DNA of 40,702 bases from Fibrobacter intestinalis (lineage in GTDB: Bacteria > Fibrobacterota > Fibrobacteria > Fibrobacterales > Fibrobacteraceae), in assembly GCF_900167415.1 (NCBI RefSeq), contig NZ_FUWU01000027.1:1-40702 (forward strand), given 5' to 3'. This document shows positions 1-40,702 of the stretch, one piece after another; the first letter of the stretch is position 1; every line of letters starts with the position of its first letter. The notes under the pieces were generated by a model. That model was given only the letters and a program-made list of their open reading frames with translations. It had not been told where the DNA came from and searched no databases. The position numbers were made by a program, and so were the translations under genes.

Positions 1-1
1 T

Positions 2-520
2 CATATTTTAGAAATCCTTGCAATATTTTCACAGGGTAGAAATCAGTTTTTCCCAATAGTTATGCGGGCTGGACGAGATTTTAAGGGAGGACTATACTAT
101 GTGTCCGTCCTTTATCCTAATACTATCCTTAATCCAGGAGAAAAAACTGTTTACGGCAACGGGGCAAAGTTTGAAATTTATCATACGGATTATTCTCAAA
201 CTTTTGATGTTGCGGATGACCCCTCGTACCATGGAATTACCGGATATGAACAGGTTAAGACCGACTCGGTCGTAATTCTAGATTTGTCAGGCAATTTGCT
301 TTGGGGGCATGCCCCAAGTCCGATATTTGATGTTGATTATCCTATTGCTGAGAATACAGGAGAATATATTTATCGTGATGGAGAAATAATTTATGTGAAT
401 GTATCTTCTAGGGACTCCTATGTTTTACAGGTTGTAAATGCAGCAGGATTACCTATGGCGACCTTGTTCAACGGAACTTGGAATGAAGGGGAGCATGCTG
501 TAAATATAATCCAATTTTAG
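2..520 (+). CDS. C-terminal part of a secreted carbohydrate-active protein (CBM3-like module plus sorting-type tail)
   Basis: The frame is open to the left edge of the window, so this is the 3' end of a longer gene and the ATG at 62 is probably internal. Residues from about position 44 on resemble a cellulose-binding beta-sandwich of the CBM3 type: a Tyr-rich strand, then LNPGEK, then an aromatic/Asp stretch ending DDPSYHGI, where CBM3 modules have a conserved DYSY-like motif. The last 45 residues (IYVNVSSRDSYVLQVV, then GTWNEGEHAVNI) look like the short beta-rich sorting tails of secreted Fibrobacter and Bacteroidota proteins. A role in binding plant cell-wall polysaccharide at the cell surface is inferred. 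The catalytic domain, if any, lies outside the window. Confidence 0.6.
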   Translation, partial: HILEILAIFSQGRNQFFPIVMRAGRDFKGGLYYVSVLYPNTILNPGEKTVYGNGAKFEIYHTDYSQTFDVADDPSYHGITGYEQVKTDSVVILDLSGNLLWGHAPSPIFDVDYPIAENTGEYIYRDGEIIYVNVSSRDSYVLQVVNAAGLPMATLFNGTWNEGEHAVNIIQF

Positions 521-601
521 TCTTTCGGCAGGATGCTATCTCATTCTTCGTCAAGGGACTCGTATTTTAACATGGCAACTATTAAAATAGAGGTAATCAA
601 A

Positions 602-1285
602 ATGAAGGTAAAACAAACTCTTTTATCAATCTCTCTTGCAGTTTTTCTAGCATCGTGTTCCGACGATAGCAACAGTTGGAGCGCGAAGGATGTTTGTCCC
701 GAAGATGGCGTGAATGCCTACGGCATGGCGAATCGCGGAACGTTCATAGATGAACGTGATGGACAAGAATATAGATACACGACCATAGGTGATCAGGTGT
801 GGATGGCTCAGAACTTGAACTATGTTGCAGAATATAGTGCTTGCTATGACAACAATGAATTAAATTGTGACCTTTGGGGCCGTCTTTATTCGTTGTTGGA
901 AGATGGCCGGACATCCGGTCCGATGAATTATGCAATGGTTGATTCTATTTGCCCGACTGGATGGCATGTTCCGAGTGAACAAGAATGGACTAGAATGATT
1001 GCCGCTATAGGGAAATATAATGACAAAGAAACTGCCAAAAGATTAAAAAGTACGGAACTTTGGACTCACGAATATAGTGGCGGTAACGGAATTGATGAAT
1101 GTGGTTTTCGGACTTTACCTGGGGGTGTACAGCAACCCAGTGGAAGTATACATATGTATCAAAATGCCCTATTTTTGACATCAACAATGCGAACATCAGG
1201 ATTGGCGTATGCGATATTTATTGGAACGGATGTTGACGAGGTTTCCTCGTCGCATAAAAATTCAATTCGCTGTATAAAAGACTAA
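602..1285 (+). CDS. FISUMP-domain lipoprotein
   Basis: 227 residues. The start at 602 is preferred over the upstream ATG at 533 because it gives a lipoprotein signal peptide (MKVKQTLLSISLAVFLASC, lipobox before the Cys) and has GAGGT about 8 bases upstream. The mature protein carries the hallmarks of the Fibrobacter succinogenes major paralogous (FISUMP) domain: DGQEYRYTTIGDQVWMAQNL, LWGRLYSLLE, CPTGWHVPSEQEW and the terminal SIRCIKD. The function of the domain is not established; these proteins are thought to sit on the outer membrane or cell surface. It is the best taxonomic marker in the window. The gene is followed after 14 bases by a LolA-like gene in the same direction. Confidence 0.88.
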   Translation: MKVKQTLLSISLAVFLASCSDDSNSWSAKDVCPEDGVNAYGMANRGTFIDERDGQEYRYTTIGDQVWMAQNLNYVAEYSACYDNNELNCDLWGRLYSLLEDGRTSGPMNYAMVDSICPTGWHVPSEQEWTRMIAAIGKYNDKETAKRLKSTELWTHEYSGGNGIDECGFRTLPGGVQQPSGSIHMYQNALFLTSTMRTSGLAYAIFIGTDVDEVSSSHKNSIRCIKD

Positions 1286-1299
1286 AAATCGAGTTGAAA

Positions 1300-1935
1300 A
1301 TGTATAAGATCATCATATTTACGCTTGTTCTTGCAATTTCTTCATTCGCGCTTACCCTTGACCAAGTAAGAAACGACCTGAAAAAAAGTTCCTTTGCCAA
1401 GGATTCCATTGAAATGGAAATTCGAACAACCGTGAATGTAATGGGAACCTCTCAAAGCGTCTCCATTTACATTGTACAAAAAGGCTCTTCCAAAATTTAC
1501 ACGGAGATTAACGCCTCTTTCATGAACCAGCGAAGTATTGTGAATGGTTCTAAAATAAAAGTGATTGATCTCAAGACCAACAAGTCTCAGGTTCTTCCCT
1601 ATAACGGCGAGGCCCTTGAAGCGATGAGCTACGCTCAGTTTAATCCGCTTGATGCGGGCGAATGGGGAACTCCGAAATTTGTCAGTGAAAATCTTTACTC
1701 AATAAAAGGCGGCAAGGGTTCTCTTTTCTACAACTCTAAAAAGAAACGCATTGAAAAATATGCGTCTGAAGAAGACGGCAAATCCATGCTGACTACATTT
1801 GAATATGATGTTGAAAATAACCTTAGCAGGATGATCATTGACGTTGATGCCGATGGCGTCAAAACAAGTGTTGTCACGAAAATAATAAGAATGAGAAGTT
1901 CTAAGGATTTTCCTGATGTATTGTTTGAATTTTAA
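1300..1935 (+). CDS. LolA-like periplasmic/outer-membrane protein
   Basis: 211 residues with a Sec signal peptide (MYKIIIFTLVLAISSFALT). ATG 1300 is chosen, with GAG at 1291-1293 as a weak ribosome site; an in-frame TTG at 1294 is the alternative. The mature part is a beta-rich chain with repeated strands (SIEMEIRTTVNVMG, KIYTEINASF, KSMLTTFEYDVEN) like the half-barrel LolA/LolB or outer-membrane lipoprotein-sorting fold. Family members bind the acyl chains of lipoproteins or act as general lipid carriers. The match rests on fold-like pattern rather than a diagnostic motif. It is probably co-transcribed with the FISUMP lipoprotein 14 bases upstream. Confidence 0.6.
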   Translation: MYKIIIFTLVLAISSFALTLDQVRNDLKKSSFAKDSIEMEIRTTVNVMGTSQSVSIYIVQKGSSKIYTEINASFMNQRSIVNGSKIKVIDLKTNKSQVLPYNGEALEAMSYAQFNPLDAGEWGTPKFVSENLYSIKGGKGSLFYNSKKKRIEKYASEEDGKSMLTTFEYDVENNLSRMIIDVDADGVKTSVVTKIIRMRSSKDFPDVLFEF

Positions 1936-2098
1936 CGACGTATAGGATTATTGATTGCCACACCAGTTGGAAATCTGAAATTTCAACTAAAAATGGAATC
2001 CATTCTGCAAAAATCTTCCATTCTCCGTTTCTTTCTCCAAGAAAAGCTTTGCCTTTGCCCAAGCATTAACCTATTTTCTGAATGTAAGGAGATTCATT

Positions 2099-4456
2099 AT
2101 GGAAAATTTGCCCTCTAAAGAACAGATTATCGCCGTCGTGCGCGATGAACCGATGATAGGCAGCCAACTACGCAGAGCGATGGGCATTACCAAGCACAAA
2201 AAATTGGCATTCAAACAGCTCCTCGCCGAAATGGTCAGCGAAGGTTCGCTCGCCCGAACAAGCAGCAAAGAATACACGCCGGGAACAGGAATCCCGAAAG
2301 ACAAGAACGAAGCGGAAGAATTTGAAAGCCAAAGACCCGCAGCCGCCAGCCGACGAAAAGCCTCCAAAGCCGAAGAAATCCGAGTTCGCCGCGGCGTTTT
2401 AAGCCCCGACGGAAAAGACTGGTGGCAAGTCACGGAATTAGAAACCGGAAAAATCTACGAAATGGCGCACCGCAGCAAAGCGCCCGGAAAAGACGGAGAA
2501 ACGATTGCGTTTACACTCTATCCGCACCCGAAATTAAAACATTCGATGCTCGCCAAAGTCGATCGTTCCGCTTCCGAAAGCGAACTTTCCTGGAAAGATG
2601 TCACCGCCCAATTTATGAAGGACGCTTCGCTTCCGTCCAAATTTTCCGATTCCATCATGGACTTCGTGAACAAGCAGAAAGAACCGACCGAAGCGGATTT
2701 AAAAAATGGGCGACTCGATTTGCGGAACCTGTACATCCTCTGCATCGACCCGGACGGTGCCATGGACCACGACGATGCCATTTCCGTGGAAAAAAGAGCT
2801 GATGGCGGATTCCATCTGGGCGTGCACATTGCGGATGTCAGCCATTATGTTCCCGAAGGCAGCGAGCTCGACGACGAAGCGATTACGCGCAGCTTTACGC
2901 AATATTTGCCGTGGACAGCCGTGCCCATGCTTCCCGATCGCCTTTCCAGCGACCTCTGCTCTTTGCATCAGGGCGTGGATCGTCTGGCATTCAGCTGCCT
3001 GATAGAACTCGACAAAGACGCCAACGTACAATCTTTTGAATTCAAAAAGAGCCTGGTGAACATTACGGCAGGCATCACTTACGGCGAAGCGGTGAAACGT
3101 CTAGAAGCCGGAGACGAACACGTCAAAGCTCTTCAGGAAGTCGCCGATCTTTTGCGAGCAAACCGGCAAGCCTCTGGAATTTTGGAACTGGGCAGCACCG
3201 AACTTGGCTGTAAATTCGACGAGAACGGCGAACCCGAAAAAATCGTTCCGAGAGAGGGCAACGAATCCGACCATTGGATTGAAGAATGTATGCTGATTGC
3301 AAACCGTTGTTGCGCACAGGAATTGCAACGCCGCCATTTGCAAGGAGTCTATCGGATTCACGAAGCACCCGATACCAAAGACATTATGGAGCTGTATTAC
3401 CAGCTGCCGGACTTGTTCAAAGACAGCCCGATTTCTTTGCGGGAACTCGGCAAGCCCCGGCGTGGGGACACCAACCTGAATCCGGACGTATTTAAACTAT
3501 ACCAGCATCTGGTCGAACGCGCCAAAGGTGACGAAGAACTGACCGTGCGCATTCTTCGCAGTATGCAAAAAGCCCATTACGACAGCAACTGCTTTGGACA
3601 CTTCGCTCTTAACTGGCAAGACTATGCGCACTTCACCAGCCCGATTCGCCGTTACGCCGATCTCTGGTGCCACCGTGAATTGTCCCGGAAGTCCCCCGCA
3701 GAAACCGACGCGAAGCGCGCTTGGGACGTGGTCGCCGTCTGCTCCGAAATTTCGGCAAACGAAGTCAAAAATCAAAAGACAGAAAGAATGTCCCTCAAAG
3801 TCTGCGCGACATGGCTCCTTCGCAAACACTTGGGCGAAGACTTCGACGCGACCGTGACAGGCATTCAGGAATGGGGCGTTTACGTTGGCGTCGATGACCC
3901 GCGCGCCGAAGGCCTTGTGCGATTCCGCGACATCGCCGGTTCCGACTATTACGTTTTCAACCCGGACAAAGGAATCGTCTATGGCAAACGCAGCGGCAAA
4001 ACTTTTGCCCGTGGAGACAAAGTCAAAGTTCGACTGCTTCGGGCCAATCCTGTCCGCGGCGAAGCGGATTTTGCCATCCTTGAAAAAATTTCGGACGGTC
4101 GCCTCTCCAAAATTCCCACAAAAGACCGCGCAGAAGCTGCCGAAGAATTGGGACTGGTTTCGCAGCCCGACGAAAACGAACTCGAAAGCATCCGTCCCCG
4201 AGAACGCAAAAAAATCCGTGAAGCCTACGGCAAAGATCGGAAAGCGAACAAACGCAAATCCGACCGCGCGCCGAGTTCCCGAAATTCGGAAAAAGGCTCT
4301 CGGAAATCCCGAAATAAAAACAGCGGGTTCGACGAACGGGAAAACGCTTTTTCGGAGCGCAAAAATTCGCGGCGGAAAAAATTCACCCGAAAGAAAAATT
4401 CTACTTTCGGAAACTCCCGCCGGGATTCCGGAAAAATCCACATGAAGAAACGCTAA
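2099..4456 (+). CDS. rnr: Ribonuclease R (RNB family 3'-5' exoribonuclease)
   Basis: 785 residues with AAGGAG about 7 bases before the ATG. Order of domains: an N-terminal winged-helix region (about 1-70), a cold-shock-type OB domain, the RNB catalytic domain and a C-terminal S1 domain (about 590-680, ATVTGIQEWGVYVGV). The Mg2+-binding aspartates of the RNB active site are visible in DPDGAMDHDDA, with D217, D219, D223, D225 and D226. Other RNB signatures are HIADVSHYV and FTSPIRRYADL. The last 90 or so residues form a very basic Arg/Lys/Ser-rich tail, longer than in many homologues and probably RNA-binding. RNase R degrades structured RNA and takes part in RNA quality control. The RgpF-like gene follows after only 3 bases. 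Confidence 0.95.
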   Translation: MENLPSKEQIIAVVRDEPMIGSQLRRAMGITKHKKLAFKQLLAEMVSEGSLARTSSKEYTPGTGIPKDKNEAEEFESQRPAAASRRKASKAEEIRVRRGVLSPDGKDWWQVTELETGKIYEMAHRSKAPGKDGETIAFTLYPHPKLKHSMLAKVDRSASESELSWKDVTAQFMKDASLPSKFSDSIMDFVNKQKEPTEADLKNGRLDLRNLYILCIDPDGAMDHDDAISVEKRADGGFHLGVHIADVSHYVPEGSELDDEAITRSFTQYLPWTAVPMLPDRLSSDLCSLHQGVDRLAFSCLIELDKDANVQSFEFKKSLVNITAGITYGEAVKRLEAGDEHVKALQEVADLLRANRQASGILELGSTELGCKFDENGEPEKIVPREGNESDHWIEECMLIANRCCAQELQRRHLQGVYRIHEAPDTKDIMELYYQLPDLFKDSPISLRELGKPRRGDTNLNPDVFKLYQHLVERAKGDEELTVRILRSMQKAHYDSNCFGHFALNWQDYAHFTSPIRRYADLWCHRELSRKSPAETDAKRAWDVVAVCSEISANEVKNQKTERMSLKVCATWLLRKHLGEDFDATVTGIQEWGVYVGVDDPRAEGLVRFRDIAGSDYYVFNPDKGIVYGKRSGKTFARGDKVKVRLLRANPVRGEADFAILEKISDGRLSKIPTKDRAEAAEELGLVSQPDENELESIRPRERKKIREAYGKDRKANKRKSDRAPSSRNSEKGSRKSRNKNSGFDERENAFSERKNSRRKKFTRKKNSTFGNSRRDSGKIHMKKR

Positions 4457-4459
4457 TCC

Positions 4460-5362
4460 ATGCCCCAGCCCTCCCCTTTGCGCAAAATCCTGTACGCCTC
4501 CTACCAAACAGGCGAATCCCTTCCGGGATATATCCGCTACGCGCTAGAAGGACTTTGCCAAACGGGATTTTCCGTGGCGTATCTGACCAATTCCCGCGAC
4601 TTGGATGCTTCGGCGCACGCCTTCTTCAAATCGCATCAAATCGAATTGTTCTTTACAGAAAACCGCGGCTATGATTTTGGAATGTGGCGGCGCTACATCG
4701 CTTACACGGCCAAATTCCGCAGGGAAGAATGGGAACGCCTGGTTCTCATCAACGATTCCATTGTCTATTTTCAAAACCGCTTTGTACAGATATTCCACGC
4801 TGCCGAAAAAAATGCCGCCGACATCGTTTCCCTCACAGAAAACGACGAAATGGCTCCCCATTTGCAATCGTTTTTCCTGTATTTAAAAGCTTCGGCAATC
4901 GGCGCTTTTTGCGAACGCCTACTGAACGAACCCGACAGCGAAAGCTTTTACGAAGCAGTCGCCCAAAAAGAAGTGGGATTCAGCGTGGCCATGCGAAAGC
5001 TGGGATTTTCCTTGGAAGCGTTAATCCACACGGAACGTCCCGTGCTATTTTCTTACCCGGAGCTCATCGCCGACAAGCGCGGCTTTGTCAAACGGAAACT
5101 TCTGCAAAAAAGATGGACACGCGGCGAAGCCTATTTCTTTTGGGATGGCAACGCCGAAACCGCCCTCTTGACGGATTATGAAAAGTGGATTCGAGAAAAA
5201 GGTTCTCCCGACAGCGATTTTGACCTCCGCTGGCTCAATGAATCCAAACATCCGCTTCGCCAAAAAATAGCGGACAAATTTCGATTCGCCTATTACAAAT
5301 TCCGTTGGCGGCTCCATTGCCTAAAACGAAAACGGCAGGAGCGTCAAAACGCCAGACTTTAA
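4460..5362 (+). CDS. Rhamnan synthesis protein F (RgpF)-like glycosyltransferase
   Basis: 300 residues. The signatures ENRGYDFGMWRRYI and LVLINDSIVYF match the RgpF family, which acts in the assembly of rhamnose-containing cell-wall or O-antigen polysaccharides. The protein consists essentially of this domain plus a very basic C-terminus (about the last 30 residues), which may bind the membrane surface. It begins 3 bases after the RNase R stop, so the two are probably co-transcribed, but no functional link is obvious. Its stop codon overlaps the convergent stop of the minus-strand gene at 5359. Confidence 0.75.
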   Translation: MPQPSPLRKILYASYQTGESLPGYIRYALEGLCQTGFSVAYLTNSRDLDASAHAFFKSHQIELFFTENRGYDFGMWRRYIAYTAKFRREEWERLVLINDSIVYFQNRFVQIFHAAEKNAADIVSLTENDEMAPHLQSFFLYLKASAIGAFCERLLNEPDSESFYEAVAQKEVGFSVAMRKLGFSLEALIHTERPVLFSYPELIADKRGFVKRKLLQKRWTRGEAYFFWDGNAETALLTDYEKWIREKGSPDSDFDLRWLNESKHPLRQKIADKFRFAYYKFRWRLHCLKRKRQERQNARL

Positions 5363-6417
5363 CTGATGCGGATTTTTTCTGCGTCGGCTTTCACCTTGAC
5401 GCGAACGGTAAGGCAATCGGCAAGATGCATTTCCGTTAAAAAGGCTTTTAAGATTTCATATTCGCCAGCCGCTTCCAAGACCGCAAAATCTCTTTCAAAG
5501 ATGCGGAACATTTTTTCGGCTTCGGCGACGCGCTCTTCAGAAACAGCAAACAGTTCAACCATATTGATGGCGTACAGCTTTTTAAAAAGGAATGCTGGCA
5601 GAACGAAAAGCGTCCGGAACCAATCCGAAACGGTCTGCGATTTTTGGGGCTTGGCATTTTGCTGCGCCACCACATTGATATAAGTCCGAATTTCCTTTCC
5701 CATAGCGTGAATTTGCAACGGGCGAAATCTCTTCGACTTGTAAATTTTCGCATCGGCTATCATATCCAACGAACCGCGTACAAAAAAATCAAAAAAATCG
5801 GAATAGAGCGAGTAGCCGATGGAATTTAAAACTTCCTGCTGGGATTCGGGAACTATCTGCTTCAGCTCTTCCCGAAATTTGCCCACAGCCCGGGAAAAAT
5901 TTTCTTCGGTAGAACAAATTTCATATTCTTTCCCGCAAAGAATCGCTTGATGCCGCATTTCAAAACGAACAAGTTCCCGCAATCTTTTATACGCATCCCC
6001 ATTTTCTTCGGGTTCGGGAAATTTTTCCCCGAATTTCTTTTCTGCGTCATCGATCATTTGATCTATTGAAGAATCATAATCCGTCGATGCACAAATTTTT
6101 TGCGAAGAGGCGAATAAAAATTTCAACAGACGATTGTAGCATTCTTCGGAATGCGTATCGGTATGCTTAAAATGCAGCAAACCGTCCAATGCGGAATCAA
6201 AGGAATTTTCAAAATCGCCCTTTTCGGCAAAAGTCTCCGCCGCTTGGCAACTCGCCTCTAAATCCCATTCTTTTTCGGCACACTCAAAGTTTTCCATCAT
6301 CCTCTTCGCCATTTTAAAACGCCGATTCCATACCGGCGAATGTTCCGAAAATATAGGATAATTTTTGAGCGGAATCGGTTTTGAAGCCGATTCCCAAAGC
6401 GTTCCGTTTCCAAGCAA
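5359..6417 (-). CDS. Conserved-looking hypothetical protein, mostly helical
   Basis: Up to 352 residues, no family recognised. The chain is charged and helical throughout, with no signal peptide or obvious membrane segment, so it is probably cytoplasmic. The start is uncertain: TTG 6417 gives the longest product, but ATG codons at residues 36 and 40-41 (MAKRMMENFE) are alternatives and none has a convincing ribosome site. The frame upstream of TTG is open and is the same frame as the GH9 gene: only the GH9 stop TAA at 6439-6441 and seven codons separate them. It may therefore be translated by coupling or readthrough from GH9, or be an in-frame remnant of a longer protein. Confidence 0.5.
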   Translation of the reverse strand: MLGNGTLWESASKPIPLKNYPIFSEHSPVWNRRFKMAKRMMENFECAEKEWDLEASCQAAETFAEKGDFENSFDSALDGLLHFKHTDTHSEECYNRLLKFLFASSQKICASTDYDSSIDQMIDDAEKKFGEKFPEPEENGDAYKRLRELVRFEMRHQAILCGKEYEICSTEENFSRAVGKFREELKQIVPESQQEVLNSIGYSLYSDFFDFFVRGSLDMIADAKIYKSKRFRPLQIHAMGKEIRTYINVVAQQNAKPQKSQTVSDWFRTLFVLPAFLFKKLYAINMVELFAVSEERVAEAEKMFRIFERDFAVLEAAGEYEILKAFLTEMHLADCLTVRVKVKADAEKIRIS

Positions 6418-6438
6418 AAGCGCGATTTCATCCGCGGA

Positions 6439-8554
6439 TTACGGAATGCGCATCCCTTTCAAATCAAAACGCTTGCCATTCTTTTCCACAAAGACTTTTT
6501 CTCCGTTAAAGTAGAGACGAACAGGCTGCTTGTTTACTTTTGAATTCGCCAAAACGGTCTTCAGCGCGGTGCTTCCTTCGGCAAAATCCGGCTTATGCCC
6601 GCTATTCAAAGCTTCGATAGCGCCAGCCAAATAAGCAAAGGGCGCATTCCAATTGATGGCCACTTCATTCGAAGCATAGCTGCAGCGGTTATCTACATAA
6701 GACGTCGCCGGAAATCCCGTCCGATAATCGGAACATTCCCAACTTTCCGACCCGATATCTTCGCCACCCGGCTGAGGGCCGCCCACCAGCATTCCCGGCA
6801 CAGGGGCCGCAATTTTATCGGCGGTGCTCGGACGGTGATGCGGATACTTCGGCGATACGGTTCCAAATCCCGTCAAGAACGACAGATTCAAAGGATTCTT
6901 GCCCAACAGATAATCCAAAACCTTTCGAGCCGCATCGTAATATTTCTTCTCGCCCGTCAAATAGTAAGCATACAAAAGCCAGACGCCCTGATTTGCCGCC
7001 ACCGCATTGGAACCCCACACAAAATCCCGCTCGTCCATGACAACGCCAAAACCGGAATTCGCCCTATCCACAAAGGCATCGCTTTTTTCCAAAAGGACTT
7101 GCCTTGCCGAAAGCGCCGTATTCCCCATTTCCGCTTCATGAGTCGCCGCGCCATAAATCGCAAGTCCAGACACGTCGCCCCAATTCGGCACGTTGCCTTC
7201 ATTTACATTTTGCTTGTAAGAAGCGTCACCCGTCGAAATAAAAATCTCCGTTCCGGCAAAAAGTTTTTCATCATCAAAATTGCCGTCACCATATTCCCCC
7301 GTCGAAACGTCCGAAGGATTATGGAAAGCGGCATCCGAATTTTGCACTCCCCAAGCATACGCCTTTTTTGCCGCCTCCAGACATTGAACAACAAAAGCCT
7401 CATCCAATTTTTTATAAACCCGATAAGCCGCCGCCATCACTCCCGCAAAATCAAAAGATGCCGCAGTTCCCTTTCCAATCACATAAAGGGCCGACTTGTC
7501 GCTGCTGGGCATCACATCGCCAGGAAAACTTAAAGAAGTCAATTTATAAAAGTTTTTCATCATCAAAATTGCCGTCACCATATTCCCCCGTCGAAACGTC
7601 CGAAGGATTATGGAAAGCGGCATCCGAATTTTGCACTCCCCAAGCATACGCCTTTTTTGCCGCCTCCAGACATTGAACAACAAAAGCCTCATCCAATTTT
7701 TTATAAACCCGATAAGCCGCCGCCATCACTCCCGCAAAATCAAAAGATGCCGCAGTTCCCTTTCCAATCACATAAAGGGCCGACTTGTCGCTGCTGGGCA
7801 TCACATCGCCAGGAAAACTTAAAGAAGTCAATTTATGATAGACTCCGCCGTCCGCCGCCTGCATCGAAAGCATCCAATCCAAATTGTATTTGATTTCGGC
7901 GAGCAAATCGGGCAAAGCGCCATCCGCCGGAATGTTCCATTTCAACGTGCCAAAATAAGTCGGAAAATGTTCATACAAAGAAAGCAGCGTGTAGGTCGTA
8001 ATGCCGGAATTCACAATGTAGCGACCGTAATCGCCCGCATCATACCAGCCTTTCAAAGATTGGATGGTTCCGGACTCCCCTGTAGAACTGTGTAAAGAAA
8101 TGCTGCCCGTCGTATGCCCCGCAGACCGCTTCCACTGCCCCGCATAAGTTTCTTCCAAAGCCATAGACGCCCGCTGATAATAATACCACTTGAGCGAAGC
8201 TTTCAAAACTTCTTCAAAAGTATCATCGACTATTTTCAAATCGCTACGAACAATCTGGCCGCCAATTTGAATGGAATACGTTCCCGGCTGTTTCAATTCC
8301 GAAAAATCCACCCGCTGCACATTTTGCCCACTCGGCGCCCAATAAGAAACTTCCGAAGGCACAGCACTCAACACCACCTGTCCTGACGCATCCAGAATTT
8401 TCACTGTGCCAGAAGCATCTGCAATAGTGAACTCCTTAGCATCGTTGGAACGGTAACCGATTTGATTAATAAAAGCGGTCGCTCCAAAAGCCGAAGAAAC
8501 CGCAAGCAGAGAAGCTACCGAAATCGGCGCACAACGTTTAACAGAAAAAATCAT
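6439..8554 (-). pseudogene. GH9 endoglucanase, disrupted by an internal 289-bp tandem duplication
   Basis: The gene starts at ATG 8554 with AAAGGAGG upstream and a Sec signal peptide. The 5' half (7544-8554) encodes an N-terminal Ig-like CelD_N domain (AFINQIGYRSNDAKEF onward) and the first half of the (alpha/alpha)6 catalytic barrel with GWYDAGDYGRYIVNSG, which holds the conserved GH9 catalytic-base aspartates. The 3' half (6439-7545) holds PHHRPSTAD and SNEVAINWNAP, the GH9 His- and Glu-containing active-site signatures. The two halves are in different frames because 289 bp, which is not a multiple of three, is repeated exactly. Removing one copy joins DDEKL to FAGTEIF and restores one continuous secreted cellulase of about 600 residues. 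As read, translation stops shortly after DDEKLL and the acid/base region is lost. Confidence 0.88.
7259..7836. repeat. Perfect 289-bp tandem direct duplication inside the GH9 gene
   Basis: Copy A is 7259-7547 and copy B is 7548-7836. They are contiguous and I saw no mismatch when reading them base by base. The junction reads AATTTAT followed by AAAAGTTTTT, where the outer right edge reads AATTTATGATAGAC. The only homology at the boundaries is a short run of A, so the duplication looks recent or arose by slippage. It could also be an assembly error. Confidence 0.95.
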
Positions 8555-8890
8555 AACAGCCTCCTTTTGAGGGGAACGTTTTTAAAATAATCCCACATCC
8601 CCGTATGGAATCCAAGCGAAGCCCAAATTTGTTTACGAACGTGTCCAGCATAACAGATTCCCCTTGTGGCAAGAATCAAAAATCGATTCAAAGCCGGAAT
8701 CGTTCCCAAAAAGGCAGCGGCGAATTTCAGAAAGTTCCTTCCATTCTAAATTTTAGATATATTACTTTCAGGCGATTTTAAAAACAACTTTGAAAAAATC
8801 GAAAGAGACCAAGCGATGCTTCGACAAGCTCTGCGACCGATTTTTTGAAAATGAATTTTTAGAAGCGGCCTTTAACATGATGGAGTTTTT
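8555..8890. other. Divergent intergenic region between GH9 and glucokinase
   Basis: 336 bases without a gene. It must hold the promoters of both divergent genes. A TATATTA element at about 8757-8763 suits a -10 box toward glucokinase, but no clear -35 is visible. At 8818-8841 there is a fragment related to the dispersed CTTCGACAAGCTC-type repeats seen near 18.3 and 26.2 kb. Confidence 0.4.
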
Positions 8891-9958
8891 ATGGACTTAA
8901 AATGGTGCAATCCCGAAGCGGAATTTGAACGACTGGTCTTGGCAATCGATGTGGGCGGAACCAACACAAACATTGGACTTGTCGCCTATAAAGAAGGAAA
9001 ATTCACTCTGGTTTTAAAAGCGGACTACGCTTCTGGGAATCTTTCCGGTCTAGAAGCCCCGATTACGGAAACCCTTCACATTGCCGCCGAAAAACGCGCG
9101 GACTTGAAACCCAGCCATTGTTGCATCAGTGCCGCCGGGCCCGTTTCCGAAAATCGCTGCGTCATGACAAATCTCTCCTGGCGCGTGGACGGAAACGAAC
9201 TCACCACAAAACTCGGCATTCCCGTTCTGGTCGTCAATGATTTTGTCGCCATCAGCTACGGCATTCCGACTTTGAACGTAAACGATTCGGAACAGATTTA
9301 CAAAATGCCCCATTTAGACGGCACCACTCCCGATTCCAAGCCTTCCACAAAAGCGGTCATCGGACCGGGAACCGGAATGGGCGTATCCTTTTTGGTTTTC
9401 GACGGGAAAAAATACATCCCGGCAAGTTCCGAAGGCGGGCATATCTCATTTGCGCCGTTCGACAAAGATTCCCAGGATTTCAGAGACTACATGCAAAAGC
9501 GCATCGGCCAAGTTCCCGGCGTAGAACCGCTCTGCGCAGGGCAAGGGCTTGCGCACCTGTATGAATGGTGGCGCGACACCCGCGGCATTCCGGACAACGA
9601 CGCCTTCCGGAAAATTGAAGCGACCGATTGGAGCGACCGCCCCAAATACATCAGCCGGGCAAGCGATACCGATCCCGTCGCCGCAGAAATGATGACTCTC
9701 TGGGTCAAAATGCTCGCCCGTTACGCCAGCGACGTCTGCGCCATGCTCTTGCCTTTCGGCGGATTCTACCTTGCCGGCGGAGCCATGCAAAAAGATTTGC
9801 GCTGGCTCATCAAAGAAAACCTGTTCATGAAATATTTTGAACAAAATTACAACCCGAACATCTTGCCGCTTTTGAAGAAAATGCCGATCTATGTCATCAA
9901 GGATTACAGCATCAGTTTATACGGCGCAGCAAACGCCAGCGTAAACCTGCAAAATTAA
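8891..9958 (+). CDS. glk: Glucokinase (Glk family)
   Basis: 355 residues. The N-terminal phosphate-binding motif LAIDVGGTNTNIGL, the sugar-site region LVVNDFVAISYG, the loop IGPGTGMGVSFL and SSEGGHISFAP are those of the bacterial ROK-unrelated glucokinase family (PF02685 type). It phosphorylates glucose with ATP to glucose-6-phosphate in the cytoplasm, feeding glycolysis with the products of cellulose breakdown. TGGAG lies 5 bases before the ATG. It stands alone between the divergent GH9 gene and a terminator. Confidence 0.88.
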   Translation: MDLKWCNPEAEFERLVLAIDVGGTNTNIGLVAYKEGKFTLVLKADYASGNLSGLEAPITETLHIAAEKRADLKPSHCCISAAGPVSENRCVMTNLSWRVDGNELTTKLGIPVLVVNDFVAISYGIPTLNVNDSEQIYKMPHLDGTTPDSKPSTKAVIGPGTGMGVSFLVFDGKKYIPASSEGGHISFAPFDKDSQDFRDYMQKRIGQVPGVEPLCAGQGLAHLYEWWRDTRGIPDNDAFRKIEATDWSDRPKYISRASDTDPVAAEMMTLWVKMLARYASDVCAMLLPFGGFYLAGGAMQKDLRWLIKENLFMKYFEQNYNPNILPLLKKMPIYVIKDYSISLYGAANASVNLQN

Positions 9959-9968
9959 CATTCCCAAA

Positions 9969-10010
9969 AAGAAAAGCTCGACAATTTTTTGCCGGGCTTT
10001 CTTGTTTTTA
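9969..10010 (+). terminator. Rho-independent terminator after glucokinase
   Basis: An imperfect hairpin (AGAAAAGCTCG pairing with CGGGCTTTCT, one bulged A and one G-U pair) is followed by TTGTTTTTA, 10 bases after the glucokinase stop. Confidence 0.7.
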
Positions 10011-10018
10011 AACCCATA

Positions 10019-10133
10019 GCGTTGCCCGCCTGCGGCGTGCCGTGCCCTCGCGTTATCGCCGCACATTCTGCGCGCCGTCCGTTCAGCCAGCCTTCGGCGA
10101 GTCCGAACCCGTCCGGGCTTCGGTCACTAACGC
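10019..10133 (-). repeat. Dispersed structured repeat, copy 1
   Basis: This GC-rich 115-base segment matches, in reverse orientation, the segment at 32332-32458. On the minus strand it begins GCGTTAGTGACCG and after about 80 bases reads CGGCGATAACGC, so the ends of the core can pair as an outer stem, with further internal hairpins such as CCCGGACGGG. It begins about 10 bases downstream of the stop codon of the acetyltransferase-like gene at 10144. See the finding on this element. Confidence 0.75.
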
Positions 10134-10143
10134 CATTTCAAAA

Positions 10144-10896
10144 TCAAAATTCTTTCAACACGCCCAATGCGCGCTCAATGGTCTCCCGCCCAATCCCGAA
10201 AATCGCATTCAACTTTTCGATTCGCTCCGACGGAGCAATTTGTTCCAAACGCGAACCGTTCTTATCACGAACAAGCAAGTTTCCTTTTTGATAATAATAC
10301 TGGATGCCGTTTTTTCTATCGAGTTTGTTCAACACCGGATAAGTCATCATTTCCTTATCAAACGATGCGCTCCAGTGTTTTTGAAATTCCTGTTCGCCAA
10401 CTCCCCGAATATCAAATTCAAAACGCAATTTCAGCGGTCCCTTGGCAGAACCCGTGAAAAGCCCGAGAACGCCGTTAAAAAGTTCCAAGCGCACCGCATT
10501 CGGAACCAGCGGGAAAAATGCCTGCGTCTTTTGCATCGGAATTTCGGCAGGGATTTCCAACGGATCAAAAATCAAATAGCCGGGATCCAACAGATAGCGC
10601 TTTTCGGAAAGCGGCAAAAGCAATGCGCAGTGCACATTCTTTTCAATACGCTTGTCGCCCATCAAAAGTTTCGGCTTGTATCCCATGCGAAGAAGTTCCT
10701 GATATAAATGCCAGGTCAAACTGAAGCACGTTCCGCCGCCCATCCAGGCGTCCAAATCATTTTCATAACTGTCGTCCAATTTGCGTGCCGCATCAGCGCT
10801 TTTCGCTTGAGAATAGCGGATGATTTTTGTCAGATTTTCGTAGGTGACATGAGAAACGCGTTCACAGAGATCGAGAATTTCTTTTTGCATAGCCAT
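10144..10896 (-). CDS. Arylamine N-acetyltransferase/transglutaminase-like cysteine enzyme
   Basis: About 250 residues. The motif WMGGGTCFSLTWHLYQELL places a nucleophilic Cys in the context seen in arylamine N-acetyltransferases and related papain-fold enzymes. It is followed by a His (NVHCALLLP) and an Asp (YLLDPGYLIF), giving a plausible Cys-His-Asp triad. The acyl acceptor cannot be told from the sequence. ATG 10896 (MAMQKEILD) is chosen; ATG 10890 and TTG 10938 are alternatives, none with a strong ribosome site. It lies downstream of the aldolase gene but a terminator separates the two, so it may have its own promoter. Confidence 0.65.
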   Translation of the reverse strand: MAMQKEILDLCERVSHVTYENLTKIIRYSQAKSADAARKLDDSYENDLDAWMGGGTCFSLTWHLYQELLRMGYKPKLLMGDKRIEKNVHCALLLPLSEKRYLLDPGYLIFDPLEIPAEIPMQKTQAFFPLVPNAVRLELFNGVLGLFTGSAKGPLKLRFEFDIRGVGEQEFQKHWSASFDKEMMTYPVLNKLDRKNGIQYYYQKGNLLVRDKNGSRLEQIAPSERIEKLNAIFGIGRETIERALGVLKEF

Positions 10897-10994
10897 TTCG
10901 ATAAAGTCCAATATCCAAGTCAAATTTATTATTTTCAACGAAATCCATTTTAGCTTTATCGAGAGCGGTCAATAGCCAAAATTCCGTGAATTTA

Positions 10995-11016
10995 AAAAGC
11001 CGCTTTGCAGCGGCTT
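10995..11016 (-). terminator. Rho-independent terminator after the aldolase-like gene
   Basis: On the minus strand AAGCCGCT and AGCGGCTT form a perfect 8-bp stem with a 4-base loop, followed by T residues and AAATT. It begins about 20 bases after the aldolase stop codon. Confidence 0.85.
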
Positions 11017-11034
11017 CGTTTTCCTTTTCAACTG

Positions 11035-11985
11035 TTAGATGTTCAATTCGTTCATCATCATTTCGTAGAACTTTCGATACATATCCTTTTCCGGTCCCTT
11101 GCGGAAATCGATCGCCGAAGACGGATGCAAGTTCAAAGAACCCGTAATCATTTGCGGAATGATATAGCCCCATTCGTATTTCTGGCGAAGCGGCACAAAC
11201 AATTCCGTAATCGCATCCAATACGGGACGCACATCGTATTTGGGATTCTTTAAGAAACTCAAAAGAAGTTCCGTTGTGCAGTTTCCCGCGCCGCGACCCA
11301 TTCCCGTTACCGTGCAATCCAGATAATCCACATGATTGATAATCGCCTGAATCGTATTGCCGAAAGCGAGCTGCTGGTTGTTATGCCCGTGGAATCCGAA
11401 CTTTTTCGTTTTTACGTGTTCCCGGTAGCGTTTCACGGACTGGTCAATGTCTTCCTGATAGAAATGTCCAAAGGAGTCCACCAGATAAAGGACGTCCGCC
11501 TTGCACTCGTTTTCCACCTGGTCAAGCGCTTCATCGAGTTCCGGACCGCGATCGCGACTGACAGCCATAATATTCAAGGTCGTTTCATAGCCCATATCAT
11601 GGAAGGTGTTCACCAAGTCGATGCCCTTGTCGATATTCTTCACGTAGCTCGCCACGCGGAACATCTGGTATGGAGATTCGGAAGCGGGTTTGATCGCTTT
11701 CAAATTGACACGGCCGACATCCGCCATCACGGCAAATTTCACAGAGCTTTCAATGCCGTCGCGCACTTTCCAAAGCAAATCGTCATCGCAGAACTTCCAC
11801 GGACCGTAATCTTTCGGGTCAAAAAGATCGGGAGAATTTTTGTAGCCCATTTCCATGTAGTCCACGCCGGCAACGGTCAAAAGCTGATAAAGGCGACGGA
11901 CAAATTCCAAACTGAAATCGTGCTTGTTTACAAGGCCACCATCACGGATGGTGCAATCGAGAACTTTAATAGAAGGATAGTACAT
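11035..11985 (-). CDS. HMGL-like (DRE-TIM) aldolase family protein
   Basis: 316 residues from ATG 11985, which has AAAGGAA about 6 bases upstream; the longer start at 12006 has no ribosome site. Motifs of the DRE-TIM metallolyase fold are present: KVLDCTIRDGG at the N-terminus (metal and catalytic residues) and FGFHGHNNQQLAFGNT, with the HxH metal ligands, near residue 200. VTGMGRGAGNCTTE is the conserved Gly-rich and Asn-containing loop. Relatives include 4-hydroxy-2-oxovalerate aldolase, HMG-CoA lyase and isopropylmalate synthase. The closest pattern is the aldolase branch, but the substrate is unknown. A terminator follows directly. Confidence 0.8.
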   Translation of the reverse strand: MYYPSIKVLDCTIRDGGLVNKHDFSLEFVRRLYQLLTVAGVDYMEMGYKNSPDLFDPKDYGPWKFCDDDLLWKVRDGIESSVKFAVMADVGRVNLKAIKPASESPYQMFRVASYVKNIDKGIDLVNTFHDMGYETTLNIMAVSRDRGPELDEALDQVENECKADVLYLVDSFGHFYQEDIDQSVKRYREHVKTKKFGFHGHNNQQLAFGNTIQAIINHVDYLDCTVTGMGRGAGNCTTELLLSFLKNPKYDVRPVLDAITELFVPLRQKYEWGYIIPQMITGSLNLHPSSAIDFRKGPEKDMYRKFYEMMMNELNI

Positions 11986-12006
11986 TTGAATTCCTTTTCC
12001 CGCCAT

Positions 12007-12381
12007 GCGGGATTTCTATGACAACGGAAAGATAAATCGCTTTTGGGCAAAATCCAATAGGTGATTCAAAGATTTTCCAAAATTCTTTATTTTATACGCA
12101 ATTTGTGCGTAGAATGACTAAATATTTCAAATTTTATTAAAATTTAGCCAATCTTGTTTTTTTGCAAAAAAACAATTCAGACATTCAGAAGAGCTTCAAC
12201 AGCTTTTCCTCTCACTATTTTCAAAAGAAATTTTATTTAGTCAATGTTTTATATTTGTTTTCAACGCAAAATTTGCGTTGAAAATACACAAACAACCGAT
12301 GCTACTCTAGGTAAATAGTTTTAAATTTAAACGGAAAGTTGACAACAACTTTAGCCATCCCAGCTAGAAAGGAAGCCCTCC
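12007..12381. promoter_or_regulatory. AT-rich divergent regulatory region with two related palindromes
   Basis: 375 bases without a gene between the divergent aldolase and lipoprotein genes. Two inverted repeats share an ACGCAA...TTGCGT core: TACGCA/TGCGTA at 12095-12111, and a long perfect one at 12258-12284 with 13-bp arms TTTTCAACGCAAA and TTTGCGTTGAAAA around one A. A TATATT at 12250-12255 could be a -10 box whose start point falls inside the second palindrome, so it would act as an operator or as a 5' stem-loop of the lipoprotein mRNA. Confidence 0.5.
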
Positions 12382-13971
12382 ATGAAAGCGACAAAATTTT
12401 GCAAGCAAGCGGCTATTCTCCTCTCCATTTTCGCCCTGAACGCCTGTTTCGACAGCGGCTCCGCAACAGGAAACGTTCCTGCGGATTCCGATACAGCGAT
12501 GGAATGTACAGCTAAAAAAATAGAGGGAGGCTCCGATTTTGAATTTATCTGCAACGGAACGGTCGTAGGCTCCATCGGGAATCTTGCGGAAAGCTCCTGC
12601 AAGTTCGAGGAACTCGGCGACAGTACAGGCTATGAAATCATCTGCGGAAGCGATACGCTCGGCACTTTCTATGGTTCGCTTGCGGACACGATTCCCACAA
12701 CCGATTCGACGACGGCGAATCCCGCCAAATGCTCGGAAGGGGATCTTTTCCTACAGGCAACCACCGCAAAAAAATACGTCTGTTTCCATGAAACGTGGAA
12801 AGCGGCGGACTCGCTGGATGTCCTCACCATTTGGGCATACGACACCTACGGAATTGCTTGCAACGATTCGAACAAGGGGGAAATTATCCAAGGAAAAATC
12901 TCCGGGCTGGACAAGGTTTGCAAATCGAGCGGTTGGGCAAGCCCCAATCAAGCGGATTACGCGATGGAAGGTCAAAAATGCACTGCGGAAAACGAGGGAA
13001 AAATAGAGGAGAGTAAAATTTCCGAAGAATATTACAAATGCGAGAACGGTTCCTGGATTCAATCTTACAGACTGGACTACGATACGCAAGATAAAACATG
13101 CGACGAATCGAACGAGGGCGAAATAATCGAAGTAAATCACTACAAATCTTGCGTTCACTATATCACTTCGACAAATTACTACAAATGCAGCCAAAACAAT
13201 TGGCAATATTTGTCTTTGCTAGAAAGGGACATCTACGAGGGAATGATCTGCGATTCTTCGAACATCGGGAAAATGGAAATTGGCCCTTACAGCAACATCG
13301 CCTATGTATGCCAGAAAAACGGATGGGAAGAACTCGTTTCCGAAATGTCCTGGTACGGCAACGCCAGTGAATTCCGAGTAAAGACGGAATACAACCAGTA
13401 CAGTGAAAACGCTGGTGGATGGTTCGTGTACTCGGACAGCTCTCTCGGAGGAAATTCAAGAATCAAATGGCCGGTGGAAACCGGGAACGAATACGATGAC
13501 AAGGCTCTGGATCCGGTTATCGAGCATTGCAATGGTCTTTGCGGCGAATTCGTTCTGGGCGACTCTTTGCATTTTAACGACAGCAGCTATCAAAAACCTT
13601 TCATCGGCGTCGGATTCAACGTCACGGACAGCGATACCGTCGGCGGGGATATTACCGGTTGGGGCGGAATCAGCATCGCCTACAGCGGTCCGGCAGCAAT
13701 CATTGAATTAGTCCCTGAAAATGAAAAAAACTATCTGGAAAGCGACAACTATTTTGCAAATATCCCCCGTCAGGGCAGCATAAACGCCATAAAAATTTCT
13801 TGGAACGATTTTAACTCTTGGGCGAGCCTTGATAGTCAAACAGAAGTTCCCCTGAACGAATTTTTGAAAAAAGTCGTCGCCATCAGAATCTACACACAAC
13901 TCGAACCGGGATCCATCGAATCTTTCAAAATCATGGCCATCGGCTCCTACAACACACCGGTTTATTATTAG
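12382..13971 (+). CDS. Large lipoprotein with Cys-containing repeats and a CBM-like C-terminal domain
   Basis: 529 residues. Signal peptide with lipobox (IFALNAC at about residue 22), AAAGGA upstream of the ATG. The middle (about 120-320) is made of four or five degenerate repeats of roughly 40-50 residues, each with a pattern like CxxxNxGxI... then a Tyr-x-Cys and a Gly/Asn-Trp pair (for example KCENGSWIQ, VCQKNGWEE). The last 190 residues form a beta-rich domain (GGWFVYSDSSLGGNSRIKWP, GVGFNV, ISIAYSG, IRIYTQLEPGSIESFKIMAIG) resembling galactose-binding or CBM11-like jelly rolls. A cell-surface role in binding carbohydrate is inferred. The gene ends 18 bases before the Fic-like gene. Confidence 0.7.
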   Translation: MKATKFCKQAAILLSIFALNACFDSGSATGNVPADSDTAMECTAKKIEGGSDFEFICNGTVVGSIGNLAESSCKFEELGDSTGYEIICGSDTLGTFYGSLADTIPTTDSTTANPAKCSEGDLFLQATTAKKYVCFHETWKAADSLDVLTIWAYDTYGIACNDSNKGEIIQGKISGLDKVCKSSGWASPNQADYAMEGQKCTAENEGKIEESKISEEYYKCENGSWIQSYRLDYDTQDKTCDESNEGEIIEVNHYKSCVHYITSTNYYKCSQNNWQYLSLLERDIYEGMICDSSNIGKMEIGPYSNIAYVCQKNGWEELVSEMSWYGNASEFRVKTEYNQYSENAGGWFVYSDSSLGGNSRIKWPVETGNEYDDKALDPVIEHCNGLCGEFVLGDSLHFNDSSYQKPFIGVGFNVTDSDTVGGDITGWGGISIAYSGPAAIIELVPENEKNYLESDNYFANIPRQGSINAIKISWNDFNSWASLDSQTEVPLNEFLKKVVAIRIYTQLEPGSIESFKIMAIGSYNTPVYY

Positions 13972-13989
13972 GTATATTGTTCAGCGAAA

Positions 13990-14982
13990 ATGCTCTATAT
14001 TTACCAATATCCCGATTGGACAAAATTCCGTTACAAGCAAAAGGTAACCACTTCGCTTGGGCGCGTCCGGATGGCACAAGGTTATTTGACGGGAATCGCT
14101 TCCCTGGCTCTGGACAAGTGCGACGCAGAGGAATGTTCCCGCAGGGATTTGGCGGCATCCTTCGAAGCGGAATCGGCAGAACTTTCAAAAAAAGCTTTCG
14201 ATACCTTCATGGGGGCTTCCCGGAATTTTCAAAAAGAAATCTCCGAAGAAAACCTGCTCGAATGGCACGCAGCCTGCATAAAAGGCGGCGGGCATTTTAG
14301 GACTTCTGAAAGCGCGGAACCCGGAGTGGAACCGGAGCGCATCGCAAAGGAAATTTCCCTTTTTCTGAAATTTTTCAATGCGGCAGAAATGGACTATGTA
14401 TTAAAAGCGGCCATCGCGCATTTCTGGTTTCTCACCATCTGCCCTTTTGAAAAAGGGAACAAAGCTATTGCCGGACTTCTTTCCGACATCCAACTTTCCC
14501 GTAGCGAAAATTCGCACAATCGGTTTTACTCCCTGTTTTCCGAACTATTGAAAAATCCTGCGGATTATGCCGAAAAACTTTTAAAAGTTCAGCAAGGGGA
14601 CGGGGAAATTACAGAATGGCTTTTGTGGTTCATCGAAAAATTAAATGCCGCTATAGAGTGCGCCACCAATCATTTTTCGCCACAATTTTCAGAGGCGGCA
14701 ATGTCGCTATCCATTGAAGGAATTGCTCTTTCCGACCGTAAAATGCGCCTCTTGAAAATTTTGCGCCAAGACAACGGTTTCCTGCAAAACTCTTCTGTGG
14801 AAATTTCCTCATCGGAATGGGCAAAACTATCCGGCATTTCGCACGATTCCGCCTTACGCGATTTGATGGACCTCGTTGAAAAAGGAATCCTCAAAAAAAC
14901 AAAGGCAAAAGGCCGCAGCACCAGATATCGGCTGGTCGGTATTTCTAGCCAAGATGAAAAAAAGGAATTTATATACAAATGA
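13990..14982 (+). CDS. Degenerate Fic/DUF4172 protein with C-terminal winged helix
   Basis: 330 residues. The N-terminus LYIYQYPDWTKFRYK is the DUF4172 signature that precedes Fic domains. The Fic core region AHFWFLTICPFEKGNKAIAG aligns with the canonical HPFxxGNGRxxR active site, but the catalytic His is Cys151, the GNGR is GNKA and the final Arg is Gly162. AMP transfer should therefore be lost. The surrounding fold is well kept (for example RFYSLFSELLKNPADYAEKL). The C-terminus (about 240-320, KLSGISHDSALRDLMDLVEKG) is a winged helix-turn-helix of the kind found in Fic-HTH proteins. It probably acts as a DNA-binding or regulatory protein. It is likely in one operon with the lipoprotein 18 bases upstream. 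Confidence 0.82.
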   Translation: MLYIYQYPDWTKFRYKQKVTTSLGRVRMAQGYLTGIASLALDKCDAEECSRRDLAASFEAESAELSKKAFDTFMGASRNFQKEISEENLLEWHAACIKGGGHFRTSESAEPGVEPERIAKEISLFLKFFNAAEMDYVLKAAIAHFWFLTICPFEKGNKAIAGLLSDIQLSRSENSHNRFYSLFSELLKNPADYAEKLLKVQQGDGEITEWLLWFIEKLNAAIECATNHFSPQFSEAAMSLSIEGIALSDRKMRLLKILRQDNGFLQNSSVEISSSEWAKLSGISHDSALRDLMDLVEKGILKKTKAKGRSTRYRLVGISSQDEKKEFIYK

Positions 14983-15122
14983 ATCCTTGGAGGCCTGGAA
15001 TTTCCGCTTCTCCAAGTTGCTTCAGTCCCAACATCCCCTAAATTGCCTTGTATATTTCAAATCGGCTTCCTATACAATTTTCAATTTTTTATTTTATTTC
15101 GGCATTTACAAAAGGATTCAAT

Positions 15123-16403
15123 ATGAAACTGAACAAAGAAACCCTATGCGTTCAATCCGGATGGACTCCGAAAAAAGGAGAATCCCGGATTCTTCCGATT
15201 TACCAGAGCACGACTTTTAAATACGATACCAGCGCGCAGATGGCGGACCTTTTTGACTTGAAAGCGGACGGCTATTTTTACACTCGCCTTCAAAATCCGA
15301 CCAATGATGCCGTCGCTGCCAAAATTGCGGCACTCGAAGGCGGTGTTGCCGCGATGCTCACCAGTTCCGGTCAAGCGGCAAATTTCTACGCTATTTTCAA
15401 CATCTGCGAAGCCGGCGATCATTTTGTGAGTTCCTCTGCAATTTACGGCGGCACTTACAACCTCTTTTCCGTCACGATGAAGAAATTGGGAATTGAAGTC
15501 ACCTTTATTGATCCCGATGCTTCCGAAGAAGAAATCGACAAAGCTTTCCGACCGAATACAAAAGCCTTGTTCGGAGAAACCATTTCGAATCCGACCTGCC
15601 ACGTCACCGACATTCGAAAATTTGCCGACATCGCCCACAAGCACGGTGTTCCTTTTATCATCGACAATACATTTGCCACGCCGGTTCTCTGCCGTCCGTT
15701 TGAATTCGGAGCGGACATCGTCACGCATTCCACTACCAAATACATGGATGGGCACGCAATGACTGTAGGCGGTTGCATCGTGGATAGCGGTCGTTTCGAT
15801 TGGTCTGCGCATGCCGACAAATTTCCCGGCATGACTGAACCCGATCCCTCTTATCACGGACTCGCCTACAGCAAAGCTTTTGGAGAAAAGGGTTATATCG
15901 TCAAAGCGACCGCCCAGCTGATGCGCGATTTGGGAAGCATTCAGGCTCCCATGAATTCCTTCCTCTTGAATATCGGTTTGGAAACGCTGGCTCTCCGCAT
16001 GCCAAAACACTGCGAAAACGCCATCAAAATTGCTCAATTTTTAAGCAGCCATCCCAAAGTGGCGTGGGTCAATTATGCAGGCCTTGAAAAAGACCCTTAT
16101 CACGCTCTTGCCAAGAAACAATTCGACGGCGGCCTCCCCTGTGGCGTCATGGCGTTCGGAATCAAAGGCGGGCGGGAAGAATCCATAAAATTTATGGACT
16201 CACTGAAATTGATAGCCATCGTAACCCACGTGGCCGACGCGCGCTCTTGCGTTCTTCATCCGGCAAGCCATACCCATCGCCAGCTTTCCGACGAGCAGCT
16301 TTTGGAAGCCGGCATTCGCCCGGATTTAATCCGGCTTTCCGTGGGCATTGAAAATGCGGACGACTTGATTGCCGACTTGACGCAAGCCTTCGAAAAAATC
16401 TAA
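15123..16403 (+). CDS. metY: O-acetylhomoserine sulfhydrylase (Cys/Met metabolism PLP enzyme)
   Basis: 426 residues from ATG 15123, with AAAGGA about 8 bases upstream; an upstream in-frame ATG at 15048 lacks support. Motifs of the Cys/Met-metabolism PLP family are present: SGQAANFYAIF, SSAIYGGTYNLF, ETISNPTCHVTDI, PFIIDNTFATPVLCRPFEFGADIV and the PLP-lysine motif HSTTKYMDGH. Length and the insertion near SYHGLAY fit the homocysteine synthase (MetY) branch rather than cystathionine gamma-synthase. It would make homocysteine from O-acetylhomoserine and sulfide in methionine synthesis. It is a single gene with its own terminator. I saw no convincing SAM riboswitch in the 140 bases upstream. Confidence 0.88.
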   Translation: MKLNKETLCVQSGWTPKKGESRILPIYQSTTFKYDTSAQMADLFDLKADGYFYTRLQNPTNDAVAAKIAALEGGVAAMLTSSGQAANFYAIFNICEAGDHFVSSSAIYGGTYNLFSVTMKKLGIEVTFIDPDASEEEIDKAFRPNTKALFGETISNPTCHVTDIRKFADIAHKHGVPFIIDNTFATPVLCRPFEFGADIVTHSTTKYMDGHAMTVGGCIVDSGRFDWSAHADKFPGMTEPDPSYHGLAYSKAFGEKGYIVKATAQLMRDLGSIQAPMNSFLLNIGLETLALRMPKHCENAIKIAQFLSSHPKVAWVNYAGLEKDPYHALAKKQFDGGLPCGVMAFGIKGGREESIKFMDSLKLIAIVTHVADARSCVLHPASHTHRQLSDEQLLEAGIRPDLIRLSVGIENADDLIADLTQAFEKI

Positions 16404-16424
16404 AATGGAAATCAACTGATGAAC

Positions 16425-16455
16425 AAAAACGCAGGCGTAAAAGTCTGCGTTTTTT
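16425..16455 (+). terminator. Rho-independent terminator after metY
   Basis: AAAAACGCAG and CTGCGTTTTT form a perfect 10-bp stem around a 10-base loop, ending in a run of T, 21 bases after the metY stop. The A-rich opposite side makes it potentially bidirectional for the convergent gene. Confidence 0.88.
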
Positions 16456-16499
16456 CAAATTTAAAATTGCCAATTCCCGATAAAAATCCGCTTTAAAAT

Positions 16500-18077
16500 T
16501 CAGCGCAGATAATGCAAAGATTCTGTGATGGCTATTTTCCCATCGATTCGCAAAACCGCCCGATAGACTCCATTTTTTAAAGAGCGCATTTCAGAAGAAA
16601 CACCCGCAGAATACGGATGGCGAATACCGACTTTCAGATTTCCATTCAAATCGTAAATGTTCAACACCGCGTTTCGTTTCTGCAAAAACATAAAAATATT
16701 TTCATGTAAGAACATTCTCTTTGCAAAAATGCGTTTCTGTCCAGAAATTTCAAAAGGCTGTGCCAATGTTTCTGTCGGTTCCGGCAAAACGATGGAAACT
16801 TGAAAAGAAAGAATCGCTTTCTTTGCGCCATAGGAAAATCCCTGGCGGAAAGAATAGATATCGCCTGTTTGCACTCGGGACGGATAATGTCCAATTTTAG
16901 CTTTCGCTGAAACAAGATCTATTTCCGAAAAAATTCTGGCTTTTTCATTTTCCCATGAAGTGCTGTAGCCCAAAGAATCAAACCAGTTTCCAAGTTCTGT
17001 CGCCGTCGAAATAAAATCATTGGTATTGTCCGGATTCAAAACAAAATACGAAAGGCCGTTATCCAATAAATTTGCCATTTCCGAAGAAGCAAATCCCAAA
17101 AAATCAAAAATTTCATTTTCCAACGCAACTTCAACCGTTCCATAAGAGGAATCCAACGGCAATGAAACCGCATAGATAAATTCTTTTTGTTCCATTTGGA
17201 TACTGCTACTCGAAGAGACCTCACTGCTTGATGAAAGCATAGAGCTTGAAGAAGTGACGCTGCTGGACGATAGCGTAGAACTCGAAGAATTTTTTGGCGG
17301 ACATTCCTCTAAAACAGCATTGCCGACGGTAAAACAGATGTAGCCGTTTTTTTCCGTGATATGGGAAATTTTGTTATAAATTTTATTTCCGCTCCAGTTG
17401 TAAAGTTCCATCGCTATTTTTTACATAAGAATCCAATGACGTCAGCTCTCCAGCATTATAGGCAGCATTCAATACGGCTTCCATGACATTCACATCATTT
17501 CCGCTAGGCGTCCCGTTATAATCATAAGGTCCAATAACCTGAAACGTGGGTTTAAAAATACCGCCAGATTGCCGAATATAATAATCCCGGACACTTCCAA
17601 AATGCGAGTTGTCGTCCAGAATTTCAAGCTATGATTTACCAAAACCATTCAAAAAGTTTGCTCCCCTTTTGTCCAACTTTCTGCCGAAGGTTTCCGGAGC
17701 ACTCCTTTGTCTGTTTTCAGAAAACTTCCATAAGGCCGCCGCGAACGTTTTTCCATTTTTTCTTGCAGATAAATTTTTCGTACTTCCGTTTTATTTATTC
17801 CATTTAAAAATTTTTGTATAGCGGCATCCCGTTTATCAGAAGCTTTTATCCCGGAATTTTCTCCTTGCGAATTGGCAAAGCACAAATCTTTATCGCAAAA
17901 AACCAGAATATATCCATCTAAAGTTTCTTTATAATGTTCAAATTCATCGCCACGTTGATAAAATGTCAGCGTATCGCCATTAGATTGTATATGCTGCATG
18001 GGAAAAGGGGGCATCGGCTTTGCCAAAGAAAAAGAAACACAGCCGAAGAAAACAGCAAACCAAATCCATTTATGCAT
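16500..18077 (-). pseudogene. Decayed secreted M6-type metalloprotease
   Basis: Three fragments in order on the minus strand look like one former gene. Fragment 1 (17649-18077) starts at ATG 18077 with GAGGAG upstream, has a signal peptide (MHKWIWFAVFFGC) and the N-terminal M6-type region MPPFPMQHIQSNGDTLTFYQ, and ends at TGA. Fragment 2 (17383-17628) carries DNSHFGSVRDYYIRQSGGIF, a typical M6 protease segment, in another frame between TAG and TAA. Fragment 3 (16500-17411) holds the C-terminus, with a poly-Ser linker (residues about 40-70) and a C-terminal sorting-type tail. No HExxH zinc motif exists in any fragment, so the catalytic centre has been deleted as well. Confidence 0.78.
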
Positions 18078-18192
18078 AAAAATACTCCTCATCGGAAAAA
18101 TTATATGCGAAAAAAGGAAAATGATTTTTATTTTCAAATTTTCTGTGTTGAATCCGTGCAAAAAAAATTCACTAATCCAAAAAATGGGAATT

Positions 18193-18365
18193 TATACAGT
18201 CCTCCACTAGATATTCACAATTAAATTTTTTCAAACATGAACTTCTTTTCGCAAGGAAAACTCAATTTTCAGTTCCAACTAACCACTGATCACGCTTCGA
18301 CAAACTCAGCGACCGCCGATTAGTGAGCTTGTCGAACTAATCGAAGGGCACGGTCTACTAGCTTA
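18193..18365. repeat. Intergenic repeat copy R1 with a REP-like palindrome
   Basis: The left part (18193-18290) matches segments near 24.83 and 25.97 kb: a TCCACTAGATATTCACAATT-like start, then AAATTTTTT, a Thr/Cys-coding-like CTTTTTCACAAGG block and CAGTTCCAACTA. The right part holds CTTCGACAAACTCAGCGACC and the inverted AGCTTGTCGAACTAATCGAAG, a REP-like palindromic element. Confidence 0.65.
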
Positions 18366-18412
18366 TTTCAGCAAACGATTTTTTGAAAATAATTTTGAAA
18401 AATGACTCGTAC

Positions 18413-18844
18413 TCAATTCAGTACGATTCCCGCTTTAGCAAAAATTTCCATATTGCTGGAATCTTTTACGGCGACTTCTGTAATCCAGTTAAATTCTGCA
18501 ATTCCGGCAAGCCCCATTCGGCTGCAAACCTGATTTCTAGCCTCTCCGTAATTTTGAAGAATTTTCACTTTTTCTTCACCTTGCGCCTGATCAATTTTAG
18601 AAGACCATTCTTCACCCAAAATCACTAGTGCAGCACTTGCATTTGCATATTGCTGGGCTTTTTTTTCGTCAATGGCACTCGACGCAGGCGCAGAAAATGT
18701 GGGAACAGAAACGGGAGCGGCTACATTCTGAGAACTTTTGGTAGGAAGAGTCGGCGTCAAATTGGCATTTTCATCTTCCCCGCAGCCAATACAAAAAAAG
18801 GAAGAAATCAACAAGAACAAGAAAGCAAAACGCATTTTATTCAC
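18413..18844 (-). CDS. Small lipoprotein of unknown function
   Basis: 143 residues. The N-terminus has a lipoprotein signal (RFAFLFLLISSFFCIGC), followed by a Pro/Ser/Thr-rich linker (about 28-58) and a short helical domain with two Cys-containing or Met-rich segments (ARNQVCSRMGLAG). GTG 18844 has AAGGA 7 bases upstream; ATG 18835 is the alternative start. No family recognised. Probably attached to the outer membrane. It lies alone, next to the tRNA gene on the same strand. Confidence 0.7.
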   Translation of the reverse strand: MNKMRFAFLFLLISSFFCIGCGEDENANLTPTLPTKSSQNVAAPVSVPTFSAPASSAIDEKKAQQYANASAALVILGEEWSSKIDQAQGEEKVKILQNYGEARNQVCSRMGLAGIAEFNWITEVAVKDSSNMEIFAKAGIVLN

Positions 18845-18869
18845 ATTAAATTCCTTCGCTTAAAAATAA

Positions 18870-18942
18870 TAGCGGTTTGTGGGGTCGAACCACAGACACA
18901 CGGATTATGATTCCGTTGCTCTACCGACTGAGCTAAACCGCC
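18870..18942 (-). tRNA. tRNA with CAU anticodon (probably elongator Met)
   Basis: Read on the minus strand the cloverleaf is complete: acceptor GGCGGTT pairing with AACCGCT, D arm AGCTCAGTCGGTAGAGC, anticodon stem ACGGA/TCCGT with loop ATCATAA (anticodon CAT), and T arm with GGTTCGACCCC. No CCA is encoded. The acceptor begins with a paired G, so it is not the initiator type. Elongator Met is favoured, but a lysidine-modified Ile2 tRNA cannot be excluded. Confidence 0.9.
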
Positions 18943-18999
18943 AGATGCCACCTAATTTAGATAACTATTCTAAAAAATCAAGGGTCTTCTATAAAAAAA

Positions 19000-19734
19000 T
19001 CAAAGATAACGCACCTCTGTTCGTATTTTTCCCTCTTTATATTCAATATAACGCCAACCGGGAACCGTACTAAGAATATCGAACGAAGAAACTTCCGGAT
19101 TTAATTGCATTTGTGTTGAAGGGGTCAAATAAAGCATTTTCCCTTTTCCTAAATCCAAGGTCATTTCGGAATGATAATGCCCCGCAAAAACGGCATGGAG
19201 ATTTGGAATTTCCAAAATTTCCTTTTTGACTTCTTCCCAATTTTTGAGCGGATACAAAGAATCCATAAAAAGATGTCCGCAAAGGCAAGGTGGATGATGC
19301 ATAAACAAAAAAATTTCACCCATTTTCTGTTTCGCTTCTTCTTTCAGCCACACCAACTGCTGCTTAGACACGCTTCCCAAGGAAGTATCCAAAAAGAAAA
19401 AAGGAACACCTTTCACTTCCCGCTGATCAAAATATTCCCCATTTTGAAGTTTTAAAGGAATGGAGGAATAACGCGCCAAATCCTCGGAACGATCGTGGTT
19501 TCCTGCCATCACACACCACGGATGAGAATACGTTTTCATCACTTCAAAGAAAATTTCGTATTCTCGGCGATAACTATGTTCCGTTATATCTCCACTTAAA
19601 ACCAGAAAATCTAAATCGAACTTTTCGGCATCCCGTAAAGTAACCTGAAATTTTTCCACAGAGACGTTCTCTTTTTCTCCAAAATCCAAATGGAGATCTG
19701 ATATTTGCCCAATTCTAAAATTTCTCTGATCCAT
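19000..19734 (-). CDS. CpdA-like metallophosphoesterase
   Basis: 244 residues. All dimetal phosphoesterase motifs are present in order: ISDLHLD, VLSGDIT, MAGNHDR, MHHPP and AGHYHSE. The closest group is the class III cyclic-nucleotide phosphodiesterases (CpdA/Icc), so hydrolysis of cAMP or another phosphodiester is likely. No signal peptide, so cytoplasmic. The gene reads away from the AT-rich, DnaA-box-containing region at its 5' side. Confidence 0.85.
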   Translation of the reverse strand: MDQRNFRIGQISDLHLDFGEKENVSVEKFQVTLRDAEKFDLDFLVLSGDITEHSYRREYEIFFEVMKTYSHPWCVMAGNHDRSEDLARYSSIPLKLQNGEYFDQREVKGVPFFFLDTSLGSVSKQQLVWLKEEAKQKMGEIFLFMHHPPCLCGHLFMDSLYPLKNWEEVKKEILEIPNLHAVFAGHYHSEMTLDLGKGKMLYLTPSTQMQLNPEVSSFDILSTVPGWRYIEYKEGKIRTEVRYL

Positions 19735-20118
19735 AATTCAAATCTAGTTAAATTTTAATCCCAATTCATCACTTTCAGTAAGTCGTTATAAATCAATGTG
19801 ATACAGATTAATTCAACAAATTTATCCACAAATCAAATCCAAAATTTTTCAAATTTCATTTTCAACATCCCTTTTTTGAATTAAATAGGGAAAGATGTTG
19901 AAAAAATCGACAGATACGGTTTTCAACGTTGAATCCTGTGAATAAAATTCACGGTTTTCACCAAAAAAAATCTATCCACAATTGTTTTATCTTTTTAAAA
20001 ATCAACCACTTACGTTTACAATAATCCGATTTTTCCACATATTCACATTATCTAAATCATTCTCTTTTATATATATACATAGACTATTTAAAGAAGATGT
20101 GAAAATCCCTCTAATAAA
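19735..20118. other. AT-rich region with DnaA-box-like nonamers and palindromes (origin-like, distal side)
   Basis: About 430 bases lie between the phosphoesterase and bactofilin. Exact DnaA-box matches are TTATCCACA at 19822-19830, TGTGAATAA at 19937-19945 (reverse strand) and TTTTCCACA at 20031-20039. Near matches are CTATCCACA at 19972-19980 and ATATTCACA at 20039-20047. There is an inverted repeat TTTTCAACATC (19859-19869) / GATGTTGAAAA (19894-19904), a palindrome TTCAACGTTGAA (19922-19933) and a TTTTATATATATA stretch near 20065-20080 that could melt easily. Confidence 0.6.
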
Positions 20119-20143
20119 AAACAGCTCTGCAAAAGAGCTGTTT
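20116..20143 (-). terminator. Rho-independent terminator of the rsmG-parAB-M23-bactofilin operon
   Basis: On the minus strand AAACAGCTCT and AGAGCTGTTT form a perfect 10-bp stem with a 5-base loop, followed by TTTTTT. It begins 21 bases after the bactofilin stop. Confidence 0.9.
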
Positions 20144-20164
20144 ACCTTTTGAAAGAACAATTCT

Positions 20165-20524
20165 TTATTTCTTGGGAGATTCCAATTCTTTTTCTGTAGA
20201 AACATAACAATTCCCATTCAATTTAGCACCGCATTCGATGACTAAAAGTTTTGTCTTGATATTGCCTACAAAAAAAGATTTGGACTCCAGAACCAATTTT
20301 TCACTGCATTCGATGTCTCCATTGACTTTTCCCGCAATCATGGCGTTTTTAGATTTGATGACTCCTTCCACATAACCGGAATTTTCAATGACGACATCGC
20401 CTGTTGTTTCGATATTTCCTTTTATTTTTCCGGCAATGCGAATATCGCTGGAACCGGATATATCGCCAGTCAGATTCATGGATGAACTGATTTGTGTAAA
20501 CTGGCCGTCGTTTTCTTTTGCCAT
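20165..20524 (-). CDS. Bactofilin family cytoskeletal protein
   Basis: 119 residues with GAGGAA before the ATG. The central repeat-like beta-helix pattern (GDISGSSDIRIAGKIKGNIE, GYVEGVIKSKNAMIAGKVNG, and SKSFFVGNIKTKLLVIE) is typical of bactofilins, flanked by short unstructured ends. Bactofilins polymerise without nucleotide into membrane-associated filaments and in several bacteria position ParAB or peptidoglycan enzymes. Here it is the last gene of an operon with parA, parB and an M23 peptidase, 4 bases after the peptidase, which fits such a role. Confidence 0.92.
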   Translation of the reverse strand: MAKENDGQFTQISSSMNLTGDISGSSDIRIAGKIKGNIETTGDVVIENSGYVEGVIKSKNAMIAGKVNGDIECSEKLVLESKSFFVGNIKTKLLVIECGAKLNGNCYVSTEKELESPKK

Positions 20525-20528
20525 ATTT

Positions 20529-21326
20529 TTATTCCTCGATAAAAAGTTCTGGATCGATGGGTTCGTTGTTTTTCAAAATTTCGTAATGGATATGCGGCCC
20601 TGTCGTTTTTCCGCTGGAACCAACAGTTCCGATGGCTTCGCCTTTTTTTACGCTTTTCCCTTTTTGCACATATTGTTTTTGCAAATGGGAATAACTGGTC
20701 ACATATTTATTTCCATGATCAATGACGATGTGCAAACCGCGGTCTTTACTTTTGGAAACAGAAAGCACTTTTCCATCGGCAGTAGCAAAAACAGGTTCGT
20801 CCAATTTCGCAGAAATGTCGATGCCCAGATGATTGTCTTCCTTTGAAAAATTTTTACTGACAATGCCGATGGTGGGAATGATGCTGGGTATGTTTTCCCA
20901 GTTCTGCCTTTTTTCCTCTGTAAAGTAACCTTTCAACTCGGCGGTAAATCTATTTTTGGAACTGGGCTGGAAGTCGAAACGATTTTTTTCAATAACAGCC
21001 GCCAATTTTAAAGAATCCGTTTCATAAAAGGTGTGAAGTATATTCCGGATTTGCCTTTCCATGGTGGATATGGAATCCAATTCGGAAAAGAACAATTCAT
21101 ATTCTTGCTGTTTTTTGAGAAGAACTTCGTTTTGCTTTTGGACTTGACGCGAGCTGACGATAATGGAATTGATTAAAGTGAATTTATAAAAAATAAATCC
21201 GCCTAATGCTAAAATAACAATCCACAGTATCCAGAATAATTTCCAAAGAATGGAATTGACTTTAATGGAAACTGTCCGTCCCGAATCCGATGGGATGATT
21301 TGAATGATATGATAGCGATTTTTCAA
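20529..21326 (-). CDS. Membrane-anchored M23-family peptidase
   Basis: 265 residues. A single transmembrane segment (about residues 28-51, FWILWIVILALGGFIFYKF) is followed by a coiled coil (about 58-95) and a C-terminal LytM/M23 domain with zinc ligands in NHLGID and GPHIHYEI. It faces the periplasm and would cleave peptidoglycan or regulate its cleavage. The start overlaps the parB stop by 4 bases (ATGA), and bactofilin follows after 4 bases. Bactofilin plus M23 pairs are widespread in cell-shape systems. Confidence 0.9.
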   Translation of the reverse strand: MKNRYHIIQIIPSDSGRTVSIKVNSILWKLFWILWIVILALGGFIFYKFTLINSIIVSSRQVQKQNEVLLKKQQEYELFFSELDSISTMERQIRNILHTFYETDSLKLAAVIEKNRFDFQPSSKNRFTAELKGYFTEEKRQNWENIPSIIPTIGIVSKNFSKEDNHLGIDISAKLDEPVFATADGKVLSVSKSKDRGLHIVIDHGNKYVTSYSHLQKQYVQKGKSVKKGEAIGTVGSSGKTTGPHIHYEILKNNEPIDPELFIEE

Positions 21327-22228
21327 TTCAGCCCTTCCATTTTTTCCTGAATTCGGGTCAAATCTTCAAAAGAATAGTAATCGATAATCAATTTTCCTTT
21401 AGAAGAATCGTCTGCGGTTTGCTGCAATTTGACTTTGGTGCCAAAAAATTCTTCCATTTTCTGGATGAAAGCCTGAATGTTGGCATCCAAAGGTTTGATT
21501 TCCTTTTTAGTTTTTTCCGGATTCTGTTCTTTAGGTTCGTTATTTTTAGCCAGATTTTCAATATCGCGGACGTTCAACCCTTTTTCGATGATGTCTCGGG
21601 CGACGGCTTCCGGATCGGAAATACCAGGGCTGAGGAGGGCACGGGCTGCGCTTTGAGAAATTTTTCCTTCGATAATCCAGGTTTGTACTTGTTCGGGGAG
21701 TTTCAAAAGCCGAAGGGAGTTCGTGATGACTGCGCGGGATTTGCCGACGCTTTTGGCTAGATCATCATGGGTATAGCCGTAATTTTCCAAAAGTTGCGTA
21801 TAGGATTTGGCAACTTCGATGGCGTTTAAATCCACGCGCTGAATATTTTCGATGAGCGACCATTCCGCCATTTTTTTGTCGGAAAGAAGTTCGTGGACGT
21901 AGGCGTCGATGGTTTTCCATCCGGCGAGTCTGGCAGCGCGGGTTCGGCGTTCCCCACTGACGATTTGATAGCGCCCATTGAATTTGCGAACGGTAATGGG
22001 TTGAATTAAACCCTGTTCTTGAATGGTTTCCGCCAATTCCAGGAGTTCTTTTTCGTTGAATTCTGTTCGGGGCTGGTATGGGTTCGCGTCAATCAAATCC
22101 AAATTGATTTTTTCAATTTGAATGCTGTTTCCATTTTCATCTTTGGAAATGGATTCGTCTAAAGGAGTGGAATGATTGCTGATAATGGAGTTGAGACCGA
22201 TTCCGAGTGCGTTAGATTTTTTTCCCAT
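21323..22228 (-). CDS. parB: Chromosome-partition protein ParB
   Basis: 301 residues. The N-terminal CTP-binding/ParB box appears as IDANPYQPRTEF and GERRTRAARLAG, followed by the helix-turn-helix (DDLAKSVGKSRAVITNSLRLL) that reads parS, and a C-terminal dimerisation region (about 250-301). It loads on parS as a CTP-dependent clamp and partitions the origin with ParA. Three perfect parS sites lie nearby. It starts 1 base after the parA stop and overlaps the M23 gene. Confidence 0.95.
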   Translation of the reverse strand: MGKKSNALGIGLNSIISNHSTPLDESISKDENGNSIQIEKINLDLIDANPYQPRTEFNEKELLELAETIQEQGLIQPITVRKFNGRYQIVSGERRTRAARLAGWKTIDAYVHELLSDKKMAEWSLIENIQRVDLNAIEVAKSYTQLLENYGYTHDDLAKSVGKSRAVITNSLRLLKLPEQVQTWIIEGKISQSAARALLSPGISDPEAVARDIIEKGLNVRDIENLAKNNEPKEQNPEKTKKEIKPLDANIQAFIQKMEEFFGTKVKLQQTADDSSKGKLIIDYYSFEDLTRIQEKMEGLN

Positions 22229-22229
22229 A

Positions 22230-23015
22230 TTATTTTGCCCCGTTGATGATTTCTTCTGCGAGTTTCATATAGGCTTGCGAGCCTGGACTTTTGACGTTAT
22301 AAAGAATAACCGGTTTTCCATGAGAAGGTGCTTCGCTCAAAGTCACATTTCTTGGAATCATGATTTTAAAGACCCTTTCCGGAATGACATTTCGGACTTC
22401 TTCGGCGACTTGTCTGGACAAGCTGAGTCTGGCATCGTACATGGTCAAAAGGGCACCTTCGATATTCAAGGAACTGTTCAAGTTTTTTTGAATCAGCCGG
22501 ATGGTGTTGAATAATTCGGCGAGTCCTTGAAGAGCGTAATATTCGCATTGGACGGGAATGAGTACGCTATCGGCTGCCGTGAGGACATTCAATGTCAAAA
22601 GGTTCAAGCTAGGAGGAGCGTCTATAATAATATAGTCGAAGTCTTCTTTTAAAACATTGGTGATTCTTCTGAGGCGATGTTCCCGACTCATGGCATTGAC
22701 CAATTCCAATTCCATAGCGGAAAGATCCGGACCGGCGGTAATCACTTTTAAATAGTCCAGTTCCGTTTTCAAAATGAATTTTTGAAGAGAATCCTTTGTA
22801 ATGGAATCTGGGCTTTCTGCTAGTTTCAACGCTTCATGAATATCTTCTTCTTGGCTTTCCAGATAACCCAGACCTTGAGAAGCATTTCCCTGAGGATCCA
22901 TGTCGATAAGAAGAGTTTTCTTTTCTAAAGCGGCAAAGTTTGCAGCAAGATTTATTGCCGTTGTTGTTTTGCCTACTCCACCTTTTTGGTTGCAAATAGC
23001 GATAATTTTACCCAT
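22230..23015 (-). CDS. parA: Chromosome-partition ATPase ParA (Soj)
   Basis: 261 residues. Deviant Walker A motif KGGVGKTT near the N-terminus with the signature Lys, Walker A' LIDMDPQGN and Walker B YIIIDAPPSLN. The short N-terminus without an HTH extension marks a chromosomal Soj-type ParA. It forms ATP-dependent dimers on the nucleoid and moves ParB-parS complexes. It overlaps the end of rsmG by 8 bases and parB follows after 1 base, giving a tight operon. Confidence 0.96.
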   Translation of the reverse strand: MGKIIAICNQKGGVGKTTTAINLAANFAALEKKTLLIDMDPQGNASQGLGYLESQEEDIHEALKLAESPDSITKDSLQKFILKTELDYLKVITAGPDLSAMELELVNAMSREHRLRRITNVLKEDFDYIIIDAPPSLNLLTLNVLTAADSVLIPVQCEYYALQGLAELFNTIRLIQKNLNSSLNIEGALLTMYDARLSLSRQVAEEVRNVIPERVFKIMIPRNVTLSEAPSHGKPVILYNVKSPGSQAYMKLAEEIINGAK

Positions 23016-23667
23016 AGATTCCCTTAATGACTAATGAGTATTCTTGAGTTTCCAGAGGAAGATGATAATCGATAAAATGAATGTCGGAAAGATTCATTAA
23101 ATCTTTGGTCATTTCTTTGCTTTTAAAGGTGATAAAAAGACCATTTTTTTTGAGTCCGAGTTGAGCGCGATCGTAATCGGCTTCAAAACGGGAAAGAGCC
23201 CGACAAGAAATAATATCACAATTGGTTATTTCCGAAGTTTCAAAACGTTTTCCCACGATGGTCAAATTATCCAATTTTAAAGTTTTTTTGGCCTCTTCTA
23301 AAAAAAGAACTCTTTTGTGGCGAGGTTCCGAAGCGAAAAATTGAAGTTCAGGACAAACAATAGATAATGGAAAAACGGGACATCCACCACCGGCACCCAT
23401 ATCTGCCCAAATCATTCCTGATTTTAAATATTGTTTTTGAGAAAGAACAATAAAGGGCACTAAAGAATCTGCAATATGGCGGGATAAAAATTTTGAAATA
23501 TCGTTTTTAGAAATTAAATTGACTTGCGTATTACCTTGAATAACCAGATTGGCGTATTCATACAATTTTTCCAATTTATCATCGGATAAAGTAATTCCTT
23601 TATCCGAAAGAAATTGTAAAAGAAGGTTTTCTTGTACAGAGTCAAAGTAGTGTTTCACGTGAAACAA
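23008..23667 (-). CDS. rsmG: 16S rRNA (guanine-N7) methyltransferase RsmG (GidB)
   Basis: Up to 219 residues. The SAM-binding region is IWADMGAGGGCPVFPLSIV, a slightly unusual variant of the usual DLGSGxGxPGxPLA. RsmG methylates G527 of 16S rRNA. As drawn it starts at TTG 23667, giving MFHVKHYF, where the first codons are made of the parS site. GTG 23658 inside parS is an alternative start. No ribosome site is visible for either, so the mRNA may be leaderless or weakly translated. It heads the parAB operon, as in many bacteria. Confidence 0.9.
   Translation of the reverse strand: MFHVKHYFDSVQENLLLQFLSDKGITLSDDKLEKLYEYANLVIQGNTQVNLISKNDISKFLSRHIADSLVPFIVLSQKQYLKSGMIWADMGAGGGCPVFPLSIVCPELQFFASEPRHKRVLFLEEAKKTLKLDNLTIVGKRFETSEITNCDIISCRALSRFEADYDRAQLGLKKNGLFITFKSKEMTKDLMNLSDIHFIDYHLPLETQEYSLVIKGIYG
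23651..23666. promoter_or_regulatory. parS site 1 (inside the rsmG start)
   Basis: Perfect 16-bp palindrome TGTTTCACGTGAAACA, identical to the canonical ParB-binding parS consensus. It overlaps the first codons of rsmG. Confidence 0.97.
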
Positions 23668-24080
23668 TTTAAAAAACTAAATAGAAAATAAAATACGATA
23701 AAAGAAAAATTTTCATTTTGTATAGGATAAATTGTGAATAAAAGTAAAAATGTTTCACGTGAAACATTTTTATTCTAAAAAATGAAAAAAAATAATGTGA
23801 ATTTCAATAAAACTGTTTTTATTGAAATGTGAATAATTTTGGGTTAAACCTCTTGTGGTAATATAAAATTTGAACATAGTATTCACAATTTTCTTTAAAC
23901 GGAGAATGAAAGTTTTCTGTTTGAGTGATGAATGTGAATAAATCAGATGGAAAATAATATAGGCAATTCTATTTGATGAATATGAAAAATGAAAATGAAA
24001 TATCGCCGTTAATTGGATGTGAATAATTCAAAATGTGAATAATTTAGGATGAAAGTGCAATTTCAAAATGAATATAGGAG
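23668..24080. other. AT-rich region with clustered DnaA-box-like nonamers (origin-like, rsmG side)
   Basis: Five exact TGTGAATAA nonamers (reverse complement TTATTCACA, fitting TTWTNCACA) lie at 23733-23741, 23828-23836, 23933-23941, 24018-24026 and 24034-24042, all in the same orientation. Near matches occur at about 23796 and 23879-23887. The DNA is very AT-rich and contains parS site 2. Together with the par operon this is the best candidate in the window for part of the replication origin. No dnaA gene is present here. Confidence 0.6.
23751..23766. promoter_or_regulatory. parS site 2
   Basis: Second exact copy of TGTTTCACGTGAAACA, 100 bases upstream of site 1 in the intergenic region. 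Confidence 0.97.
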
Positions 24081-24350
24081 GTTCTAAAAATTGCTTTGTA
24101 AAGTGGTTCAGCAGACGGTTGCTGAGTTTATCGAAGATACCTACAATCTTCCAACAAATACTCGCAATTAAAAATTGGCTCTGTAGGCTAAAAGTGTGTA
24201 CGCATAGATAAAAAAGGGAATATACATTATTACCATAGTATTTGTAAACGTTCCTAAATACGCAAACAACCTTGGCACACCCTGATATGTGGTTATATTA
24301 AGTTTATAGTTGTCTTGCTATAGATATAGCCACATAAACGGAGATTTATT
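24081..24350. repeat. Repeat fragment and 5' region of a broken small gene
   Basis: Contains a short copy (24143-24180) of the intergenic repeat seen at 18.2, 24.8 and 26.0 kb, and a REP-like fragment at about 24106-24136 (AGCAGACGGTTGCTGAGTTT). At about 24292-24332 GTGGTTATAT can pair with ATATAGCCAC, and GCTATA-GA-TATAGC forms an inner palindrome, just upstream of the ORF at 24351. Confidence 0.5.
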
Positions 24351-24723
24351 ATGACATTAAAAATCAAGTTGCATAACAGAACACAAAATGCTGGCAAACA
24401 TATTCAAGTTTGCGGAAGAAACGAACGGGTCTGCCCGTAAATATCTATGTAGATGATAGTGGTACTTGGAAAAAATGAGGCATGCTAACAGAATCAAAAT
24501 ACAATGCAATAAAGGCGACCACCCAAATACACACGGGATGATTCCGATGTCCATAGACGACAACCCCCGTATATTGGTAGATAACCCTAAAATGGAATTA
24601 TCCGCTTCGGACGTAAATGCAGTAAAGAAATTCGTCATCGCCAACAAGGACTTGCTTATAAGGCTAGGCTCCGACGATAACTTTGACATTGTGGATTTTA
24701 CAGGGGCTATGGTACTTCCGTAG
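24351..24723 (+). pseudogene. Frameshifted remnant of a small unknown gene
   Basis: ATG 24351 has a good ribosome site (GGAG, 8 bases) and begins MTLKIKLHNRTQNAGKHI, but the frame stops after 29 codons. Protein-like sequence goes on in a second frame (PVNIYVDDSGTWKK, around 24432-24475) and then a third (24466-24723, containing MSIDDNPRILVDNP and ELSASDVNAVKKFVI). The second change falls in an A6 run at 24470. The simplest reading is one gene of about 120 codons with two or more frameshifts. No family is recognised. Confidence 0.45.
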
Positions 24724-25374
24724 TATTCTGGTATTATCTAATATGTCCATTTTTAACCAAATACACGCTTTTGTCCTATAGAACTTAAAAATTTTTCAAA
24801 AGCAGAACTTTTTTTTTGGGGGAATTATATACTATCTTCCACCAAATACTCTCAATTAAATTTTTTTCTTTAAAACGAGAATTTCTTTTTCACAAGGAAA
24901 ATTTCTTCTTGCAGAGTGCGAGGTGCTCGCTTTAGCAAAGGCTCCCTTCCAGGGACAATTCGTCTAAAAGAGTAAAACTCTTAAGACTCATGGGCAGCCC
25001 CTTTTCCCTTCACCCTATCCCCCGCCACGCTTTGCTGTGGGAAATTTTGGATTCTAGGGCGGAATAAGGTGTGTTACGTTGCGAGAGGGTGAACTTCTTT
25101 TCAAGCGGGGCTTTTTCTTTCACAAGGGGAACTCAATTATCAGTTCCAACTCCCAACTTTCAACTAACCCCTAATCACTAACTACTTACAAATAAATCGG
25201 GTGGAATTTTGTATATAAATCCCAATTTATTTTCGCAGATCTCAAAGTATTTTGCATTCTGGCTAGTCGTTTCTCCTACATTCCCCTCTAACCATGGTTC
25301 GGCAAGCTCACCAACCGCTCGCCGCTAGTCGCTAATGCGTGCAAATCGGGTGAAACAATCTGCGAATGTGTATT
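24724..25374. repeat. Repeat-rich intergenic region
   Basis: 651 bases without a gene. 24826-24905 is repeat copy R2 (related to 18193 and 25973). 25009-25092 is bounded by inverted TTCACCCT and AGGGTGAA. 25100-25190 contains CTTTCACAAGGGGAACTCAA and CAGTTCCAACT, again like the 18.2 kb copy. 25236-25285 (TTTTGCATTCTGGCTAG, TTTCTCCTA) is repeated at 26049-26099. 25291-25340 is a REP-like TTCGGCAAGCTCACC segment. Confidence 0.55.
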
Positions 25375-25857
25375 TTATAATTCATGAAAAAATAAAAGCA
25401 AATTTTCGAATGTTCCATCTTTTTGGCGATAGCATTTCGGAATTTCTCCAAGAGTTTTAAACCCGAGTTTTTGATACAAGTGTATAGCGCCGATATTGGA
25501 TTTAACAACTGCGTTGAATTGCAAAATATGAAAACCTTGAAGAGTTCCCTGCTGTAAGCTGTCTTGGACAAGCTTTTCGCCTATTCCTTTTCCTCTGTGT
25601 TTTTGTGAAACGGCATAACTTGCATTAGCGATTGAAGAGCAGCGACCGATATTGTTTGGGTGTAAAATATAAAGACCTAAAATAATTTTTTTTTCTTCGG
25701 CAACGGCAGTATAAGTTTGATTTTTGAAAAATTGAAATGCTTCCTCGTCATTTTCAAATTCGGTCTCTTGAGGAAACGCGTTTCCTTCTTTGACAATTTC
25801 ATTCCAAATGCTTCGCATAGAAGGAATGTCATTGGATGTAAACTTTCTAATTTGCAT
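25375..25857 (-). CDS. GNAT family N-acetyltransferase
   Basis: 160 residues. The acetyl-CoA-binding motif A is clear: ASYAVSQKHRGKGIGEKLVQ (about 80-99), followed by NVVKS-type strand FNAVVKSNIGAIHLYQKLGF, the usual motif B. Single-domain cytoplasmic enzyme; substrate unknown. It is a lone gene between repeat-rich stretches. The start at ATG 25857 has only an A-rich leader with no strong ribosome site. Confidence 0.85.
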   Translation of the reverse strand: MQIRKFTSNDIPSMRSIWNEIVKEGNAFPQETEFENDEEAFQFFKNQTYTAVAEEKKIILGLYILHPNNIGRCSSIANASYAVSQKHRGKGIGEKLVQDSLQQGTLQGFHILQFNAVVKSNIGAIHLYQKLGFKTLGEIPKCYRQKDGTFENLLLFFHEL

Positions 25858-26311
25858 TTTTTTTCAATCCTTTCGTAAATAATGAATTTCAGTAAATTCA
25901 TTCGCACATATTGTGCTGTTTTGCTTTTAAAATAGCTAATTCATTTAGGATTATTTGTTTTTGATTTTTGAAATTATATACTTCTATTAAGTAGTCGCAA
26001 TTTAATTTTTTAAAGTGCAAACATCTTTTTCACACGGTGAATTTTTTTCGCAGACTGTGAGATGTTTTGCATTCTGATTAGCTGTTTCTCCTAACTTTCC
26101 AACTACCCACTGATCGCTAATCACTAACTAGTTGCCTTATTAGAATAGATAAAATTGTTTCACGTGAAACATTTCTTGTCGAACTAATCGAAGGGCGGTC
26201 CCTGCCCTTCGATAAACTCAGGAACCGCCGGTTAGTGTACTTCGACAAGTTCAGCAGCCGCTTGTCGAACTAGCCGAAGGGCACTAGTCGCTAATCCTTT
26301 TTCTGTGCCCA
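25858..26311. repeat. Intergenic region with repeat R3, REP-like palindromes and parS site 3
   Basis: 454 bases without a gene. 25973-26040 is repeat copy R3 and 26049-26099 matches 25236-25285. 26175-26285 holds several CTTCGA(T/C)AA(A/G)(C/T)TCAG and CTTGTCGAACTAATCGAAG arms in both orientations, able to form hairpins. parS site 3 lies between these blocks. Confidence 0.6.
26156..26171. promoter_or_regulatory. parS site 3
   Basis: Exact TGTTTCACGTGAAACA, about 2.4 kb from sites 1 and 2, in a gene-free repeat region. Confidence 0.95.
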
Positions 26312-27118
26312 CTATTTTTTACTCTCGTCATTTAAAGCGGATAAATATCTCCGGTGCAACCATCCGTACCATCTTTCCGGAGCGATTTGAATTTGAAATT
26401 CTAGCCATTGGTGGTACATTTCAAAAAGTTCTTGTCCATTTTGTGGATAAATTTCTTTAGCAAATAAAATATGCTTGTGATTTTGTGGATAAATCCAGCA
26501 AATAAATATGGGCAATTTGGGACGATGATTTAAAATAAATTGTGGAATAGGATTGCAGTAAACCGGTTTTTTCAGCAATTTTCCCAAAATAAAGCGATTT
26601 TTTCGAAAATCCTGATCGGCAATCAAACAAAATAATTTTTTTTCATTTAGGAATTGAAGAATATCGCGCGGGTTGTTTATAAAATGTGAATAATTAAAAT
26701 TATCAATAGAACGAAGATGTTTGTAAACCCACCGATTGAGACATTCAGGGTGCAATTTTGCATAGCTGGCTGTAAGGGGAATTCCAAGGCGAACGAGCCA
26801 GGGACCGATGGCTTCATAATTGCCAAAATGAGCGGTAAGCATCAATCCCCCATTTTTCATTTTTTCTAGAACAGGTATGCTTTGCGAATCTATTTGAAAT
26901 CGTTTATCGTTTGAAGAATAAATACAATTCCGAGTTAAAAAATCGGCAACATCGAAACTCAGATTTTGGAGGAGTTTTTTTCGGAAAGTCCGTTTTTGAT
27001 GCAGAGAAATTTTTGGATAAATATAATCCAGATTGAAAAATAGGACTTTTCTTTTCCACCCGGAAATAAGCAGAATGCGGTATAGAATTTTCTGAAGAAT
27101 AACTGTATAAATGGGCAT
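26312..27118 (-). CDS. LpxL/HtrB-type lipid A acyltransferase
   Basis: 268 residues from ATG 27118. A hydrophobic N-terminus and the motif LTAHFGNYEAIGPWL (catalytic His-x4-Glu) followed by DQDFRKNRF and PERWYGWLHRR mark the lysophospholipid/lipid A late-acyltransferase family, which adds secondary acyl chains to lipid A at the inner membrane. The frame stays open upstream to TTG 27244, adding 42 residues, so the N-terminus is uncertain; no start has a good ribosome site. The sequence is Phe/Lys/Ile-rich, reflecting the AT-rich surroundings. Confidence 0.78.
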   Translation of the reverse strand: MPIYTVILQKILYRILLISGWKRKVLFFNLDYIYPKISLHQKRTFRKKLLQNLSFDVADFLTRNCIYSSNDKRFQIDSQSIPVLEKMKNGGLMLTAHFGNYEAIGPWLVRLGIPLTASYAKLHPECLNRWVYKHLRSIDNFNYSHFINNPRDILQFLNEKKLFCLIADQDFRKNRFILGKLLKKPVYCNPIPQFILNHRPKLPIFICWIYPQNHKHILFAKEIYPQNGQELFEMYHQWLEFQIQIAPERWYGWLHRRYLSALNDESKK

Positions 27119-27262
27119 TGTATAAAAGGAAAAGAGTGGATTGCTTTGATAAAAGTAAAAATTTTCAAAAGAAGAAAATCCATAAAATTCGCATGATTGT
27201 TTTTTATGAAGCGAATGAAAATATTTTAAAAATTTCGAAGACAAAAAAATTATATTTGGATT

Positions 27263-28241
27263 GTGATAGGAAAAAGCAAAACAGTTGCCTTTTTCATTTT
27301 TCCGCTTTGCATTCTAGCGGCGGGAATTTTTGCTGGTTCATTTTTCAGCTCGTTTTTTCAGCAAAAAAAATTCGTTTTAGAACTTTCCTCGGATTCCATT
27401 GCGGCGGAACAATTTATTCATGCACAGGATAATGTTCCTGCTCTTCCTATTTTTGCTTGGAAAAGACCTTGTTTACCTGCCTTTTTTAGAAGCGAAAGAG
27501 AAGGTTCTGTTTTTGAATTTGGCGGTCGAGATTCCGGTTTTTTACATCGGCCAAAATTTTTAGAATCGAAAATTTTTTCTTTGGGAAAAGGCGTTGACGA
27601 ATCGCTTTCTCCCCATTTTTTCTGTTATCCTAAAGAATATTACGTTTTTACTTTAAAACGCATTCTCTGTTAATCGTCTCTTCAATTTGTTTTGGACAAT
27701 TTCTAAAAATGCAAAATCGGAGGCGATCGCGGTTTCCTTCGATTTTCAGCACAGCTATTTTTAGAAATCGTCTTTGATCTTTTTGGCACCGAATTTTTCC
27801 AAAACAGAAATGGAAAAAGTGCTTCCCATTTTAAAAACAGAAGAGAAATTTATGGAAAATGTGAAAAGCATGGAGTTGGCAGAAGCTCTCTTTCAAAAAA
27901 ACTGCATTAAAGTGGAAAAGGCATTCTTTGGATTGAAAACAAAAGTGTCTTATGTCCCGACGAATTCTCCCGTTGTCGGGCTTTATTTGGAATATGATTC
28001 CGATGTAGGAAACCAAATAAAGCAGTTGGTTTCTGCGGAATGGAAAAATTTGAAAAATGAAAAAGCTCCTGACGACTGTCCAAATGGGCATTATCGGTTG
28101 GCGATTTGTTTTTCCAAAGACAGGCAATTTGTCGCTTTACAGCTTTCGCAATATGTCGATTTTGAATATCATCCGATAAGCGAAATTCGTTTTGCAGAAG
28201 GTTCGACAGCGGAAACGGTTCTTCGCGTTTTTATGAAGTAG
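27263..28241 (+). pseudogene. Unknown gene, probably split by a frameshift and an in-frame TAG
   Basis: The 5' part (27263-27673, GTG start, 136 residues) begins with a signal anchor (TVAFFIFPLCILAAGIFAG). It ends at TAA, but one base later a second frame reads AFSVNRLFNLFWTISKNAKS, continues to TAG at 27762-27764, and then goes on in the same frame as the ORF at 27774-28241 (FLAPNFSKTEMEKVLPILK... to ...STAETVLRVFMK). The pieces fit one membrane-anchored protein of about 320 residues with one frameshift and one nonsense codon. No family recognised. Two separate small genes remain possible. Confidence 0.45.
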
Positions 28242-28342
28242 AAAATTGACGATTCATCAAATTGCTTTAGCGGACAACGGTTATTGGTGAAATGGCCGCT
28301 GTTCTGCGAATTTTAAATTTGTCGAGTTCACTGGATGCGGTT

Positions 28343-29017
28343 TTAGAGAAATTTTGAATCTGGCCAAATAAAATGGCTATTCAAATCCTTTTCGCCGTTA
28401 TCAATGAGGATGTCTTGCCCTGTACAATTTTTATTGACGACGGTTAAAAACCAGACCCATTCCGCAATGTCTTCCGGACTTGCCCATCGCTTGAGAGGAG
28501 TCACTTGCATGATTTGATTCCATAAATCCGGATTTTCCATTACGGGCTTGTTCAAATCGGTGGTTACGCCGCCTGGAGAAATGCTATTGCAAGTCGCTCC
28601 AAAACGAGCGAGCCGCAGAGCCGCATTTTTCATATAGGCCAGAAGTCCGCCTTTGGAAGCGGAATATTCAGGAAATTCCGCGCCGGAATGAGCGCTTGCC
28701 GAAGATATCAGCAGAACGGATTGAATGCTGGGCTGAAAGGCGTATTTTTCCACGAAATAGATGGAACCTTTCAAATTCACTTCAATGTCCTTGCCGGAAT
28801 TTTGAACTCCCGCGTTGCTAATGACGATATGGGCGGGAAGCTGCATTTTGGGAAGCGCCGCTCTGTCGGCTATATCGACAACGTGATGTTCATAATCTGG
28901 ATGTTGGATGCTGGATTTTAAAATGTCGAAACCGACAACTCGATGGCCATCTTTCAAAAAACGTTCTGCGACGGCCTTTCCGATTCCCCGACTGCTCCCA
29001 CTGATAAAAATATTCAT
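28343..29017 (-). CDS. Short-chain dehydrogenase/reductase
   Basis: 224 residues. The nucleotide-binding motif GSSRGIGKAVAERF at the N-terminus, VISNAGVQN, the catalytic Ser in LLISSASAHSG and the catalytic YSASKGG (YxxxK) are all present. It is a classical SDR using NAD(P)H, substrate unknown. The start overlaps the stop of the transporter gene upstream by 4 bases (ATGA), so the two are translationally coupled. Confidence 0.88.
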   Translation of the reverse strand: MNIFISGSSRGIGKAVAERFLKDGHRVVGFDILKSSIQHPDYEHHVVDIADRAALPKMQLPAHIVISNAGVQNSGKDIEVNLKGSIYFVEKYAFQPSIQSVLLISSASAHSGAEFPEYSASKGGLLAYMKNAALRLARFGATCNSISPGGVTTDLNKPVMENPDLWNQIMQVTPLKRWASPEDIAEWVWFLTVVNKNCTGQDILIDNGEKDLNSHFIWPDSKFL

Positions 29018-29829
29018 TTTGCCTCTGCTTTAAATTGGATGTATGGATTGCCAATTCCATTTTTTTCCCAGTATCGACATATTTTATAACCGAGGGGACT
29101 GAAGACAATTTCGCAAAGCAATTCCATAAGAGCTCCCGTTAGCGAACAAAGAATGACCTGCGTCATGCTCCAACCAAAAAATACATAGCTGACGATTCTT
29201 GCAAAAACAAGGTTGTCTATAAATTGAGCGATCATTGTCGAAGCGTAAGATCGAATGGCAAAATTTTTGAATCCTTGAAAAGAGATGAATTTGGAAATCC
29301 AATGATTTGTGATAGCATTGACGAGAGAAGAAGAAAACATGGCGATGGCGGATCCGAATAAAACATACCAGCTTCCGCCAAAGGTTGCATTTAGTGCGTC
29401 GTTGGCGATGGCTGCGGCATCGGGATTTGTTTCCAAAAGAGTATAAAATTCTCCCCACATTCCCGGCGTTCGGGAAAGCAGGTTGAAAAGGGAAAATGTA
29501 CATAAATTAACAAACAAAGCCAAAATGGAAATTTTCATCGCCGCTTTCGGGCCGAACCGTTTGCAAATCATATCCATGCAAAGGAAGGAAATCCAGCTAA
29601 GGGAGAATCCGCAATCCAGTGCGAGATATTGGAATGAAAACAATTCCTTGTTGGCCAGCAAATTCATGCAGACCACGGAAAGGATAAAAATACTGACGAC
29701 AAGGGAAGGGACGTTTCGCAGAAGGAGGATGAAGTCGTTCCATTCGCGAAGAATAAAGGCAGAAAGATTCTGTTTCATTTGTTTTTTTAGGAAGGTTAGA
29801 CAATGACTTCCGGAAAAATTTCGCACCAT
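29014..29829 (-). CDS. Queuosine-precursor transporter (VUT/YhhQ family)
   Basis: Up to 271 residues with about six hydrophobic segments. The pattern of the VUT family is visible: an N-terminal helix ending SVVCMNLLANKELFSF, a short helix with DMICKRFGPKAAMKIS (the conserved D-x3-K/R-x-G-x-K/R-A segment) and later AIRSYASTMIAQFIDN (usually S-Q-x2-D in YhhQ). Members import the queuosine precursors preQ0 or preQ1. The start is uncertain between ATG 29829 and ATG 29778. It is coupled to the SDR gene downstream. I found no convincing preQ1 riboswitch upstream. Confidence 0.75.
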   Translation of the reverse strand: MVRNFSGSHCLTFLKKQMKQNLSAFILREWNDFILLLRNVPSLVVSIFILSVVCMNLLANKELFSFQYLALDCGFSLSWISFLCMDMICKRFGPKAAMKISILALFVNLCTFSLFNLLSRTPGMWGEFYTLLETNPDAAAIANDALNATFGGSWYVLFGSAIAMFSSSLVNAITNHWISKFISFQGFKNFAIRSYASTMIAQFIDNLVFARIVSYVFFGWSMTQVILCSLTGALMELLCEIVFSPLGYKICRYWEKNGIGNPYIQFKAEAK

Positions 29830-29931
29830 TGCGAAATTCTAACGGTGAAAATATAGCAAAGAAAGGGTAAACCCCTAGAGTTATTTTTTTAAAGTTTTAA
29901 ATGTCGTTATAGATAATTAAAAGAGCAACTT

Positions 29932-29965
29932 TTGACATCATCTAGCGAATATTCTATATTCGCTA
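29932..29965 (+). promoter_or_regulatory. Strong sigma-70-type promoter with overlapping operator palindrome
   Basis: TTGACA at 29932-29937 and TATATT at 29955-29960 with exactly 17 bases between. The spacer and -10 box are covered by a perfect palindrome: arms TAGCGAATAT (29943-29952) and ATATTCGCTA (29956-29965) around TCT. A repressor bound here would block the promoter. Transcription would start near 29967 and run toward the restriction-modification genes. Confidence 0.7.
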
Positions 29966-29966
29966 C

Positions 29967-30493
29967 ATATAAAGAGTTTTGCTCTTGTTCCGAACTGAAA
30001 ACTTCGACACTTTTCAAAACCCGGTACAAGACGAACGCTCACGCTAGCTGCTGGATTTTTTCAGTGGCATCGTTGCTATATGCATATTTAGTAGATCTGC
30101 TTATACGCAAACGACCCTTTACGGGGCGTGGGTTGTTTGTGTTTACTTGGTTTAGGCAGTCGAAGGCCTTCAGTTGGGTAAGCGCATTCAGCCCCACGCC
30201 TTTTTCATGTAAATCGAAGTGGAAGAATGACTATAAGAGAAACTCTTGTTGGGTTTGCTCTTGTTCGACAGCTGAAAACTTCGACACTTTTCAAAACCAT
30301 AGAATAAGACAAACGTTCGTAGGCCTATGACTGCATAGGTCGTTGTACCTAGGATACTGCCATTCAGTTTCCAGGGATTCGTACGTGTATCTGCACGTAC
30401 GTTTTCGGGCGTTTTCTTTGCTTGTTTTGACTTCGCGGTTTCTTGCTCCCGATTGAGGGTGAACTCGTTCACCTTCATTTCGAGGAACAAAAA
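29967..30493 (+). ncRNA. Hairpin-rich leader of the restriction-modification operon, or an independent RNA
   Basis: About 525 bases without a credible gene. A 63-65-base motif occurs twice, at 29978-30040 and 30254-30318 (shared TTTGCTCTTGTTC, then CTGAAAACTTCGACACTTTT, then AAGAC and AACG). Copy 1 is followed by an arm pair GGCGTGGG/CCCCACGCC ending in TTTTT at 30204. Copy 2 is followed by three stem-loops: CCTATG/CATAGG, GTACGTG/CACGTAC and GGTGAAC/GTTCACC. A 26-codon ORF with a ribosome site (30227-30307) runs through copy 2 and could be a leader peptide. Function unknown. Confidence 0.45.
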
Positions 30494-31300
30494 ATGTCCG
30501 TATTGGCAGAACGAGCAAAAAATGAATGGACGCAAAAAAGCATAGAATATGCGGCAAATCGAGCGTACCTAGATGATCTCTATGCGGTTTACCCAGTAAT
30601 CCACGACAATGTTCGAAATATCGATGAAAAAGTTATGTCCCGTGTTGAACGTTATTTCAACGAACAGGACAATTACAATCTTATCAAAGCTTTGTTAGAA
30701 CTTGATCTTTTTCCGGTAAAAGACAGTTATGTCCCTTATCTCAGAAAATCCGAATCTGCAATTAAAAATAATCCGAAAATAGTCAAAAGAATTTGCGAAG
30801 ACCTATATGAAATGGGCTATCGTGAACTTTACAAACGCTGTACGGAGCCAAAAGAAGCTAATCGCCAAATGGGTCCCATGTTTCGAAATTGGATTAAGTC
30901 CGGGGCACTTGGCATAAAGCCTGTTTCCGAATCATTATTTATGCGCAGCAATGCCAACGCGATATTGGACGGGTCTGATAGTTCTATGATGGACTTTGCA
31001 AGGCGCAAGTTTGGATATAATCGCAATAAAGGCTTGGATTTTATTGCCCGTTACAAAGGCAGATATGTTATTGGCGAAGCCAAATTTATCTCGGATTTTG
31101 GAGGTCATCAGAACGATCAGTTCGTGGATGCTATGGCTACAGTTGAATCCGAACTAGCAGATAAAAGCGTTGTAAAAATCGGAATTATTGACGGAGTCCC
31201 TTACATCAGGAATAAGGGAAAGCTATTCCAGAATCTGATAAATACAGAACACAATATCATGTCCGCTCTTGTTTTGAAAGATTTTCTGGAGGCTCTATGA
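30494..31300 (+). CDS. Type II restriction endonuclease (PD-(D/E)xK fold)
   Basis: 268 residues from ATG 30494 with GAGGA 8 bases upstream; the frame is open further to TTG 30443. Restriction function is suggested by its coupling (ATGA overlap) with an adenine methyltransferase and by the nuclease-like motif GLDFIARYKGRYVIGEAKF, where D182, E195 and K197 would be the catalytic D...E-x-K. The rest is helical and charged. The overall look resembles the Tsp45I-like group, but that assignment is tentative and the recognition site cannot be read from the sequence. The gene is AT-rich compared with the conserved genes to its right, consistent with horizontal acquisition. Confidence 0.75.
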   Translation: MSVLAERAKNEWTQKSIEYAANRAYLDDLYAVYPVIHDNVRNIDEKVMSRVERYFNEQDNYNLIKALLELDLFPVKDSYVPYLRKSESAIKNNPKIVKRICEDLYEMGYRELYKRCTEPKEANRQMGPMFRNWIKSGALGIKPVSESLFMRSNANAILDGSDSSMMDFARRKFGYNRNKGLDFIARYKGRYVIGEAKFISDFGGHQNDQFVDAMATVESELADKSVVKIGIIDGVPYIRNKGKLFQNLINTEHNIMSALVLKDFLEAL

Positions 31301-32373
31301 AAAATCTTTTGATTCAAGGAAATAACCTCGATGCTTTGATTTTTCTTCGTGATAAACGGGGAATGGCAGGAAAGATTGATCTTGTTTACATTGATCCGCC
31401 ATTTGCAACGGGTGGCGAATTTAGAACGGATGGCAATGGTAGAGTAGCTACAATCAGCAGTTCGGCTAAAGGAATTGTTGCTTATTCTGACAAATTGAAA
31501 GGAGCCGATTTTATAGAGTTTCTTCGAGAACGCATTACCGTGATTTATGATTTACTCTCCGATAGGGGGTCTTTCTATTTGCATATTGATTACAAAATTG
31601 GTCATTATGTAAAAGTGATGCTCGATGGCATTTTTGGAATAGAGTATTTTAGGAATGATATCACTCGCATAAAATGCAATCCGAAAAATTTCGCTAGAGT
31701 AGGCTATGGCAATATTAAAGATATGATTCTATTTTATACAAAAGGAAAAAATCCCATTTGGCATGAACCAAGAATTTCCATGTCCGAAGAGGAAATGAGT
31801 AAACTTTATTCTAAAGTAGATAAAAATGGACGGCGTTACACGACAGTTCCTATCCACGCTCCGGGAGAGACTAAGGACGGTTTATCTTCTCAAAAATTCA
31901 AGGAGATGTACCCTCCACCAGGACGCCATTGGCGTTGTAGTGTAGAAGAATTGGAAGAATTAGATCGTCAAGGCTTGATAGAATGGTCTTCGAAAGGAAA
32001 TCCTCGCAAGATAAATTATGCGGATGAACATTTGACGAAAAAACTTCAGGACGTTTGGACATTTAAAGATCCCATGAATCCGATTTACCCTACGGAGAAA
32101 AATCATGAGATGCTGCGGACTATAATCAAAGCATCTTCGGATGAAAATTCTATTGTAATGGACTGCTTTGCTGGATCGGGTGGAACTCTTGTGGAAGCAA
32201 ACAGGTTGAATCGCAAATGGATTGGAGTCGATCAATCCGAAACCGCTATTACGACAATTAGAAAAAATTTAACGGAAAATATTCCATTTATGTGTGACGA
32301 TTCGTATGACTTCGTTTGTTTGAAAGAATCCGCGTTAGTGACCGCCGCCCGGATGGGTTCGGACTCGACGTAG
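31297..32373 (+). CDS. Type II DNA methyltransferase (N6-adenine/N4-cytosine, beta class)
   Basis: 358 residues. Catalytic motif IV is YIDPPFATGG (D33-P-P-F) and the SAM-binding motif I is MDCFAGSGGTLVEANRLNRK (from about residue 288). The order IV before I defines the beta class. It would protect the site cut by the endonuclease encoded 4 bases upstream. The final 13 or so residues (ALVTAARMGSDST) and the stop codon are contributed by a dispersed repeat element, so the natural C-terminus has probably been replaced or the repeat is tolerated there. Confidence 0.88.
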   Translation: MKNLLIQGNNLDALIFLRDKRGMAGKIDLVYIDPPFATGGEFRTDGNGRVATISSSAKGIVAYSDKLKGADFIEFLRERITVIYDLLSDRGSFYLHIDYKIGHYVKVMLDGIFGIEYFRNDITRIKCNPKNFARVGYGNIKDMILFYTKGKNPIWHEPRISMSEEEMSKLYSKVDKNGRRYTTVPIHAPGETKDGLSSQKFKEMYPPPGRHWRCSVEELEELDRQGLIEWSSKGNPRKINYADEHLTKKLQDVWTFKDPMNPIYPTEKNHEMLRTIIKASSDENSIVMDCFAGSGGTLVEANRLNRKWIGVDQSETAITTIRKNLTENIPFMCDDSYDFVCLKESALVTAARMGSDST

Positions 32374-32458
32374 GCGAGGCTGAACGGACGCCGTGCAGAA
32401 TGCGCGGCGATAACGCTAGGGAACGCCACGCCTTTTCAAAGGCGGGGAACGCCCGGAA
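32332..32458 (+). repeat. Dispersed structured repeat, copy 2
   Basis: Matches the reverse complement of 10019-10133 over most of its length. It begins GCGTTAGTGACCG inside the methyltransferase gene and later reads CGGCGATAACGC, which can close the core as an outer stem. The distal part adds a perfect stem-loop at 32429-32444 (CGCCTTT/AAAGGCG). It fills the gap between the convergent methyltransferase and rsmA genes and may serve as terminator for either. Confidence 0.75.
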
Positions 32459-32466
32459 ACCGATTT

Positions 32467-33249
32467 TTATTTTTCTTCAAGGATTTGGTAAATGGCGAGC
32501 AATTCTTCGGGGAATAGTTCTTCTGCCCGCGTGTTCGGGGAAAGGCCGCAGGCGTCGAGAGCGTGGACAACGTCGATTTTGTCGTATTTGGATGCTAGCG
32601 AATTGGTGATGACCTTGCGCTTTTGGGAAAAAGCGGCTTGGACAAATTCAAAGAATTTGGGAGGCGCATTGAGCGGTTCGGAAAGCGGAGTGAATAGGAC
32701 GGTCGCGCTTTCTACGTTTGGGCGCGGTGTAAAATGTTCCGGCCCGATTTTTCGAAGCATTTTGCAGGTGGCGTGGGCGCGAATCCAGACGGTAAGGCTG
32801 CCATAATGGCGCGTGTGCGGTTCTGCGCAAAAACGTTCCGCGACTTCTTTTTGTACCATGCACATGAATCCGTGCGTTTTTTTCAAAAGCGGCATGACTT
32901 TGGCAACGATGCCTGTCGATACGTTGTAAGGTAGATTCCCCGCTAGCCAGGGTTTGGGATTTTCTTTTAGCCAGTCGTCGATGGAAAAACGCAAGAAGTC
33001 CTGGTTTACTATATGAAAATTGGAACGGGAAGCGAATTTTTCTTGAAGGACCTTGACGCATTCTTCATCGATTTCCACGGCGGTGACGGGCACTCCTCGC
33101 GAAAGCAGAGGTTCTGTAAGCGCTCCGTGTCCAGGCCCGATTTCCAGAATAGCGCTATCGCCGGAAAGCGGAATGTCGGCAGCGAGAAGATGGGCGGTTT
33201 CCTTGTCCAAAAAGTTTTGCCCGAAACGGCGACGGCGGTCTCTATCCAT
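32467..33249 (-). CDS. rsmA: 16S rRNA dimethyladenosine transferase RsmA (KsgA)
   Basis: 260 residues. Hallmarks: QNFLDKETAHLL at the N-terminus, the SAM-binding ILEIGPGHGALTEPLL, VTAVEIDEECV, the catalytic AGNLPYNVSTGIV and VQKEVAERF. It dimethylates two adjacent adenines near the 3' end of 16S rRNA, a conserved late step in 30S assembly. It is on the opposite strand to the lpt cluster and convergent with the methyltransferase gene. GC-rich and well conserved, in contrast to the R-M genes. Confidence 0.96.
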   Translation of the reverse strand: MDRDRRRRFGQNFLDKETAHLLAADIPLSGDSAILEIGPGHGALTEPLLSRGVPVTAVEIDEECVKVLQEKFASRSNFHIVNQDFLRFSIDDWLKENPKPWLAGNLPYNVSTGIVAKVMPLLKKTHGFMCMVQKEVAERFCAEPHTRHYGSLTVWIRAHATCKMLRKIGPEHFTPRPNVESATVLFTPLSEPLNAPPKFFEFVQAAFSQKRKVITNSLASKYDKIDVVHALDACGLSPNTRAEELFPEELLAIYQILEEK

Positions 33250-33428
33250 AATGGAAAAGGTAGAATTTATGGGAGAATTTTGCGGGATAGGTTAGAGAAT
33301 CGTTCTAAATGAAAATGTCATGGCGAGGAACGCTGTGGCGAAGTTCCACTTTTCAAAAGGCCATTATCCACGAATCACTATTTGTTCCCCTACTCCCTTT
33401 TCCGTGAATTATTGTATTTTTAGTTCCG

Positions 33429-34088
33429 ATGGCATATTTTTTGCTACACATCGGAAGGCGTTTTTATCGGGCGGTTCTTTTCGCCTGTTTTTGTGGGCTT
33501 TTTCTTGTAGCCTGTAGCGAATCGAGCGAAGAGCCACCTTTCGACGGGGAAATCGCCGAGCGCCCGATGATGCTGTTTACCGATACGACCTTGCTGGATT
33601 TTTACGAAAAGGAACGCCTGTCGTGGAAAGTCAAGACCGCCTATCTGGAACGTTGGGGAGGCAAGGAAAAAATTTTCGCGAAGCCGATCCTGGTCGATAT
33701 TTTCGATTCCCTTGGCGAACGGTCCGCTTTTTTGCGCGCGGATTCGGGAACTTTGGACGGACGCATGAATTACGTCTATGCCTACGGCCATGTCTATGCG
33801 ATAACGCCGAAGGGAGCATCCGTTCGTGCGGATTCTTTGTTGTGGAATAAAAAAGACGATCTGGTAAAGACGGAAAGCTATGTCCGCGTGGTGAGCGAAG
33901 ACGGCGATGTTCTGCAAGGAAAGGGTTTTGTCAGCGATGCCAAAATGGATAATTGGCACATTCTGTCGGAGGTGACGGGAATTTTTCAGGATGCGGCAAA
34001 ACGCCTGAAAGAAGAAGACGAAAAACAGAACGCGGAACAGGTGGAATCGGTAACGCCGCACAGACCGCCCACGAGGAATTCCCGATGA
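33429..34088 (+). CDS. lptC: LPS-export protein LptC
   Basis: 219 residues. N-terminal signal with lipobox-like LFLVAC, so possibly lipid-anchored rather than held by a transmembrane helix as in E. coli. The rest is a beta-jelly-roll pattern of the LptC/OstA type (LSWKVKTAYLERW, RADSGTLDGRMNYVYAYGHV, DLVKTESYVRVV). LptC links the LptBFG transporter to LptA in the periplasm. Its stop overlaps the lptA start (ATGA) and lptA-lptB-rpoN follow, the same order known from Proteobacteria. The start has no clear ribosome site. Confidence 0.85.
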   Translation: MAYFLLHIGRRFYRAVLFACFCGLFLVACSESSEEPPFDGEIAERPMMLFTDTTLLDFYEKERLSWKVKTAYLERWGGKEKIFAKPILVDIFDSLGERSAFLRADSGTLDGRMNYVYAYGHVYAITPKGASVRADSLLWNKKDDLVKTESYVRVVSEDGDVLQGKGFVSDAKMDNWHILSEVTGIFQDAAKRLKEEDEKQNAEQVESVTPHRPPTRNSR

Positions 34089-35362
34089 CGCGGCTCGGCA
34101 TCTGGCTTTGCCTTTTGGGAATCTTTTTTCAGCAGGCGTATGCGCAAACGTCGCCGCTGGTGATGCGCCATGCCGACAGCCTTGCCGCTATGCGAAAATC
34201 GGGATTTCTCCTTTTGCACGGGCGTGTTCGCTTTACGCACGATTCCATCGAGTTTCGGACGGGGCGCGCGACCTGGAACAAAAATCTGGATAAAGTGGAT
34301 TGCGAAGGGAATTTTCTTTTTCGGCATCCCGACGGCTATATGAAAGCGAAATCGGGGAGCTACCAGCGCAAAACGGAAATCGCTATCGCTGTCGGCTCTG
34401 TGGAGGCAAAGGATTCGGCGGGGACCTACGCCTTTTTTGGGAACCATCTCGTTTACAATAAAAAAGAAAAAATTTTGACTTTGACCCAAAATCCCCTGCT
34501 GCACCAGTACCAGGTTCAAAAAAACGGGAAAATCGACACGACGGCAGTTCGCGCGGAATACATTTATTTTGACCAGAACGCGGAATTCGCCAAGGCGTTT
34601 CAAAATGTCGTCATCACGCAGGGAAATATGGTCGTCACTTGCGATTCGGGATACTTGGACAAAAAAAATAATTGGGTCGCTTTGAAAGGTTCCCCCAAAT
34701 TTACGATGGATGGCTACGAGCTGACCGGAGATTCCATCTACCTGACGATTGACGCCGACGAGCGGACCCTGAAAAGCGCGCTGGTGATTCGGAACGCCCA
34801 AGGCAAGCAATACGAAAAGGGAAAGCGCGGCAAGCCGGATCAGTTTACCGAAGCCCGAGGGGACACCCTTTACGCCGAATTTAACAAGGACAAAATCCAG
34901 AGCCTTTATGTGAATTTGAATGCGAACGGTTTTTTTTACGAAGGCGATTTTGTCGATTATAAAAACAAAATGGAAGGCGGGCGTTTGGACTTGACATTTA
35001 AAAACGGCAAGCTGAAAGGGGCGCTGATTTCGGGAGATGCGCAAAGCACTTATTTTCACGTGATGGAAAAAAAGCGGCAGATCGAAGGAAAGAACGAAGC
35101 GGCGGGCGATACGATTCGCATTGCGTTTGACGACGGCAAAGTGAAGCATTTAAAACTTTCGGGCAAAAAGACTCTTGCCAGCGGGCGTTATATCGACCTG
35201 ACCAAGGAAAATATCTTGCCGCAAATTTCCAAGGATACGACGATTAAAAATTTTACCAAGCAGTCGTTGGAAAAGATAAAAGAAGAAAGAGAAAAACAGG
35301 TAAAACAACAGGCGCAGCCAAAGGGCAAAAGCGCCCGGGACAAAAAGGAAGGCCGCAAATGA
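34085..35362 (+). CDS. lptA: LptA/OstA-domain LPS-transport protein
   Basis: 425 residues from ATG 34085 (GAGGAA upstream); the frame is open to 33953 but that part shadows lptC. Signal peptide [20 protein letters not shown]. Repeated beta strands with G-x-V-x-F and G-N-x-x-x-Y patterns ([53 protein letters not shown]) define OstA-type domains. It is about twice the length of E. coli LptA, with two to three such domains and a basic, Lys-rich C-terminus. It probably bridges the periplasm. Overlaps lptB by 4 bases. Confidence 0.82.
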
Positions 35363-36096
35363 AAAGCCTTATCCGCACGATTCGTACAGATAAAATCTGC
35401 AAAATCTACAATGGCCGCAAAGTGGTCAATAATGTTTCCATCAGCGTTTCGCAAGGGGAAATCGTCGGGCTTCTGGGACCGAACGGAGCCGGAAAAACGA
35501 CATCCTTTTATATGATTGTCGGCATGGTGCGTCCTGATTCCGGCCATATTTTTTTGGACGACGTGGAAATGACGGAAAAGCCGATGTTTCGCCGGGCGCG
35601 ATTGGGTGTCGGCTATTTGCCGCAGGAAGCGTCGATTTTTCGAAAGTTGAGCGTTCAGGACAACATTATGGCGATTCTGGAAACGCAGAACTACAAACGT
35701 TCCGAGCGCAAAGAACGGTTGGAGCAGCTTTTGGAAGAGTTCAAAATCACCCATATCCGAAAGACGAAAGCGATGAGCTGTTCCGGCGGCGAGCGCAGGC
35801 GTTTGGAAATTGCCCGGGCTCTTGCGGCCAATCCGGATTTTCTGCTTTTGGACGAACCTTTTGCAGGAATCGACCCCATTGCCGTGGGCGACATCCAGGC
35901 GATTATTTCCAGCTTGCGGGAAAAGGGAATGGGCATTTTGATTACGGACCACAACGTGCGCGAAACGCTTTCCATTACGGACAGGGCTTACATCATGTAT
36001 AAAAGCCAGGTCCTTACCGAAGGCTCGTCGGATTTTCTCGCGAACAACGAAGAGGCAAAACGAATTTATTTGGGCGAATCTTTTCGCTTGGATTAG
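35359..36096 (+). CDS. lptB: LPS-export ABC transporter ATPase LptB
   Basis: 245 residues. Walker [11 protein letters not shown]-loop [15 protein letters not shown], signature [15 protein letters not shown], Walker [16 protein letters not shown] and switch His in [11 protein letters not shown]. The sequence [13 protein letters not shown] is diagnostic for LptB. It powers extraction of LPS from the inner membrane with LptFG, not encoded here. It sits between lptA (4-base overlap) and rpoN (12 bases). Confidence 0.96.
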
Positions 36097-36108
36097 AAAG
36101 GGCGTAAA

Positions 36109-37626
36109 ATGGATTTAGGCATTCAATTAAAGCAAGGGATGAAACTGGAGCAGAATTTGTCTCCGCAAATGCTCCAGTCGATAAAACTTCTCCAGATGAA
36201 CTCCATGGAACTGGAAACGACCATTTCGCAAGAACTGGAAGCGAATCCCCTTTTGGAAATGGACGAGACTCCGGACAGCCGCTTGGAATCCATCGACGCC
36301 CCGACTCGGGAAAGTTCGCGTCAGGATGGCTACGACAACAGCCATGATCTCATGGAACCGGGAATGGAAAATACCATGGACTGGGCGCAGTATATGGAAG
36401 ACGGTTTTCGCAACGCCGAAGCGCCGTTCAAGGATTTGGGCGGCAGGGATCCCGACGAAGAATGGCGACCGGAACCCACGCGCGGGCTTAGTATGCAAGA
36501 GGTTTTGCGGAATCAGCTGCGTGAATGGAAACGCCCGGCCCGCATTGTGAAAATTGTGGAATATCTGATAGACTGCGTCGGGGACGACGGATTTCTTTCG
36601 CCGGCAGACAAGAATTTATTGGATGCGGAAACGGAACAAATCCAGCAGGATCCCGATATTGCCGAAGTCGAAGAGGTTTTGCAGCAGAAAAAAAGATTGG
36701 AAGACGCCTCGTATCCTGTTCAGGAAGCTTTCCATGTTTTGCAATCCTTTACGCCGCCGGGAATTGGCGCGCGAAATTTGCGGGAATGCTTTTTGATTCA
36801 GGCGTATCGGATTCCCGATTTTTCGCCGCTCGCGATTCGGATTCTCGAAAAAGAATTTGACGCGTTGAAAGATTTGCGCTATGCGTCCATCGCCAAGGCG
36901 TTGGGGGTTTCTTCCGAAGAAGTACAGAAAGCGGTTCGGGAACTGGCCGTTCTTTCGCCGCATCCCGGCTCCCAAATAAACAATACGCCGACGCAGACGA
37001 TTACCCCCGACATGGAAGTGGTGGAAACGGAGCCGGGAAATTTCAAAGTGGTCATGCGTCGCGAGCATATCCCGCGTTTGCGCATCAATGAAACGTATCG
37101 GAAGTTGCTCTTGAGCCCGACCGCATCCAAGCAAGACAAAAATTTTGTCCGGGAAAAATTGAATGCGGCAAATTCCTTTATCAAAAGCGTGGACAATCGG
37201 CGCAGCACGATAGAGCTGGTCATGAACGCGATTCTCAAAAAACAGCACGATTTTTTTGCCAAGGGACCCGAAAATTTGAAGCCGATGATTTTGCAGGACA
37301 TCGCCGACGAAGTGCATCGCGATCCGAGTACGGTGAATCGGGCGACAAACGGAAAATACGTGGACACGCCGTTTGGAGTCTATGAATTAAAGCAGTTCTT
37401 TAGTTCGGGCGTCCCTCAAGAAGACGGCAGTGCTGTCGGTTCAGCAAAAATTTTGGATTCCATCAGGAATCTGGTGGCAAACGAAGATGGCACTGCACCG
37501 CTTTCGGACCAGGCGATAACCGACGCCCTTATGCGCATGGGCATGAAAGTCGCCCGCCGGACGGTCGCCAAATACCGCGAGGAACTGCGCATTTTACCGG
37601 CAAGATTGCGGAAAACGGTAAAATAG
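36109..37626 (+). CDS. rpoN: RNA polymerase sigma-54 factor RpoN
   Basis: 505 residues. Region I is Gln-rich (SPQMLQSIKLLQMNSMELE), the core-binding region follows, and the C-terminus carries the RpoN box ARRTVAKYREELRILPA, which reads the -24 promoter element. Asp-rich region II around 60-130 is typical. It directs transcription from -24/-12 promoters with enhancer-binding ATPases. AAAGGG precedes the ATG. Placement after lptB matches the well-known lptB-rpoN linkage. Confidence 0.96.
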   Translation: MDLGIQLKQGMKLEQNLSPQMLQSIKLLQMNSMELETTISQELEANPLLEMDETPDSRLESIDAPTRESSRQDGYDNSHDLMEPGMENTMDWAQYMEDGFRNAEAPFKDLGGRDPDEEWRPEPTRGLSMQEVLRNQLREWKRPARIVKIVEYLIDCVGDDGFLSPADKNLLDAETEQIQQDPDIAEVEEVLQQKKRLEDASYPVQEAFHVLQSFTPPGIGARNLRECFLIQAYRIPDFSPLAIRILEKEFDALKDLRYASIAKALGVSSEEVQKAVRELAVLSPHPGSQINNTPTQTITPDMEVVETEPGNFKVVMRREHIPRLRINETYRKLLLSPTASKQDKNFVREKLNAANSFIKSVDNRRSTIELVMNAILKKQHDFFAKGPENLKPMILQDIADEVHRDPSTVNRATNGKYVDTPFGVYELKQFFSSGVPQEDGSAVGSAKILDSIRNLVANEDGTAPLSDQAITDALMRMGMKVARRTVAKYREELRILPARLRKTVK

Positions 37627-37763
37627 TCTTCCCTTAAAAAGTCGGTTTGCGAACGCGATGCAAGGCTTCGAGGCGAATACTGCGGATATGTTTACATAAG
37701 CATCGCCATGCTTATAGGAACTCAAAATCGTCTTTTTTTTGAACGAAAATTGCTATTTTCTCA
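37627..37763. other. Intergenic region after rpoN
   Basis: Contains a perfect stem-loop at 37696-37715 (ATAAGCAT/ATGCTTAT, loop CGCC) that lacks an immediate T-run, and an unrelated T8 tract about 20 bases later. No clear terminator or gene. Confidence 0.4.
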
Positions 37764-37846
37764 AAATCATACCGATTGAAATATCCAAATCTCACGGATT
37801 AAAAACTCGAAATCTTACGGAATGAATTGGCGAAATCTCACCGATT
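37764..37846. repeat. Four 14-bp direct repeats at an exact 23-bp period
   Basis: AAATCATACCGATT (37764), AAATCTCACGGATT (37787), AAATCTTACGGAAT (37810) and AAATCTCACCGATT (37833). The consensus is AAATCTYACSGATT and the 9-base spacers are unrelated. They end 9 bases before the first ATG of the downstream ATPase gene and overlap the likely promoter (TATATT at 37849-37854). Confidence 0.9.
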
Positions 37847-37855
37847 GTATATATT

Positions 37856-39139
37856 ATGGGTATGAAAAAACAGGATTACATGCCAAGAATTGTGGATGAT
37901 CAGATAAAGTCATCCCTGTCAACTTTTGGAGCATTATGTGTGGAAGGTCCAAAATGGTGCGGAAAGACCTGGACATCCAAATATCACTCCGCCAGCGAAA
38001 TAGAACTGGGCGACCCTAGTGGAAATTTTCAGAACCGAAGGCTTGCGGAAATGGACCCGAAACTGGTTTTGGAAGGTGATACCCCAAGACTCGTTGATGA
38101 ATGGCAAGAAGTTCCGCCTATATGGGATGCAGTCCGTTTCGAAGTTGACAAACGTACCGAAAAAGGGCAGTTCATTTTGACAGGTTCATCAACTCCCGCT
38201 CGAAAAGGAATCCTGCATAGCGGCGCCGGCCGTATCGCAAGACTTCGCATGCGCCCGATGACCTTGTTTGAAATAGGGATTTCTAGCGGAAAAATTTCTT
38301 TGCTGGACATTTGCAGTGGATGCGCTCCACAGGCGATGACGGGCGAAGTTGGTTTGCAAACGATTATTGATTTGATTGTACGGGGAGGCTGGCCCGGAAG
38401 CCTCGGACTTTCTACACAGCAGGCGATGACCGTTCCTAAAGCCTATATCGATGCCGTCATTGAAGACGACATTGACCGCCTTGACGGAATCAAGCGCAAT
38501 AAGAGCAAAATGCGGCTTTTGTTGAAAAGTCTTGCCCGCAATGAATCTACGACTGCAACAAACAAGGTGTTGAAAAACGACATCAAATCAATCGATGACG
38601 ACGACATTGACCTAGATACGATAGCGAGTTATCTGGACGTATTGAAGCGTTTGTTCCTTGTTGAAAATCAGCCGCCATTCTGCAACAGGATTCGCTCGAG
38701 CATGCGGATCAAACAGGCCGAAAAACGCCATTTAGCAGACCCTTCGCTTGCCGCAGCCTTGCTAGGTGCAACACCTGCGAAGTTGATTCAGGATTTGAAC
38801 ACTCTTGGATTCCTTTTCGAGGCCCTATGCGAAAGGGATTTGGATGTTTACGCGCGCAGTTTCGGAGGGAAACTGTACCACTATCAGGATTACGGCAATA
38901 ACGAAATTGATGCCGTTGTAGAAATGCCTGACGGCAGCTGGAATGCTTTTGAAATAAAGCTCGGCGCCAACCAAATTGACGAAGCCGCCGCAAATTTGTT
39001 GAAAGTTCGTGATGCTATTGCGAAAGACCCGCAGGGCAATCCCCCCGCAAACCTCTGCATGATTTGTGGACTGAGTAACGCCGCCTACCGCCGCCCGGAC
39101 GGAGTTTTCGTTGTACCTATAACGGCACTAAAACCGTAA
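37856..39139 (+). CDS. AAA-type ATPase with DUF4143 domain
   Basis: Up to 427 residues. Walker A GPKWCGKTWTSKYH, Walker B-like PRLVDEWQEVPPIWD, sensor-like FILTGSSTPA and an Arg-rich RIARLRMRPMTLFE are those of the AAA_14 family. The C-terminal half ends with the DUF4143 nuclease-like DAVVEMPDGSWNAFEIKLG. These proteins are common in accessory regions and their role is not settled. Starts at 37856 and 37862 lack a ribosome site; ATG 37880 (MPRIVDD) has AGGA 4 bases upstream and matches the usual family N-terminus, so the true protein may be 419 residues. Preceded by the 23-bp iterons. Confidence 0.88.
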   Translation: MGMKKQDYMPRIVDDQIKSSLSTFGALCVEGPKWCGKTWTSKYHSASEIELGDPSGNFQNRRLAEMDPKLVLEGDTPRLVDEWQEVPPIWDAVRFEVDKRTEKGQFILTGSSTPARKGILHSGAGRIARLRMRPMTLFEIGISSGKISLLDICSGCAPQAMTGEVGLQTIIDLIVRGGWPGSLGLSTQQAMTVPKAYIDAVIEDDIDRLDGIKRNKSKMRLLLKSLARNESTTATNKVLKNDIKSIDDDDIDLDTIASYLDVLKRLFLVENQPPFCNRIRSSMRIKQAEKRHLADPSLAAALLGATPAKLIQDLNTLGFLFEALCERDLDVYARSFGGKLYHYQDYGNNEIDAVVEMPDGSWNAFEIKLGANQIDEAAANLLKVRDAIAKDPQGNPPANLCMICGLSNAAYRRPDGVFVVPITALKP

Positions 39140-39339
39140 GAGAAATAGCCTCATCAATAGAGATAAGTGCTTTTTTTTGTGACATAATTCTCTAAATGTA
39201 CTATATCGTGTTTTGTACTTTTTGTATTTTAGTCCATTTGGGCGAAAGCCGTGTCGAACTTGTAAAGGGAAGACTATAAAAAACGCCCTGCCATAACCGG
39301 GCCTGCGGACAAAAAGTTGGACACAATTGAGGTCCGTAC

Positions 39340-39909
39340 ATGCCCTATTACTCCTTATCACAGATTGCCAAGGCACTGAAAACATATCACGATTTGAGAT
39401 CGGTCTCCCGAACGGTCCAGGTGCTAGGCTATCCGACAAGAGCCCGCCTTTATTCCTGGATTCACGAGGAAGGAAAGGTCAGGACAAGAAAGCGGAAATG
39501 CAGCTATAAAAACACTTGGGAGCACCCAAGGAATCCTCCGGCAAATATTAAATTGGAGGCGATTCGAAGATGTTTCGAAAATGGCGAGAAAGTTGTAGAT
39601 GTCGCCGAAGGACTCGGGTATTCGACTGCCTGCATCTATAAATGGAGACGCCTGTATCTGACAAAAGGAACCCTGGCCTTGCAAAGTTGCAACCGTAAAA
39701 AACCAAGAGGACCTCTTGAAGAGGGGAAGGACGATTTTTCCTCCGCCGAAGTTTCCGCACTGAACAGGAAAGTCCGCGACCTGGAGATGGAAGTGGCCAT
39801 CCTGAAGGAGACTTTGAACATATTAAAAAAAGACCCCGGCGTTGACGTTTCCGCCTTGAACTACTTGCCAGGCTTGACCTGCCCCGCAGCGTATTCTATT
39901 ACAACCTGA
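39340..39909 (+). CDS. IS3-family transposase OrfA
   Basis: 189 residues. Two helix-turn-helix segments (SVSRTVQVLGYPTRARLYSW and VVDVAEGLGYSTACIYKWRR) and a C-terminal leucine-zipper-like helix (VSALNRKVRDLEMEVAILKE) are standard for the DNA-binding OrfA of the IS3/IS150 group. It contains TTA AAA AAA G at 39823-39832, a classical slippery site for -1 frameshifting into OrfB. The last 16 residues (after VDVSALN) look out of frame. Confidence 0.85.
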   Translation: MPYYSLSQIAKALKTYHDLRSVSRTVQVLGYPTRARLYSWIHEEGKVRTRKRKCSYKNTWEHPRNPPANIKLEAIRRCFENGEKVVDVAEGLGYSTACIYKWRRLYLTKGTLALQSCNRKKPRGPLEEGKDDFSSAEVSALNRKVRDLEMEVAILKETLNILKKDPGVDVSALNYLPGLTCPAAYSITT

Positions 39910-40673
39910 AGCACGCAAACGACAGGGCGATTAAGGACAGGGATTCCCTTGAATTTGTACAGATAGCCTTCCAGGCATCCAAGAAGAGGTACGGTTACAG
40001 AAGGATCCGAAAGGTATTGAAAGACGAGGGAAGGACCTTGTCTGAAAAAGTCATCCGGAGGGTGATGCGCGAGAACGGACTTGCGGCCTACCGTCCCAGA
40101 AAACGGAAGTACAGCTCGTACAGGGGCGAAATTTCGCCCGCGGTGCCCAATCTGATAAACCGCGATTTCCATGCCGACAGGCCCAATGAGAAATGGCTTA
40201 CGGACATCACGGAGTTCCCCCTTTCCGACGGCAAGTTGTACCTGTCTCCGATGATAGACTGCTTCGACGGAAAACCCGTATGCTGGACTATAGGCGAAAG
40301 CCCCGATTCGAGGCTAGTGAACCGAATGCTGGACAAGGCCTTAGGGCAGCTCCACGACGGAGAAAAGCCGATCGTGCATACGGACCGGGGATGCCATTAC
40401 AGATGGCCGGGATGGATAAAGCGGATGAACGATGCGGAGCTGAAACGGTCAATGTCGAAGAAAGGCTGCTCTCCCGACAACTCCGCCTGCGAGGGCTTCT
40501 TCGGCATCGTAAAGAACGAATTGTTCTACAATCGTGACCTGGCTGGCGTCACCAAAAACGAATTCAAAAAGGAACTGAATGAATATTTGGAGTGGTTCTG
40601 CAAGGATAGAATAAAGATGAGTCTTGGCGGAATGAGCCCCGATGATTACAGAAAAAGTCTAAATTTAATCTAA
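39846..40673 (+). CDS. IS3-family transposase OrfB (DDE integrase domain)
   Basis: Open frame in -1 relative to OrfA. It begins LLARLDLPRSVFYYNLKHAN, continues RYGYRRIRKVLKDEG and has the DDE catalytic residues in KWLTDITEF, VHTDRGCHYR and SACEGFFGIVKNE. There is no ATG until 40064, so it would need frameshifting from OrfA. However, a TGA at 39843-39845 closes this frame between the slippery A7 and the OrfB reading frame, so the usual fusion cannot be made from that site. Possibly inactive copy. Confidence 0.75.
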   Translation, partial: RFRLELLARLDLPRSVFYYNLKHANDRAIKDRDSLEFVQIAFQASKKRYGYRRIRKVLKDEGRTLSEKVIRRVMRENGLAAYRPRKRKYSSYRGEISPAVPNLINRDFHADRPNEKWLTDITEFPLSDGKLYLSPMIDCFDGKPVCWTIGESPDSRLVNRMLDKALGQLHDGEKPIVHTDRGCHYRWPGWIKRMNDAELKRSMSKKGCSPDNSACEGFFGIVKNELFYNRDLAGVTKNEFKKELNEYLEWFCKDRIKMSLGGMSPDDYRKSLNLI

Positions 40674-40702
40674 CTAATCTGTCCAAGAAAAAGTCCGCAG
40701 CC

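Follow-up and report, generated by a model that had tools for sequence, protein, structure and literature searches.

A family-wide lineage of Fic-fold proteins with a degenerate active site in Fibrobacteraceae, a probable regulator of its own gene and of an aldolase-like gene

Fic proteins with a helix-turn-helix (HTH) domain that regulate their own genes are already known. CccR of Yersinia pseudotuberculosis, a secreted effector that AMPylates FtsZ and has retained the catalytic His, combines a Fic domain with a C-terminal HTH and acts as an autorepressor on inverted repeats in its promoter (operator AGATAATCAT-N26-ATGATAATCT), a repression that needs the dimer (PMC9755527). CbFic2 of Coxiella burnetii (PDB 8cil), with the domain order DUF4172-Fic-winged HTH (wHTH), dimerises via DUF4172 and binds DNA with the wHTH, and is an active (de)AMPylase with intact HPFDDGNGRIGR and TSAIEG motifs, for which a specific operator is not reported (PMC10628234). 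BepC of Bartonella keeps the catalytic His and has no wHTH, but its Fic motif is non-canonical, with Lys at the D/E position; enzymatic activity was not found for it, and it works in host cells by binding a partner (PMC8401265). The stretch PFxxGN is strictly conserved in the Bartonella Fic domains and is taken to fix the shape of the loop (PMC8401265).

The window studied here is a stretch of 40,702 nucleotides from Fibrobacter intestinalis, and it encodes a protein of this kind, hereafter pseudo-Fic, in a reading frame that is open over its whole length (Table 1). Pfam matches above the cut-off were obtained for Fic (PF02661, E=5e-8) and for DUF4172 (E=9e-6), and CbFic2 was the best match in both sequence and fold: 8cil aligns to residues 115-324 (E=3e-31), covering the Fic domain and the winged helix, and is the top Foldseek match (E=4e-12) of an AlphaFold model that was built from five input sequences, reached a pLDDT of only 66 and served for fold identity only. 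The domain order of CbFic2 is present in pseudo-Fic, with the wHTH assigned from alignment and fold, its Pfam match being below the cut-off.

Table 1. Features of the pseudo-Fic locus, in coordinates of the window.
Feature	Position	Strand	Remarks
Aldolase-like gene (HMGL-like), proposed target	11035..11985	-	Pfam PF00682; nearest PDB 3dxi; upstream start at 12006 possible
-7 promoter-box-like TATCTTTC of aldolase gene	12027..12034	-	69 bp from operator 1 centre; consensus match only
Operator 1 (putative), ACGCAATTTGTGCGT	12096..12110	.	Proximal to aldolase promoter; conserved before aldolase genes family-wide
-7 promoter-box-like TATATTTG	12250..12257	+	Directly before operator 2; consensus match only
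Operator 2 (putative), ACGCAAAATTTGCGT	12264..12278	.	Within 27-bp perfect palindrome 12258-12284; aldolase-distal, promoter-proximal for lipoprotein-fic
Lipoprotein gene	12382..13971	+	Between operator 2 and fic in window genome only; passenger, not conserved part
Pseudo-Fic regulator gene (putative)	13990..14982	+	330 aa; DUF4172-Fic-winged helix
DUF4172, N-terminal part (residues 3-39)	13996..14106	+	Pfam PF13776; corresponding part of CbFic2 contains dimer helix (PMC10628234)
Inhibitory-helix motif remnant S57-F-E-A-E61-S62	14158..14175	+	Alignment; class II motif is SxxxEG
Degenerate Fic motif CPFEKGNKAIAG (residues 151-162)	14440..14475	+	Translation and alignment
Winged helix (residues about 247-316)	14728..14937	+	Alignment to 8cil, fold search; Pfam wHTH match below cut-off
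Recognition helix SHDSALRD (residues 284-291)	14839..14862	+	His285 invariant in dead clade; helix predicted from alignment and fold

By translation, the Fic motif of pseudo-Fic reads C151-P-F-E-K155-G-N-K158-A159-I-A-G162, in such a way that five chemical positions of the canonical HPFx[D/E]GNGRxxR are replaced: the catalytic His by Cys, the D/E by Lys, the second Gly by Lys, the first Arg (R1) by Ala and the second Arg (R2) by Gly. Only PFxxGN is left of the frame of the Fic loop. The initial annotation had described the replacement of the active-site positions, which the translation confirms, and the change of D/E to Lys is an addition to it. The Lys at this position is shared with BepC, whereas the catalytic His that BepC, CccR and CbFic2 all keep is absent. 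Doc-type Fic kinases carry the motif HxFx[D/E]GNKRxxR; pseudo-Fic has the GNK of this motif without the His, R1 or R2. Its SFEAES does not match the class II inhibitory motif [S/T]xxxE[G/N] either.

Of 111 genomes of the family, 93 gave a fic-like match, counting active paralogues, and 72 Fibrobacteraceae relatives form one branch in the tree of aligned proteins. None of these 72 has His at residue 151, where Arg is found in 69, Ser in two (L091 and L097) and Cys in the window protein alone. A search for the motif ICPFEKGNK in homologues, as the initial annotation had suggested, finds the motif only in the window; the feature common to the clade is that the His is missing. In the alignment, the inhibitory Glu is changed to Asp in 70 of the 72 members, R2 is kept in 70 and R1 in 53. 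The Arg at the His position is spelled by six codons (CGC 40, CGT 8, CGG 8, AGG 7, CGA 5, AGA 1), so that it is apparently the Arg itself that is kept, and the position appears to be under conservation. The window codon for Cys151, TGC, is one step from CGC, the commonest Arg codon of the relatives; the nearest relative, L041 (67% identical), has the Arg codon CGA there, shares GNK.IAG with the window protein and, like it, lacks R2. Because 69 of the 72 members carry Arg, and TGC in the window stands against CGC in most relatives, we infer that the immediate ancestor of the window protein carried Arg, not His, at residue 151. A protein of genus g5 (L063), with an intact-His motif (HPFPKGNGRLAR) and the same aldolase-fic-metY gene order, branches just outside the dead clade, which gives the change a polarity from active to dead, although L063 forms a long branch in a quickly built tree, so that its exact placement is less sure. 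According to the sequences, the catalytic machinery was lost at an early stage in the evolution of the Fibrobacteraceae, a family of gut bacteria.

An enzyme of altered chemistry, in which Arg (or Cys) in place of His would serve a different transfer reaction, in the way that AvrB and Doc deviate from AMPylation, would agree with the conservation of that Arg and with the retention of R1 and R2 in most of the clade. We consider it unlikely, since R2 is gone in both the window protein and L041, and the window protein, left without the His or any anion-binding Arg, keeps its DNA-binding features.

The initial annotation had pointed to the 12.0-12.38 kb region as a place for DNA binding, and this region carries two exact ACGCA-N5-TGCGT palindromes, both in the intergenic region between the aldolase-like and lipoprotein genes. 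Of the 72 pseudo-fic genes, 39 have a site with at most one mismatch (25 exact) in the 300 bp before them, versus 0.5% of shuffles; by the same measure the other 33 have no recognisable site at their own promoter, which speaks against the role proposed below. Most sites lie 33-37 bp ahead of the start codon, and they occur in several chromosomal settings, also where fic has been relocated. An inverted repeat at the own promoter, the mark of CccR- and CbFic2-type regulators, is found in the window (operator 2 before lipoprotein-fic) and in these 39 genes. The CccR-type operator with its 26-bp spacer was discarded, as it is not the form seen at these loci, and the mismatch with the N5 spacer counts against the explanation that we favour below. 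Active Fic-wHTH genes, including some from outside the family, have CGCA-N4/5-TGCG before the start codon at 16 of 28 loci versus 0.07% of shuffles; with such related sites before the genes of active members, autoregulation appears to predate the loss of catalysis.

In the whole 3.29-Mb genome of the window there is one more exact copy, ACGCAAATTTTGCGT, at L143:5780-5794 (G000:C63:57779-57793), upstream of a peptide-type ABC transporter permease-like gene, a possible further target. A large regulon was rejected: each of the g1, g6 and g11 genomes searched holds 2-9 exact copies, and when the copies at fic and at the aldolase gene are subtracted, most of these genomes come near the control counts.

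The proposed target is an HMGL-like gene; its product comes closest to 3dxi and to the 4-hydroxy-2-oxovalerate aldolases, with scores well below the cut-offs of those families. The 450 bp upstream of the aldolase starts were scanned for sites with at most one mismatch, and the positions of these sites and of the -7 boxes refer to a point 3 nt upstream of the ATG. At least one site was detected at 5/5 loci in g1, 2/2 in g11 and 67/69 in g6 (74/76 together), and 64 loci have two; in seven genera without pseudo-Fic a site was detected at 1 of 18 loci, and the sites at the one g5 locus are all degenerate, with two mismatches each. The genomes are related, so the locus counts are not independent, and the genera with pseudo-Fic may simply be close kin; both points count against the favoured explanation. 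The order aldolase-fic-metY is common to g1, g11 and g5; in g6, fic has been relocated to several different places, and yet the aldolase gene still has the exact site pair in front of it. A few g6 genomes (G052, G077; 82-88% complete) have the aldolase sites, and fic was not found in them, which also counts against that explanation. A comparison of the fic loci by synteny gave no neighbour conserved across the whole family, and metY was rejected as a target, as outside g1, g11 and g5 it adjoins neither fic nor the operators. In one g6 subclade (L168, L174, L176, L186 and relatives) the aldolase operators mostly have one mismatch each and fic has no recognisable operator; the regulator of this subclade may be drifting in specificity. 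Apart from this, a Cas9-like ORF (1382 aa, LGLDLGTNSIGWAV) was seen near the aldolase locus in G067, at L146:7856-12004.

The two aldolase sites are spaced 126-129, 146-150, 159-161, 168-171, 179-181 or 201 bp apart. The best period of these spacings is 10.5-10.6 bp (R=0.88, or 0.76 on the 19 distinct values), and none of 20,000 random sets was as phased; multiples of this period are what is predicted for operators that lie on the same face of the helix and form a loop. Looping regulators of the lac or gal type have two operators, at distances that change by whole helical turns, and the phased aldolase pair resembles theirs; the protein fold is unrelated, so the likeness is one of working only. 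In 51 of 57 loci, the centre of the proximal operator and a TAnnTTTG-like -7 box are 69-70 bp apart, whereas anything from 28 to more than 100 nt separates this box from the start of the aldolase gene. The fixed distance suggests that the regulator bound at the proximal operator contacts the transcription machinery, and the geometry would fit either upstream activation or repression by a loop.

The predicted recognition helix (SHD[ST]ALR) has His285 in all 72 dead proteins. Active relatives with His at this residue also have ACGCA, and those with other residues have mostly CCGCA, in such a way that the outer base is A in 72 sites and C in 2 with His285, and A in 4 and C in 22 with other residues (Fisher p=5e-16, with kinship ignored and the active loci G008:C68 and G014:C152 each listed twice). 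This covariation ties ACGCA-N5-TGCGT to the Fic protein itself and, as indirect support for binding, is the best evidence that pseudo-Fic would read the sites. The sites could instead belong to another regulator shared among the same genera, whose related genomes could give the co-distribution by common descent. To this we assign a low probability, because relocated fic genes are also preceded by sites, related sites stand before active Fic-wHTH genes of other lineages, and the outer base covaries with residue 285. A separate active subgroup (L250-L254), with a recognition helix of the SQPTAIR type, has AGATTA-N6-TAATCT-like palindromes upstream and not CGCA-N4/5-TGCG.

A maximum likelihood codon model gave dN/dS values of 0.089 (g1 and g11), 0.096 (window, L041 and L040) and 0.101 (a g6 subclade), with 0.066 for the active relatives; the pairwise NG86 value for the window and L041 was dropped, its dS being saturated. 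Simple decay of an active Fic enzyme gene in the window strain, which the loss of five motif positions, more than in most relatives, could suggest, is very improbable, given that the His is absent in the whole clade, that dN/dS is about 0.1 with the window included and that the frame is open throughout. Intact motifs in sister strains together with relaxed selection, which the initial annotation had taken as the signs of decay, were not found. Its proposal of a maintained non-enzymatic role, perhaps as an HTH regulator, is strongly supported by the family-wide loss of the His, the dN/dS values, the putative operators and the covariation. The other part of that proposal, a ligand-sensing protein acting with the lipoprotein, did not stand and is hardly plausible: the 18-bp gap on the same strand was confirmed and the two genes are probably co-transcribed in the window genome, but no other fic locus examined, in g1, g11 and g5 included, has the lipoprotein upstream, and its C-terminal domain (residues 322-525, about 200 aa, with no match in Pfam or NCBIfam) belongs to a large paralogous Fibrobacter family with many unlinked copies across g1, g6 and g11 (up to 13 scored per genome), so that synteny and copy number rule it out as a conserved partner.

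From the motif loss, the single clade, the constraint, the operators with their co-distribution, phasing and fixed promoter distance, and the residue-base covariation, all observed in silico, we consider it highly likely that pseudo-Fic is a pseudoenzyme of Fic fold acting as a transcription factor, having kept its DNA-binding half. DNA binding is very probably its retained function, and it very probably controls its own gene and the aldolase gene via the paired sites. The ancestor would have been a DUF4172-Fic-winged-helix protein, at once an enzyme of the AMP-transferase type and an autoregulator on CGCA-N4/5-TGCG. In the ancestor of these Fibrobacteraceae, with the change of the catalytic His to Arg and of the inhibitory Glu to Asp, the enzyme half would have been lost and the DNA-binding half retained. 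Pseudo-Fic, presumably as a dimer, would bind ACGCA-N5-TGCGT; the single site at the fic promoter would give autoregulation, probably repression, which is the predicted likeness to CccR and which in the window would act at operator 2, directly after the TATATTTG box. At the aldolase gene, two dimers on one face of the helix would be brought together by looping of the DNA and would govern transcription at a constant distance from the promoter, and such a metabolic target, together with the dead motif, would set pseudo-Fic apart from CccR. As both sites of the window lie between the aldolase and lipoprotein-fic genes, the lipoprotein would be co-regulated as a passenger. The old active-site pocket may sense a ligand. 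A fuller version, which we put forward tentatively and hold to be somewhat less probable than not, is that a Fic enzyme has turned into a ligand-sensing, DNA-looping factor, whose Arg-for-His pocket would bind an anionic aldolase-pathway metabolite and switch the loop formed at the promoter of the aldolase gene, the window pocket having been re-tuned again (Cys, Lys, Ala, Gly).

We found no literature on Fic together with Fibrobacter, and the literature searched describes no dead Fic lineage that spans a family, has a metabolic target and carries paired operators in helical phase. With this lineage come a specific putative operator, the prediction of a DNA loop and a candidate rule that links a residue of the recognition helix to a base, as well as a warning against annotating the dead-clade genes as adenylyltransferases. 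The lineage would represent a natural, family-wide experiment in which a Fic protein without catalysis keeps its DNA-binding half, with a metabolic target acquired or kept, and it supports separable regulatory and enzymatic roles of Fic-HTH proteins, so far claimed for CccR by mutation.
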